A stretch of 64,000 bases of DNA from Clostridiales bacterium (GTDB lineage: Bacteria > Bacillota > Clostridia > Christensenellales > Borkfalkiaceae): positions 62,001-126,000 of the forward strand of contig SVIP01000005.1 of assembly GCA_015069425.1 (NCBI GenBank), in the 5' to 3' direction. The translations under genes were made by a program, and so were the position numbers. Positions 1 to 64,000 of this stretch are shown here, piece after piece; the stretch's first letter is position 1, and each line of letters begins with the position of its first letter. The notes under the pieces are model-generated. The model was not told the origin of the DNA. It did not search any database and saw only the letters and a list, made by a program, of their open reading frames with translations.

Positions 1-806
1 CCGCCACCGTGCGGACATTTTCCGCCATAGGTATCTACTATTATTTTTCTACCCGTAAGTCCAGAATCGCCATTAGGCCCACCTACTTCAAATCTACCAG
101 TAGGATTAATATAATATTTAGTATTTTCGTCAAGATACTCCTTAGGGAATACTCTGTCAATAACCTTTTCTTTTAAATCTTTTCTAAGTTTTTCTGTAGT
201 TACACTCTCGTTGTGCTGAGAGGAAAGAACAATCGCCTCAATCCTTAAAGGCTTGCCGTTTTTATCATACTCAACCGTAACTTGTCCTTTTCCGTCTGGA
301 CGAAGATAAGTGAGTTCCCCACTCTTTCTAACTTCTTCTAACTTTTCACACATCTTGTGCGATAGCATTATAGGAAGAGGCATATATTCTTCGGTTTCTT
401 TACACGCATAACCAAACATAATGCCTTGATCCCCTGCACCGATTTTATTGTAAACGTCACCCCCGTCCGCATCTTCTTGCGAACTGTCAACGCCCATTGC
501 TATATCGGGACTTTGCTTATTTAATTTGACAATAATTTCAGCAGTATCCGCAGAAAAGCCCGTATTTTCATCAGTATATCCAATTTCCCTAATAACTTCT
601 TTTGCAACTTCTTTAACGTCAACTTTTGCCGTTGTGGTTATTTCACCCATTATAAGCACTAAATTAGTAGTAGCACTACATTCACAGGCTACTCTTGCAC
701 AAGAATCTTGACTTAATATCGCATCAAGCACTGCATCTGAAATGTTGTCACAAACTTTGTCGGGGTGTCCCGCCGTTACACTTTCACTCGTAAAAAATTT
801 TTTCAT
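1..806 (-). CDS. metK: S-adenosylmethionine synthetase, C-terminus truncated by window edge
   Basis: Reverse-strand translation from 806: [31 protein letters not shown]...[12 protein letters not shown]...[26 protein letters not shown], the classic MetK motifs; not in the ORF track because it runs off the edge. Confidence 0.97.
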
Positions 807-1124
807 ATTTAACCTTTGTATTTAAGTATAAAAATCCACTATTTGATTATTATACAACAAATCTTTTGTGATGTCAATCTTCTTTTGCACGGCTTTTTAT
901 CTTTTATATGGTTAATTACTTTTTTTAGTAGGTTTTTTCATAATTCGACAAAAGGTTTTATCTATTAAATTTTTACTGTTAAAATTGCTTTTAATCAAAG
1001 AATTTTACTTGACTTGTTTGCTCTATTAAAAGTATAATTATTTAAGTTAAACTATATTTTAAATATAGTTTTAAGTTTTAAATCATATAATGCCTACAAT
1101 AAAAACTTTTAAGGAGTATAGATT

Positions 1125-2915
1125 ATGGATAACGTAAAGATCAACAAAGAAACCATTGGCTTTATACCCGCAGTTAAAACGTTGTCAAAATCAGTAAGAG
1201 AATATAAAAAGCCCTCTCTTTTAGCCCCTCTTTTCGTGGCTTTAGAAGTAGTTATGGAGTGTCTTATTCCTTTTATAATGACACTTTTACTTGATAAAAT
1301 TAAAACCATTTCTGAATCTGGAAACACCGAATTTTTAATACAAGTAATATTAAAATACGGTGGTGTTTTATTACTACTTGCTTTTGTTTCTCTTGCATGC
1401 GGTGTCGCAGCAGGTAAATATTGTGCAACCGCCTCTAGCGGTTTTGCAAAAAACCTCAGAAAAGATATGTTTAAACGAATACAAGGTTTTTCTTTTTCTA
1501 ATATTGATAAATTCTCTACTTCCAGTTTGGTTACCCGTTTAACTACAGACGTTACTAACGTAGAAATGAGTTATATGATGATTGTTAGAACGGCTATCCG
1601 TGCTCCGTTTATGCTAATATTTTCATTAATAATGTCTTTTGTAATAAACGCAAGAATGGCTCTTATTTTCCTATGTACTGTTCCCATACTTGCTATTGGT
1701 TTAACTATAATTACCAGTAAAGCAATGCCGTTATTCCAAAAAATCTTTCCTAAATACGACGCTCTAAACGAATCCGTTCAAGAAAACATACACGGCATGC
1801 GAGTTGTAAAGTCTTACGTTAGAGAGGACTTTGAAAAGGAAAAATTCCATAAAGCAAGCGACGAGGTTAAAAAGAACTTTATTAAAGCTGAAAAACTTGT
1901 TGCTATGAACGGTCCTTTAATGAACTTCTGTATTTACACAGGATTAATTTTGATATATATTATTGGCTCAATGCTCATCATTAATTATCAAGAAAAAGTC
2001 TTAAAACTTGCCGAACTACAAAGTTTTATGTCCTACTCTTTCCAGATGCTCATGAGTTTGATGATGCTTTCAATGATTATGGTTATGATTATAATAAGCA
2101 TTGCTTCTGCAAAGCGTATCGCTGAGGTAATTAATGAGGAGTCTTCAATAGTCTCTCCAGATAACGCCATAACTGAAATTAACGATGGCAGTATAGAGTT
2201 TAATAACGTTTGCTTTAAGTATTCAAAAACTGCAGAAAAATACGTACTCTCTGACATTAACTTAAAAATAAATAGCGGTGAAATTATCGGTATTTTAGGT
2301 GCAACAGGTTCAAGTAAAACTACTTTGGTAAACCTCATTCCCCGTCTTTATGACGCAGATGAAGGTGAAGTTAAAGTTGCTGGCATAAACGTTAAAGAAT
2401 ACGATTTAACTTCACTTAGAAACGCAGTTGCTGTTGTACTTCAAAAAAACCAACTTTTCTCAGGAACTCTTCGGGAAAATATGCAATGGGGCGATAAAAA
2501 CGCATCTGATGACGAAATTAGGCACGCACTCAGTCTTGCACAAATTGACAGTTTTGAACTAGACAAATACGTTGAACAAGGTGGCGCAAACTTCTCGGGC
2601 GGACAAAAACAACGTCTTTGTATTGCAAGAGCACTACTTAAAAAACCAAAAATTCTTATTCTTGACGACTCGACTAGTGCGGTTGACACTAAAACCGATG
2701 CTTTAATTAGAAAATCTTTCCGTGAATACATTCCAAAAACCACAAAGATTATAATAGCGCAAAGAGTTGCCTCTATTCAAGATGCCGACAAAATCGTCAT
2801 TATGGATAATGGTAAAATTACCGCTATCGGCACGCACGAAGATTTAGTACAAAACAACAAGATTTATCAAGAACTTTACTATTCTCAAAATAAGGCAGGT
2901 GATCAAAATGGCTAG
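1125..2915 (+). CDS. ABC transporter, fused permease/ATP-binding (multidrug/lipid exporter type)
   Basis: N-terminal TM region, Walker A-like GATGSSKTT, signature FSGGQKQR, Walker B ILILDDSTSAVD. Confidence 0.93.
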   Translation: MDNVKINKETIGFIPAVKTLSKSVREYKKPSLLAPLFVALEVVMECLIPFIMTLLLDKIKTISESGNTEFLIQVILKYGGVLLLLAFVSLACGVAAGKYCATASSGFAKNLRKDMFKRIQGFSFSNIDKFSTSSLVTRLTTDVTNVEMSYMMIVRTAIRAPFMLIFSLIMSFVINARMALIFLCTVPILAIGLTIITSKAMPLFQKIFPKYDALNESVQENIHGMRVVKSYVREDFEKEKFHKASDEVKKNFIKAEKLVAMNGPLMNFCIYTGLILIYIIGSMLIINYQEKVLKLAELQSFMSYSFQMLMSLMMLSMIMVMIIISIASAKRIAEVINEESSIVSPDNAITEINDGSIEFNNVCFKYSKTAEKYVLSDINLKINSGEIIGILGATGSSKTTLVNLIPRLYDADEGEVKVAGINVKEYDLTSLRNAVAVVLQKNQLFSGTLRENMQWGDKNASDDEIRHALSLAQIDSFELDKYVEQGGANFSGGQKQRLCIARALLKKPKILILDDSTSAVDTKTDALIRKSFREYIPKTTKIIIAQRVASIQDADKIVIMDNGKITAIGTHEDLVQNNKIYQELYYSQNKAGDQNG

Positions 2916-4872
2916 AGGTATGGCTATGCCCCGTGGTAAAGGTGGTATGAAAGGCGGTCCTCGCCCTAAAGCAAAAAAAGGAACAATGAAAAGATTGCTT
3001 AAATTTTTATTCAAAACTAACGGTAAACTTTTAAGTATTGTTCTCGTCTGTCTTATAATTAGTGCAATTGTAAGCGTTTCTTCTTCAATCTTTTTAGAAA
3101 ATCTTATCGTCCAAATCGGAAGAGGTCTTAATTTAGGTCTTGACGCTGTTTGGAATAATTTACTTACGATTTTTATTTCTATGGGTTGCGTATATTTTGC
3201 AGGTATTTTATGTAGCTTCATTTACACAAGACTTATGGCGTATATAACTCAAAAATTCCTTCACGAAGTAAGAACGGATATTTTTAATAAAATGCAGTCG
3301 TTGCCTATTAAATTTTTCGACACGCATAAAACGGGCGACATAATGAGTACTTTCACCAACGACACAGACGCACTTCGCCAATTGGTTTCACAAAGTATCC
3401 CCCAACTTTTCTCAGTTTCTATTAGTATTGTAACTTTATTAATAATAATGTTCACGTCAAGTATTTGGCTTTCACTCCTTATTTTTGTCGGCGTTTTCGT
3501 TATGTTCTCTGTTACAAAAATGGTGGGCGGAAACAGTGCTAAATATTTTATACGTCAACAACAATCCCTCGCCCTAGAAGAGGGATATATTGAAGAAATC
3601 ATGCACGGACAAAAAGTTGTCAAGGCTTTCTGCCACGAAGACGAGACTATAAATGGTTTCAACGACAAAAACGAACAACTTTTCCACGACGCGGAAAAAG
3701 CGCACGCTTTTGCTAATATCTTAGGTCCAATAATGAATAACCTCGGTAATATTTTGTACGTTTTGATTGCTTTTGTCGGCGGACTTTTAGTTTTCTTCAA
3801 AATCCCTAATCTTACAGTCACCGGATTTCAACCGCTATATATAGACGGTCAACTAACTTTCCTTGCAACCATTATGGCTTTTTTACCTAGAAGTAAACAA
3901 TTTGCTGGAAACGTAAACCAAATTTCACAACAAATTAACTCTATAATTATGGGACTCGCTGGTGCATCTAGATTATTTGACCTTATGGATCAAGAACCAG
4001 AAACTGACGAAGGTTACGTCACTTTGGTTAGATGTAACATTGCTGACGACGGCACGATTACTGAAACTGAAGAACGCACTGGTCACTGGGCGTGGAAACA
4101 CCCACACAAGGCTGACGGCTCTATCACTTATACCGAACTTAAAGGCGATATTCAAATGTTTGACGTTGACTTTGGTTACGTCCCTGAAAAAATCGTTCTT
4201 CACAACGTTTCTCTCTATGCTCACCCTGGTCAAAAGATTGCTTTTGTTGGTGCAACTGGTGCGGGGAAAACTACCATAACTAACCTTATCAACCGCTTTT
4301 ACGATATTGCAGACGGTAAAATTCGTTACGACGGAATAAATATTAATAAAATAAAAAAGAGCGACCTTCGTCGTTCGCTCGGCATCGTTTTACAAGATAC
4401 CAACCTCTTTACTGGAACGGTTATGGAAAACATTCGTTACGGCAGACTTTCCGCAACCGATGAAGAGTGCATTGAGGCTGCAAAATTAGCCTATGCTGAC
4501 GATTTTATTTCTCGTCTCCCCAATGGCTATAACACTATGCTCACGGCAGATGGTGGCAACCTTTCTCAAGGTCAAAGACAGCTCCTTTCAATCGCTAGAG
4601 CAGCCGTCAAGGACGCTCCAGTTATGATTTTAGACGAGGCAACCTCCTCGATTGATACAAGAACAGAGTCCCTCGTTCAAAAAGGCACGGATAGACTTAT
4701 GCAAGGTAGAACGGTTTTCGTCATTGCACATAGACTTTCTACCGTACAAAATTCTGACGTTATAATGGTTTTAGATAACGGACACATAATTGAACGTGGT
4801 TCACACAAAGAATTAATTGAAAAACGCGGTAAATATTATCAATTATATACCGGAGCATTTGAATTAGAGTAA
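2908..4872 (+). CDS. ABC transporter, fused permease/ATP-binding; partner of the preceding gene
   Basis: Walker A GATGAGKTT, LSQGQRQ, VMILDEATSSID; ATG at 2908 preferred over GTG 2899 (AGGTGAT upstream); overlaps the upstream stop. Confidence 0.93.
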   Translation: MARGMAMPRGKGGMKGGPRPKAKKGTMKRLLKFLFKTNGKLLSIVLVCLIISAIVSVSSSIFLENLIVQIGRGLNLGLDAVWNNLLTIFISMGCVYFAGILCSFIYTRLMAYITQKFLHEVRTDIFNKMQSLPIKFFDTHKTGDIMSTFTNDTDALRQLVSQSIPQLFSVSISIVTLLIIMFTSSIWLSLLIFVGVFVMFSVTKMVGGNSAKYFIRQQQSLALEEGYIEEIMHGQKVVKAFCHEDETINGFNDKNEQLFHDAEKAHAFANILGPIMNNLGNILYVLIAFVGGLLVFFKIPNLTVTGFQPLYIDGQLTFLATIMAFLPRSKQFAGNVNQISQQINSIIMGLAGASRLFDLMDQEPETDEGYVTLVRCNIADDGTITETEERTGHWAWKHPHKADGSITYTELKGDIQMFDVDFGYVPEKIVLHNVSLYAHPGQKIAFVGATGAGKTTITNLINRFYDIADGKIRYDGININKIKKSDLRRSLGIVLQDTNLFTGTVMENIRYGRLSATDEECIEAAKLAYADDFISRLPNGYNTMLTADGGNLSQGQRQLLSIARAAVKDAPVMILDEATSSIDTRTESLVQKGTDRLMQGRTVFVIAHRLSTVQNSDVIMVLDNGHIIERGSHKELIEKRGKYYQLYTGAFELE

Positions 4873-4873
4873 T

Positions 4874-5731
4874 ATGAACTGTTTATTATGCCCAAACCAA
4901 TGTAATATTGATAAAAGCACTACTGTGGGAGCGTGTGGAACTAACGGAAAGATTCGCATCGCAAAATACTACCTTCATACAGGCGAAGAGCCTGTTATTA
5001 GTGGAAAAAACGGTTCTGGCACGGTATTTTTTTGCGGTTGTTCTCTTAAGTGTGTGTTTTGTCAAAACTATGAACTTTCAAGAAATTTACGTGGAAAGGA
5101 TATTTCTGTAAATGAATTAGCAGAAATTTTCAAAAAACTCGAAAGCGATGGAGCACACAACATAAACTTGGTCACCCCTACTCATTATGCAGACAAGATA
5201 ATTGATGCGCTTAATATTTATAGACCTAAAATCCCGATAGTTTACAATACTCACGGTTACGAAAACCTATCAATGCTTGAAGTTATAAATGAATACGTGG
5301 ACGTGTATTTGCCCGATATGAAATACTTTTCGCCAACACTTTCAAAGCGATATACGGGAAAGGAAAATTATTTTGAAAAAGCAAGTAAAGCAGTTGAATT
5401 TATGATTAATTCAAAGCCATATACTTTAGACGAAAATGGCATGTTAAAAAGCGGAGTTATAGTACGCCACCTAGTTCTACCACAATGCACTTCAGATAGC
5501 AAAAAAATATTAGATTGGTTTAATAATTTTAAAGATAAGGCGTATATAAACATAATGAGCCAATACACACCGTTTGGAAATATTGACGCATTCCCCGAAC
5601 TAAAACGGAAAACCACTAAGCGAGAATACGACACAGTAATAAACTACGCACTCTCTTTGGACATTAAAAATGCCTATTATCAAGATTTTTTAAGTGCAAA
5701 CGAAAAGTACATACCCTCTTGGGATTATTAA
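4874..5731 (+). CDS. Radical SAM protein, PflA/PflX-like (COG1313-type)
   Basis: CPNQCN...GACG N-terminal cysteines and radical SAM motif CGCSLKCVFCQN. Confidence 0.8.
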   Translation: MNCLLCPNQCNIDKSTTVGACGTNGKIRIAKYYLHTGEEPVISGKNGSGTVFFCGCSLKCVFCQNYELSRNLRGKDISVNELAEIFKKLESDGAHNINLVTPTHYADKIIDALNIYRPKIPIVYNTHGYENLSMLEVINEYVDVYLPDMKYFSPTLSKRYTGKENYFEKASKAVEFMINSKPYTLDENGMLKSGVIVRHLVLPQCTSDSKKILDWFNNFKDKAYINIMSQYTPFGNIDAFPELKRKTTKREYDTVINYALSLDIKNAYYQDFLSANEKYIPSWDY

Positions 5732-5760
5732 AAAAACACGATAGCAATATCGTGTTTTTA
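5731..5760. terminator. Bidirectional intrinsic terminator between convergent genes
   Basis: AAAAAACACGATA-GCAA-TATCGTGTTTTTA. Confidence 0.85.
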
Positions 5761-5772
5761 ATTTTTATTGAT

Positions 5773-6546
5773 TTAAGGTAAAATGTCACCAACGCTCTCT
5801 AGAACGTATTTGGGTTGATATGCGTAATTTATCAAATCTTGTTTTTCGGTAACGCCTGTTAAAACTAAAACAGTGTCGAGTTCGCTTTCTATTCCAGCTA
5901 AAATGTCCGTATCCATTCTATCGCCTATTATAACAGCATCTATTCTATGACAATCGAGTTTTTTTAGTGCGTGGCGCATCATTAAGGGATTAGGTTTACC
6001 GATAAAATATGCCGTTCTTCCAGTCGTCATTTCAATAGAAGATATTAACGCACGACAAGCGGGAATAATTCCGCTTTCAACCTTTGCGGTTAAATCACTG
6101 TTTGTACCTATTAGTTTCGCCCCATTAAATACAAGCTTTACCGCTTTTTCTATTTTTTCATAGTTAAGCGAACGGGTTTCGCCAAAAACAACGTAATCGG
6201 GATTTATATCGTTCATTGTAAATCCAGCATCGTATAACGCTTGAGTAAGCCCTGGTTCACCAATCACATAAACTGAGCCGTTGGGACACTGGCTTTTCAA
6301 ATAAGATGCAGTCGCTAATGCGCTTGTATAAAAATGTTCTTCCCCTACGTTTAGCCCCATTCTTGCTAGTTTTTGCGCAAGTTCTTTCGGAGAGCGTTCT
6401 GAACTATTAGTTAAGAATAAGTAATTTTTACCACTACTTTCTAACCACTCAACAAACTCTTTTACCTTTGGTATAAGTCTATTTCCGTGATAAATAACAC
6501 CATCCATATCGCATATAAAACATTTTTTATTTCTTAAATTTTCCAT
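5773..6546 (-). CDS. HAD-IIA family hydrolase (NagD/PGP-like)
   Basis: DMDGVIYHGN, LTNSSERSP, IGKPNPLM, GDRMDTDILAG motifs. Confidence 0.9.
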   Translation of the reverse strand: MENLRNKKCFICDMDGVIYHGNRLIPKVKEFVEWLESSGKNYLFLTNSSERSPKELAQKLARMGLNVGEEHFYTSALATASYLKSQCPNGSVYVIGEPGLTQALYDAGFTMNDINPDYVVFGETRSLNYEKIEKAVKLVFNGAKLIGTNSDLTAKVESGIIPACRALISSIEMTTGRTAYFIGKPNPLMMRHALKKLDCHRIDAVIIGDRMDTDILAGIESELDTVLVLTGVTEKQDLINYAYQPKYVLESVGDILP

Positions 6547-6555
6547 ATTATACCT

Positions 6556-8055
6556 TTAATTTGTGTCAAAATTTTCTATTTTAACAACTTTCCAACCTTT
6601 CTTTTGACCAAATCGCTTTGCGTTCTTTTTCTTTATAACAAAGATTTGTGGAAAATATTTATAAGCAACCAAGAAAAGCACAACAAGCACTATTAAAACA
6701 AGTATTAGTATAAGTGCTAAGTCCGATAACGTTATAAGTTTTACCTCGTTCCACATTTTATTTACGAGTTCAAGTTCTTGTGCACTAAAGTTATTCATTA
6801 CTGCACATCTTAATATTTCTTGCTCTGTCGGATATTGAGCGGAAAATTGTCTGCCAATTTCGTCAGTTCTAACCACGTACGCATCAGTCGTACACTCGGG
6901 ATCAAAGAAATATTTTAAATCTACCGTGTATTCGCCCTCATCATTGCCGTAACAGTCTAAAATATAATCAAATACAGACGTATCTTCTGTGCCAGCAATA
7001 CAGCTTGTGTAGCCTATATAATCCATATTTCTTACGGCAATCTCTGGTCTACTCATAAAGTCCATAAATTCAAGAGCGAGTTCTTCGTCAGCGTCTTTTG
7101 TTAAAACCCAACCGTCAAACCAAACGTTACTGCCCTCTTCTGGAACAACGTAACCTAGTTTTGAGTAGCCTTCGCCCTCGTTGCTCTCATAAATTGCATA
7201 AGCCGCATCACCACTCCAAGCAAAGTTAACGTCAATCTTACCAGTTAAAATATCGTTCTTTCCCGCATCAACTTCAAAACCATAAAGATTGCTCTTTAGT
7301 TCAATTAATGCATCACGAACTTCTCTTATTGACTTTTCGTCTACCCTATTAAACACTTCTGATATCTTTTCTTTATATTCCGCTTCTAAAATTTCACCTG
7401 AATTTAATTTATCTTTAAGAGATAAGAGTTCGTCCTTATACACAATACCGAGCGACATAATGTAACTATCTCTAATACTGTCTTTTATGGTAATTTTACC
7501 ACTGAACTTTTGGTCGTACAATTTACTCCAACTATTGAGGTCTTCTGCATTGTATTTATCCATATTATAAATTAAACCCATTGTGCCCCACATATAACCT
7601 ACGGCATAGGTTCTTTCTCCATCAGATAAACCTAAATCCTCAAACACACTCTTAATATACGGAGATGCATTTTGAGCATAATTTTCCGGCATATTAAATT
7701 GTTTAATTAATCCCTCGTCTTTCATTTTGAGTATCATATACTCGGACGGACAAACTATGTCGCAAGCCGTGGGATCTTTCTTTAGTTCGTTATACATTTC
7801 TTCGCAAGTTGCGAACGTATAATAATTAACCTTAATTCCAGTTTCCGTCTCAAAATCTTCAAGTACGCCCGTTTCTGTGTCGTCCTCAGCCTCTTCAATA
7901 TAGTCTTCCCAACTAAAAACAGTTATTTCTTTCTCTACCCCTTCCGCCTTTACTTTTACTGCCGAAACTGGGCTTGCCATAAAGCCAGAAATTATACTAA
8001 ACAATAAAGCAACCAAAACGAAAAGTCGTGTAATTTTATATATTCTCTCTGTCAT
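6556..8055 (-). CDS. potD: Polyamine-type ABC transporter substrate-binding protein (PotD-like) with C-terminal TM helix
   Basis: VFSWEDYIEE...FETETGIKVNYYTFATCEEMYNEL and DIVCPSEYMI; directly downstream of PotA/B/C-like genes; hydrophobic segment LALILILVLIVLVVLFLVAYKYF near the C-terminus. Confidence 0.85.
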   Translation of the reverse strand: MTERIYKITRLFVLVALLFSIISGFMASPVSAVKVKAEGVEKEITVFSWEDYIEEAEDDTETGVLEDFETETGIKVNYYTFATCEEMYNELKKDPTACDIVCPSEYMILKMKDEGLIKQFNMPENYAQNASPYIKSVFEDLGLSDGERTYAVGYMWGTMGLIYNMDKYNAEDLNSWSKLYDQKFSGKITIKDSIRDSYIMSLGIVYKDELLSLKDKLNSGEILEAEYKEKISEVFNRVDEKSIREVRDALIELKSNLYGFEVDAGKNDILTGKIDVNFAWSGDAAYAIYESNEGEGYSKLGYVVPEEGSNVWFDGWVLTKDADEELALEFMDFMSRPEIAVRNMDYIGYTSCIAGTEDTSVFDYILDCYGNDEGEYTVDLKYFFDPECTTDAYVVRTDEIGRQFSAQYPTEQEILRCAVMNNFSAQELELVNKMWNEVKLITLSDLALILILVLIVLVVLFLVAYKYFPQIFVIKKKNAKRFGQKKGWKVVKIENFDTN

Positions 8056-8056
8056 C

Positions 8057-8857
8057 TTACACCTTCCCGTTGTTTTTTACTTTTTTGTTTGAACGAACAT
8101 TCATTAAAACAACTGCTAAAACAGTTATTAAGAAAATTATTGTCGTCAATGCTCTATAAATTGGAACTTGTTCACTTGCTTTTTCTGTAGAAAGAGCAAT
8201 CGCTTTATATACAGCTGTAGAAATTGTGTCGTAATCTAATGGCGATAAGGTTGCTGTAATTATATAGTCATCAAGAGACAAAGTTATCGCAAGCATAAAC
8301 CCAGAAAAAACACCTGGTAGAATTTCTGGTAACACTACCTTAAAAAGCGCTTGAAAAGGCGTTGCGCCTAAGTCTAATGCCGCTTCGTAAAGATTTGAAT
8401 CCATTTGTTTCAACTTAGGGATAACAGACAAAACTACAAATGGAGCAGATAATACGATATGTCCTACGTATAACCCAAAAATTGAACGATGCGAAAGTCC
8501 TAAAATTATCATTAACATAACTAATGCACACGCAGTAACTACTTCTGAGTTTACGACTGGAATTTGTGATGCTGTCTTAACCGATTTGCCCAATTTACCT
8601 TTGCTATAATAGATGCCCACCGCACCCAACGTTCCAAGTATTGTCGCTATTATTGATGATACTACTGCTAGTGTAATAGTGTTAAACACAACGTCTTTGA
8701 TTTCACCAAGTTTTCTATACCAAATAAATGAAAATCTCTCCCAAACGCCGATTACCTTGCCTTGGTTAAAACTATACATTACAAGTATAAATATAGGTAT
8801 ATAAATAAACGCTAACACTAAAAAGACGTAGCCTCTGGTAAAAAACTTCTTTATCAT
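8057..8857 (-). CDS. potC: Polyamine-type ABC transporter permease (PotC-like)
   Basis: Permease signature EAALDLGATPFQALFKVVLPEILPGVFSG; operon context. Confidence 0.88.
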   Translation of the reverse strand: MIKKFFTRGYVFLVLAFIYIPIFILVMYSFNQGKVIGVWERFSFIWYRKLGEIKDVVFNTITLAVVSSIIATILGTLGAVGIYYSKGKLGKSVKTASQIPVVNSEVVTACALVMLMIILGLSHRSIFGLYVGHIVLSAPFVVLSVIPKLKQMDSNLYEAALDLGATPFQALFKVVLPEILPGVFSGFMLAITLSLDDYIITATLSPLDYDTISTAVYKAIALSTEKASEQVPIYRALTTIIFLITVLAVVLMNVRSNKKVKNNGKV

Positions 8858-9720
8858 ATATTAGTTCCCCTCCCAGTGCTTTCTTTTTTAAATCCTCCCG
8901 TTGCAAGCATTGTGCCAAAGAGAATTACTAACATTATCAATGAAATAGTTGCTCCGCCGTTAACGTTTGTCATTGCACCGTTTTCGCCCAAGAAACACCA
9001 CGCGATAAGTTTACCAATTACTGTAAAGCCTGTGCTTCCACTAAAAGTGTCCGTTATTACGTAACAACTCATTACTGGCAAAAACACCATCATTGCACCG
9101 CTTATTATCCCTGAAAACGAAAGCGGTAACGTTACACTTGTAAATACCTTAACTTTACCTGCACCTAAATCAAACGCCGCTTCTTCTAGGCTTCTGTCCG
9201 TCTTAATTAACGTTGAATATAACGGTAAAATCATGAAAGGCAAATAGTCGTACGTTAAACCGATTATATTCGCAAAAGAGCCTAATGGTAATTGCACCAA
9301 ACTTAAAAATTCTTTCATTGCCATTGCACGAAGAACAAAGTTTATCCACATTGGCATTATAAATAAAAGTAAGAGCACAAACGCCGTTTTTTGGTTCATT
9401 CTAGAGAGTATATATGCGACTGGATAGGATATCAATAAGCATATAAGTGTCACTAGCATTGCCACAAGTACGCTTATCACTAGCGTACTTATCTTTGTCA
9501 TATCAGTAAAAAAATCTAAAAAATTAATAAAAGTGAATGTTCCAGTCGAATCTGTAAAAGCATAGTAGACTACAAGCAACAATGGAAAAACCACGAACAT
9601 TGCCAAAAACAGACCGTATGGTATGCACAATTGTTTTCTAGAAAATGTAAAACCTCTTTTTACTGACTTTTTATCGTCAATAAAATCAGTTCTACTTATC
9701 TGTTTTCTTTGTTCAGTCAT
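8854..9720 (-). CDS. potB: Polyamine-type ABC transporter permease (PotB-like)
   Basis: EEAAFDLGAGKVKVFTSVTLPLSFSGIISG; operon context. Confidence 0.88.
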   Translation of the reverse strand: MTEQRKQISRTDFIDDKKSVKRGFTFSRKQLCIPYGLFLAMFVVFPLLLVVYYAFTDSTGTFTFINFLDFFTDMTKISTLVISVLVAMLVTLICLLISYPVAYILSRMNQKTAFVLLLLFIMPMWINFVLRAMAMKEFLSLVQLPLGSFANIIGLTYDYLPFMILPLYSTLIKTDRSLEEAAFDLGAGKVKVFTSVTLPLSFSGIISGAMMVFLPVMSCYVITDTFSGSTGFTVIGKLIAWCFLGENGAMTNVNGGATISLIMLVILFGTMLATGGFKKESTGRGTNI

Positions 9721-11231
9721 CTTTTAATCTCCTGCTTTAGTGAAAGTTTTATGTTTTCTTTCTTAATAATTACGCTTACCCTATCGTTTTCGTTCCAAGT
9801 ATCTTCCGTATCGAACACGTAATCTTCTTCGTTTTCGCTAGTTCTAACTATTAACTGATAGTGGTCACCTTTATATATCATTGAAACGATATTCCCAACT
9901 GCACCGCCATCTTCTTCATGGTCGCTTATTTCTATATCTTTTAAGCCGACCTCAACGTTTACGTCCACGTCGGTAAGGTCAATTTTATCTCCATCTTCGG
10001 TAATAAGATAACCGTCTTCATCTAAAATAGAACCTTTATACAATTGTGTAACATCGCACTCAAATTCACCGTCACCAAAGCAAACGGTATTGTGCTTGGT
10101 AATATATCCATCATACTTATTGGTTGAAAATTCTTTTGCCATAATATGGATATTATCGGGCTTAATTAACAAACTTACTTGTTCGCCAACCTTTCTTTCA
10201 ACAGTGCTTTGAATAACTATTTCCGTTTTGCCAACCTGCATTACCATTTCATAATGCACGCCCTTAAAAATTGAATTGATAATTTTTCCATCTACTTGTC
10301 CCTCTCCCTTATCCAACAAAATAACGTCTTCAGGGCGAACTACAACGTCAACTTTTTCATTAATCGCAAAATCATCTACACAATCAAAGTTATGTCCAAT
10401 AAATCTTACCTTCCTATCCCCAACTATAGTAGCACTAAAAATATTACTTTCGCCTATAAAGTCGGCAACGAATGAGTTTTTAGGCTCGTTATAAATATCT
10501 GTTGGCGTTCCTACTTGTTGTATTACACCGTCTTTCATTACAACGATTGTATCACTCATTGTTAGTGCTTCTTCTTGGTCGTGCGTAACGTAAATAAATG
10601 TAATACCTAGTTTTTTATGCATTTCCTTAAGTTCTAATTGCATATCCTTTCTCATTTTAAGGTCAAGTGCACCGAGCGGTTCGTCAAGAAGAAGAATTTT
10701 AGGTTCGTTTACGATTGCACGAGCAATTGCAACCCTTTGTTGTTGCCCACCAGAAAGGGTTGATACACTACGCTTTTCAAAGCCTTCCAAATCCACCATT
10801 TTGAGGGCTTTTTCAACCTTTGCATTAATTTCTGTCTTGCTAAGTTTTTCTATCTTTTCAATTTCTTTTCCTTGGCTGTCTTGATAAGTAACTTTTACTT
10901 TTTTAAGCTTTAACCCAAACGCTATATTTTCATAAACGTTTAAATGCGGAAAAAGCGCATAACGCTGAAACACCGTATTTATAGGGCGTTTATTCGGAGG
11001 CAAATCACTTATATCTTTGCCATTAAGTAAAATTTTACCAGCAGTCGGTTTATCAAATCCTGCTATCATTCTAAGCGTCGTTGTCTTACCGCACCCAGAA
11101 GGTCCTAAAAAGGTTATAAACTCTCCTTTCCTAACGTATAAGTTTACGTTGTCAACGGCAAGCATTCCGTCTTCAAATTCTCGTGTTAATCCAACTAATT
11201 CAATTATTTTTTCTTTTGAGTTGTTTGACAT
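9717..11231 (-). CDS. potA: Polyamine-type ABC transporter ATP-binding protein with extended C-terminus
   Basis: GPSGCGKTTTLRMIAGFDKPTAG, LSGGQQQRVAIARA, LLLDEPLGALD; ORF extends to 11273 but start at 11231 (MSNNSKEK) preferred because the upstream part overlaps a terminator hairpin. Confidence 0.9.
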   Translation of the reverse strand: MSNNSKEKIIELVGLTREFEDGMLAVDNVNLYVRKGEFITFLGPSGCGKTTTLRMIAGFDKPTAGKILLNGKDISDLPPNKRPINTVFQRYALFPHLNVYENIAFGLKLKKVKVTYQDSQGKEIEKIEKLSKTEINAKVEKALKMVDLEGFEKRSVSTLSGGQQQRVAIARAIVNEPKILLLDEPLGALDLKMRKDMQLELKEMHKKLGITFIYVTHDQEEALTMSDTIVVMKDGVIQQVGTPTDIYNEPKNSFVADFIGESNIFSATIVGDRKVRFIGHNFDCVDDFAINEKVDVVVRPEDVILLDKGEGQVDGKIINSIFKGVHYEMVMQVGKTEIVIQSTVERKVGEQVSLLIKPDNIHIMAKEFSTNKYDGYITKHNTVCFGDGEFECDVTQLYKGSILDEDGYLITEDGDKIDLTDVDVNVEVGLKDIEISDHEEDGGAVGNIVSMIYKGDHYQLIVRTSENEEDYVFDTEDTWNENDRVSVIIKKENIKLSLKQEIKR

Positions 11232-11265
11232 TTTCTCTTTCTCCGCTTTTCCTTTTTTGGCTTTT

Positions 11266-11295
11266 AAAAACAAAACGCAAGCTCATTAGCTTGCG
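11266..11295 (-). terminator. Intrinsic terminator upstream of potA
   Basis: Minus strand CGCAAGCT-AATG-AGCTTGCG followed by TTTTGTTTTT. Confidence 0.85.
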
Positions 11296-11598
11296 AAAAC
11301 TTTCAATACCACACAATTAACAATTAAGACTTTGTCTTTATTGTTTTAAAAAATATGGGTTTTAGAGTCTATATAGCTTCAATACTTTTACTACTCTTAT
11401 TGACCGTTTCACAAGTCTGCGAATTCTCGCATTCGGTTATAAAGTAACCAACTTATAAAATTTGAGTTTTTAACTCAATCAATAACGTGGCATCGCCACG
11501 AATCGGCAGTGGACCCGGCTGTCCGTATGGCCTCAACTCTAATTAGAGTGGTCCGAATATTGGCTTGGAAAGACTCTTAAAACTTTAGATTCAATCCA
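11296..11598 (-). ncRNA. Candidate structured RNA (stand-alone ncRNA or leader of the pot operon), family not recognised
   Basis: Own promoter (TTGACA-17-TAATAT), long-range closing stem GTTTTAAGAGTC (11572-11583) / GACTCTAAAAC (11359-11369), internal hairpins ACTCTAATTAGAGT, CGTGGC-GAT-GCCACG, TTGAGTTAAAAACTCAA, TGCGA-GAAT-TCGCA, terminator at the end. Confidence 0.65.
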
Positions 11599-11604
11599 CT
11601 TATT

Positions 11605-11633
11605 ATATTAAATTATTTTGCTTTATCTGTCAA
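11605..11633 (-). promoter_or_regulatory. Sigma-A-type promoter for the structured RNA
   Basis: TTGACA (11628-11633), 17-nt spacer, TAATAT (11605-11610). Confidence 0.7.
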
Positions 11634-11692
11634 TCATTTTTAACAATTTTTTCACGCGATTATAAATAATATTTGTAAATTTAACTTTCTTT

Positions 11693-11861
11693 TTACCAAT
11701 CGTCTTTTGGCGTTAGCTTAATATCGTCGTAATACTCAAAATACTTTTCTTTTGAACTCTTTATTCTTTCGTCTTCCCACTCTTCAGGATACGCAGCATC
11801 TTCTTCCTTATTATCGGATTCTCTCATTAAGTCGTATAGCGTTTTACCTTTGTTTGGCATT
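11693..11861 (-). CDS. Small acidic hypothetical protein downstream of feoB
   Basis: MPNKGKTLYDLMRESDNKEEDAAYPEEWEDERIKSSKEKYFEYYDDIKLTPKDDW; start overlaps the 3' end of feoB; no family recognised. Confidence 0.5.
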
Positions 11862-13761
11862 TTCTTCCTCCTCCGCAAGAATGTGCGCATAAGTTACATT
11901 TGTAATTTTTTAATCGCTTTATTGCAAATATCAAACTTGATAATATTATTATACCAATAATTATAGATAAAAGCAAGCCTCCGCTAACATCAAATAAAAA
12001 GCCTATAAAGTTTATTATAAACGCCACTATATATGCGGTTATTATTTGAAATATCATCATCATAAAAAATAACTTATTGCTTTTCAGTTCTTCTCTTGCA
12101 GTAGCTAAACTTGCAACACAAGGCGGAGAGAGTAAAATGAACGCCATAAACGCATAAACCGAAAACCTATTATTAAACAAAACGCTAACGTCGTCAGATA
12201 ATAAACTTAGCGATTCAACTACTGCTTCTTTTGCAAAAGTTCCTGAAATTATAGATACTGCCGTTTGCCAATTAAAAAATCCAAGCGGATAAAATAAATA
12301 TTTTAAGATATCACCCAAATAAAATAAAAAACTTTGCTCAACGTTATCGCCTACATATCCACTTACTCCAACACTTTTAAGTAACCATAAAAACACTGAA
12401 ACAGCAAAAACTATAAGACCTGCTCTTGTCATAAACTCTTTGACCTTCTCTTTTAAAACGGAGAAAACGTCTTTGATTGCAGGAACTCTTAAATAGGGCA
12501 TCTCTAACAAAAACTCCCCTATGCCACACTTAAAAGTCTTAAGTTTTTTTAAGATAAAACCGAAAACGCCTACGCATAGCATACTTAAGAAGTACATTGA
12601 TGTAGCGACCAACGGATTACCATTAAATAATCTTGCTGAAAAATAAGCAAACACTGCAGTTTTTGCACCACAAGGCATAAAAGGAGAGAGAAAAATAGTC
12701 ATCTTTCGTTCACTCTCTCCTTCTATAATTCTTGTGGACATAAGTCCCGTTACCGTACAGCCACAGGATACTATCATAGGTAAAAGAGACTTCCCACTCA
12801 AACCAAAAAAACGGAAAAAAAGGTCAAATAAGAATGCAACCCTTGACGCATACCCACTTTCTTCAATTACTGCAATTAAAGCAAATAGAATCAAAATTTG
12901 TGGCAGAAATGACAATATTCCACCTAAAGAGTTTATAACTGCGTCACAAACAAGTGATACTATAAACTCTGTTACACCTAATTGATTTAAGCATATTTGA
13001 GTGTTATAACTTAATTTTTCAAAAAAACTACTTATAAATACACCGAAAAAACCTCCTACCTTCATGGTCAAAAAGTAAATGATAGTCATAACGATAAAAA
13101 ATATAGGTAGTCCAAAATTCTTGTGCATCAAAATCTTATCAAGTTTAAGGGTTGTCTTTTCTAATCTTAAAGGCTTTTTTATTAATACCTGTTCGGTAAT
13201 CTTCTCCACCAAAGAAAATCTCTTAGATTGTGCATTTTCGCCTTTTTCTTTAGATATATCAAGTTGAATCGGGATATCCTTACTCGTTTTTGCTTTGTCC
13301 ATCAATAAGTCTATATTTATATCTTTTAAAGCCGATATATTTATTACGGGAATATTAAATATTTTAGATAGTTTATCTTTATTGAACCGTACGTTATTAT
13401 TATTAAGTTGATCACACATATTTACAGCAATTATCATAGGAATTTTTAACGAACACAGTTCTACCGTTAATGAAAGATTGCGCTCTAAATTTGTCCCGTC
13501 TAATACATTTATAATCACATCGGGCGGAGTTTTTGTCAAATAATTTAACGCATTTGTTTGGTCAAGTGTATCCGTAGATAAGGAATAAAGCCCAGGAAGA
13601 TCAACAATTTCAATGTTTTTATCTTTAATATATTTACTCTTTTTTTCTTCAGTAGTTACACCTGTCCAATTTCCCACTCTTTGATATGAATTAGTTAGTT
13701 TATTAAATAGAGTGGTCTTTCCGCAATTTGGATTTCCAGCTAACGCTATAACTTTATTCAT
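11827..13761 (-). CDS. feoB: Ferrous iron transport protein B with Cys-rich C-terminal tail
   Basis: GNPNCGKTTLFN, VGNWTGVTTE, DLPGLYSL, multiple TMs, SCGCTVTGLMSTR; C-terminal CNLCAHSCGGGRKC. Confidence 0.95.
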   Translation of the reverse strand: MNKVIALAGNPNCGKTTLFNKLTNSYQRVGNWTGVTTEEKKSKYIKDKNIEIVDLPGLYSLSTDTLDQTNALNYLTKTPPDVIINVLDGTNLERNLSLTVELCSLKIPMIIAVNMCDQLNNNNVRFNKDKLSKIFNIPVINISALKDINIDLLMDKAKTSKDIPIQLDISKEKGENAQSKRFSLVEKITEQVLIKKPLRLEKTTLKLDKILMHKNFGLPIFFIVMTIIYFLTMKVGGFFGVFISSFFEKLSYNTQICLNQLGVTEFIVSLVCDAVINSLGGILSFLPQILILFALIAVIEESGYASRVAFLFDLFFRFFGLSGKSLLPMIVSCGCTVTGLMSTRIIEGESERKMTIFLSPFMPCGAKTAVFAYFSARLFNGNPLVATSMYFLSMLCVGVFGFILKKLKTFKCGIGEFLLEMPYLRVPAIKDVFSVLKEKVKEFMTRAGLIVFAVSVFLWLLKSVGVSGYVGDNVEQSFLFYLGDILKYLFYPLGFFNWQTAVSIISGTFAKEAVVESLSLLSDDVSVLFNNRFSVYAFMAFILLSPPCVASLATAREELKSNKLFFMMMIFQIITAYIVAFIINFIGFLFDVSGGLLLSIIIGIIILSSLIFAIKRLKNYKCNLCAHSCGGGRKCQTKVKRYTT

Positions 13762-13982
13762 AACTTCTCCAAAATTATTTTTTCGGCTTGTTCTTTTCTT
13801 ATCGCCAAATAGAAATCGCGTACTTTTATTTCAATAGGGTCACCGAAAGGCGCAGTTCTGATAAGCGTTACCATTGCGTCTTTTGTTAAACCTATTGCAT
13901 TTAATCTTAAAACAAACCTATGTTCATTTAAAAAGTCTTTAACTATTCCACTTTCACCTGATTTTAATTCCGACAACAACAT
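13758..13982 (-). CDS. feoA: Ferrous iron transport protein A
   Basis: Small SH3-like protein (LSELKSGESGIVKDF...IRTAPFGDPIEIKVRDFYLAIRKEQAEKI) directly upstream of feoB. Confidence 0.92.
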   Translation of the reverse strand: MLLSELKSGESGIVKDFLNEHRFVLRLNAIGLTKDAMVTLIRTAPFGDPIEIKVRDFYLAIRKEQAEKIILEKL

Positions 13983-14035
13983 CTCCCTATATTTTATTAC
14001 AAATACTATACTTATTATGACTTATAAAATTTAAA

Positions 14036-14063
14036 AAGAAAAAACACTCTTGCGAGTGTTTTT
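14036..14063. terminator. Terminator at end of the ribosomal protein superoperon
   Basis: AAAAACACTC-TTGC-GAGTGTTTTT. Confidence 0.8.
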
Positions 14064-14071
14064 CATTAAAA

Positions 14072-14581
14072 TTAGTCAACAAATTCGATAATTACAACTT
14101 CTGCTGCATCGCCCTTACGAGGTCCGAGTTTGTATATTCTGGTGTATCCACCACCTTGTCCCTTTTCCTCTTTACGAGTTGCAAACTTAGGTGCATATTC
14201 ATCAAAAATCTTTTCAATGAGTGGATACTTGATAGCTTTGGTTCTCTTCTTGAAGTCTGGTTTGCTTTCTTTAAAGCCCTTTACTTCTTGAAGATCGTTA
14301 ACCAAAGTCATGATTTTTCTTCTTGCATTAAGTTTTTTGTTGCCGTCTTTAACGAGCGTTTTAGTAGTTTCTTTACCCTTAGCGTCAACAACCTTTACTT
14401 CTTCTTCAACTGTGTCAGTATAAGTGTTGATTGCAAGAGTGATTATTTTAGCAACGTATGCTGCTACTTCCTTTGCTCTTGCTTCTGTGGTTTCAATTTT
14501 ACCATGCCACAAAAGTGCAGACGCTTGATTCTTAATAAGCGCTAATCTCTGCGTAGCGTTTACGCCTAATTTTCTTGCCAT
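14072..14581 (-). CDS. rplQ: 50S ribosomal protein L17, long form
   Basis: GVNATQRLALIKNQASALLWHGKIETTEARAKEV; GGYTRIYKLGPRKGDAAEVVIIEFVD; last gene of the alpha operon. Confidence 0.96.
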   Translation of the reverse strand: MARKLGVNATQRLALIKNQASALLWHGKIETTEARAKEVAAYVAKIITLAINTYTDTVEEEVKVVDAKGKETTKTLVKDGNKKLNARRKIMTLVNDLQEVKGFKESKPDFKKRTKAIKYPLIEKIFDEYAPKFATRKEEKGQGGGYTRIYKLGPRKGDAAEVVIIEFVD

Positions 14582-14584
14582 TTT

Positions 14585-15538
14585 TTAGTCCTCCTTGTCC
14601 TTTAACTTTAAGCCGTAGCTTTCGAGTTTGTAAATAACTTCGTCGAGAGATTTTTTGCCTAAGTTACGGACTTTAAGCATATCGTCTTCGGTTTTCTTCG
14701 TTAAATCTTCTACCGTATGAATATTTGCTCTCTTTAAGCAGTTGTATGAACGTACTGATAAATCCATTTCTTCAATGGTCATTTCCAAAATTCTGGTCTT
14801 TTTATCTTCTTCTGGCGGTACTAAGATTCCAATATTACCAACTTCTGAAAGTGAAACAAACATACTGATGTGTTCTTCCATAATTTTAGCAGCAAGACTA
14901 ACAATATCTCTTCCTGAGAAAGCACCGTTTGTCCATACTTCTAAAGTAAGTTTATCAAAATCTACGCTTTGTCCAACACGGGTAGCAGTAACGTTATAGC
15001 TTACTTTCTTTACTGGTGTATAAATGCTATCAATTGCAATAACGTCAATAACGTCGCTCTTGTGCATATCTGCACCTTCATAACCACGGCCTCTACCTAC
15101 GGTTAAAGTCAAGTCAAGTTTGCCACCTTCGTCTATTGTACAAATGTACAAGTCTGGATTAAGTATTTCTAAGTCAGCATCGCATTCGATATCACCTGCT
15201 TTAACTACTGCAGGGCCTTCTTTTACGAGTTTAACAACTTTCGTATACTCTTTTTCCATTGAAGAAGTTTTAATAGTAACACACTTCAAGTTAAGAATAA
15301 TTTCTGTTACGTCCTCTTTAATCTTTGGAACGGCAGAAAATTCGTGTTTCACACCTAATTCTTCCGCGAACTTAATGTTCTGAATAGCAACGCCAGGAAG
15401 TGCTGAGAGTAAAATTCTTCTGAGTGCGTTACCGAGAGTTAAACCAAAACCTTTTTCTAATGGTTCTACAACAACTTTCGCATAACTTCTATTTTCATTT
15501 TCTTCCACTGCTATTTTCGGCATTTCAATTTCCATCAT
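14585..15538 (-). CDS. rpoA: DNA-directed RNA polymerase subunit alpha
   Basis: [28 protein letters not shown] and C-terminal domain [20 protein letters not shown]; start at 15538 supported by upstream AGGAGG. Confidence 0.97.
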
Positions 15539-15611
15539 AAGAAACAACCTCCTATAGTTCCGATACAGGCTTGTGGGAATTCTTGTCAAAGCGTGGAAAA
15601 CTTTAACTTTC

Positions 15612-15635
15612 CCCCCACATAACCCAACGGAAATT
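15612..15635 (-). promoter_or_regulatory. Bipartite motif AATTTCCGTTG-N5-TGTGGGGG in rpsD-rpoA intergenic region
   Basis: Identical in 19 fixed positions, with the same 5-nt gap, to a motif in the S10 leader (29997-30020). Confidence 0.5.
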
Positions 15636-15657
15636 TTATTTTATTAATTTTTTTTAA

Positions 15658-16281
15658 TTATTTAGAGTACAACTCGATAATCATATGTTCAGCGATTTGA
15701 ACATCAACGTCTTCTCTTACAGGAAGAGCCAAGATCTTACCGGTTAAAGTTTCAGGATTGAATTCTAACCACTTGGGCATAACGCCAACTTTCATTTGCT
15801 TAATTTCAGAGAAGTACTTGTTATCTTTTTTGCTCTCTTTAACTGCGATTACGTCACCAACTTTTACGCTGTATGATGCAATGTTTACGTTTCTACCATT
15901 TACGGTGAAGTGAGCGTGTGTAACAAGTTGACGAGCTTGTGATCTTGAAGAACCAATTCCCATTCTGAAAATTACGTTATCAAGTCTTCTTTCTAAAAGT
16001 GAAAGCATGTTTTCACCAGTGATACCCTTCATACGATCAGCCTTTTCATAATACTTTCTGAATTGACCTTCGAGTACGCCGTAAATTCTCTTACACTTTT
16101 GTTTTTCACGAAGTTGAAGTCCGTATTCTGATACTTTCTTTCTGCTCATACCGTGTTGACCAGGAGCAACAGGTCTTTTTTCAAAAGCACAAGTACCTTT
16201 AAAGCATCTTTCGCCTTTTAAGAATAATTTTGCGCCTTCTCTTCTACACAAACGACATTTTGATTCTGTATATTTAGCCAT
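15658..16281 (-). CDS. rpsD: 30S ribosomal protein S4
   Basis: [46 protein letters not shown]. Confidence 0.97.
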
Positions 16282-16295
16282 TTATCTGTCCTCCT

Positions 16296-16688
16296 TTATA
16301 CTCTACGTCTTTTGGGCGGTCTGCAACCATTGTGTGGAATTGGTGAAACGTCTTGAATTAACGTTACTTCCATATCGCAGTTGGTGAGTGCTCTGATTGC
16401 AGATTCTCTACCTGCACCAGGTCCCTTAACATAAACTTCTACAGAGCGCATACCTTGATCTCTTGCAACCTTTCCTGCTGCTTCTGCTGCCATTTGTGCT
16501 GCAAACGGTGTGCTCTTTCTTGAACCTTTGAATCCAAGGCTTCCTGCACTTGACCAAGATACAGTGTTTCCTTGCATATCGGTTATTGTTACTAATGTAT
16601 TGTTGAATGATGCCTGAATGTGTACTTGACCTTTGTCAACTTTTCTGGCATCTTTACGTTTTTTAACGATTCTTTTAGCTGCTGCCAT
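16296..16688 (-). CDS. rpsK: 30S ribosomal protein S11
   Basis: [35 protein letters not shown]. Confidence 0.97.
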
Positions 16689-16704
16689 TATCCGTTACCT
16701 CCGA

Positions 16705-17082
16705 TTATCTGGTTGCCGTTTTCTTTTTAGCAACTGTACGACGAGGACCTTTTCTAGTTCTCGCATTTCTCTTAGAACTCTGTCCACGAACAGGAAGGTT
16801 CTTTCTGTGACGAACACCACGATAGCATCCTATTTCAATAAGTCTCTTTATTGAAAGGCTTACTTCGCTACGTAAATCACCTTCTACGCGAAGGTTGTGT
16901 TCGATATATTCTCTGAGCTTAGCAATATCGTTTTCGCTCAAATCCTTAACTCTGGTATCAGGGTTTACACCCGTTTCACTGATAATTTTCTTTGCCGTTG
17001 TAAGTCCGATTCCGTAAATATACGTTAAACCGATTTCGACTCTTTTGTTGTTCGGCAAATCAACGCCGGCTATACGTGCCAT
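16705..17082 (-). CDS. rpsM: 30S ribosomal protein S13
   Basis: [48 protein letters not shown]. Confidence 0.97.
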
Positions 17083-17234
17083 CTTCGATAAATACCTCCG
17101 TATTTTTTCCTTTTTTTTGTTTTTATATCTATATCAATACCTAAATTCACTTTCGCCTTGGAATGTTTGCTACTTGTTCTTCTAGGCGGTTATTTTCTCG
17201 CTTAACTTCTATTTAGAAGTTTAAGTCGGTGGGA

Positions 17235-17351
17235 TTAACCCTGTCTTTGCTTATGGCTCTTGTTCTTTGAACAAATTACCATTACTTTTCCGTTTCTTTT
17301 GATTACTTTACATTTGTCGCACATGGGCTTAACTGAAGGTCTAACTTTCAT
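17235..17351 (-). CDS. rpmJ: 50S ribosomal protein L36
   Basis: Below the ORF-track length cutoff; minus strand gives [38 protein letters not shown]. Confidence 0.96.
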
Positions 17352-17380
17352 TTTTTTATCTCCTTTGGAATTCGTTTATG

Positions 17381-17602
17381 TTAATTTTTGCTTCGCCAGA
17401 TTATTCTGCCTTTTGTCAAATCATACGGGCTCATTTCTAGTTTTACACTGTCGCCGGGAATAATTTTTATATAATGCATACGAAGCTTTCCCGAAATATA
17501 AGCCGTGATTACGTGACCGTTAGATAATTTCACCGTAAACGTCGCATTTGGCAACGCTTCTACTATCACGCCTTCGGTTTCTATTACGTCGTCTTTTGAC
17601 AC
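17381..17602 (-). CDS. infA: Translation initiation factor IF-1
   Basis: [67 protein letters not shown]. Confidence 0.97.
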
Positions 17603-17606
17603 AAAC

Positions 17607-17891
17607 TTAATCCTCCTGTTTTTTTTGTATTTGAGCTTTTATCGAACGGAACAATTTTTCGTTCCCAACGCTTTCGCCCTTTTGTATTCTCTCTGCAAAC
17701 TCACTTAATCTTGCAGTTGATACTCTTTTTAAATGTCTTATTTTCTTTTTTTTAGGGTTATCTATTTTTCTATCTCTACCGTTAACACAATAAGCTGTGT
17801 CTTCTTCAACTTTTATTAATAGATAAATTTTACCCTTATCACGACCAGCCGTACTTTCAGCTAAATCGCCTATACTAAACAAACTTTGCAT
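17607..17891 (-). CDS. KOW-domain RNA-binding protein (L14E-like)
   Basis: [50 protein letters not shown] between map and infA. Confidence 0.8.
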
Positions 17892-18638
17892 TTATAAGGT
17901 TAAAACTTCCACTCCGTTATCGGTTATTACTACCGTATTTTCATAGTGTGCTGACGGCTTGCGATCTCTTGTTCTAACCGCCCATCCATCAGACATGAAG
18001 TCCACTTGATATACACCAGCATTTATCATAGGCTCAATCGCTATTGCCATGCCTTTTTTAAGTCTAATGCCAGTACCCTTCTTTCCATAATTAGGAACAG
18101 TTGGATCTTCGTGCATTTCTCGACCTATACCGTGACCAACAAGCGCTCTTACAACTGAAAATCCGTTTGCTTCTGCATGGCTTTGAACTGCATACCCAAT
18201 ATCACCTAACGGCGTACCGTCACGCAAGTTTTCTATCGCCTTAAAAAAACATTCTTCAGTAACCTTAACAAGTTTCTTTTTTTCTGGTGAAACTTCGCCA
18301 ATCATAAACGTTCTAGCGGCGTCACCTTGCCAACCGTCAAATTCAACACCTACGTCAATGCTAACTATTTGCCCTTCTTTAATAACAATGTCTTCAGAAG
18401 GTATTCCGTGAACGACCACGTCGTCTATTGAAGCGCATATTGATGATGGATAACCTGAATATCCGAGAAAGGACGGATATGCACCGCAAGAAGTTATATA
18501 TTCATAAGCTAGTTTATCAAGGTCTTTTGTTGTAAAACCTGCCCTAATTTCCCTACCTATTAAATCAAGAACTTCTTTGGTAATTCTACCACTTTCTCTC
18601 ATACGCGCGATTTCCGCGTCGGACTTTATCGTTATCAT
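17892..18638 (-). CDS. map: Methionine aminopeptidase type I
   Basis: SICASIDDVVVHGIP, VDVGVEFDGWQGDAARTF, GHGIGREMHEDPTVPN, AIEPMI. Confidence 0.97.
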   Translation of the reverse strand: MITIKSDAEIARMRESGRITKEVLDLIGREIRAGFTTKDLDKLAYEYITSCGAYPSFLGYSGYPSSICASIDDVVVHGIPSEDIVIKEGQIVSIDVGVEFDGWQGDAARTFMIGEVSPEKKKLVKVTEECFFKAIENLRDGTPLGDIGYAVQSHAEANGFSVVRALVGHGIGREMHEDPTVPNYGKKGTGIRLKKGMAIAIEPMINAGVYQVDFMSDGWAVRTRDRKPSAHYENTVVITDNGVEVLTL

Positions 18639-19258
18639 TAGCCTAAAACCTTTACAATTTGTTCAAACACTTCATCAATCGTCTTATCGCCATCCACACT
18701 AACAAGTTTTCCTTGTTTTGTATAAAAATCAATAAGCGGAGCAGTTTGTTCACTGTAAACGTGAAGTCTTTCTTTTACGGTTTCAACGTTATCGTCTTTT
18801 CTAATAATAAGCGTTTCACCGCAATCGGGACAAACATTAGTGTTCCCAATAAAATCCACGTGGAAGGAATTACCACATTTAGGACAACTCCTTCTCCCCG
18901 TGATTCTACGTTCAATTTTGTTTAAGTCCACTTCTAAATTGATTACAAGGTCTGGTGAGCAAAACTCATCAAGTGCTTCTGCTTGAAACAAATTTCTTGG
19001 GAAACCATCAAGTAGATATCCTTTTTTACAATCTTCGTTTTTCAGTCTATCTTTTACTAACTCAACAGTCACGTCATTAGGACAAAAATTTCCGCTGTCC
19101 ATAATTTCTTTGACTTTTAACCCGAGTGGTGTTTGTTTTTTAATATTTTCTCTAAAAATGTCGCCAGTTGAAATATGCGGCAAGTCGTACTTATCGGAAA
19201 TATACGCCGCTTGAGTACCCTTGCCGCTACCTGGAGCGCCAAGTAATATCAATTTCAT
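18638..19258 (-). CDS. adk: Adenylate kinase, zinc-binding lid
   Basis: LLGAPGSGKGTQA, LLDGFPRN, CPKCGNSFHVDF...CPDCG. Confidence 0.97.
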   Translation of the reverse strand: MKLILLGAPGSGKGTQAAYISDKYDLPHISTGDIFRENIKKQTPLGLKVKEIMDSGNFCPNDVTVELVKDRLKNEDCKKGYLLDGFPRNLFQAEALDEFCSPDLVINLEVDLNKIERRITGRRSCPKCGNSFHVDFIGNTNVCPDCGETLIIRKDDNVETVKERLHVYSEQTAPLIDFYTKQGKLVSVDGDKTIDEVFEQIVKVLG

Positions 19259-19265
19259 AAGTTTT

Positions 19266-20558
19266 TTACTTCAAGAAACCCTTATAGTTTTTCATCATTA
19301 TTTGTGATTGAAGTGCTTGTTCAAATTCAAGTGCAACTGATACTATAATCAATAAACCAGTAGCACTAAATACGTTCATCAAGCCTTCTCCACCAACTGC
19401 CTTAAACACTAAAGACGGAATTAATGCAAGCGCGGCAAGGAAGATTGCACCGAAGAGTGTAATTCTATTAGAAACTCTTCTTAAGTAATCTGCAGTAGGC
19501 TTACCAGGTCTTGTACCTGGAATAAAGCCACCGTTTCCTTGAATACTCTTACTAATATCGTCAGGATTGAATTGGATTTGGTTATAGAAATATGCAAAGA
19601 ATAAAATCAATACACATAAAATAACTGTATGCACCCATGATCCTGCGCCAACGTTTCTAAGCCACCAGTTGTCCTTAATTTGGAACAAGTTCATAATTAA
19701 GTCAGGGAAACTTAAGATCGCAAAAGCAAAGATCAACGGCATAACGCCTGATGCATTTACTTTGATCGGAATGTGGGTAGATTGTCCACCGTACATTTTT
19801 CTTCCCTTAACTTGCTTAGCGTATTGAACGGGAACTTTTCTTTCCGCACCGTTAACTGCTACAATCGCACCAAAGATAACAATGGCTGCTACAACGAAGC
19901 CAATCAATGTCCAAGTTGTTTTCATTGCTAAACCAGGAACAGTAAGGTTGTTAATTTCAGCAAGTAACAACGTACCAGCGGTTGATAAGATACCTGCGAA
20001 GATTAATAACGAAATACCGTTAGAAACACCGTAATCAGTTATTCTTTCGCCCAACCACATAGTAAGCGCTGCACCAGCAGTATAAACTATTACTAAGAAA
20101 GCATAACTTAAGAATTTACCAAAACCTTTATCGTCAAATAAAGCACCAAAATCTATACCACCGTTTCCGCCAAATGCAACCAAAATACCTATTGCTTGCG
20201 CTATAGCAAGAACGAGTGTTAAAATTCTCGTATAAGCATTTATCTTTCTTCTGCCTTCTTCACCTTGCTTACTCAATCTTTCTAACGCAGGAATACCTAC
20301 GGTTAAAAGTTGAATAATAATTGATGCGTTGATATATGGGCCAATACCCATTGCTAAGAACGTACCGCTAGATAACGCTCCGCCTGATACTGCGCTCATT
20401 ATCTCTAAGAAAGTGTATTCGTTTAATCCATCTAACGTATTTACGCCCGGTACTGGGATATAACAACCCAATCTGTACACGAAAATAAGCGCAATCGTTA
20501 TAAGAATTTTACGTCTTACTTCTTTGATTTTGAACGCATTTATTATTGTTTGAAACAT
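19266..20558 (-). CDS. secY: Preprotein translocase subunit SecY
   Basis: IPVPGVN, NASIIIQLL, QGEEGRRKINAYTR, GNGGFIPGTRPGKPTADYL. Confidence 0.97.
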   Translation of the reverse strand: MFQTIINAFKIKEVRRKILITIALIFVYRLGCYIPVPGVNTLDGLNEYTFLEIMSAVSGGALSSGTFLAMGIGPYINASIIIQLLTVGIPALERLSKQGEEGRRKINAYTRILTLVLAIAQAIGILVAFGGNGGIDFGALFDDKGFGKFLSYAFLVIVYTAGAALTMWLGERITDYGVSNGISLLIFAGILSTAGTLLLAEINNLTVPGLAMKTTWTLIGFVVAAIVIFGAIVAVNGAERKVPVQYAKQVKGRKMYGGQSTHIPIKVNASGVMPLIFAFAILSFPDLIMNLFQIKDNWWLRNVGAGSWVHTVILCVLILFFAYFYNQIQFNPDDISKSIQGNGGFIPGTRPGKPTADYLRRVSNRITLFGAIFLAALALIPSLVFKAVGGEGLMNVFSATGLLIIVSVALEFEQALQSQIMMKNYKGFLK

Positions 20559-20582
20559 TTTGCCCTCCCTATTTTAGTGGGT

Positions 20583-21029
20583 TTAGATTTGTTCTGCCTT
20601 GCCACCAGCCTTTTCAATAGCGTCTTTAGCTGCTGCAGAGAATCCTGCTGCTTTTACTGTTAACGCTTTAGTTAAAGTGCCGTTGCCCAAAACTTTTAAT
20701 CCTACGCTTCCCTTAACGACTTTGATAAGTCCTTTTTCGTTAAGTACTTCCATATCCACTACGGAGTTAGCTTCAAATCCTTCGAGAGCCGAAAGATTTA
20801 CAACGCTGTAAACTTTTCTAAAATGGTTATTGAAGCCACGTTTCGGAATTCTTCTGATTAAAGGCATTTGTCCGCCTTCAAATCCGGGACGAACACCGCC
20901 ACCGCTTCTTGCCCATTGTCCTTTATGTCCCTTACCGCTAGTTTTGCCAAGACCTGAACCAATTCCTCTTCCGAGTCTTTTCTTTGAGGTCGTTGCGCCC
21001 ATAGCGGGACTTAATTCACCTAATCTCAT
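20583..21029 (-). CDS. rplO: 50S ribosomal protein L15
   Basis: [51 protein letters not shown]. Confidence 0.97.
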
Positions 21030-21061
21030 TTTATTACTCCTTGATATTTGTTAATAGCGAC

Positions 21062-21265
21062 TTAAATCTTTTCTACTTTCACAAGATAGTTAACCTTTGC
21101 AATCATTCCGAGAATGCATGGGTTTTCATCATGGATACGGAAAGAACGAATCTTCTTAAGTCCTAAAGCCGCTACGATTTTCTTGTGTTGCGGCAATACT
21201 GCTATCGTGCTCTTAACAAGCGTAACTTTTATTTTGCCGGTTTCAGCTTTCTTTGCCTTTGCCAT
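21062..21265 (-). CDS. rpmD: 50S ribosomal protein L30
   Basis: KIKVTLVKSTIAVLPQHKKIVAALGLKKI; operon position. Confidence 0.96.
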   Translation of the reverse strand: MAKAKKAETGKIKVTLVKSTIAVLPQHKKIVAALGLKKIRSFRIHDENPCILGMIAKVNYLVKVEKI

Positions 21266-21278
21266 AAAAGTACCCTCC

Positions 21279-21800
21279 TTAACCGTTGATTTCTTCGACG
21301 GATTTACCGCGAATAGCTGCTATTTGTTCAGCAGTTCTTAATTCTTTAAGCCCAGCAAGTGCTGCTTTTACACAGTTGATGGGGTTGTTTGTTCCGTGTG
21401 ACTTAGTTCTGATGTTGGTAATACCAACAGCTTCCATTACCGCACGAACAGGACCACCTGCTATAACACCGGTACCTTCTGCAGCCGGCATCATGAGAAC
21501 TGAACCGCTACCGAATTTACCCAATACTTCGTGAGGAATACTAGTTCCTAAAAGTGATACAGGGAACATGTTCTTCTTTGCTCTAAGCGTAGCCTTATCA
21601 ATTGCTTCGGGTACTTCTTTTGCTTTACCCATTGCGCAACCTACCTTGCCTGCGCCGTCGCCTACTACTACGAGAGCGGCAAATCTCATATTTCTACCAC
21701 CCTTAACAGTCTTGGTAACACGATTTACACAGATAAGCTTTTTAACTAAGCCGTCATTTTCTTCCGCCTTTCTGGGCGCTCTGTTATTATCTCTTGCCAT
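21279..21800 (-). CDS. rpsE: 30S ribosomal protein S5
   Basis: [43 protein letters not shown]. Confidence 0.97.
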
Positions 21801-21820
21801 TTTCTTTTCTCCTTGATTTT

Positions 21821-22189
21821 TTAGAATTCTAAGCCGCCCTTTCTTGCGCCGTCTGCTAAACTAGCAACACGACCGGTGTAAAGATAACCGCCTCTGTCAA
21901 ATACAACTGCGCTGATCTTCTTCGACTTTGCCTTCTTTGCGAGAAGTTCGCCTACTGCGAACGCCTGCGCCTTTCTGTCTTTGCCTTCAAAAGTTCCTTT
22001 AAGTTCTTTATCAAGCGTTGACGCCGTAACCAAGGTGTTACCTTTAACGTCGTCTATAAGCTGAGCATAAATATGAGTTAAGCTTCTGTATACTGAAAGT
22101 CTGGGAGTTTCCGCAGTTCCTTTTACTTTTGCTCTAACTCTCTTATGTCTTTTTAATCTGTCTTTATTCTTGTTGATTTTCGTAATCAT
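21821..22189 (-). CDS. rplR: 50S ribosomal protein L18
   Basis: [63 protein letters not shown]. Confidence 0.97.
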
Positions 22190-22286
22190 AGTTTTTTACT
22201 CCTGTTTAATAACTTTTCGCACTAAAAGTGCACTCGGCAGACGCACTAAAACTTTAAGTGCGTCCACTAAAAGCCCTTTAAATCTA

Positions 22287-22832
22287 TTAACCTTTACCGC
22301 CAGCGGCCTTACCAACCTTACGATCGATAACTTCGTCACTGTAACGAATTCCGTATCCGTGGTAGGGTTCAGGTTCTCTATAGCCTCTTACCATCGCTGC
22401 AAATTGACCAACTTTTTCCTTGTCAATTCCGCTTACGGTAATTTCCGTTTGTGAAGGACAATCGAGAGCAATTCCGTCGATTTCTTCAATTTCTACCGGA
22501 TGGCTAAAGCCGATGTTCATTACTACTTTTTTACCTTGTTTAGCAACTTTCCAACCTACACCATTCACGATTAAGGTTTTCTTGAAACCCTCGGTAACGC
22601 CTTTAATCATATTTGCGCAAAGTGCTCTGTAAAGACCGTGTTTTGCCTTGGTCGTTCCAAGTTCGTTTGCTCTTGTAAATCTGATAACTGCGCCCTCAAT
22701 GTTTGGGGTGATAACTGAATCGTATGCTTGTGTTAAAGTTCCTTTTGGTCCTTTAACAGTAATAACGTTGTCTTTAGCTTCTACGGTAACGCCTGCGGGG
22801 ATATTAATGATTGCATTTCCTATTCTTGACAT
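22287..22832 (-). CDS. rplF: 50S ribosomal protein L6
   Basis: MSRIGNAIINIPAGVTVEAKDNVITVKGPKGTL; REPEPYHGYGIRYSDEVI. Confidence 0.97.
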   Translation of the reverse strand: MSRIGNAIINIPAGVTVEAKDNVITVKGPKGTLTQAYDSVITPNIEGAVIRFTRANELGTTKAKHGLYRALCANMIKGVTEGFKKTLIVNGVGWKVAKQGKKVVMNIGFSHPVEIEEIDGIALDCPSQTEITVSGIDKEKVGQFAAMVRGYREPEPYHGYGIRYSDEVIDRKVGKAAGGKG

Positions 22833-22848
22833 AATCTAATACCTCCTA

Positions 22849-23235
22849 TTACCATACGTAAGCGAGAACTTCGCCACCTTGGTGTGCTTTCTTCGCTTCT
22901 TTACCGGTCATAATACCCTTAGATGTTGAAAGAATAGCAATTCCGAGTCCACCGAGTACTTGTGGAACTTCGTCTGTTCCTACGTATACTCTCAAACCAG
23001 GTTTACTTACTCTCTTAAGTCCGGTGATAACCTTTTGGTTTCCATCATATTTAAGGGTAATTTTTATAGTGCCCTGTACACCTTCAAGAATTTCAACGCC
23101 TGAAATATAACCTTCTCTAAGAAGAATATCTGCGATTGCTTTTTTGGTGTTTGATGCAGGGATTTCAACAGTTTCGTGCTTAGCCATAAGAGCGTTTCTT
23201 ATTCTGGTAAGCATATCTGCAATAACGTCTGTCAT
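22849..23235 (-). CDS. rpsH: 30S ribosomal protein S8
   Basis: [56 protein letters not shown]. Confidence 0.97.
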
Positions 23236-23249
23236 TTTACTGTCCTCCT

Positions 23250-23435
23250 TTACCAACTAGCCTTCTTAACGCCAGGAATTTGACCTTTGTATGCCAAATT
23301 TCTGAAACAAATACGGCAAATTCCGTACTTGCGAAGTACTGCATGCGGACGTCCGCAAATGCTGCATCTTGTGTAGGCTCTGGTGGAAAATTTAGCAGGC
23401 TTTTGCTGCTTATTTATCATTGCTTTTTTAGCCAT
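23250..23435 (-). CDS. rpsN: 30S ribosomal protein S14, zinc-type
   Basis: [47 protein letters not shown]. Confidence 0.97.
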
Positions 23436-23452
23436 TTTATAACTCCTTTACC

Positions 23453-24004
23453 TTACTTGTTTGCGAAGGGCAATCCGAGCATTGCAAGTAATTCTCTTGC
23501 TTCTTCGTCGGTTTTAGCCGTCGTCGTAATACAAATGTCAAATCCTCTTACTTTTTCTACTTGGTCGTATGAAATTTCAGGGAATACTAATTGTTCTTTT
23601 ACGCCCATTGAGTAGTTGCCTCTGCCATCAAAAGATTTCTTTGATACACCGCGGAAGTCTCTAACTCTTGGAAGTGCGATTGAAATGAATTTATCAAAAA
23701 ATTCATACATTCTGGTTCCTCTTAAGGTAACCTTCATACCAACGCTTTGACCTTCTCTAATTTTAAAGTTTGCAACTGATTTCTTTGCTGCCGTTAAAAC
23801 GGGTTTTTGTCCAGCAATTAATTCCAATTCCTTTTGAGCAAGTTGAACACTCTTAGAATTGTCTTTAACGTCACCAAGTCCGGAGTTAATCGTGATTTTT
23901 ACGAGTTTGGGAACTTGGTTTACGTTCTTGTAGTTGAACTTCTTTACCATTGCGGGGATAACCGTTTGGTCGTACAATACTTTAACTCTGTTTGCTTCTG
24001 CCAT
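23453..24004 (-). CDS. rplE: 50S ribosomal protein L5
   Basis: [51 protein letters not shown]. Confidence 0.97.
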
Positions 24005-24018
24005 TTCCGTTTACCTCC

Positions 24019-24408
24019 CTATTTCTCTTCTGCGGTTGCTTCCGCAGCTTTTTTGGTCTTTCTTTTGGTTGCTTTCTTTACTTCTTTAGCCTCTTTAGTA
24101 GCGTCTAATACTGCACCGCATTTCTTACATACACGAGCCTTTTTGTCGCCTTCGATTTGATAAGCAACTCTGGTCGCTTTGTTACATACGGGGCAAACAA
24201 CCATTACGTTAGAAGCATCAATTGCTCCTGATTGGTTTTGAATTGCACTAACTTCTTGTGCACTTCTTGCCTTCTTGTGCTTTTTCTGTACGTTGATTCC
24301 ATCAACGATTACTTTGTTAGCCTTGGGAAGAGCGGTCAAAACTTTTGCGGTCTTTCCAGCGTCCTTACCCGTTATAACTAAAACTGTGTCGTTCTTCTTA
24401 ACTTTCAT
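24019..24408 (-). CDS. rplX: 50S ribosomal protein L24 with Lys/Ala/Glu-rich C-terminal tail
   Basis: MKVKKNDTVLVITGKDAGKTAKVLTALPKANKVIVDGINVQKKHKK; CPVC...CKKCG. Confidence 0.96.
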   Translation of the reverse strand: MKVKKNDTVLVITGKDAGKTAKVLTALPKANKVIVDGINVQKKHKKARSAQEVSAIQNQSGAIDASNVMVVCPVCNKATRVAYQIEGDKKARVCKKCGAVLDATKEAKEVKKATKRKTKKAAEATAEEK

Positions 24409-24419
24409 AGTCTTTCTCC

Positions 24420-24788
24420 TTATAACACTTCGGGCGCAAGAGAGATAATACGCATATAGTCTTTATCTCTTAATTCTCTCGCTATCGGTCCAAAAATACG
24501 AGTTCCTCTCGGTTGTTTTTGGTTATCGATAATTACTGCTGCATTTTCGTCGAATCTTACGTATGTTCCGTCTTTTCTTCTAACGCCACTCGTTGATCTA
24601 ACGATAACTGCCTTAACTACGTCGCCCTTCTTTACTGCACCACCTGGGGTTGCAGTCTTTACGCTTGCGACGATTACATCTCCGATATTACCGGTTCTTC
24701 TGAAAGAGCCGCCGAGTACCCTGATGCACATCAATTCTTTAGCCCCAGAATTATCTGCAGCTTTTAATCTAGATTGTGGTTGTATCAT
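24420..24788 (-). CDS. rplN: 50S ribosomal protein L14
   Basis: [28 protein letters not shown]. Confidence 0.97.
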
Positions 24789-24799
24789 AGTGCGCCTCC

Positions 24800-25054
24800 T
24801 TATTTAGCCTTTTCGATGATTTCTGCTACTCTCCAGTTCTTGTCCTTTGAGAGTTTTCTGGTCTCAACGATAAGTACCTTATCGCCTACGCCACATGCAT
24901 TTTGTTCGTCGTGTGCTTTGAATTTATGAGTTTTCTTAATAGTTTTCTTATACAAGGGGTGTTTTGCCCTTTCTTCGATGGCTACTACTACTGTCTTATC
25001 CATCTTATCGGAAACAACAATACCGACTCTTTCTTTTCTTAAATTTCTTTCCAT
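24800..25054 (-). CDS. rpsQ: 30S ribosomal protein S17
   Basis: [45 protein letters not shown]. Confidence 0.97.
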
Positions 25055-25066
25055 AATTCTCTACTC

Positions 25067-25267
25067 CTACGCCTTCGTCTGAAGTTCTCTTTCCCTTAAT
25101 ATAGTCTTAATTTTTGCAATATCTTTCTTGCAATTTTTAAGAGCTGCAGGGTTTTCCAACTGACCTATTGCGTGACGGAAACGAAGGTTAAATAATTCTT
25201 CAGAAAGTTCTTTTAACTTTGTATTTAATTCTTCGACCGTTAATTCGTGAAGTTCTTTCGTTCTCAT
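25067..25267 (-). CDS. rpmC: 50S ribosomal protein L29
   Basis: ELHELTVEELNTKLKELSEELFNLRFRHAIGQLENPAALK. Confidence 0.97.
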   Translation of the reverse strand: MRTKELHELTVEELNTKLKELSEELFNLRFRHAIGQLENPAALKNCKKDIAKIKTILRERELQTKA

Positions 25268-25707
25268 TAACCTTCACCGCCTTCTTCTTTTATTTGTTCA
25301 GCTACAACTTCCTTTTTGACGAATTTCGTCTTTACTGGGAGCTTATGTCCCGCAAGGCGCATAGCTTCTTTTGCGATTTCTTCTGAAACGCCTGACATTT
25401 CAAACAACACTCTACCGGGTTTTACTACTGCTACCCAGTATTCTACTGAACCTTTACCGCTACCCATACGACTGTCAGCAGGTTTCTTGGTTACAGGTTT
25501 GTGGGGGAATATATCAATCCATACTTTACCACCACGTTTAATAAATCTTGTCATAGCAACACGGGCTGCTTCGATTTGGTTTGATTTGATCCAACCTGGT
25601 TCTAATGCCACTAAACCGTAATCACCGTAAGCTATCTTATTACCTTTAGTACATTTACCGGTCATTCTACCACGATGTACTCTTCTTCTTTTTACTCTTT
25701 TAGGCAT
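25267..25707 (-). CDS. rplP: 50S ribosomal protein L16
   Basis: [43 protein letters not shown] extends to 25713. Confidence 0.97.
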
Positions 25708-25715
25708 TAACATAA

Positions 25716-26381
25716 TTAAGCTTCGCCTCCTTCACTCTTCTTCTTGGGCGCACCGATAACTTCGCCTTTATAAATCCAGCACTTGATACCGATTACACCA
25801 AAAGTGGTGTGTGCTTCTGCAAGACCGTATTCAATGTCTGCTCTCAAAGTTTGAAGGGGAATTGAACCTTCGTGATAGCTTTCGCTACGAGCAATTTCTG
25901 CTCCGTCAAGACGTCCGCTTACCATTACTTTAATACCCTTAACTCCGCTTCTCATTGATCTGCCAATAGCTTGTTTCATTGCTCTTCTGAATGATGCACG
26001 TTTTTCAAGTTGTGCTGCAATACTTTCTGCTACTAATTGAGCGTCAGCGTCTGCTTTCTTAACTTCAGAAATATTGATTGAAATTTGTTTGCCACCGCAA
26101 ATTTTAGCAACGGTCTTTTTAATAACTTCAATTTCACTACCTTGCTTTCCGATAAGAACACCAGGACGTGCAGTATAAATCGTAATTGTGATTTTTGTTG
26201 CTGCCTTTTCGATGGCAATCTTTGAGATTGCAGCTTGGTAATATTTTTTCTTTAATACGTTGCGGATTTCATTGTCTTCTTTTACGTTTGCTGCAAAATC
26301 TTTCTTTTCAACAAACCAATGAGAATCCCAATCTTTAATTATTCCGACTCTTAAACCGTGCGGATTAACTTTTTGTCCCAT
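25716..26381 (-). CDS. rpsC: 30S ribosomal protein S3
   Basis: [37 protein letters not shown]. Confidence 0.97.
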
Positions 26382-26390
26382 AACGCCCTC

Positions 26391-26777
26391 CTACGCCTTT
26401 GCGTCCAACACAATCGTGATGTGGCTGGTACGCTTTAAAATTCTGAACGCTCTTCCCTGTGCTCTGGGCATTACCCTTTTGAGCGTTGGGCCTTGATCTG
26501 CGAAACAAGCAGCAACGAATAAGTTATCCTTATTCATACCGAGATTGTTTTCTGCGTTTGCAGCTGCAGACATCAATACCTTTCTGATGGGATCGGATGC
26601 TGACTTTGGAGTATTTTCCAAAATAGCAACCGCTTGCGTATAACTCTTGCCTCTGATAATGTCGAGTACGACTCTTACCTTATAAGGCGATATTCTGACG
26701 TGTTTGGCAACCGCTCTGGGGCGTCTGTCTTTATTTTCCGCAATTCTTGCGGTCTTTTCTCTCATATTTTTAGCCAT
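26391..26777 (-). CDS. rplV: 50S ribosomal protein L22
   Basis: [55 protein letters not shown]. Confidence 0.97.
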
Positions 26778-26788
26778 TTTTTCGCCTC

Positions 26789-27070
26789 CTATCTACCACC
26801 GGTAGATTTTTCCGTTCCGCCGTGTCCTTTAAAGGTTCTGGTTGGAGAGAACTCACCGAGTTTACAACCTACCATATCTTCGGTAACGTATACGGGTACG
26901 TGTTTTCTGCCGTCATATACTGCGATTGTATGTCCTACCATTTGTGGGAAAATCGTTGACGACCTTGACCAAGTTTTTAAAACTTTCTTTTCGTTCTTTT
27001 CGTTTAATTCTTCTATTCTCTTTAAGAGTTTAGGTTCTACATAAGGACCTTTTTTAACACTTCTACTCAT
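26789..27070 (-). CDS. rpsS: 30S ribosomal protein S19
   Basis: [54 protein letters not shown]. Confidence 0.97.
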
Positions 27071-27080
27071 GTCGCTCTCC

Positions 27081-27908
27081 TTAATTTATCCTTGTAATGA
27101 TAAGTTTGTTAGAAGCCTTTTTATGCTTTCTGGTCTTATAACCGAGAGCAGGTTTACCCCAAGGAGTAACAGGCCCTGGCATACCGACTGGAGATTTACC
27201 TTCACCACCACCGTGTGGGTGATCACATGGGTTCATTACAACACCACGTACTGAAGGTCTGATACCTAAGTATCTTGTCTTGCCGGCCTTACCAATTCTG
27301 ATAATTTCGTGTTCTAAGTTACCAACTTGTCCAATTGTTGCTTTACAAGCTGCGAGAATATATCTCATTTCACCACTAGGCATTTTCAAAGTAACGTACT
27401 TTTCATCTCTTGCCATGATTTGTGCACTCATTCCTGCTGCTCTTGCAATTTGGCCACCTTTACCAGGTTGCATTTCAATGTTGTGAACCATTGTACCTAC
27501 AGGGATATCTTTAAGAGCAAGTGCGTTACCTGCTTTAATGTCTGCAGTAGGGCCACTCATAACTTTGTCGCCAACTTTTAAGCCAACTGGTGCAAGAATA
27601 TATGTCTTTGCGCCGTCTGCATAATATAAAAGTGCAATGTTTGCGCTACGGTTTGGATCGTATTCGATACTCTTTACCGTTGCAGGAATACCGTCTTTCA
27701 TTCTCTTGAAGTCGATGATACGGTATTTTCTTCTGTTTCCGCCACCGATATGGCGAACGGTTATTTTACCCTGTGCGTTTCTACCGCCACTCTTTCTTTG
27801 ATCTTCAAGAAGAGATTTTTCAGGTTTCTTTGCCGTTATTTCGTCAAATGCACTTACAGTCATAAAACGACGTGCAGACGAAGTCGGTTTATATCTTTTT
27901 ATAGCCAT
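27081..27908 (-). CDS. rplB: 50S ribosomal protein L2
   Basis: [37 protein letters not shown]. Confidence 0.97.
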
Positions 27909-27931
27909 TTTCTTGTTCCTCCATGGTTATA

Positions 27932-28222
27932 TTAGGACAACGAATCGAAGAACTCGATAGACTTACTGTCTGCCTTGAGTTGAACGATGGCCTTTTTGTA
28001 GTCAGGCGTATAACCTTCGTATCTGCCCTGTCTTTTAAGCTTTCCGCTTACGTTTGCGGTGTTTACCTTTTCAACGCTTACGCCGAAAATTTCTTCAATT
28101 GCAAGCTTAATTTGTGTTTTGTTTGCGTTTTTAGCAACTACAAAACTGTACTTCTTGTCTTTGATACCCGCATAGCTCTTTTCTGAGAGAAGGGGTTTAA
28201 TTATGATATCGTGTGCAGCCAT
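27932..28222 (-). CDS. rplW: 50S ribosomal protein L23
   Basis: [43 protein letters not shown]. Confidence 0.97.
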
Positions 28223-28848
28223 TATTCTCCATAGACCTCCTCGATTTGTTGTACAGCTTGTTTGGACATTACGATTTTTGCGTTCTTAACAACGTCATAG
28301 GTGTTGATTTGGCTTGCTGCAATCGTTGAAACTGCAGGAATATTTGCACTTGCTCTCAACACTGCTTCATCAGCATTGTCCATAACTAAAAGTACGGTTT
28401 TTTCTAAATTGAACGCCTTGAGAAATGCTACCATTTCTTTGGTCTTTGCCTCAGCGACTTTGATTTCATCAATAAAAATCACTTCGTCATCTCTAATCTT
28501 TTGTGAAAGTGCTGATAAGAGAGCAACAGTCTTTGCTTTTGCGTTCATTTTCTTCGAGAAATCTCTCGACTTAGGTGCGAATACTACGCCACCTTTAACC
28601 CATTGAGGACTTCTGATAGAACCTTGTCTTGCTCTACCCGTTCCCTTTTGTCTCCAAGGTTTTGCACCACCGCCACGAACTTCGCTACGGGTAAGAGTGC
28701 TCTTTGTTCCTTGTCTTTCGTTTGCAAGTCTTGCAACTACTGCTTGATGGATAACCGATTCGTTATATTCGGCATTAAACAAAGCGTCAGCAAGTTCAAG
28801 AGTGCCTACTTCTTTTGCTTTCATATCGTATAATTTTACACTTGGCAT
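28222..28848 (-). CDS. rplD: 50S ribosomal protein L4
   Basis: [51 protein letters not shown]. Confidence 0.97.
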
Positions 28849-28859
28849 AATCTTTCTCC

Positions 28860-29492
28860 TTACGCTTTAACGCTATTTCTCAAAGTTACGATTCCTTTTA
28901 CAGGACCGGGAACAGCACCTTTAACGAGGATTGCATTCCTTTCTTTGTCGACTTTTACAACTTCAAGATTCAAGATGGTTACGCTTTCACAACCCCAGTG
29001 TCCAGGAAGGTTCTTTCCTTTGAATACTCTTGAAGGGTTACTGATTGCACCCATTGAACCAGGTTCTCTGTGTACAGGGCCAACACCGTGAGTTTCTTTT
29101 AGTCTGTGTTGATTCCATCTCTTAATAACACCAGTAAAACCGTGTCCCTTTGAAACGCCTGAAACGTCGATCTTGTCGCCCGCTTGGAAAACGTCACAAG
29201 TTACAACTGAACCTACTGTCATTTCTTCAGCACTGTCAAGTTTGAATTCTTTCAAAACTTTTTGTGGTGCTACGCCTGCTTTCTTGAATAACCCTAATTG
29301 AGGTTTATTCAATGCTTTTTCGGTCGTTTCGCTAAAACCAAGCTTAACTGCCGAATAGCCGTCTCTTTCCAAAGTTTTTACCTGAACAACGGGACAAGGA
29401 CCTGCCTCGATTACCGTTACCGGAATAACTTTGCCGTCTGCAGAAAAGAGTTGTGTCATTCCCAACTTTCTGCCAATGATTGCTTTATTCAT
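28860..29492 (-). CDS. rplC: 50S ribosomal protein L3
   Basis: [39 protein letters not shown]. Confidence 0.97.
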
Positions 29493-29535
29493 AGATAAAG
29501 TTCACCTCCGATATATATTATATAATGTTTATAAA

Positions 29536-29835
29536 TTACAATTTGATTTTGATATCAACACCAGCGGGCAAATGAATGCTGTCAAGAAGTTTTACGTTTG
29601 GTGAATAGATATCGATAAGTCTTTTGTGAGTTCTAATTTCGAACTGTTCGCGTGAATCCTTATATTTGTGGGGCGAACGAAGAATAGTAACTATTTCTTT
29701 TTCTGTAGGTAGTGGAATAGGTCCACTAATTTTCGCACCCGATTTCTTCATCGTTTCAACGATTCTTGATGCTGCTTGATCGAGCATTTCCGTGTCGTAA
29801 GACATCAATTTAATTCTGATTTTTTGACTTGCCAT
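29536..29835 (-). CDS. rpsJ: 30S ribosomal protein S10
   Basis: [43 protein letters not shown]. Confidence 0.97.
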
Positions 29836-29910
29836 TTTTGTTTTCTCCTTTTTTACCTAACTTTACTGTGTTTGCTGTAAACTCTGCCGTGTGTGTCAAT
29901 TTTCTTTAAT

Positions 29911-29960
29911 AAAAAAATCATTCGCCGATACTTAAATTTTTTAAGTCGCTGCGAATGACT
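29911..29960 (-). terminator. Intrinsic terminator/attenuator in the S10 leader
   Basis: Minus strand AGTCATTCGC-AGCGACTTAAAAAATTTAAGTATCG-GCGAATGA followed by TTTTTTT, between the promoter and rpsJ. Confidence 0.75.
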
Positions 29961-29996
29961 TTACTAATTCTATTGAAGTTAGTCGCAGGGGTCTAG

Positions 29997-30020
29997 CCCC
30001 CACACTTGTCAACGGAAATT
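29997..30020 (-). promoter_or_regulatory. Bipartite motif AATTTCCGTTG-N5-TGTGGGGG in S10 leader
   Basis: Same spaced motif as at 15612-15635. Confidence 0.5.
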
Positions 30021-30081
30021 ATCTTTCGTTTTCACGATTTTAAGTAACTTCCCGTATCAACCCAGATTACACAGCCTAACT

Positions 30082-30110
30082 ATTATAACAAGTCATTACA
30101 ATAATGTCAA
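30082..30110 (-). promoter_or_regulatory. Consensus sigma-A promoter of the S10-spc-alpha superoperon
   Basis: TTGACA-N17-TATAAT, exact consensus. Confidence 0.9.
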
Positions 30111-30139
30111 CTGTTTTTTCATGGTTTTCTAAATTATTT

Positions 30140-31372
30140 TTAAGCAATTTTCCTCTTGATTAAAGTTGGTTTTGCTCCATTAGTAACCACGTTTTCATCA
30201 ACGATAACTTTTTCAATATCATCTTCTGATGGCAAATCATACATGGTATCTATCATGAGATTTTCCAAAATAGTTCTAAGTCCTCTTGCCCCTGTCTTAA
30301 GTTCTATCGCGCGTTTTGCAACTGCGTGAACAGCACCGTCGGTTATTTCAAGTTCAACATTATCAAGGCCTATAAGTTTTTTATATTGCTTAACCAAAGC
30401 ATTTTTAGGTTCTGTCATAATATTAACAAGAGCACTCTCGTCTAACGGATGCAGACCAACTGTTATTGGAACTCTTCCTATAAACTCAGGGATTAAGCCG
30501 TATTTGATTAAATCTTGTGGCTGAACTTCTCTCACCAACTCTTTTGCTTTATCCTTAGCCTTTTCTACGTTTCCGCCAAATCCGAGCGATGCATTTTCTT
30601 TACGTTTAGCAATTATATCCTCTAAACCAACAAACGCACCACCGCACACAAATAAAATATTTGTGGTGTCAATTCTTAAACATTCCTGTTGGGGATGCTT
30701 TCTTCCTCCCTGTGGTGGTACAGATGCTACTGTGCTTTCAATAATCTTAAGAAGTGCTTGTTGAACGCCTTCACCAGAAACATCACGAGTTATAGAAACG
30801 TTCTCACTCTTTCTTGCAATCTTATCAATTTCGTCGATATAGATTATACCGCGTTGGGCTCGTTCAATATCAAAGTCTGCGTTTTGAATAAGCTTAAGTA
30901 AAATATTTTCAACGTCTTCACCAACGTATCCAGCCTCAGTCAACGTCGTTGCATCAGCAACGGCAAACGGCACGTCTAGAATTTTAGCAAGCGTCCTTGC
31001 AAGCAAAGTCTTTCCACTTCCCGTAGGACCTAAAAGCAAAATATTACTCTTATCAAGTTCAACGTCACTATTTTTGTCTTTTAGAGCGTTAATCCTCTTA
31101 TAATGATTATAAACCGCTACCGACAAAACCCTTTTAGCCTCATCTTGACCGATTATATATTCGTCCAATCTTGCTTTAATCTCTGCCGGTTTTAAAAGTG
31201 TAATTTCTGCCTTTTTATCTTCCGTAACGTTGTCTTCTTTTACAACTTCACTACAAACCTCAATACATTCTGCACAAATATAAATTCCGTTAGGCCCTGC
31301 TATTAATTTTTTCGTTAATTCCTTGGGTTTTCCACAAAAGGAACAATACAATTGTTCGTTATTTTCTTTCAT
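30140..31372 (-). CDS. clpX: ATP-dependent protease ATPase subunit ClpX
   Basis: CSFCGKP zinc-binding domain, [23 protein letters not shown]. Confidence 0.97.
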
Positions 31373-31390
31373 AAATCTCCACTTATATAA

Positions 31391-31987
31391 TTACGGACGT
31401 TTAACGAAAATTTCGTCAATTAAACCGTATTCTTTTGCCTGTTCTGCTGAAAGATAATTATCTCTATCGGTATCTTTTTCCACAACCTCGTAAGGTTTCC
31501 CGCTATTTTGAGAAAGAATAGTGTTTAAACGGTGCTTTGTTTTGATTATATGGTCTGCTTGAATTTTAATATCACTTGCCTGACCTTGTGCACCACCGAG
31601 AGGTTGATGAATCATGATTTCACTGTTCGGCAAAGCATATCTTTTGCCCTTTGCACCACTTGAAAGCAAAAACGCACCCATGCTTGCTGCAAGACCGATA
31701 CAAATTGTGCTTACGTCGCACTTAATGTAATTCATGGTGTCGTAAATAGCAAGTCCAGCAGTAACACTTCCGCCTGGACTATTAATGTAAAGACAAATGT
31801 CTTTATTAGGGTCTTTACCTTCAAGATAGATGAGCTGAGCAACAACTGCGTCTGCAACGGCATCATTGATTTCACCCGTTAAAAATATTATTCTGTCTTC
31901 TAACAATCTAGAATAAATATCGTAACTTCTTTCCCCTTTTCCCGTCTGTTCTACGACGTAAGGTACAACAGTGTTTTTAATATCCAT
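31391..31987 (-). CDS. clpP: ATP-dependent Clp protease proteolytic subunit
   Basis: [66 protein letters not shown]. Confidence 0.97.
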
Positions 31988-32016
31988 ATATTTTCTCCGT
32001 TTTATTCGTTTTGTTA

Positions 32017-32053
32017 CAAAACCGCAAAAGACTAATTATTTGTCTTTTGCGGT
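32017..32053 (-). terminator. Stem-loop downstream of tig (terminator-like)
   Basis: Minus strand ACCGCAAAAGAC-AAATAATTA-GTCTTTTGCGGT then TTTTGT. Confidence 0.7.
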
Positions 32054-32069
32054 ATTGCTTTTGTTTGTC

Positions 32070-33356
32070 TTATTTAATTTCGTTGTTTGTCTTTAAGAAG
32101 TCAAAGAATTTTTTAATAACGATTTCGTTCTTAATGTAATCAAGTTGACGAGCGTTCATGTTCTTCTTAACGTCTGGAGCAGGTTTGTTTTGATTTTTAG
32201 CCATTTCAGCAACTCTAGCTTCAACGTCTTCATCAGTAGCAACGATTTCTTCTCTTTCAATAATTCCCTCAATAACGAGTTGTGATTTAACAAGTTCGGT
32301 TGCTTGTTCGGTATAACCTTTTCTGAACTCGTCCATAGTCTTGCCCATATATTTGAGGTAATCCGCAAGTTTAAGACCTTGATAAGAAAGGCGATATTCC
32401 ATTTCTTGAACCATTCTGTCGATTTGGTTTTCAACTAAAGCATCTGGGATTTCAACGTCTGAAGTTTCAGTTATCTTTTTAACGATAGCATCTTCAAGTT
32501 CACGTTCTGCTCTATCCGCATTTTGCTTTTCAAGTCTTTCACGAGTTTCTTTTTTATAAGCATCAACACTTTCAGCACCAACTGCATCTTTAATAAACTC
32601 GTCGTTAATTTCTGGAAGTTCTTTCTTCTTAATTTCGTGAAGTTTGATTGCAAACACCGCATCTTTTCCTTTAAGGTTCTCTGCGTGATATTCTTCGGGG
32701 AACTTAACGGAAATATCTTTATCATCACCGATATTCATACCGATAAGTTGTTCTTCAAATCCAGGGATAAAGGTTTTGCTTCCGATAACAAGAGTTTGTT
32801 TTTCAGCCGTACCGCCGTCAAACTTAACCCCGTCAACACTTCCAGAATAGTCGATAAGAACTGAATCTCCATCTTCAACTGCCCTATCGGTAACTTCTAC
32901 CATACGAGCATTGCGTTCTTGGAGACGTTTAATTTCTTCTTCGACGTCCTCATCCTTTACATTATACTCAACTTTATCGAACTTTATACCCTTATACGCA
33001 CCGAAAACTACTTCGGGTTTAACGGGAACGATTGCGAGCATTGTAATGCCTTTTTCACTAATTTTCTTAATATCTATTTCTGGAGCAGCAACTGCATAAA
33101 TTGATGGCTCTTTTTCTAAAACTTCAGAATAATATTTTGGGAAAGCTTGGTTGATTGCTTCTTCATAGAAAACGCCCTCACCGTAAGCAGTTTCTAATAC
33201 CTTTTTAGGAACTTTTCCCTTTCTAAAACCAGGCATACTGTATCTACCTTTAGTTTTTTCATAAGCAGCGTCAATAGCAGACTGCCATTCTTTAGCCGTC
33301 AAATCGATAGTAATTTTTACCGTACTTTTTTCAGCTTTTTCAAACGTGTATTTCAT
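32070..33356 (-). CDS. tig: Trigger factor
   Basis: GRYSMPGFRKGKVPKKVLE; VLIDYSGSVDGVKFDGGTAE (FKBP domain). Confidence 0.96.
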   Translation of the reverse strand: MKYTFEKAEKSTVKITIDLTAKEWQSAIDAAYEKTKGRYSMPGFRKGKVPKKVLETAYGEGVFYEEAINQAFPKYYSEVLEKEPSIYAVAAPEIDIKKISEKGITMLAIVPVKPEVVFGAYKGIKFDKVEYNVKDEDVEEEIKRLQERNARMVEVTDRAVEDGDSVLIDYSGSVDGVKFDGGTAEKQTLVIGSKTFIPGFEEQLIGMNIGDDKDISVKFPEEYHAENLKGKDAVFAIKLHEIKKKELPEINDEFIKDAVGAESVDAYKKETRERLEKQNADRAERELEDAIVKKITETSDVEIPDALVENQIDRMVQEMEYRLSYQGLKLADYLKYMGKTMDEFRKGYTEQATELVKSQLVIEGIIEREEIVATDEDVEARVAEMAKNQNKPAPDVKKNMNARQLDYIKNEIVIKKFFDFLKTNNEIK

Positions 33357-33425
33357 AATGTACTCCTAACTCTTAACATTCTTACTAATTTTAACACAAT
33401 AACACTTAAAAGGCAAGTTTTTTTA

Positions 33426-35117
33426 TCAGTTTTTACAAAATTCTAAATGCTTTTTGCCGTTTACTACTATAGATTTAAAATTATCGTAAACACAAAAACC
33501 CGGCTTTGATTTTGGTGGCTTTTTCACGTGTTTCTTTTCCGTAAACACGACCTCCGTCTTTCCTGTTTCTCTACCTTTGCTATAATAAGCAGAAATCTCG
33601 CAAGCAACAATTAAAACTTCGTCAGGGATTTTTTTACCATTAGTTTCTATCACTACGTGTGAGGAATGATAATCTTTTGCGTGCACCCAGATATCTTCAG
33701 GTTTAGAGGTAAAGGTAAGTTTGTCGTTTTCCGCATTGTTGCGTCCTGCGCGAATTTTAAATCCAAGAACTTCATACTCTCTACAAAAGCTTTCTTTTTT
33801 TGCTTTTTTGTTGTTTATGTTTTGTTTTTGTATAAGACCTGCACTCTCTAATTCACTTCTTATAATGCCTAATTCTTCAACGTCTTCAGCTAGAATAATT
33901 TCATCTAAAACACTATTTAAATAATCCAATTCTTTTTCGGCTTGTATTCGCTGTGGAACTAATGCCTCAAGCGTTCGTTTTTGTTTGTTATATTTTTTAT
34001 AGTAATTTTCCGCATTTTTAGAAACCGACAAGTTTTCATCAAGCAAGATTTTAACTTGACTACCATCATAATAATTATCTAAAACACACTCTTTTTCACC
34101 TGGTTTTATTCTATATATATTTGCAAAGAGTAGTTCTCCCCTAATCCTATTTTCTTCGGCAGAACTTGCGTCTTTTTCTTTAGAAGTAATTGCAACTAAA
34201 CGTTTTTTTGCCTTTTTTATAGCCGTTGAGGTAATACTTGACAATCTTTCCTTTTTATTTTCGTATTTTTTTTGATAATCTCTCTTGTCAAAATAATATT
34301 CTTCTGCAAGATACAACTGCTCAAAATATTGCCTTTCACCTGTAATTAGTTGATACGGAAAAACACAAACGTCTTTAATTTTTCCGTCATCAATTACAAC
34401 ACAAGGATTTTTCTTTTTATTGAATAAAAAGTTATTGATATAATCAAAAAGTATTTCTCCACGTGTCTCATTGTTGTATTGTTCTAAGTATTCTTTTTCA
34501 ATTTCTTTTGCTGTGGATAATGCTATTCCTTGCACGTTTTTAACGATATTTTCTGAAATTGACAAATCGCTTTGATTAAACAATCCAACAAGTTCTTTGT
34601 CAGATGGTAATCTTTTATCGCCGACAGGCGGAAAAACGTACGGTTTCCCAACTATCAATGGGCGCACACCGTTATCAAACATATTAATGCCTCGGTTACC
34701 ACCTAAAATTCTTCCATTTTCCGTCAAAATAATGTTACTATATCTGCCCATAAGTTCAACGTAAAGGGTTTTTCTCACTGAGTCGAAAAATTCAGCGGAC
34801 GGCATAAAGTCTATCTTTACTATTCTGTCGAACCCTACTAATTCAATACTCTCTAAAGTTGCGGAAAGTAGGTGCTTTCTAAGTAGCATACAAAAATTTG
34901 GAGCAGTTAATGGGCTTTCACGTTCGGTATTAGTTACGCCCATTCGAGGCGAGGCAGGATTAACGGAAATAAAAAGTTTTTCAGTCCTTTTGCCAGTGTA
35001 TACCGTCATTATCATTTCGTCACCGTTAGGTTGAATTATACGGTTTACCTTACCACCCGAAAATATTGAATTTAGTTCTTCGCAAAGAAACCTTAGAGTA
35101 AATGCGTCTTGTGGCAT
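33426..35117 (-). CDS. rqcH: NFACT family protein, Rqc2 homolog RqcH
   Basis: MPQDAFTLRFLCEELN...GGKVNRIIQPNGDE; PEDIWVHAKDYHSSHVVIE; FTEKKHVKKPPKSKPGFCVYDNFKSI. Confidence 0.93.
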   Translation of the reverse strand: MPQDAFTLRFLCEELNSIFSGGKVNRIIQPNGDEMIMTVYTGKRTEKLFISVNPASPRMGVTNTERESPLTAPNFCMLLRKHLLSATLESIELVGFDRIVKIDFMPSAEFFDSVRKTLYVELMGRYSNIILTENGRILGGNRGINMFDNGVRPLIVGKPYVFPPVGDKRLPSDKELVGLFNQSDLSISENIVKNVQGIALSTAKEIEKEYLEQYNNETRGEILFDYINNFLFNKKKNPCVVIDDGKIKDVCVFPYQLITGERQYFEQLYLAEEYYFDKRDYQKKYENKKERLSSITSTAIKKAKKRLVAITSKEKDASSAEENRIRGELLFANIYRIKPGEKECVLDNYYDGSQVKILLDENLSVSKNAENYYKKYNKQKRTLEALVPQRIQAEKELDYLNSVLDEIILAEDVEELGIIRSELESAGLIQKQNINNKKAKKESFCREYEVLGFKIRAGRNNAENDKLTFTSKPEDIWVHAKDYHSSHVVIETNGKKIPDEVLIVACEISAYYSKGRETGKTEVVFTEKKHVKKPPKSKPGFCVYDNFKSIVVNGKKHLEFCKN

Positions 35118-35128
35118 AGTCTCCCCTT

Positions 35129-35953
35129 TTAATCACTAATAATAAACGTTTTTCCATCAAGATAACTTAAATATTCATCTTTATTAAATGAAAGTTTAAG
35201 TTCTGTTGCCGTAAGGTTTTGGGTTTTTTGCCCTAACTTTTCATTAAAAGAAAAATCACCGTATTTACCATCACCCACGATTGGGTATCCTATATGTGCA
35301 AGGTGGGCTCTAATTTGGTGTGTTTTACCCGTAAACAACTCCACCTCTAATATGCTTGTGTCTTTATTTTGTTTAATAACTTTATATCCCGTCTTAATTT
35401 CAACAGCACCTTTAACGTGGTTGTCATAAATTCTAACGGTTGCACTTTCTTTATCTTTTAATAAATATGCAGTTAAAATGGCACTTTTAATTTTAGGAAC
35501 TCCCACAACTAAAGCTTGATATTTTTTGTTAAAAGTTCTATTTTTAAACCCATTGAGTAAATCTTTTTCCGCGCTTTCATTTAGTGCAAAAATCATAACT
35601 CCCGCAGTGTTTCTATCTAATCGATGAATAAACCGAGCATCTCTTTGCTCTTTCTTGATTTGCTCGTATACACTCTCTGACGTATAGCCAGATTTTTTAT
35701 TTATCACAAGAACGTTTTGGTCTTTAAATATCTCTGTGTATTTTTCTACTTCTTGTAACTGATAATAAATTTCTACAACGTCACCAACGAGCAAGTCCAC
35801 GTCTTTAGATACACGTTTACCATTAACCTTGACGTCCTTTTTCCTTAGTGCGCGCATAAAGGACGTATAAGACAAGTCTTCGATATTATATAAAGCAAGC
35901 TTACTTAGTTTGCGATTTTTGTCAGCTATAAAACTTTTCATACATTTAATCAA
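35129..35953 (-). CDS. RluA family pseudouridine synthase with S4 domain
   Basis: RFIHRLDRNTAGVMIFAL; TGKTHQIRAHLAHIGYPIVGDGKYG. Confidence 0.92.
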   Translation of the reverse strand: MIKCMKSFIADKNRKLSKLALYNIEDLSYTSFMRALRKKDVKVNGKRVSKDVDLLVGDVVEIYYQLQEVEKYTEIFKDQNVLVINKKSGYTSESVYEQIKKEQRDARFIHRLDRNTAGVMIFALNESAEKDLLNGFKNRTFNKKYQALVVGVPKIKSAILTAYLLKDKESATVRIYDNHVKGAVEIKTGYKVIKQNKDTSILEVELFTGKTHQIRAHLAHIGYPIVGDGKYGDFSFNEKLGQKTQNLTATELKLSFNKDEYLSYLDGKTFIISD

Positions 35954-35979
35954 AAGGACTTCGGAAAACCCGAAGTCCC
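35951..35979 (-). terminator. Intrinsic terminator
   Basis: Minus strand GGACTTCGG-GTTT-TCCGAAGTCC followed by TTTTG. Confidence 0.75.
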
Positions 35980-35998
35980 ATATAATTTATTTTAACTC

Positions 35999-37873
35999 TT
36001 AGTCGCCCTCGGTTTCGTCCTTAGGTTTAATGAATAACAAAATTACAATTCCAATTAGGCAAAGTGTTCCAAGTGATAGGAATACTACTGACCAAACGTT
36101 ATTTTGTAACCAGTTGCTAGGAACTTTAACCGTTTGAGGTGCACCAGATACGTTTAATACTGAGTAGTCAGTAGCAGATCTGTGCGTTACTTCAGATGTT
36201 GCTGTACATTCAATTAAATATGAACCAATTGCATTTGGAATGAAAGTACGTTCTCCGTCATAACCGATTGCTTTTACAGTCTCATAATTGAAACCGTCTT
36301 TATCATAATTCTTATCAGTTATGCTTGATGCCTTTGGAATTTCCACCCAGCCTGCACTTTCAAGCGCACTTTTTGATTCGGGTATGGTTGCATTCTTATC
36401 ACTAATATAATAAAGTTTATAAGTTGTCTTACAACCTTCAGCATCTACTTCAAATGATGGAGATATGAATTTAACCCCGGTAAAACCAATACTCTTTGAA
36501 GTCGGTGCAACTACCTTAATAGGAGCGTTGTCGCTTATATAGAATTCGAATACTAAATCGTTGTCTACAATATATTGATTTCCCTCTTCATCTTCATCAA
36601 TAAAATCGGTTACTTCCATTGCGTTCCCAGCAGCGTCGGTAAATACAACGTAGAAAGTATAATCTCCTGCATAATCAACGTCAAAACTGAGCTTATCGCT
36701 TGTTAAAGATTCAGTTGCACTCTTATAATACAATTTTACAGACAACTCTGAATAAGGAGTTTGATCGTCAAACACCAAGTCTTCTAAAGATGGAATATTA
36801 AGTTCAGTGCCGAGTGCGATATAGTGGTCACCGTCTAATATAGCATCTTTAAGAGCATCTTCAAATGCCTTAAGCGCTGATTCGTTTTTAACGTAAACAG
36901 GAGCGGTATTATCGGTGCTATTTTCAGGGTCAATAACCTCAGCAGTGTACGTTGAAATATATTTTCCGTATTCAAGGCCATCTGCAGTTACAGCAAACGC
37001 AACACTTTCACCAACTGACGGGAAGAAAATCTTTTTAGGTCTGCTCGAATCAGTATTGAATTGAACGTCAGAACCTTCGGGACAAACAAAATACAAATCT
37101 GAGTTCTTTACGTTATTTAATACTGAATATGGTGTAACTGTAGGAGTATATAATTTAGATACACTCTTAATAATTTTCTTTTCACCCTCAGCAGTTCTAG
37201 TAAAGAAAGACTTATCTAACGTTACGCGAGGATAGGTATCAGTATCGATAAGTTTACCGTCTTTAGATTCAAAAGTTTGTTTGTACAAACCGTTTCCGCC
37301 AACTACTTTTTGGTCAACGTATTTGAGAGCAAAAGTTGCTTGCGTTTCAGTTTCTACAATAATGGTAATTTTTGCAACAGGTGCATCAGCAAAACCAATT
37401 CTATAGAAATCGTCGGTTGAACCTTCCACCGTATCCCCGTTAACTGTTAAAACAGGGAAATTGTCAACAACAGTAATTCCAACCGTTACGTCACCATTCT
37501 TTTCAATGTCAAACTTGTTAGTAATGCTATTTACAAATTTACCATCTTTTTCTGCACCGTTTACAAAATAAGAAGAATATGAAAGTTCAACTGCAAACGC
37601 CGTTGCACCATCAAGTGAAAAATTCATTTCAAAATTGTCGATAACAAGTTGTTTAAAACTGAATTTGTTTGCATTTTTGGTAAGAATAATATCAAGACTC
37701 TCATCATTAAACTCAACGTCTTCAACAGAAACAAGTTTAAGAAAACTGCTCGCGCTTGTCGGAGCGGTAAACGCGTTTGCTTTATTGTAATTAAAACCAC
37801 CGATTGCTAGAGCAAGCGACATTACAAACGCTGTCAAAAGAATAATAATTTTATAGGATTTAGCCATTTTCAT
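35999..37873 (-). CDS. Large secreted/surface protein with N-terminal signal and C-terminal TM anchor, function unknown
   Basis: Signal-like YKIIILLTAFVMSLALAIGGFNYNKANAFT; C-terminal VWSVVFLSLGTLCLIGIVILLFIKPKDE; no domain recognised; start moved to 37873 because the promoter -10 lies inside the longer ORF. Confidence 0.7.
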   Translation of the reverse strand: MKMAKSYKIIILLTAFVMSLALAIGGFNYNKANAFTAPTSASSFLKLVSVEDVEFNDESLDIILTKNANKFSFKQLVIDNFEMNFSLDGATAFAVELSYSSYFVNGAEKDGKFVNSITNKFDIEKNGDVTVGITVVDNFPVLTVNGDTVEGSTDDFYRIGFADAPVAKITIIVETETQATFALKYVDQKVVGGNGLYKQTFESKDGKLIDTDTYPRVTLDKSFFTRTAEGEKKIIKSVSKLYTPTVTPYSVLNNVKNSDLYFVCPEGSDVQFNTDSSRPKKIFFPSVGESVAFAVTADGLEYGKYISTYTAEVIDPENSTDNTAPVYVKNESALKAFEDALKDAILDGDHYIALGTELNIPSLEDLVFDDQTPYSELSVKLYYKSATESLTSDKLSFDVDYAGDYTFYVVFTDAAGNAMEVTDFIDEDEEGNQYIVDNDLVFEFYISDNAPIKVVAPTSKSIGFTGVKFISPSFEVDAEGCKTTYKLYYISDKNATIPESKSALESAGWVEIPKASSITDKNYDKDGFNYETVKAIGYDGERTFIPNAIGSYLIECTATSEVTHRSATDYSVLNVSGAPQTVKVPSNWLQNNVWSVVFLSLGTLCLIGIVILLFIKPKDETEGD

Positions 37874-37912
37874 AAAAGCCCTATACTCCTTATTGTACAC
37901 TATATCTACCAT

Positions 37913-37941
37913 ATTTTACACAAAATAAATTTATTTGTCAA
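37913..37941 (-). promoter_or_regulatory. Sigma-A-type promoter of the surface-protein gene
   Basis: TTGACA-N17-TAAAAT. Confidence 0.7.
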
Positions 37942-38076
37942 TCCACTTTAAGGGTTTTTTAAAAATAATATAACTTTTATACAAACAATTCGCTTTTATC
38001 CGCCTTTTTCAGTAACTTTTTTATCCTAAAATGAATAGAATAAAATAACGTTTAAATTTACTTGGCGGAATCACTA

Positions 38077-38610
38077 ATGATATATTTTTTGATATTAACA
38101 GCAATCACGGTAAGTATAGATTCGTTAGTTTGCGGTTTTTCTCTGGCATTTTCTTGCAAGAAAAAATTAGAAGTCGTTTCAATCGTTGCATTAACAGTTT
38201 TTGTTATGTGTTTAATCACTAACTACGCTACAGTCGTTTTTCAAGACAAATTAAATGATAAAACCGCCTGTCTCGGTGGTCTTTTATTGATTATAATCGG
38301 TATTTACAACTTAATAACCGCAAACAAGAACAAAACCGACCTCAAAACCAAAAAGCCACTCATACAATCGCTTATTACTGGCTTTGCCGTTGGGCTTGAC
38401 GGCGCTCTTGCAAATCTCTCTTTATCTCTTATGGGCCTTAATGCTTTTTACGTGCCCTTAACTATTGCAGTAACTCACGCAATTGCTATTTATTTAGGGG
38501 TTAGCCTTGCTAATACACGACTTGCCCATACTTTTGCAAAAATCGAGTTTTTGCCACCACTTATCCTTATTCTTTTAGGTGGCTATAAATTGCTCGGTTT
38601 ATTTATATAA
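38077..38610 (+). CDS. MntP/YtaF-like small integral membrane protein
   Basis: ITVSIDSLVCGFSLAFS and LITGFAVGLDGALANLSLSLMG duplicated acidic TM repeats; ATG 38077 with upstream GGCGGA (ORF track uses TTG 38062). Confidence 0.7.
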   Translation: MIYFLILTAITVSIDSLVCGFSLAFSCKKKLEVVSIVALTVFVMCLITNYATVVFQDKLNDKTACLGGLLLIIIGIYNLITANKNKTDLKTKKPLIQSLITGFAVGLDGALANLSLSLMGLNAFYVPLTIAVTHAIAIYLGVSLANTRLAHTFAKIEFLPPLILILLGGYKLLGLFI

Positions 38611-38635
38611 AAAGCGGTGGATTTCCACCGCTTTT
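38609..38635. terminator. Bidirectional terminator
   Basis: AAAAAGCGGTGG-ATT-TCCACCGCTTTT. Confidence 0.85.
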
Positions 38636-38639
38636 GCTT

Positions 38640-39350
38640 TTAAAAATTTGGTTTTATTATTGTAACGCTTCTTTCCGTTTCAAAGTTTGTCCACGGATTA
38701 ACGTCTTTTGGTGGTTGAACTCTAAACACCATTCTTTCTTTACTTACTGGGTGCGTAAACGATAAATAATACGCCCAAAGTGATAAATATCCCTTTTTGG
38801 CTTTTTCCCCACCATAACGCATATCTCCGTATACTGGAGTACCAATTGCGTTCATCTGCACTCTAATTTGATGACTTCTGCCAGTATGCAATTTAATATC
38901 TGCCAAAGAAAGCCCCATTTTAGTATCTAAAATTTCATATTCTAATTCCGCAAATTTAGCACCTGCAACTGATGGCGGACAAACGTACACCATGTTGTTT
39001 ACGGGATTTTTTTTCATGTAATGAGTTAAGGTTGCCTTTTCTTCTCGAGGAGTACCAACTAGAACTGCATAATATCTCTTTTCAAAATCACCGTCACGCA
39101 TTTGTTCGGATAATCTCGACGCAGCTTTTGAACTCTTGGCAAAAACCATTACACCGCCAGTAGGTCTATCTAAACGATGCACCAAACCCAAATACACGTT
39201 GCCTTGCTTATTGTAAGTTACTCGAATATACTCTTTTATGATACTGAGCATATTTTCGTCCTTACTCTCGTCCTCGCACGACGGAACGTTTTGGGGTTTT
39301 AAAACCACTATTATATGATTGTCTTCATAAAGTATAATCAAATCTTCCAT
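38640..39350 (-). CDS. RluA family pseudouridine synthase
   Basis: LGLVHRLDRPTGGVMVFAKSSKAASRL; TGRSHQIRVQMNAIGTPVYGDMRYG. Confidence 0.93.
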   Translation of the reverse strand: MEDLIILYEDNHIIVVLKPQNVPSCEDESKDENMLSIIKEYIRVTYNKQGNVYLGLVHRLDRPTGGVMVFAKSSKAASRLSEQMRDGDFEKRYYAVLVGTPREEKATLTHYMKKNPVNNMVYVCPPSVAGAKFAELEYEILDTKMGLSLADIKLHTGRSHQIRVQMNAIGTPVYGDMRYGGEKAKKGYLSLWAYYLSFTHPVSKERMVFRVQPPKDVNPWTNFETERSVTIIKPNF

Positions 39351-39352
39351 AA

Positions 39353-40219
39353 TTATTTACCGTTTATCCATATTCCGCTATTACCACAAGGCAAAATCAC
39401 GCCGTCTTGCTCGGTTTTAAGCCCAACTTCGTACGCCTCGATTTCTCCAACCCTACCTTTACCAATGGTAAGCGATAATATATTTTTTAGAACTTGCGGT
39501 TGAAGTCCTGTTGTATAACTGTTTATTAATACGAACAATGGATTCTCACTTAAAACTTGTTCGCAAAGTCTGACAAAAGGATAAAGTTCGTTCTCAAGCT
39601 TCCACATTTCTCCGTTAGGGCCACGACCGTAACTAGGTGGATCCATTATTATAGCGTCATACTTTTTGCCTCTGCGTATTTCTCTTTCAACAAACTTTTT
39701 ACAATCGTCGATTATGTATCTAACTCTACCATCAGGAACTTCCGATAGCCTTACGTTTTCGCCCGCACGCTCAACCATACCTTTTGCTGCGTCTACGTGA
39801 CAAACCTTTGCACCCGCTTTAGCACATGCAACAGTTGCACCGCCCGTATAAGCAAACAAATTTAAGACGTTTATTTCCCTTTTGGCATTTTTAATTAGCG
39901 AAGTCATTAAATCCCAATTGACCGCTTGTTCAGGAAACAGTCCCGTATGTTTAAACCCCATAGGCTTAATCTTGAATTTAAGGTCTTTATAACTAACCGT
40001 CCATTCTTGTGGCATCTTACCCTTGATAAGCCATCTGCCACCGCCTGTTTCACTACGAACGTACTTTGCAGAAAGTCCTTTGTAGTCGTCCATATTTATT
40101 TCAGACTTCCAAATAACCTGCGGATCAGGTCTAAGCAAAACCACGTCTTTCCAACTTTCTAACTTATATCCGTCCCCAGTGGCTATAACTTTGTAGTCTT
40201 TCCATTCAGCAGTTCTCAT
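39353..40219 (-). CDS. Class I SAM-dependent rRNA methyltransferase (RlmI-like)
   Basis: LNLFAYTGGATVACAKAGAKVCHVDAAKG; AIIMDPPSYGRGPNGE. Confidence 0.87.
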   Translation of the reverse strand: MRTAEWKDYKVIATGDGYKLESWKDVVLLRPDPQVIWKSEINMDDYKGLSAKYVRSETGGGRWLIKGKMPQEWTVSYKDLKFKIKPMGFKHTGLFPEQAVNWDLMTSLIKNAKREINVLNLFAYTGGATVACAKAGAKVCHVDAAKGMVERAGENVRLSEVPDGRVRYIIDDCKKFVEREIRRGKKYDAIIMDPPSYGRGPNGEMWKLENELYPFVRLCEQVLSENPLFVLINSYTTGLQPQVLKNILSLTIGKGRVGEIEAYEVGLKTEQDGVILPCGNSGIWINGK

Positions 40220-43200
40220 TATTTATTAACCTTGTTAAGAATTACAGTGCAAATAGCACCGTTTACGTCAAGTTCTTTCTTAAAGCCGTCGGTTAATCCC
40301 TCAATTACACTATCAGCAAGAACAACGCTCTTTAATTCGTCTGAATTAATTGCTTTAACGATTTCCGCATTGTCGCAAACGTAGTTAATATTAATTCTAT
40401 CTACGACTTCAAACCCTGCCTCTTTACGCATAGACTGAATTTTCGAAACGAGTTCTCTTCTATCGCCTTCTGCTTTAAGTTCTTCGGTTACCAACGTATC
40501 CATAACGACTGTAATACCATTGTCACTAGCAGCCATAAAGCCTTCCATACTGTTGGTTGAAATTAAGAGGTCGTCTAAAGCAAACTCAAAAGTATCGCCA
40601 TCAAATTCCGTCTTGTAAATTTCCCCATTCTTAACGGTAGCAACAACTAAAGATGCGTCACACGTTTCTAAGAATTTACGTACTTTTCCAAGTTTTGCAC
40701 CATACTTAGGACCGAGCGTCTTAAGTTGCGGTTTAATACTATATGAAACAAAACGAGATGCGTCACGAAGATATTCCACTTCCTTAACGTTGAGTTCGTC
40801 TTTAGCTATTTCTAAAAGTCCTTCGGTAAGTTCAGTCTTCCTTTCAGAACATACGAAAATCTTTTGAAGTGGTTGTCTATTCTTAATGTTTGCAGTGTTT
40901 CTACAAGATCTACCTAAAACGACTATATCAAGAACGTTCTGCATTCCCATTTCGAGTTCAGTATCAATTGCACTTTCGTCTACTTTTGGGAACTTGCAAA
41001 GGTGAACTGACATTGGCGCGTCTTTATAGAAATTAGGAACTAAGTTTTGATAAATTGCCTCTGCCATAAAGGGAGTAAATGGAGCAGAAAGTTTTGCCAT
41101 TGTTACAAGCACCGTGTAAAGCGTTGTATAAGCGGCAATTTTATCGTCATCCATATCGTGTCCCCAATAACGCTCTCTACCACGACGAACGTACCAATTA
41201 GAAAGGTCATCTGTGAAACTTTGAAGCGCTCTTGCACTGTCAAAAATATTATATGACGCTAAACCTTGGTCAACAGTCTTTATTAGTGAATTAAGTTTTG
41301 AAAGCACCCACTTATCCATAAGTGTCAACTTGCAATCTTCAAGTTTATATTCTGCAGGATTATATTTGTCGATATCTGCATATAAAACGAAGAAAGCATA
41401 GGTGTTCCATAGCGTACCCATAAACTTTCTTTGAGCCTCAGATACAGCCTCTTCGTAAAATCTTGACGGCAACCATGGAGCAGAACCTGTATAAAAATAC
41501 CATCTTACAGCATCTGCCCCTTGTTTATCAAGGATTGTCCAAGGGTCAACTACGTTACCTTTGTGTTTGCTCATTTTAATTCCGTTTTTATCATTTACGT
41601 GACCTAAAACGATACAATTCTTAAATGGTGCTTTGTCGAAAAGCAAGGTTGAAATTGCAAGTAAAGTATAGAACCAACCACGTGTTTGGTCAATTGCCTC
41701 ACTGATAAAATCTGCGGGGAAATGACTTTCAAAAAGTTCTTTATTTTCAAATGGATAATGATATTGTGCAAAGGGCATTGAACCCGAGTCAAACCAACAG
41801 TCAATAACTTCCTTTTCACGCTTAAACGTTCCACCGCACTCACAAGCGAAAGTACAATCGTCTATATACGGACGGTGAAGTTCGATATCACCCTCTATTC
41901 CACAAAGTTCTTTTAATTCTTTTTTGCTACCGATAACGTGGATTTTACCGCACTTCTCGCAAACCCAAACAGGTAGCGGTGTTCCCCAGTAACGTTCTCT
42001 TGATAAACCCCAGTCGATAACGTTTTCTAAGAAGTTACCCATACGTCCATTTTTAATGGTTTCGGGCATCCAGTTAATAGAGTTATTTGCCTCGATAAGT
42101 CTATCTTTAACAGCGGTCATTTTAATAAACCAACTACTTCTTGCATAGTAAAGTAATGGTGTATCACAACGCCAGCAGAACGGATAACTGTGTTCAAACG
42201 GAAGTTCTTTAAAGAGCAAGCCGTTTTCTTTAAGCATTTTAATGATAACTTTATCCGCATCTTTAACGAACATACCTTTTAATTCATTGGTACATTCGAG
42301 CATATTTCCTCTATCGTCAACAAGTTTAACGAAAGGAAGATTATATTTTCTTCCAACGTTTGCGTCGTCCTCACCAAACGCAGGAGCAATATGAACTATA
42401 CCGCTACCATCGGTGAGTGTTACGTAGCCGTCGTTTACAACGTAATAAGCCTTTTCCTTAAAAGAGCCTTGAGCGTAATTAAATAGAGGTTCGTATTCAG
42501 CATATTCGTATTCAGAACCTTTTTTAACGCTGAGTTTTTCATAATTTTCAAAAAGTGAAGAAACGAGTGCGTCTGCTAGAATATAAACACTGCCGTCCTC
42601 CGCTTTAATTTCCGCATAGTCTTCCTTTGGGTTCATACAAAGAGCGACGTTAGATGGAAGTGTCCAAGGCGTAGTTGTCCACGCTAAGAAATATGCGTTA
42701 TCTCTGCCCTTAATTTTAAATCTAACAAATACAGAAACGTCTTTAACGTCTTTATAACCTTGTGCAACTTCGTGCGAAGAAAGTGCTGTTCCACAACGTG
42801 GGCAATATGGCACGATTTTATGACCTTTATATAACAAACCTTTTTCCGCGATAGTCTTAATAGCCCACCAAACAGATTCGATATAGTTATCGTCGTAAGT
42901 AACGTAAGGATTTTCCATATCCGCCCAATAACCTACACGGTCAGACATTTTTTCCCATTCAGATTTATATTTCCAAACGCTTTCTTTACATTTTTTAATA
43001 AAGGGCTCTATTCCGTACTTTTCTATTTCTTGTTTTCCGTCTATGCCTAAAACCTTTTCTACTTCAAGTTCAACGGGAAGACCGTGTGTGTCCCAGCCCG
43101 CTTTTCTTAAACAATGGTCGCCTTTCATAACGTGATAACGTGGAATTATATCTTTAATAACACGTGTTAAAATATGACCGATATGCGGTTTGCCGTTAGC

Positions 43201-43347
43201 GGTCGGCGGTCCATCGTAAAAAGTAAATTCACGACTACCTTCATTTTCGTTTACGTTCTTCTCAAAAATTTTGTTTTCTTTCCAAAATTCTAAGACTTCT
43301 TTTTCCCTATCGAGAAAGTTTAAGGTTGTATCGACTTTCTTATACAT
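40219..43347 (-). CDS. ileS: Isoleucyl-tRNA synthetase
   Basis: DGPPTANGKPHIGHILTR (HIGH), KMSKHKGNVVDPW (KMSKS). Confidence 0.97.
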   Translation of the reverse strand: MYKKVDTTLNFLDREKEVLEFWKENKIFEKNVNENEGSREFTFYDGPPTANGKPHIGHILTRVIKDIIPRYHVMKGDHCLRKAGWDTHGLPVELEVEKVLGIDGKQEIEKYGIEPFIKKCKESVWKYKSEWEKMSDRVGYWADMENPYVTYDDNYIESVWWAIKTIAEKGLLYKGHKIVPYCPRCGTALSSHEVAQGYKDVKDVSVFVRFKIKGRDNAYFLAWTTTPWTLPSNVALCMNPKEDYAEIKAEDGSVYILADALVSSLFENYEKLSVKKGSEYEYAEYEPLFNYAQGSFKEKAYYVVNDGYVTLTDGSGIVHIAPAFGEDDANVGRKYNLPFVKLVDDRGNMLECTNELKGMFVKDADKVIIKMLKENGLLFKELPFEHSYPFCWRCDTPLLYYARSSWFIKMTAVKDRLIEANNSINWMPETIKNGRMGNFLENVIDWGLSRERYWGTPLPVWVCEKCGKIHVIGSKKELKELCGIEGDIELHRPYIDDCTFACECGGTFKREKEVIDCWFDSGSMPFAQYHYPFENKELFESHFPADFISEAIDQTRGWFYTLLAISTLLFDKAPFKNCIVLGHVNDKNGIKMSKHKGNVVDPWTILDKQGADAVRWYFYTGSAPWLPSRFYEEAVSEAQRKFMGTLWNTYAFFVLYADIDKYNPAEYKLEDCKLTLMDKWVLSKLNSLIKTVDQGLASYNIFDSARALQSFTDDLSNWYVRRGRERYWGHDMDDDKIAAYTTLYTVLVTMAKLSAPFTPFMAEAIYQNLVPNFYKDAPMSVHLCKFPKVDESAIDTELEMGMQNVLDIVVLGRSCRNTANIKNRQPLQKIFVCSERKTELTEGLLEIAKDELNVKEVEYLRDASRFVSYSIKPQLKTLGPKYGAKLGKVRKFLETCDASLVVATVKNGEIYKTEFDGDTFEFALDDLLISTNSMEGFMAASDNGITVVMDTLVTEELKAEGDRRELVSKIQSMRKEAGFEVVDRININYVCDNAEIVKAINSDELKSVVLADSVIEGLTDGFKKELDVNGAICTVILNKVNK

Positions 43348-43527
43348 ATCTATGCTCCCAAAAGTTTTAGTCTATTTTTATAGTTTTTAAACATAATAAA
43401 CCACTATAATTGATTTACTCATTAATTATAACTATATTTGCGAATTTTGTAAAGTTAATTTTATTAAAAATAAATTTTTTACCCAAAATAACTTGCTAAA
43501 TTTAGCATTTTAAGTTAAAATATTATA

Positions 43528-43793
43528 GCCGTACTATGCGGGGAGTTAGCGATGCCCTGTCGTCCGCAATTCGCTTAGCGGAGCAGAATGCCGTTTTAGG
43601 CTTGCGTCGTGGAAGGCCGCGTTTAATAAGGGACGTTGATATTAAGGTCTTATGCAACGTGTCGCCGTGAACCGTGTCAGAGTAGGAATACAGCAGCACT
43701 AAGCGGAATGATTCGTGTGATATGAGGTTGCTTTAAGGGAGTTACCTGTTATCCTAACGCTTCGGCGTCGCCTGTCGAGAACGGACGTACGGT
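43528..43793 (+). ncRNA. ffs: Signal recognition particle RNA, long bacterial form with Alu domain
   Basis: GCCGTACTATGCGGGGAGTTAGCGATGCCCTGT 5' domain, GTGTCAGAGTAGGAATACAGCAGCACTAAG SRP54-binding domain, terminal pairing CCGTAC/GTACGG followed by a T-run. Confidence 0.93.
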
Positions 43794-43804
43794 TTTTTTT
43801 GATT

Positions 43805-43838
43805 AAAAAAGCAACGGAAACAAATCCGTTGCTTTTTG
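43805..43838. terminator. Bidirectional terminator between SRP RNA and the convergent CDS
   Basis: AAAAAAGCAACGGA-AACAAA-TCCGTTGCTTTTT. Confidence 0.8.
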
Positions 43839-43840
43839 TT

Positions 43841-44749
43841 TTAGTTTTTACTTATTTTAATATTCACTTTGAATTTAACTTCTTCGTTTGCTTTTAACTT
43901 TTTATGCTCTATTGATTCACCTATTTTAGAAGTACATGGCTCTAACCCTAAAGCATAATCCCCACTTGCCATGCTTTTCCACTGTAAAAAGCAAGGCAAA
44001 GTGTCCTGCGAATAAGTAACAGTTAGCGTCTTTTGGATTTTTTCATTTATTAGTGAAACCTCGGGTTTCACTAAGTTGTAATAATAACACATTTCCTCTT
44101 GACAAGGCACGCTGTCGGTAATGAGTTGCGCCGTGCTTTCATTTTCTTTCGCCCAATTGCTACAAGCCTCTATATTAGTATAATCTAACTTTATTTTAGC
44201 ATCTTTATCAAGCATTGGATAACCAACGTTAATATGATACAAAATGCAATATTTAGCTTCGGAAAACCCAGCGTTTATGACCGTGTCGTCAATAGTAAAG
44301 TTGTCCGCGCCAAGTTTACAAGTTATTTTTCTATTAAGAATTAAATTTTGTCCAAACAAAGCGGAAACTCTCACGTTTGCTTCAACTCTAATTTCATCCC
44401 CATCAATATTTGCATAAACTATTTCCGCAGGGGTATTATGTAATGTTCCGTGTGGTTCAAGTCCTTTAACTGAGCCAGCGATGTCCAAACCGCAAGTATA
44501 GAGCATTCCTCCCTCAAATCTATTTATGAAAGGTATTTCCCTTTTTGTAAAAGCATTTTTTGATAAAAATGAAACGTTTTGTCCTTCATGATAAACTTGC
44601 ATAATATCAAGCGCTTTACTCTCGTTAAGTAGAAAACGAATCTTTCCGTTATCACAATCAATTACGTTTATGCCCTTTTCTCTTCCATCTGTAAAAACGT
44701 ATCTTCTAACAGATGCAATCTGTGCTAAATTGTTAATTTTTCCGTCCAT
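43841..44749 (-). CDS. DUF4432/aldose-epimerase-like protein
   Basis: NESKALDIMQVYHEGQNVSFLSK; EGGMLYTCGLDIAG...EPHGTLHNTPAE; YHINVGYPMLD. Confidence 0.75.
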   Translation of the reverse strand: MDGKINNLAQIASVRRYVFTDGREKGINVIDCDNGKIRFLLNESKALDIMQVYHEGQNVSFLSKNAFTKREIPFINRFEGGMLYTCGLDIAGSVKGLEPHGTLHNTPAEIVYANIDGDEIRVEANVRVSALFGQNLILNRKITCKLGADNFTIDDTVINAGFSEAKYCILYHINVGYPMLDKDAKIKLDYTNIEACSNWAKENESTAQLITDSVPCQEEMCYYYNLVKPEVSLINEKIQKTLTVTYSQDTLPCFLQWKSMASGDYALGLEPCTSKIGESIEHKKLKANEEVKFKVNIKISKN

Positions 44750-44861
44750 AATTTTTCACCTTAAAATTTGATAAATAAAATGTATCATATTTTTATAAAA
44801 CTTGCAAGTATAATTACAAATAATTTTATTAACTAAAAACAACATAAGCTTGATAATAGAT

Positions 44862-44893
44862 AAAAAAGTCATATCAGATTGATACGACTTTTT
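44862..44893 (-). terminator. Terminator of tmRNA
   Basis: Minus strand AAAAGTCGTATCA-ATC-TGATATGACTTTTTT. Confidence 0.8.
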
Positions 44894-45249
44894 TGGTGGA
44901 GGCGCGGAGACTTGCACTCCGGTCTTGAACGCCCAGCAAAAATTTTCTACATACTTATCCGACGATTGATTTTCGTGATAATCTTGGTCATCGGCGACCA
45001 TTGATTATCCTTTGATTTTTAAGTTCCGCTAAACGGGCAAAATCAAACCCGAATAGCAGTACCCCGTCTAATTGACGCTCATTCTTTTCCCAACGGGCGA
45101 GAAAAAGAGGAACGTTCGCTTAAATTTAAGCAGCGAATGCTAATTCGTTATTGTTAGCATTTAAATTTAATTTTCCGTTTTTACGAAGCCGAGCCTTCGG
45201 TATGCTTATACCTTTACTAAAAACGCCCAATCGAATCTGGAACGCCCCC
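44894..45249 (-). ncRNA. ssrA: Transfer-messenger RNA (tmRNA)
   Basis: 5' GGGGGCGUUCCAGAUUCGAUUGGG, 3' GUGCAAGUCUCCGCGCCUCCACCA; acceptor stem GGGGGCG/CGCCUCC; tag reading frame GCT AAC AAT AAC GAA TTA GCA TTC GCT GCT TAA (ANNNELAFAA*). Confidence 0.96.
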
Positions 45250-45272
45250 GTAAAGCAAGAGTTTTTCTCTCG

Positions 45273-46184
45273 CTAAATTTCATCAATTTCGTAAGGTGTT
45301 AACTGATAAACGTAGTGGTTTAACCAGTTCATATAAATAAGATTTGCGGTTGAAACCCAGCACATCTTAATCTCGCCTTTATTTCCGTCAACGTAATAAT
45401 TTTCCGGTGGTTCAATAGGTAACCCTTTTTCCAAGTCACGAAGATATTCTTTTTCCAAAGTATCTCTATCGTATTCTGCGTGTCCTGTAATAAAGATAAA
45501 CTTATTATCCTTTGAACGAATTATACTTGCGCCCGCTTGCTTAGAAGACGCTAAAAGTACTAGGTCTTTACAAGCCTTAATGTCTTCCTCATAAACGGTG
45601 GTATGACGTGAATGTGGCATAAAAAACCTATCGTCAGTACCCTTTAATAGTCTATCATATTTTACTAACTTTTTATGCTTATATACGCCAAAAAGTTTCT
45701 TTGGCAAAATATGTTTTTCTATACCGTAATAATAGTGAAGTCCTGCTTGTGCACCCCAACAAATAAACAAGGTACTTGTAACGTTAGTCTTAGCAAAATC
45801 GAAAATCTCCTCAAGTTCTTTCCAATATTTTACTTCAGAAAATTCGATTTCCTCTACGGGTGCACCAGTAATTATCATACCGTCAAACTTCCGTGACTTA
45901 ATCTCCGAAAAAGATTTATAAAATCTTTCAAGGTGTTCAAGCGGAGTATTCTTTCCCACGTAAGTTTCCGTGCTTACAAGAGTAACGTTAACTTGCAAAG
46001 GAGAGTTTGACAAAAGACGCATCAACTGAGTTTCCGTAACGATTTTTGTAGGCATTAAATTTACTATTGCAATCTCTAGCGGACGGATATCCTGTTGCAT
46101 AGCACGTTTATCGTTCATTACAAAAATATTTTCATCTTGCAAAATTTTTGATGCTGGTATATCTTTTGGAACTATAATTGGCAT
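45273..46184 (-). CDS. metA: Homoserine O-acyltransferase (MetA family)
   Basis: MPIIVPKDIPASKILQDENIFVM; RPLEIAIVNLMPTKIVTETQLMRLLSNSPLQV; FICWGAQAGLHYYYGI. Confidence 0.95.
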   Translation of the reverse strand: MPIIVPKDIPASKILQDENIFVMNDKRAMQQDIRPLEIAIVNLMPTKIVTETQLMRLLSNSPLQVNVTLVSTETYVGKNTPLEHLERFYKSFSEIKSRKFDGMIITGAPVEEIEFSEVKYWKELEEIFDFAKTNVTSTLFICWGAQAGLHYYYGIEKHILPKKLFGVYKHKKLVKYDRLLKGTDDRFFMPHSRHTTVYEEDIKACKDLVLLASSKQAGASIIRSKDNKFIFITGHAEYDRDTLEKEYLRDLEKGLPIEPPENYYVDGNKGEIKMCWVSTANLIYMNWLNHYVYQLTPYEIDEI

Positions 46185-46225
46185 AACTCTCTCCTTTGTT
46201 TTTATAACCTTTATTAAAAATTTTT

Positions 46226-47512
46226 TTAAATTTGCTCTAAAGCTTGTGCGATATCTTCAATCAAATCATCTGCATTTTCAATACCGCATGAATATCTAAT
46301 TAGTGTCGGTGGAATACCTGCTGCCTCTAATTGAGCGTCGTTCATTTGACGGTGGGTTGCATTTGCAGGGTGCAAACAGCAAGTTCTTGCATCTGCAACG
46401 TGCGTTTCAATGGCCGCAACTTTTAAACTCTTCATGAACTTTTCCGCTTCTTTTCTTCCACCTTTAACAGAGAAACTCAACACGCCACAAGAACCGTTCG
46501 GTAAATATTTTTTACCAAGTTCGTAATACTTATCATTAGGTAATCCACAATATCTTACCCACTCAACTTTGTCACTCTTATCTAAAAACTCTGCAACTTT
46601 TTGAGCGTTTTCGCAGTGGCGTTTCATTCTAACGTGTAAACTTTCTAAGCCTAAGTTAATATAGAAAGCGTGTTGTGGGGATTGAATTGAACCAAAGTCT
46701 CTCATAAGTTGAGCAGTTGCTTTAGTTATAAATGCTCCTTCTAAACCAAATTTATCAACGTATACCACTCCGTGATAACTATCATCAGGTGTACAAAGTC
46801 CGGGGAATTTATCAGCGTGTGCTTTCCAATCAAACTTACCAGCATCTATAATTGCACCACCAACAGAAACACCGTGTCCGTCAAGATATTTTGTTGTTGA
46901 GTGGGTTACAATATCTGCACCCCATTCAATAGGACGACAATTAATAGGCGTTGCAAAAGTGTTATCTATAATAAACGGCACGCCGTTAGCGTGTGCAACA
47001 CGAGCAAACATTTCAATATCTAAAACAGAGCATGCAGGGTTTGCAATAGTTTCACCAAAAACTGCTTTTGTGTTTGGCTTAAAACACTTTTGCAGTTCTT
47101 CTTCGGTTATGTCGGGCGAAACGAAAGTAAACTCGATGCCCATTTTTTTCATGGTAACCTCAAAGAGGTTAAATGTTCCGCCATAAATTGCAGAACTTGA
47201 AATAACGTGGTCACCACAATTAGCAATATTAAAAATTGCGTAAAAGTTAGCCGCTTGACCTGAAGAAGTTAGCATTCCTGCAGAACCTCCTTCTAATTCG
47301 CATAATTTTTTAGCAACTAAATCGTTTGTAGGATTTTGAAGACGGGTATAAAAGTAACCACTCGCTTCTAAATCGAAAAGTTTTCCCATATCTTCACTTG
47401 TATCATACTTAAAAGTGGTACTTTGATATATAGGGATTTGTCTAGGTTCTCCATTTTTCGGCGTATATCCGCCTTGAACACAAACCGTTTCAATTCTTTT
47501 CTTGCTTGACAT
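46226..47512 (-). CDS. metY: O-acetylhomoserine aminocarboxypropyltransferase/Cys-Met metabolism PLP enzyme
   Basis: YFYTRLQNPTNDLVAKKLCELEGG; THSTTKYLDGHGVSVGG; adjacent to metA. Confidence 0.92.
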   Translation of the reverse strand: MSSKKRIETVCVQGGYTPKNGEPRQIPIYQSTTFKYDTSEDMGKLFDLEASGYFYTRLQNPTNDLVAKKLCELEGGSAGMLTSSGQAANFYAIFNIANCGDHVISSSAIYGGTFNLFEVTMKKMGIEFTFVSPDITEEELQKCFKPNTKAVFGETIANPACSVLDIEMFARVAHANGVPFIIDNTFATPINCRPIEWGADIVTHSTTKYLDGHGVSVGGAIIDAGKFDWKAHADKFPGLCTPDDSYHGVVYVDKFGLEGAFITKATAQLMRDFGSIQSPQHAFYINLGLESLHVRMKRHCENAQKVAEFLDKSDKVEWVRYCGLPNDKYYELGKKYLPNGSCGVLSFSVKGGRKEAEKFMKSLKVAAIETHVADARTCCLHPANATHRQMNDAQLEAAGIPPTLIRYSCGIENADDLIEDIAQALEQI

Positions 47513-47534
47513 TGTCGTTTCTCCTTTAACTTTT

Positions 47535-47990
47535 CTATCTGTAATTCTTAATTTCTCTTTCTTTTTCTCTTTTAAGGTCTTTTTCCATTATGGAACGCTT
47601 TTTATCGTAAGTATGTTTGCCTTGACAAACGCCTAGTTCTACTTTTACAAGCGCTTGCTTAAAATACAGTTTAAGAGGCACGAGCGTTAAGCCTTTTTGA
47701 GATATTTTCGCTCCAACTTTTAAAATCTCGTTCTTATGCATTAACAGTTTTCTGTCCCTTCTTGAATCCTTGCTATTAAATGCACCTGCTTTATCATAAA
47801 GTGCAATGTGCATGTTTTTTATAAGCAACTCTCCGTTATGTATAACACAGAAACAGTCTTTTAAGTTAACGTTTCCAAGTCTAAGCGACTTGACTTCGCT
47901 CCCTTCTAAAACGATTCCCGCTTCCAAACGATCTAAAATAAAATATTCGTGAGTTGCCGACCTGTTTAGGCAAATTACTTTCTCTTCCAT
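47535..47990 (-). CDS. smpB: SsrA-binding protein SmpB
   Basis: NRSATHEYFILDRLEAGIVLEGSEVKSLRLGNVNLKDCF; LVPLKLYFKQALVKVELGVCQGKHTYDKKRSIMEKDLKRE. Confidence 0.97.
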   Translation of the reverse strand: MEEKVICLNRSATHEYFILDRLEAGIVLEGSEVKSLRLGNVNLKDCFCVIHNGELLIKNMHIALYDKAGAFNSKDSRRDRKLLMHKNEILKVGAKISQKGLTLVPLKLYFKQALVKVELGVCQGKHTYDKKRSIMEKDLKREKEREIKNYR

Positions 47991-48050
47991 TTTTTAATCC
48001 TTAAAGCATATTTTACTACATTTTAATAACTTTTGCAAGCCTTAATCTAA

Positions 48051-49952
48051 TTATATAAAGACAAATTCTGCTCTTCTTTCACCATAATTGACGCCAACTA
48101 CTTTAATCTTTACCTTTTGACCTAATTTATAAGTAGTCTTTCCGTTACTTAAAGTATAATTTTTTTGGTCACAAGTAAAACGTTTTCCCTTTATTGTTTC
48201 AATCTTTACTAAGCCCTCCACTCCAGAATTTAATTCAACGAATACTCCAAAATTTGTAACTCCGCTAACAATTCCATCAAATTCTTCGCCCACGTAACCG
48301 CTAATGAATAAAAGTTTATAATAATCATCTACCGCACGCTCTGCTTCGTTTGCATTTTTTTCCTTTTCAGAGGACTGACTTGATGCATCAAATACAAACT
48401 GCCCGTATTTTTCTTCTAGATTTTGTTTTCCACTTAAAAATTCCTTTATTATTCTATGAATTACAAGGTCTGGATATCTTCTTATCGGTGAAGTAAAGTG
48501 ACAATAATGCTCTTTTGAAAGTCCAAAATGCCCTACGTCTATAGGCGAATATTTTGCTTTTTGCATGGAGCGGAGCATAACTCTATTTATTAAAGTGTAT
48601 GCGGGCGTGTTTTCCGCATTTTTTAGAATAGTTTGAAAATCTTTTGAAAACACTTGATCTTTCTTTTTATTATAACGTACTCCTAAACCACTTAAAAAAG
48701 CATAAAAATTTTCCAACCGCTCAGGTGACGGACTCTCATGCACACGATAAATAAAAGGCTTTTCTAAATAATACATATACTCAGCGACTGTAACGTTTGC
48801 GAGAATCATAAATTCTTCTATAATTCTATGCGCTTTATCTCTAGGTGCAGGAAGTACGGTTATTTCGCCTTTTTTATCCACATAGATAGCACTTTCTTTT
48901 ACGTCTAAATCAATACTTCCTTGCTTTTCTCTACTCTCAATTAGCAGGTCTGAAAGTTCGTTCATTAAAATGATATTTTTATAGATTTTTTTATATTCTT
49001 TAATAAGTTTTTTATCACCGTCAATAATTTTTTGAACGTTATTATAAGTCATTCGTGCGCTACTTCTTATCACTGAAGGCGTAATCTCATAATCTATAAC
49101 GTTCCCCCTTAAGTCAATTGTCATAACGCATGAAAGTGTTAGCCTATCCACGCCCTCTTTTAACGAGCACACCTCGTTGCAAAGTTTTTCTGGGAGCATA
49201 GGTATAACTTTTTCGGGAAAGTAAACACTGGTTGCTCTGTTAAAAGCCTCTTTATCTATTTCACTCCCCTTTTTTACGTAATGACTAACGTCGGCAATGT
49301 GAACGCCAAGCAAGTACTTTCCGTTTTTTAGTTTCTTAATAGAAATAGCGTCGTCAAAATCCCTTGCGTCTTCCCCGTCAATAGTAATAGTCAGTTCTTT
49401 TCTAAAATCTTTTCTATCTTTAAGGTCGGTTTCCGTAAGGATAGAAGGTATTTGTTTTGCCTCTTCAAGCACGCTTTTAGGGAACTTTTCGTTTAGTTTA
49501 TAATTAAAAAGAATGGACTTTAATTCGGTTTCTTTATCAAACTGTCTACCGAGAATTTTAGTTATAATTCCCTCGGGGCTTTTGCGCTTAGGATAAGATA
49601 AGATTTTACAGACGACTTTATCTCCAGACTTTGCTCTTAAACCTTTCCCAAAAGGAATAAATATATCGTTATAATATTTTCTTTCGTCTGGAGCAACAAA
49701 TCCGCCACTTTTACAAGTAAAATAAGTTCCTACAAGTTCACTAATGCCTCGTTTTATAACTTTTAATACTCGTGCCGTCGTTCTTTCACCACTACCATCG
49801 GTGGTTTCTGCTAAAACGGTATCACCATGCATAGCGTCTTTAAGATCGTGATGCGGAATAAAATAGTCTTCCTTACCCTCACCTATTATTAAAAACGCAT
49901 AACCTCGTTCATTTCCAGAAAGTACCCCTTCCAAAATCTCTCTTTTTGCCAT
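48051..49952 (-). CDS. rnr: Ribonuclease R
   Basis: [40 protein letters not shown], C-terminal S1 domain. Confidence 0.96.
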   Translation of the reverse strand: [633 protein letters not shown]

Positions 49953-49960
49953 AAAACTCC

Positions 49961-49990
49961 AAAAATAAAGGCGGTCTTATGCAGACCGCC
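49961..49990 (-). terminator. Terminator downstream of secG
   Basis: Minus strand GGCGGTCT-GCATA-AGACCGCC then TTTATTTTT. Confidence 0.8.
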
Positions 49991-50003
49991 GAAAAAACTT
50001 TTT

Positions 50004-50309
50004 CTATTGAACAAACAACGCAATAATTGCAAACACAATACACAAAACTACAAAGATTATACTGCTTATAACCGTGAGTTTCTTCATTCTGTGTTCAAAA
50101 GTCTTGCTCTTATTCTTACCTAAAAAAGTTTCGGTTTGTCCACCGAGTGCGCTTACCCCTGACGAATTGCCCGGTTGAAATAATACAACCAAAATAATGA
50201 AAATCGCACAAACTGCCATTATTGCAAGGAAAATGTATTTAACCCAGTCGTGCCATATTGTCCATAAAGTATTACCACTAGCCGCCATAAGCATATTTAA
50301 CATGTTCAT
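50004..50309 (-). CDS. secG: Preprotein translocase subunit SecG
   Basis: VVLFQPGNSSGVSALGGQTETFLGKNKSKTFEHRMKKLT. Confidence 0.92.
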   Translation of the reverse strand: MNMLNMLMAASGNTLWTIWHDWVKYIFLAIMAVCAIFIILVVLFQPGNSSGVSALGGQTETFLGKNKSKTFEHRMKKLTVISSIIFVVLCIVFAIIALFVQ

Positions 50310-50406
50310 AATTATCTCCTTAAACGTTAAAATTAAACGCTATTGATGAAAATTCTTACTTATTGTATCACAAAAACAAGTTGCGTGCAACTGTTTTTAG
50401 GTACTT

Positions 50407-51945
50407 TTAATCAATAAACAAGGTTTTACCCGACATTTCTTCAGGAACTTCAACTCCCATCATATCTAAGAAAGTCGGCGCAACGTCTGCCAAAATACCG
50501 CCGTCACGAAGCTTTTTGTTTTTATATTGCTCTCCAACCACGATAAATGGTACTAAGTTTGTTGTATGTGCTGTAAACGGAGAACCGTCTTCCGCTTTCA
50601 TCTTATCTGCATTTCCGTGGTCTGCGGTAATTATTGCGCTACCGCCCAATGATAAAATTTTATCAACAACCTTTTGAACACACTCGTCAACCGTTTGAAC
50701 TGCCTTAACCGCTGCATCAAATACGCCCGTATGTCCAACCATATCACAGTTTGCAAAGTTTAAAATCACAACGTCGTAAACGTTTGAAGATAATTTTTCT
50801 AATACCTTTTCGGTCACTTCATACGCACTCATTTCAGGTTTTAAATCATAAGTAGCAACCTTTGGTGACGGAATTAATTCCCTATCTTCATTTGAGTTGG
50901 GTTGCTCCACACCACCGTTAAAGAAGAAAGTTACGTGTGCGTACTTTTCTGTTTCTGCTATACGGAGTTGTTTCAAACCGAGAGATGCTATATATTCCCC
51001 TAAAGTGTTGGTTAAAACTTGTGGCTTAAATGCAACGCGTACGTTAGTAAAGCTTGCGTCGTATCTTGTAAAGCATACGTAAGTTGGATTGATAAAACCA
51101 CTCTTTCTTTCAAAACCGTCGAATTCCTTTTCGCTCATAGCACGGGTAATTTGACGAGCACGGTCTGGACGGAAGTTAAAGAAAATTATACTATCGCCCT
51201 CTTCAATAAGACCAACAGGCTTACCATCTTTAACAACATGTGCGGGAATAACGAATTCATCGGTAACGCCGTTTTTATAAGACTCTCTAACGTATTCTTC
51301 CGCATCTAAAGTCGTTTCTCCGTTAGATATGGTCATCATGTCGTAAGCCTTTTCTACTCTGTCCCAACGGTTATCTCTATCCATAACGTAATATCTTCCA
51401 CCAACAGATGCAATTGTCCCGAAAGAAAGTTCTTCAGTTTTTTCTTTTAACACTTTAATAAAGTCCGCACCACTGGTCGGAGAAACGTCTCTACCATCTA
51501 AAAAGCAGTGAATAAACACTTCTTTAAGTCCTTGCTTTTTAGCAAGTTCAATTAGTGCGAATAAGTGCGTTAAATGACTGTGAACACCACCGTCTGATAA
51601 AAGTCCGTACAAGTGGAGTTTTTTACCGTTCTTTTTAGCATTGTCGATTGCAAATAAGAATTCTTCATTTTCAAAAAAATCGCCGTCTTTAATTGACTTA
51701 GTTATACGAGTAAGTTCTTGGTAAACTATTCTACCAGCCCCCATATTAAGGTGACCAACTTCACTATTACCCATTTGTCCTTCAGGAAGTCCTACGTCCA
51801 TTCCACTTGCGCCAATTAAGGTGCTTGGGCATTCTTTCATTAACGCATTAACGTTTACGCTGTTTGCGCATTTAATAGCATTTCCGTCTACTTGGCAACT
51901 TTGGCCGTAGCCATCCATAATAATTATACAATTTGGTTTTGTCAT
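50407..51945 (-). CDS. gpmI: 2,3-bisphosphoglycerate-independent phosphoglycerate mutase
   Basis: IIMDGYG, GLPEGQMGNSEVGHLNMGAGRIVYQ, ITADHGNADKM. Confidence 0.97.
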   Translation of the reverse strand: MTKPNCIIIMDGYGQSCQVDGNAIKCANSVNVNALMKECPSTLIGASGMDVGLPEGQMGNSEVGHLNMGAGRIVYQELTRITKSIKDGDFFENEEFLFAIDNAKKNGKKLHLYGLLSDGGVHSHLTHLFALIELAKKQGLKEVFIHCFLDGRDVSPTSGADFIKVLKEKTEELSFGTIASVGGRYYVMDRDNRWDRVEKAYDMMTISNGETTLDAEEYVRESYKNGVTDEFVIPAHVVKDGKPVGLIEEGDSIIFFNFRPDRARQITRAMSEKEFDGFERKSGFINPTYVCFTRYDASFTNVRVAFKPQVLTNTLGEYIASLGLKQLRIAETEKYAHVTFFFNGGVEQPNSNEDRELIPSPKVATYDLKPEMSAYEVTEKVLEKLSSNVYDVVILNFANCDMVGHTGVFDAAVKAVQTVDECVQKVVDKILSLGGSAIITADHGNADKMKAEDGSPFTAHTTNLVPFIVVGEQYKNKKLRDGGILADVAPTFLDMMGVEVPEEMSGKTLFID

Positions 51946-51959
51946 TTTACTTTTCCTTT

Positions 51960-52739
51960 TTATACGGTAGTACCGTCTAACAATTTAATTTTTTCTGTTC
52001 TTTTTAAGTTAAATTCAGCAAGAAAATCATTTGCCTTTTCTTCAGCGTAATTACATCTTTCTAATTCTTTAGGGCTGTGCGCATCAACACCATAAATAAT
52101 AGTATTTCCACACTCGCTTGCTAAGCTAAAAAATAATTTTGATGGATATCTTCTATTCTCCATTAAGCCTAGAAAGTTAAACTCTAACGGAATATCAAGT
52201 TCTTTTGCCCTCAAACAAATACGTTTCATTTGCTCTAGATAAAAACTCTCGTTATTTTCTATCGCAATAAGGTCAGGGTGCGCAAGATAAGAAAACAATC
52301 CCGTGTTCATACCCGATATAACTTGTTCAACGTAATCCAAAACGTCCTCTTTCAAAATCTTATTCCCACCAGAATACACACCGTCATATTCGTTTTTTGT
52401 GCAATGCTGGGCAAGCAATAAATAATCGGGCGAAAAAGATTTTACAAATTTAAGAGTATCATTAAAGTGCAATGGATAATACTCCATTTCAAAACCGAGA
52501 TAAATGTTTATATCTTTTTCGTACTCTTTTTTCAAATCCAACACGTTTTTTACATAACCCTCAGTGTCGTTTAGATACATTCTAAAATAAGAATAATAAT
52601 TTCCTTTAAACACATAAGGCACGTGGTCGGAAAAGCCGAGTTTTTTAAGATTAGATTTTATTGCGCTTTCAACGTATTCTCGCATTTCGCCAACAGCGTG
52701 ACGACATAACGTTGTGTGAGTATGAAAATTAGAGTTCAT
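51960..52739 (-). CDS. PHP-domain histidinol-phosphatase-like protein
   Basis: NFHTHTTLCRHAVGEMREYVESAI; GFSDHVPY; ANDFLAEF. Confidence 0.85.
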   Translation of the reverse strand: MNSNFHTHTTLCRHAVGEMREYVESAIKSNLKKLGFSDHVPYVFKGNYYSYFRMYLNDTEGYVKNVLDLKKEYEKDINIYLGFEMEYYPLHFNDTLKFVKSFSPDYLLLAQHCTKNEYDGVYSGGNKILKEDVLDYVEQVISGMNTGLFSYLAHPDLIAIENNESFYLEQMKRICLRAKELDIPLEFNFLGLMENRRYPSKLFFSLASECGNTIIYGVDAHSPKELERCNYAEEKANDFLAEFNLKRTEKIKLLDGTTV

Positions 52740-52751
52740 AATATCCTATCT

Positions 52752-52775
52752 AAAAAGGCTGTATGCACAGCCTTT
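52752..52775 (-). terminator. Terminator downstream of tpiA
   Basis: Minus strand AAAGGCTGT-GCAT-ACAGCCTTTTT. Confidence 0.8.
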
Positions 52776-52785
52776 CTAACTAATA

Positions 52786-53532
52786 TTAGCCTTTATAGTT
52801 TACGATACCAGCAAAGTCTTCTGCTTTTAATGCAGCACCGCCGATTAAACCACCGTCAATGTTTCTCATAGCCATAAGTTCTTTAGCATTTGACGGTTTC
52901 ATGCTTCCACCGTATTGAATACGGAGATTTTTAGCAACTTCTGCACCCCAAGTCTTTTTAACTAAACTTCTGATATAGCCAATAGTCTTGTTTGCATCTT
53001 CAGCAGTTGCAGTCTTACCCGTTCCGATTGCCCATACTGGTTCATAAGCAATAACGATATCGCTAAAATCGGTAACGTCTTTAAATCCTTCAAGTACTTG
53101 TTTCTTTAATACTCTCTTGGTCTTATTCTTTTCTCTCTCAGTAAGAGTTTCGCCAACGCAAACGATAGGCTTTAATCCTTTAGCGAGGGCTTGCTTTAAT
53201 CTCATATTAACACTTTCGTCTGTTTCGCCAAAATATTGACGACGTTCGCTGTGTCCGATAATAACGTATTCAACGCCGATTTCTTTTAACATATCCGCAG
53301 AAATTTCACCAGTAAACGCACCGCTATCTGCCCATGCAACGTTTTCTGCACCGAGTTTAATCTTGCTTCCCTTAATTGCTTCTGCAACCGCCCAAAGGTC
53401 AGTATATGGTACGCAAACAACAACTTCAGGTTTAGATTTAGCAACGAGTGGTTTAAGGTTGTTGATAAGTTCTACCGCTTCTTTTGCGGTTTTGTTCATT
53501 TTCCAGTTTCCTGCAATAATAGGTTTTCTCAT
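52786..53532 (-). CDS. tpiA: Triosephosphate isomerase
   Basis: AGNWKMNKT, IGHSERRQYF, AYEPVWAIGTGKTA, IQYGGSMKP. Confidence 0.97.
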   Translation of the reverse strand: MRKPIIAGNWKMNKTAKEAVELINNLKPLVAKSKPEVVVCVPYTDLWAVAEAIKGSKIKLGAENVAWADSGAFTGEISADMLKEIGVEYVIIGHSERRQYFGETDESVNMRLKQALAKGLKPIVCVGETLTEREKNKTKRVLKKQVLEGFKDVTDFSDIVIAYEPVWAIGTGKTATAEDANKTIGYIRSLVKKTWGAEVAKNLRIQYGGSMKPSNAKELMAMRNIDGGLIGGAALKAEDFAGIVNYKG

Positions 53533-53559
53533 CTTAAGTCTCCTTGTTTATTATTGTTA

Positions 53560-54870
53560 TTATTTATTATTTAAGCATTCAATACCAGGAAGTTTCTTTC
53601 CTTCGAAAAGTTCGAGTGATGCTCCACCACCAGTTGAAATGTGTGTCATTTTATCAGCAAAACCGAGTTGTGTTACTGCTGCTGCCGAATCGCCACCACC
53701 GATAATAGTAGTAGCAGTAGTTTCCGCAAGTGCTTTAGCAACTGCGATAGTTCCTTTAGCGAAAGTCGGGTTTTCAAATACACCCATAGGTCCGTTCCAA
53801 ATAACCGTCTTTGCACTCTTTACTGCGTTTGCATAAAGTTCTGCAGTCTTTGAGCCGATATCAAGACTCATCATGTCAGCAGGGATTGCGTCAACTGCAC
53901 ATTCTTTATATTCAACTTCTGCATCAATAGGATTTGGGAATTCTTTAGTAATAGCTCCGTCAACAGGAAGAAGAAGAGTTTTTCCAAGTTCTTCCGCCTT
54001 TTTCATCATATCCTTGCAGTAGTCGATTTGTTCATCGTCAACGAGTGAAGTTCCAACTTCATATCCCTTAGCCTTTAAGAATGTATACGCCATACCGCCA
54101 CCTATAATGAGTGTATCGCATTTTTCCAAAAGGTTTGAAATAACTTTAAGTTTATCCGCAACTTTTGCGCCACCTAAAATAGCAACGAAAGGTCTTACGG
54201 GATTTTCTAAAGCGTCTGCCATAACTGAAAGTTCCTTTTCAATAAGGAAACCGCAAACAGCCGTATCAACGAAACCGTATTCAGCAATAGCTGCGGTAGT
54301 TGCGTGTGAACGGTGAGCTGTACCAAACGCATCGTTTACGTAAATATCACAGTAGGTAGAAAGTTTTTTGCAGAGTGCTTCGTCTCTCTTTTCTTCGCCT
54401 TGTTCAAAACGTGTGTTCTCTAAAAGAACAACTTCACCGTCTTTAACGTTTGCAACTGCAGCGTCTGCACTTGCGCCAACTACGTCTTCTGCAAATACAA
54501 CCTTTTGACCAAGTTTTTCAGAAAGTTTTTCCGCTACTGGACGGAGAGTAAATTTCTCTTTATCCTTTAATGCTTTTTTAAGGTATTCTGCTTTTGCTTG
54601 AGCTTGTTCTTCTACAGGAAGAGCCTCAACCGCTTTCTTTTCTTTTTTAGTTAAAGAAAAACCCTCGGTAAAAATATTGTGAGGCTTGCCCATATGTGAG
54701 CAAAGAATAACTTTAGCACCATTATCCACTAAATATTTAATTGTGGGAAGTGCACCGTTAATACGGGTTTCATCGGTAATTTTACCGTCTTTCATAGGTA
54801 CGTTAAAGTCAACCCTAACAAGACATTTTTTACCTCTTACGTCAACGTCTTTAATTGATTTTTTATTCAT
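53560..54870 (-). CDS. pgk: Phosphoglycerate kinase
   Basis: [42 protein letters not shown]. Confidence 0.97.
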
Positions 54871-54952
54871 AAATTTCTCTCCTATTGATAGCTAAGCATT
54901 CAAACAAACCTAAACTACCCTATTTTAATACTTTTCTAGTTTATTATATAAA

Positions 54953-54991
54953 TAAATCCGCCGTTTGTCAAACATTTAACGGCGGATTTAA
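54953..54991. terminator. Intrinsic terminator
   Basis: TAAATCCGCCGTT-TGTCAAACATTT-AACGGCGGATTTA. Confidence 0.75.
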
Positions 54992-54993
54992 TC

Positions 54994-56718
54994 TTATACT
55001 GTCTTTAAATCTTTATTTATATAGGCGTGGCTATGTCTATACTGTCTAATACTAAAAGCAACGTTGGTAATGTGGTCGCCAACTCTTTCTAAGTTAGACA
55101 CTGTCTGTAGATAAATCGAACCCAATTCCGCAGTACACATACCCTCTTTAACTCTTTCGATATGTTTGTTTTCAAGTTCTGCGCTTAAATCATCAATTTC
55201 TTGTTCAAGTTTGTCTACTTCGCTCAATATTTCTACGCTTCTCTTATCAAAAGCCTCTATTGCTTTTTTATACAAACTATTAACCAAAGATAAAAGCTCT
55301 TTAAGTTCTGCTTTTGCCTCGTCGGAGAAAACCATTTCTTCCCCACGCAATCTCTCCGAGTACTCCATAATGTTTTCTGCATAGTCGCCAACCCTTTCAA
55401 CGTCGGAAACAACGTGATAGTAAGAGCCGACTTTCTTATCATCCTCGTCAGATAGTTCTTTACTCATCAACTTAGTTAAGTATGCTGTGATTGCCTTGTT
55501 AAAATGATTGATTACCTCTTCGTTAGAATGAATCGCATCTGTATTATCTTCTCCTTCATTGAGTAGCATTTCTACAGAATCGTTAATATTATCGATTGCA
55601 TACTTGCTCATTCTTATAATTTCGTTCTTGGTGTTACCAACGGCTACAGGAGGAGTACTTAACAATCTTTCGTCAATGTAAGCAAAGTTGAAACGGTCGT
55701 CTTCTTCGCCTTTCTTTTCTGGAACTATAAAGCAAGTCAGTTTAACAACGTATTGCACTAAAGGCAATAAAACTAAAGTGGTAACTATGTTAAACAAGGT
55801 ATGAAATACTGCTATTTGCTGTCCAACGTCATTTGATATTGAACTAAAGAAAGAAGTTACTTCCGCCTTCCATATCCAAAGCGGTGCTATAAATATAATA
55901 CATCCAAAAGTATTAAATAATAAGTGGAATATTGCAGTTCTTTTTGCGTTTACGTGCGTACCTGCAGACGACATAATTGAAGTTATACAAGTACCAATAT
56001 TTGAGCCGAGTGCCAAAAAGAGCGCATTTTCAAAACTTAAAACGTTTATGCTTGCCAATACTACCATTAAACTAGTTATAGTTGAAGAACTGTGAACAAG
56101 CGCCGTCAAAACTATACCAATTATTATTAACAACAATGGGAAATGCTCGCCTTGGAATAAAAACCTAACCCACTCAAACGGAACTTTTTCGCCATTGGCA
56201 TCAAGGATAAACGAACCACCATCGTTCGCAAACATTATTAATTTTGCGTAAGTAGAAATAAACTCTAACCCTACGAAAATCAAACCTAATCCTGCTAAAA
56301 TATTACCGATATTTTCAATTTTTTCATTTTTAATTAGCATTGCCATCAATATGCCGACACAACCAATCATTGCAGCGATTGAGCCAATATCAATTTGACC
56401 AATTCCCGAAAGCGAAACAATATGTGCCGTAACGGTTGTACCGATATTTGCACCCATGATTACGTTAGCGGCTTGAACCAAAGTCATTAACCCAATATTA
56501 ACAAATCCGACAAGCATTACCGTCGTTGCGGTTGAACTTTGAATAATACTCGTTACAGCAACACCTACACCAACACCTGCAAAGCGGTTAGTTGTTACTT
56601 TACCTAACAACTTTTTCATTCCACCGCCAGCAACTTTTTCCAATGCACTGCCCATAACTTTCATACCAATCATCATTGCAGCAACGCCACCGAACATAAA
56701 GAAAATGTTCCAAATCAT
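54994..56718 (-). CDS. Na/Pi cotransporter family protein with C-terminal PhoU-like domain
   Basis: Repeated GVAVTSIIQSSTATTVMLVGFVNIG and VLTALVHSSSTITSLMVVLA; YHVVSDVERVGDYAENI and SNLERVGDHITNVAFSI. Confidence 0.92.
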   Translation of the reverse strand: MIWNIFFMFGGVAAMMIGMKVMGSALEKVAGGGMKKLLGKVTTNRFAGVGVGVAVTSIIQSSTATTVMLVGFVNIGLMTLVQAANVIMGANIGTTVTAHIVSLSGIGQIDIGSIAAMIGCVGILMAMLIKNEKIENIGNILAGLGLIFVGLEFISTYAKLIMFANDGGSFILDANGEKVPFEWVRFLFQGEHFPLLLIIIGIVLTALVHSSSTITSLMVVLASINVLSFENALFLALGSNIGTCITSIMSSAGTHVNAKRTAIFHLLFNTFGCIIFIAPLWIWKAEVTSFFSSISNDVGQQIAVFHTLFNIVTTLVLLPLVQYVVKLTCFIVPEKKGEEDDRFNFAYIDERLLSTPPVAVGNTKNEIIRMSKYAIDNINDSVEMLLNEGEDNTDAIHSNEEVINHFNKAITAYLTKLMSKELSDEDDKKVGSYYHVVSDVERVGDYAENIMEYSERLRGEEMVFSDEAKAELKELLSLVNSLYKKAIEAFDKRSVEILSEVDKLEQEIDDLSAELENKHIERVKEGMCTAELGSIYLQTVSNLERVGDHITNVAFSIRQYRHSHAYINKDLKTV

Positions 56719-56840
56719 TCGTAATATACCTTCCTGTAAATTTTTCTCTAATATGTCAATTAAATTTTTTCACGAATATATCCATATTAATGATACAAGA
56801 TTTTATTTAATTTTGTCAAACAATTTAGTTGCGAAAAAAC

Positions 56841-56865
56841 AAAAAACACCACTTAGGGTGTTTTT
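56841..56865. terminator. Intrinsic terminator downstream of trmL
   Basis: AAAAAACACC-ACTTA-GGGTGTTTTT. Confidence 0.8.
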
Positions 56866-56869
56866 AATT

Positions 56870-57361
56870 TTACTTCGTTGGTATCTCTCCTTCCGTCTTA
56901 AAGTTCGGAAAACCTAGTTGCCTTAAACCCTCATACACGCCTACACACACAGAATTGGAAAGATTAAGCGAACGCGTTTCTCCCATCATAGGAATACGCA
57001 CGCATTCATCATAATGTTTTTCTAAAAGCGTTTCAGGTAAACCTTTAGTTTCCTTACCAAACACTAAGAAATCCCCGTCTTTATATTGTGCCTCAGAGTG
57101 TATCTTTTTTGCTTTTGTTGAGTAAAAATAAAAATTATTACCAGTATAGAACTTGTCCATAACCTCTTCTATACTGTCGTAATAAAAAATCTCTACTAAA
57201 TTCCAATAATCTAGTCCCGCTCTTTTTAAATACTTGTCTGACACTTCAAACCCAAGCGGTCTTACCAAATGCAGTTTACTACCTGTTACCGCACACGTCC
57301 TTGCAATATTCCCCGCATTTTGCGGTATTTCCGGTTCAACCAAAACCACGTTAAATCCCAT
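56870..57361 (-). CDS. trmL: tRNA (cytidine(34)-2'-O)-methyltransferase (SPOUT)
   Basis: VLVEPEIPQNAGNIARTCAVTGSKLHLVRPLGF; FGKETKGLPE; RSLNLSNSVCVGVYEGLRQLGF. Confidence 0.94.
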   Translation of the reverse strand: MGFNVVLVEPEIPQNAGNIARTCAVTGSKLHLVRPLGFEVSDKYLKRAGLDYWNLVEIFYYDSIEEVMDKFYTGNNFYFYSTKAKKIHSEAQYKDGDFLVFGKETKGLPETLLEKHYDECVRIPMMGETRSLNLSNSVCVGVYEGLRQLGFPNFKTEGEIPTK

Positions 57362-57371
57362 AATATTCTCC

Positions 57372-58052
57372 TTAGTATCCCGAATTAAAATCTCGATAAA
57401 GCCCTCTTCGTCTTGAACTTATCAAGTGATAATCCTTTTCTATTTTTACATTAGCGTTAATAAAATCCAAACTCCCTGCAACCTTTACGTTTCCACGAAT
57501 ATCTGAAATACAGGCATAATTATGCGCACATACGGCCATTGCCACACCGTTAGAAAACGAACACGCACGCATCATAATTTGTGGCATTAAATTTTCCAAC
57601 TTCTTAAACACACAAATCAATAAGTCCGCATCACAAAGGGTTAATACTCTTGACGTTTCGGGAAAAAACAAATCTTCTTGAACAATTAGCCCTATTTTGC
57701 CGACGTGAGTATCATAAACCCTAAAATTCCCACCTGGTGCATATTCGCTATCCCCAAAAGAGTGTGCCATATCCGACACGCCCAATAGCTTACCACTATC
57801 CGCTATTACGACTGAGTGACGATAAACCCCGTAATTATCCGTATCACAACCGCAAATCACTACCGAAGACAGTTGTTTTGAAAGTTTTGCAACGTCCTGA
57901 AAATATTCAGTCTCTCCGCTAAGTTCCTTTTTGTAACTAACAAGTCCTAAGCCGTTAAATCCAAAAGTTAGAACGTCACACCCTGCCACTTTTGAAAGTT
58001 TTTCTTCAAAGACGTGATTTAGCGTGTCTTTGGTTGCAAAACACAACTTCAT
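57372..58052 (-). CDS. Carbon-nitrogen (nitrilase-like) hydrolase family protein
   Basis: YRHSVVIADSGKLLGVSDM...FRVYDTHVGKIGLIVQEDLFFPETSRVLTLCDADLLI, nitrilase-fold pattern with degenerate active site. Confidence 0.65.
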   Translation of the reverse strand: MKLCFATKDTLNHVFEEKLSKVAGCDVLTFGFNGLGLVSYKKELSGETEYFQDVAKLSKQLSSVVICGCDTDNYGVYRHSVVIADSGKLLGVSDMAHSFGDSEYAPGGNFRVYDTHVGKIGLIVQEDLFFPETSRVLTLCDADLLICVFKKLENLMPQIMMRACSFSNGVAMAVCAHNYACISDIRGNVKVAGSLDFINANVKIEKDYHLISSRRRGLYRDFNSGY

Positions 58053-58115
58053 ATAAATCCCCCAAATTCGACGTATATATTATTCTATTTTGCTAGAGAT
58101 TTATTTGTTAAACAT

Positions 58116-59054
58116 TTACAACCCGTTTTCTATAATATTTATAAGTTCATTAGTGTTTTTTGCACTGCAAATTGCAAGTTTTATATCTTTTACTCCCGTC
58201 ATACCCTTAAAATAATAAGGCGTAAATTTTCTAAACTCAACAGTTGCTTTATAATCGGCATATCGCTCTTTCATAAGTTTTATATGTTCTAATATGTATT
58301 CTTTTAAAGTGCAGTTCGTTTGTTTTTTTACAAGTTTAGAAACCAAAAACGGATTGGCAATCGCTCCACGAGCAAGCATTACACCGTCCGCACCCGTTTT
58401 ATTTAGCATATTCATTGCGTCCTCTTCCGTAAATATCCCTCCGTTTGCTATAACGGGTATTTTCACGGAGCTTTTTGCTTTTTCTATTGCCTTAAAATCA
58501 GGTTCGCCCGAATAATACGCCGTTCGCACTCTGCCGTGAATAGTAATAAGTTTCGCACCGCAATCTTCCGCCATTTTTGCATATTCACTAGCACAGTCGT
58601 CCCCATCGTTTATTCCCGTACGAATTTTAACGGTTATATTTTTCCCACTCTTTACGCACTCTTTAACAATTTCTTGCGCTTTTTTAATATCCGTTAAAAG
58701 CGCACTACCCTCTCCGTTTTTAAAAACTTTAGGTACTGGACACCCCATATTAATGTCTACTATATTAAACGGTGATAAATTCTCACTTTCGCACGCAGAC
58801 CGCATATAGTATGCATCCGCACCGAATATTTGAACTGCGGTTTTCTGTTCATCACCCTCTGAATAAAGCAACTCTTTCGAGCCGTTTCCACCATAAATCA
58901 AACCTTTAGCACTTACAAGTTCTGTAAAGGTAAGTCCCACTCCGTTCCTAATTTGTAATTTGCGTATGCAATAATCAGTATACCCCGCCATAGGGGCTAA
59001 AAAAACGTTATTTTCAATTTGCGTATTGCCGATTGTAATTGCACGCGTTTGCAT
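58116..59054 (-). CDS. dus: tRNA-dihydrouridine synthase
   Basis: VFLAPMAGYTDYCIRKL; VDINMGCPVPKV; IPVIANGGIFTEEDA. Confidence 0.95.
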   Translation of the reverse strand: MQTRAITIGNTQIENNVFLAPMAGYTDYCIRKLQIRNGVGLTFTELVSAKGLIYGGNGSKELLYSEGDEQKTAVQIFGADAYYMRSACESENLSPFNIVDINMGCPVPKVFKNGEGSALLTDIKKAQEIVKECVKSGKNITVKIRTGINDGDDCASEYAKMAEDCGAKLITIHGRVRTAYYSGEPDFKAIEKAKSSVKIPVIANGGIFTEEDAMNMLNKTGADGVMLARGAIANPFLVSKLVKKQTNCTLKEYILEHIKLMKERYADYKATVEFRKFTPYYFKGMTGVKDIKLAICSAKNTNELINIIENGL

Positions 59055-60375
59055 TTCTCACCTTAAACTTAAAAACTACTATTAAGTTTATCAAACATAC
59101 GATAAAATAGCAAGCGATTAAAGCAATTGCCGAACCGTAAATATTAATTTCAGGTCTTTTAAAAAGCACAACACACAACAAAATCTTAACTGCAACGCCT
59201 ACCGAAAGACTTGCTAACGGAATATAGGTCCGTCCTTTAGCAATTAAAACCGAGTTTAAAGTTTGAACTAAAGATAAAAGCAAAATACAAGGAGAAGTAA
59301 ACCGCAACAAATTTACCGCCAATCTTTTTTCTTCATTAGATAACGACCTAAACAAAATATTGATTATAATTGGTGCAAAAATAAAACAACCTACAAAAAA
59401 AGCAAAAGAGATCACTGTTGTTAAAAGCACTACGTTTTTTGCTTTTCTGTCTTTTTCTTCTTCATCTTTTGAAGACGATACCGCAGGTATCGAAACTGCA
59501 GATAATCCGTAACAAATTGAAACTGGCAAGTTTATAACCGTCATTACAGCACCTGAAAACAATCCAAAAAGTGCCGTTGCGTCCGTTCGATACTGCCCTA
59601 TAATATTTATTGTTAAAAAGGTATCAACCACGTGCGATATTGGCAAAATTATACCGACAAGTGTGATGGGTATTGTGGTTTTTATTATTTTTTTAGCGTA
59701 GTAACCAAAGTGATTTTTTCGCTCTATAAAACTGTTTTCTACTTTAACTTTTCGCTTTTTATAAACAACGATAAGATATATTAATGCAACAACCTCAGAT
59801 ACACTAATAGCAAGCGTTGCCCCAGATACAGCAAGCACTAAGTTAAATGAAAAAATGCCGACTAAAATCAAACCTAAAATTAGTTTAATTACCTGTTCAA
59901 TAATTTGAGATATGGCAGTTGGTTTCATATCCATAAAACCTTGAAAATAACCACGATAACAGGAAATTAAGCAAACTAAAAGCACTGATGGAGAAAGAAA
60001 AAGATATGCTAGTTTTGCATCTTGATTACCTTGAAATCGTGATATCGTTCCTGAAAACAAGGACATAAAAAGTGTTCCGACTATTCCAAAGCAGAATAGC
60101 AGAATAATACTACTTTTCAGATAATTAAACGCTTTATTTTGTTTTTCATTTTTATCGGTTTCTGCAATAAGTTTAGCCATTGCGTTAGGAACGCCCGCAC
60201 CAGAAAAATCAAGCAACAAACAGTATACAGGAAACACCATTTGATATAGACCAAGTCCACTACTTCCTAGCATATTTGTAAGCGGCATTCTATATAATGC
60301 GCCCAAAAGTTTACTAACAAACGCACCTATACCCAATGCCGTTGCACCACCGATTATGGAGTTTTTAAATTTCAT
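59014..60375 (-). CDS. SpoVB/MurJ-like polysaccharide flippase (MOP superfamily)
   Basis: GGATALGIGAFVSKLLGALYRMPLTNMLGSSGLGLYQMVFPVYCLLLDFSGAGVPNAMAKLIAE. Confidence 0.85.
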   Translation of the reverse strand: MKFKNSIIGGATALGIGAFVSKLLGALYRMPLTNMLGSSGLGLYQMVFPVYCLLLDFSGAGVPNAMAKLIAETDKNEKQNKAFNYLKSSIILLFCFGIVGTLFMSLFSGTISRFQGNQDAKLAYLFLSPSVLLVCLISCYRGYFQGFMDMKPTAISQIIEQVIKLILGLILVGIFSFNLVLAVSGATLAISVSEVVALIYLIVVYKKRKVKVENSFIERKNHFGYYAKKIIKTTIPITLVGIILPISHVVDTFLTINIIGQYRTDATALFGLFSGAVMTVINLPVSICYGLSAVSIPAVSSSKDEEEKDRKAKNVVLLTTVISFAFFVGCFIFAPIIINILFRSLSNEEKRLAVNLLRFTSPCILLLSLVQTLNSVLIAKGRTYIPLASLSVGVAVKILLCVVLFKRPEINIYGSAIALIACYFIVCLINLIVVFKFKVRNANACNYNRQYAN

Positions 60376-60379
60376 ATGT

Positions 60380-60406
60380 AAAAACCGCAGCCTTTAACTG
60401 CGGTTT
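60380..60406 (-). terminator. Terminator downstream of spoVT
   Basis: Minus strand AAACCGCAG-TTAAAGG-CTGCGGTTTTT. Confidence 0.8.
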
Positions 60407-60413
60407 AATATTT

Positions 60414-60959
60414 TTATGCAAACTGTGCGGTTAAAAAGGAAGAGCCAAGTTGTAATAATTTAACATCACCAGACGAAAAGCGAGAAGTTTTGTCTTTATC
60501 AAGTAGTATTATTGAGCCGTAACAGTCCCCTTCCGATATCATTGGAACAATTATTTGATTTTCTACTTCCACTTCGTTCCCCTTTACTATTGAAATAATA
60601 TTAGCACCATCAGACTTATTTAAAATTACACACTTTCGTTCCCTCAAAATCCTATCCATATCTTCAGAAAGCGCCTGCCCTGTCATTTCTTTATACTTGC
60701 CGTCTGAAACGTAAATCACAGCGTCACCATCAGTAATCAAACAAGTTTTCTCCGTAACTCCTTGTATCCCGTCGGCAATAGCCTGTGCATATACCCCAAC
60801 CGTTAAAACGGGTGAATATTTTCTTAACACTAATTCGTCTTTATTTGCATATATTTCTAACGGGTCACCGTCTTTTATTCTTAAAGTTTTACGCAATTCT
60901 TTTGGTATAACTAATCTGCCTAGTTCATCAATTCGTCTAACGATTCCTGTTGATTTCAT
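60414..60959 (-). CDS. spoVT: Stage V sporulation protein T (AbrB N-domain plus GAF-like domain)
   Basis: MKSTGIVRRIDELGRLVIPKELRKTLRIKDGDPLEIYANKDELVLRKYSPV. Confidence 0.94.
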   Translation of the reverse strand: MKSTGIVRRIDELGRLVIPKELRKTLRIKDGDPLEIYANKDELVLRKYSPVLTVGVYAQAIADGIQGVTEKTCLITDGDAVIYVSDGKYKEMTGQALSEDMDRILRERKCVILNKSDGANIISIVKGNEVEVENQIIVPMISEGDCYGSIILLDKDKTSRFSSGDVKLLQLGSSFLTAQFA

Positions 60960-61055
60960 TTATATATTCTCCTTTTTTTAATGATTTATACTTATTGTTT
61001 GTAATACCTCCCTTTTTATTCCACTCTTTTCCATTTATGTCTTTTAATAAATATT

Positions 61056-61091
61056 AAAAATGGTGAAAACCAAGCAGTTTTCACCATTTTT
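61056..61091. terminator. Intrinsic terminator
   Basis: AAAAATGGTGAAAAC-CAAGCA-GTTTTCACCATTTTT. Confidence 0.85.
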
Positions 61092-61105
61092 AATTTACTT
61101 TTATT

Positions 61106-62521
61106 TTAGTCAAATTTTGGACTTTGCTCCCACAAAACACTCATATTCTTAAACCAGTCGGTATCTTTAAGAACTTTTTGCTCGTTAGAACACTCCACAA
61201 AAACTTCTTTCCCTGCTTCGGATATTACCACTATATTTCCGTGAAGAGGTTCAAGTTTATCTCCACGATTATAGTTGGTTATTATTTGTCCTTTATACTC
61301 TACAGTCGGCTTTTCAGAATTTACAACAAGATTCACAGTCATTGGCACATAAATTTTGTCAGTATATACTGAAATTCTTTCATAGAACGGACGAGATGGA
61401 AAAGTGCTCGGCAAATAGTCGGTATATTGCACGCTACCCGCACAGCAACAAGCGACGCAGATTTTAGGTTTTATCTCTTTCAACAACACTTCGTTAGAAG
61501 AGGTTGGTGAGCCGTGATGCCCCGCCTTAAAGAGTTCTACTTGGCTAAAATTGTATTTTTCTGCAAGTTTTTCTTCACCCTCTTTTTCTAAATCGCCAGT
61601 AAATAAGAACTGTCTATCTCCGTGATGGAAAAGAGCACAAACTGAATAGTTATTTTCGTCTTCCGAACTATGGTCGTAAAAATAATTGTAAAGTATTTCT
61701 AATTTTAAGCTACCGTTCTCACTTAAATCGTATGTCCTCTTTGCTCCGTTCTGGTTATTATAACACTCTAAAGCCGTATAATGAACGCTATTTCCGTCGT
61801 CAATTTCACTTTGCCTTTCAGATTGATATCTTTCAAATGCTTTAGTTGTTTTATCGCTTAGTGGAAAGTCTATAATGGTCGAAACTTCATATTTATCAAA
61901 AAGACTTTGACCGTTTGTACTTCCTGCAAAACAAGCAATATGATCTAGGTCTGCGTGAGTTACAATAACGAATTCAAGCGTTTTATCCTTACAATATTTA
62001 TCAATGTAATTTTCAATATCATCAATACTATCGTAATTACTTCCGCCGTCTATTAAAATATCATTATTCCCCGCCTTTATATAAACGCAATCGCCAGCCT
62101 CGTCATTGCCAAGCATCATAAAGTGGAAAGACATTTCCTCTTTAACTTTTGATTTAACATAGTAACAAACAGTACAAGATTCTTGGTCTTGCCTCAAACT
62201 ATGTACAGTAAAATCTTTTGTGCTATTACAGTTCTTACAACTTATCCAATGTCCATCTTTATTATATTTATATTCTGTATCATAATCGTGAAGCGTTGTT
62301 GGTAAAAAATGTTTTTCTTCGTAGCCACAATATTTACAGACATAAAGTTCTTCTCCAATAGCATTACAAGTTGCCTCTTTAATGACTTCTGGCTCACCAA
62401 AACTATGAAAACATAAATCTTTTGGGATAAACTCTGATGCAAGTTCGCACCCCGAAATCATACATAACATAATTGTTGCAACAAATAAGCAAAGTGCACT
62501 TTTTACAAAATTTTTTCTCAT
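61106..62521 (-). CDS. Lipoprotein with MBL-fold (ComEC/Rec2-like) hydrolase domain and N-terminal Cys-rich repeats
   Basis: Lipobox MISGC; THADLDHIACF metal-binding motif; LFTGDLEKEGE; FKAGHHGSPTSS. Confidence 0.85.
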   Translation of the reverse strand: MRKNFVKSALCLFVATIMLCMISGCELASEFIPKDLCFHSFGEPEVIKEATCNAIGEELYVCKYCGYEEKHFLPTTLHDYDTEYKYNKDGHWISCKNCNSTKDFTVHSLRQDQESCTVCYYVKSKVKEEMSFHFMMLGNDEAGDCVYIKAGNNDILIDGGSNYDSIDDIENYIDKYCKDKTLEFVIVTHADLDHIACFAGSTNGQSLFDKYEVSTIIDFPLSDKTTKAFERYQSERQSEIDDGNSVHYTALECYNNQNGAKRTYDLSENGSLKLEILYNYFYDHSSEDENNYSVCALFHHGDRQFLFTGDLEKEGEEKLAEKYNFSQVELFKAGHHGSPTSSNEVLLKEIKPKICVACCCAGSVQYTDYLPSTFPSRPFYERISVYTDKIYVPMTVNLVVNSEKPTVEYKGQIITNYNRGDKLEPLHGNIVVISEAGKEVFVECSNEQKVLKDTDWFKNMSVLWEQSPKFD

Positions 62522-62530
62522 TTTCCCTCC

Positions 62531-63505
62531 TTAAAGCAATGTTTTTCTGAGGTCTTCATTTGTTAGTGGTGATAAATATTTTATCGGCACGTCAAATACG
62601 GTAACAACTCCTGTCTTGCCCTCTTTTGCCATCTTTGCAACCGCTCTTCCGTACGCTACTAATACACTACCCGTAAGTTCGGGATTAGAATCAAGTTTTA
62701 GAGAAAGTTCAAGTAAGTGTGCGTTTTCTTTTGTTGTATTCCCAGAACGGAAAACAAATCCGCCGTGAGAGAGTTTTTGTTGCATACTCCTTACTTCTTC
62801 TTCACTAACAAAATTTACTATAGTATCGTAATCTGCAAAATAGTTAGGCATTTCTTTAATCGCCTTTTCAATAGCAGATTTGTCTACACCGTCGTCTACT
62901 GCAACAAAACATTCTCTAAGGTGTTTATCTCTTGTAGAAAGTTTTGGATTTTGCCCACTTCTAACAGCAGATAATGCCTCCTCCTTAGGTATGGTGTACT
63001 GAATTGCGTTTTTAACACCCTCAATTCTTCTAATTGCGTCGCTATGCCCTTGAGAAACACCTTTACCCCAGAAAGTATAATCATTTCCATCAGGCAAAAC
63101 TGCACCAAAAAGCATTCTTGCAATCGAGAATACGCCTGGGTCCCAACCGATACTAATTGCTGAAAGAGTACCATTTTCTTTTGCTACCTTTTCAAGTTTA
63201 TCATAGTATTCTGGAATCTTTGCGTGTGTATCAAATGAATCTACTGTATTAAAATCTTTTAACAAGTTAGCCGTATTATTTGGAAGATCAGTAGCACTTC
63301 CGCCACAAAGTAAAAGAACGTCGATTTCCCCTTTAAATGCTCCAAGTTTTTCCATTGAATAAACGGGGTAATTAACTATAGGATTTAAAGCAGATGGGTC
63401 TCTACGCGTAAAAATCCCCACACACTCCATATCACTTGCTTTGCTTACGGCAAGAGTTACCCCCTTTCCTAAATTACCATATCCAACAATACCAACTTTA
63501 ATCAT
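62531..63505 (-). CDS. ddh: meso-diaminopimelate D-dehydrogenase
   Basis: MIKVGIVGYGNLGKGVTLAVSKASDMECVGIFTRRDP; SIGWDPGVFSIARML; GKGVSQGHSDAIRRIEGV. Confidence 0.93.
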   Translation of the reverse strand: MIKVGIVGYGNLGKGVTLAVSKASDMECVGIFTRRDPSALNPIVNYPVYSMEKLGAFKGEIDVLLLCGGSATDLPNNTANLLKDFNTVDSFDTHAKIPEYYDKLEKVAKENGTLSAISIGWDPGVFSIARMLFGAVLPDGNDYTFWGKGVSQGHSDAIRRIEGVKNAIQYTIPKEEALSAVRSGQNPKLSTRDKHLRECFVAVDDGVDKSAIEKAIKEMPNYFADYDTIVNFVSEEEVRSMQQKLSHGGFVFRSGNTTKENAHLLELSLKLDSNPELTGSVLVAYGRAVAKMAKEGKTGVVTVFDVPIKYLSPLTNEDLRKTLL

Positions 63506-63714
63506 AATTTCACCTAATTTCTTTATTTACTATTTAATTTTACAATACTTTTCCATAATAGAAAAGCGTTTTAATAAAAGTTTTTGTTATAACGATTATT
63601 CGTTTTTGTTTTATATCTTTTAATTAGTGTTTTTGTTACAAAATTACTTAAAATATCTTATCATTTTAATTATATAATTAAAAGCACTTCAAGTCAAGGT
63701 CAAGGAGAAAAATT

Positions 63715-64000
63715 TTGAAAACCTTTTTTAAATCCATAGATTATTTTTGTGTATTAAAGTACGCTTGCATATTGTTTAGTTTCTTAGTTTTTGCAAATCT
63801 TGAAACTACGCCTTTGCCATATTCGGCAGGAATTTACGTAGCAGTGCTTGCAAACGGCAGTGCTATAATTACCACTTCACTTTTATATTTAGGCTCTTTT
63901 CTTATAATAAATGCACCAGGTCTTTTAGGTTCGCAGGCTATTTTATGTCTTCTATTTATGATTATTTCTTTAGTGTATAGAAAATTCAACATAAAAACCA
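63715..64000 (+). CDS. Integral membrane protein, truncated by window edge; possibly the N-terminus of a SpoIIE-like protein
   Basis: TTG start after AAGGAG; MKTFFKSIDYFCVLKYACILFSFLVFANLETTPLPYSAGIYVAVLANGSAIITTSLLYLGSFLIINAPGLLGSQAILCLLFMIISLVYRKFNIK. Confidence 0.6.
   Translation, partial: MKTFFKSIDYFCVLKYACILFSFLVFANLETTPLPYSAGIYVAVLANGSAIITTSLLYLGSFLIINAPGLLGSQAILCLLFMIISLVYRKFNIKT

Follow-up and report, generated by a model that had tools for sequence, protein, structure and literature searches.

A widespread leader RNA of polyamine genes in Firmicutes that includes Rfam family RF02440 is a candidate polyamine riboswitch

In silico analysis of a 64,000-nt stretch of a Clostridiales genome (contig SVIP01000005.1, positions 62,001 to 126,000; here named the window) revealed a structured RNA on the minus strand, with feoAB as its upstream and potABCD as its downstream neighbor. 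We consider it likely that this RNA is the potABCD leader, a member of a large class, and that it works as a transcriptional OFF switch, probably as a riboswitch for a spermidine-like polyamine. It is a fairly probable reading that the class as a whole directly senses a polyamine and, in Firmicutes, controls how polyamines are both made and imported; SpF59 and srn235 would be pieces of it, and copies also occur here and there in MAGs of spirochaetes and Synergistaceae. Riboswitches are a known kind of RNA, while the class and role described here appear to be new.

The leader has a promoter, TTGACA-N17-TAATAT (10/12 matches), which a preliminary description of the locus had already placed on the minus strand; from its position, transcription is predicted to start near 11598 (-). 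A sigma-70-like promoter was found at the equivalent place in 120 of 156 related loci, compared to 35 after shuffling. The intrinsic terminator described just before potA was also found, whereas shuffling the region would be expected to give 0.3 terminators. The locus consists of the following elements:

11605..11633 (-), promoter, with TTGACA at 11633-11628, a 17-nt spacer and TAATAT at 11610-11605
11359..11583 (-), conserved RNA of about 225 nt, candidate aptamer closed by helix P1
11266..11295 (-), intrinsic terminator CGCAAGCT-AATG-AGCTTGCG-TTTTGTTTTT, at 11295-11276 plus tail
9717..11231 (-), potA, first gene of potABCD, ATG at 11231, above the TIGR01187 cut-off
8854-9720 (-), potB, potABCD operon
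8057-8857 (-), potC, potABCD operon
6556-8055 (-), potD, potABCD operon

As had been proposed, the core of the leader contains no plausible coding sequence; the longest minus-strand open reading frame (ORF) wholly inside it has 27 amino acids and a TTG start. A 65-amino-acid ORF at 11693-11890 (-) and the 3' end of feoB overlap, each in its own frame, and several relatives of the same genus instead carry a gene for a membrane-like protein of about 200 amino acids between feoB and the RNA. The window also harbors a large bacterial SRP RNA (43529-43792, +) and a tmRNA (44894-45249, -), both ordinary Rfam matches.

The RNA had been regarded as unrecognized. Analysis using cmscan showed that positions 11554-11503 (-) match RF02440 (SpF59_sRNA, "Streptococcus sRNA SpF59 (ldcC RNA)") at 70.3 bits (gathering threshold, 37.2); this match comprises 52 nt and spans all 54 model positions (1-54). 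The other ~170 nt of the RNA belong to no Rfam family, so that the novelty that a strong Rfam match was to remove is lost for the 52 nt and retained for the rest. For the rest, Rfam gave only chance-level matches, far below gathering, at an E value of ≤5 (SAM-II, group I intron, and a nematode sRNA).

In the loci compared, conservation runs ~170 nt beyond RF02440, to the sequence GACUCU at the 3' end, and an alignment of 30 diverse sequences contains 53 invariant columns. Identity among nine loci of the same genus is 87% in the RNA, compared to 64% in the flank upstream of it and 62% in the spacer that leads to the gene. Furthermore, we built a covariance model, R1, from the 3' domain only. 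It has 104 positions and zero overlap with RF02440, and it matches the window at 11485-11384 (-) with 115.4 bits, the window copy being among its training sequences. R1 was found in 20 of 399 genomes of a phylum-wide draw, i.e., in all 18 genomes with an RF02440 match plus two more, and in the 18 shared genomes its match lies ~20 nt downstream of the RF02440 match. Of the two loci with an R1 match only, L198 has a changed P3 helix (AGAC/GUCU for GGACC/GGUCC), and L205 has lost a recognizable 5' domain but kept the 3' domain, the terminator, and a decarboxylase gene; the latter could be a degenerate or respecialized variant. In the Bacilli loci L191 and L192, the copy is complete and its P3b is flipped (GCC/GGC instead of GGC/GCC). 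These comparisons show that RF02440 represents just part of a ~225-nt RNA: its model is limited to the 5' 54 nt, and Rfam lists it as an sRNA gene, whereas we find ~225 nt and an expression platform in cis, upstream of four kinds of polyamine gene. The longer conservation and the fixed cis position before polyamine genes do not fit a stand-alone 54-nt sRNA gene, and RF02440 covers only part of the RNA and is probably mistyped. The Rfam alias "ldcC RNA" shows that someone had noticed the link to ldcC before.

The proposed fold comprises two long-range helices and two domains, and every proposed helix is canonical in the window copy:

11583-11572 with 11369-11359 (-), P1, GTTTTAAGAGTC complementary to GACTCTAAAAC
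11564-11558 with 11384-11376 (-), P2, long-range helix inside P1, CAAUA/UAUUG plus GC/GC
11503..11554 (-), 5' domain (RF02440 part), three-way junction P3/P3a/P3b
11554-11550/11515-11511 (-), P3
11549-11545/11540-11536 (-), P3a
11532-11530/11519-11517 (-), P3b, with loop CAUACGGACA
11486..11500 (-), P3c, hairpin CGTGGC-GAT-GCCACG
11384..11485 (-), 3' domain, absent from Rfam, P4-P5-P6 followed by GAGTAGTAAAAG
11485-11478/11404-11397 (-), P4
11477-11473/11467-11463 (-), P5
11460-11451/11416-11407 (-), P6
11449-11446/11438-11435 (-), P6a
11431-11427/11422-11418 (-), P6b
11410..11415 (-), CUUGUG in the P6 3' strand, proposed antiterminator strand, can pair with CGCAAG at 11295-11290

Covariation was assessed in 153 sequences against a null of our own modeled on R-scape, in which substitutions from a Fitch reconstruction on a FastTree tree were redistributed; this null was small, so that the E values are approximate. 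Over all columns, the pair with the strongest covariation is the one that closes P3 (UA 74, GC 48, CG 20). P3a, P3c, and P2 pass in a restricted set of pairs with E values of 1.7e-5 to 0.03, the value being 0.03 for the best pair of P3c and for one pair of P2, of which variants include GCAAAUA/UAUUUGC and GCGAUAA/UUGUUGC. Overall, 90.7% of the proposed pairs are canonical, compared to 31-46% when the pairing is slid. P4 and P6 are nearly invariant, and their support therefore comes from pairing and not from covariation. The perfect hairpins of the preliminary description exist in the window, and its GC-rich segment GGACC...GGGTCC is present but is better described as the P3/P3a/P3b junction. 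The long-range stem said to close the 225-nt core, P1, is real in the window, yet across relatives no other helix has less support, and P2 fares better there. RNAalifold alone preferred a 3' hairpin, AAGAGU:GACUCU (80-92% paired per position), over P1, and this hairpin is a possible alternative pairing. In four Bacilli loci (L167, L173, L181, and L187), UUGGAAAGCUAAUAUUCAAUAUAUC upstream is complementary to GAUAUAUUUUGAAUAUUAAAGAGCUUUC downstream, enclosing the whole RNA, possibly as an extension of P1 in that lineage.

We next consider the genes downstream of the RNA, counted at those 184 distinct loci whose downstream sequence extends to 200 nt or more. A polyamine gene follows in 182 of them, and in the other two the fetched DNA ends at 309-361 nt. 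Four gene families account for these loci: AdoMet decarboxylase (speD, 59), Lys/Orn/Arg decarboxylase (48), carboxynorspermidine synthase (48), and potA (27). The first homologous residue lies a median of 182 nt beyond the RNA (maximum, 515). Names were taken from NCBIfam; for the decarboxylase and the synthase, the representatives did not reach their equivalog cut-offs, so that the exact substrates are putative. Going by these assignments, the four unrelated families seem to cover polyamine import and synthesis, with spermidine or a near triamine as the common product. The host of the window copy has one Orn/Lys/Arg decarboxylase-family gene, and a search of its genome for an E. coli-type speD found none, which fits a reliance on polyamine uptake. 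At one locus (L093), a PII-like gene (GlnB family by eye) lies between the RNA and potA.

Terminators of ≤-14 kcal/mol were found within 240 nt at 144 of 157 loci, compared to 17 in dinucleotide shuffles. The terminator 5' arm can pair with the P6b/P6 3' strand, with a mean duplex energy of -13.3 kcal/mol across loci. This value weakened to -6.8 kcal/mol when the letters of the arm were shuffled, and to -11.15 (standard deviation [SD], 0.19) or -11.6 (SD, 0.13) when arms were permuted among all loci or within a gene class, respectively. When the arm was slid along the RNA, a sharp optimum appeared exactly at the P6b/P6 3' strand, the best partner in 82 of 145 loci; at L018, for example, UUGCACAGACUUGU pairs with ACAAGCUGUGCGA. 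The duplex of the window copy is modest (-8.0 kcal/mol) and weaker than in most relatives. By computation, aptamer and expression platform are mutually exclusive, and a structured aptamer-like domain stands 5' of the genes of one pathway, both as expected of a riboswitch. The proposal of a terminating leader or riboswitch for the pot operon has therefore held up well as regards a structured, terminated leader, given the gene linkage and the terminator/antiterminator pair; the riboswitch is a candidate.

We propose that the nascent RNA would fold into the ~225-nt aptamer, closed by P1 and P2 and containing the P3/P3a/P3b junction with its ACGGAC loop, P3c, and P4-P5-P6. Binding of the ligand, a polyamine and in all likelihood spermidine or a triamine like it, would keep P6 closed, the terminator could then form, and the operon would be switched off. 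When the ligand is absent, the P6 3' strand (..ACUUGUG) would be free to pair with the terminator 5' arm (GCAAG..), and the resulting antiterminator would allow expression of potABCD. We infer the OFF direction from the anatomy, since P6 excludes the antiterminator and the antiterminator excludes the terminator, so that a stabilized aptamer should mean OFF. Spermidine or a near triamine is suggested as the signal by feedback logic and by the common product of the four gene families. Polyamines bind RNA unspecifically, and gene linkage by itself is therefore no proof of direct sensing, which we nevertheless favor; among other RNAs with such a linkage, there are some, e.g., the speF motif, for which polyamine binding has not been demonstrated (PMC11477304).

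All of the anatomy described above would suit equally well a cis attenuator of polyamine genes in which the RNA is not the sensor by itself and the choice between terminator and antiterminator is driven by the ribosome, by a protein that binds the RNA, or by ionic effects of a general kind (Mg2+ or polyamine charge). We consider this rather unlikely, as the invariant columns noted above are kept across many Firmicutes families, and so much invariant sequence is typical of small-molecule aptamers and unusual for protein-bound leaders. A leader peptide, with ribosome stalling on a short translated ORF as the polyamine sensor, was also considered because an ATG ORF starts from AAUGCC of the joining region in 64 of 159 loci. 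The remaining loci mostly have ACUGC, AACGC, or AAAGC at this site (ACUGCC in the window), and the distance to P6 falls into all three frames (62/54/43); with no conserved small ORF, this attenuator was rejected as scarcely credible.

The typing of RF02440 implies a stand-alone sRNA that acts in trans; the preliminary description raised a stand-alone ncRNA, and pneumococcal catalogs list srn235/F59 as an sRNA (PMC3395615, PMC12323649). In favor of this, the RNA has its own promoter and terminator, and the leader, once terminated, should be seen as a discrete RNA. Against it, the place before polyamine genes is fixed, and the terminator arm and P6 coevolve, for which there would be no need in an RNA that acts in trans. 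We regard this explanation as very improbable and favor the cis-acting riboswitch, although the terminated RNA may have trans roles as well. The Streptococcus pneumoniae RNA F59/srn235/SN20/Spd_sr49 (RF02440) is the same RNA as the window copy and stands before SP0916. It was located between SP0915 and SP0916, and a lung-fitness effect was seen in transposon data (PMC3395615). Its catalog length is 327 nt, and it is present in all 385 genomes for which a match count was given (PMC12323649). A complete leader with its terminator, which measures 351 nt in L191, agrees with this length, and a 54-nt sRNA does not. A likely job can thus be assigned to an RNA long cataloged as a pneumococcal sRNA; in the open-access papers searched, the present RNA was found in sRNA catalogs only and was nowhere described as a polyamine switch.

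Polyamines are universal. More polyamine riboswitch classes surely exist according to workers in the field (PMC10853860). The spermidine riboswitch of Salvail et al. (2023) is a SAM-I variant with a four-stem aptamer, known from 13 examples in a few Bacilli; it precedes ldcC, speE, and speB and turns expression OFF via a terminator/antiterminator (PMC10853860). The present RNA resembles it as a polyamine-gene leader with a predicted OFF switch of the same type. In contrast, it is larger, differs in sequence, is far more common (about 5% of the phylum-wide genome sample versus 13 examples of the accepted class), and also precedes potA, speD, and carboxynorspermidine synthase genes. SAM-I was not found in the stretch at an E value of ≤5, and SAM-II reached 15.2 bits, i.e., chance level; the two are different RNAs. 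The speF, odc1, and potE motifs are likewise conserved RNAs before polyamine genes (PMC8632094, PMC11477304); the odc1 and speF motifs are alphaproteobacterial, and the potE motif is confined to Veillonella with weak structural support. The Rfam speF model did not match the stretch at an E value of ≤5.

Direct polyamine sensing by RNA becomes testable in many species. Besides the 18 of 399 phylum-wide genomes, RF02440 matches were present in the same family (42 of 301 genomes), in a draw from the class of G366, another RNA-bearing genome of the phylum (31 of 400 genomes), and in Lactococcus lactis, included as a named control. Scanning public genomes with a pattern yielded at least 118 stretches, one of which (L136, Streptomyces) was a chance coding match and was dropped. 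The matches listed include Paenibacillus, Bacillus, Neobacillus, Lachnospiraceae, Oscillospiraceae, Acidaminococcus, and Phascolarctobacterium. Also among the matches listed are single copies before speD in a spirochaete and a Synergistaceae MAG (L078 and L106); these copies outside Firmicutes reflect either horizontal transfer or contig misassignment. A search of phage records for the RNA gave zero matches, and a plasmid collection gave one, on a 2.7-Mb Paenibacillus replicon, at 74% identity.
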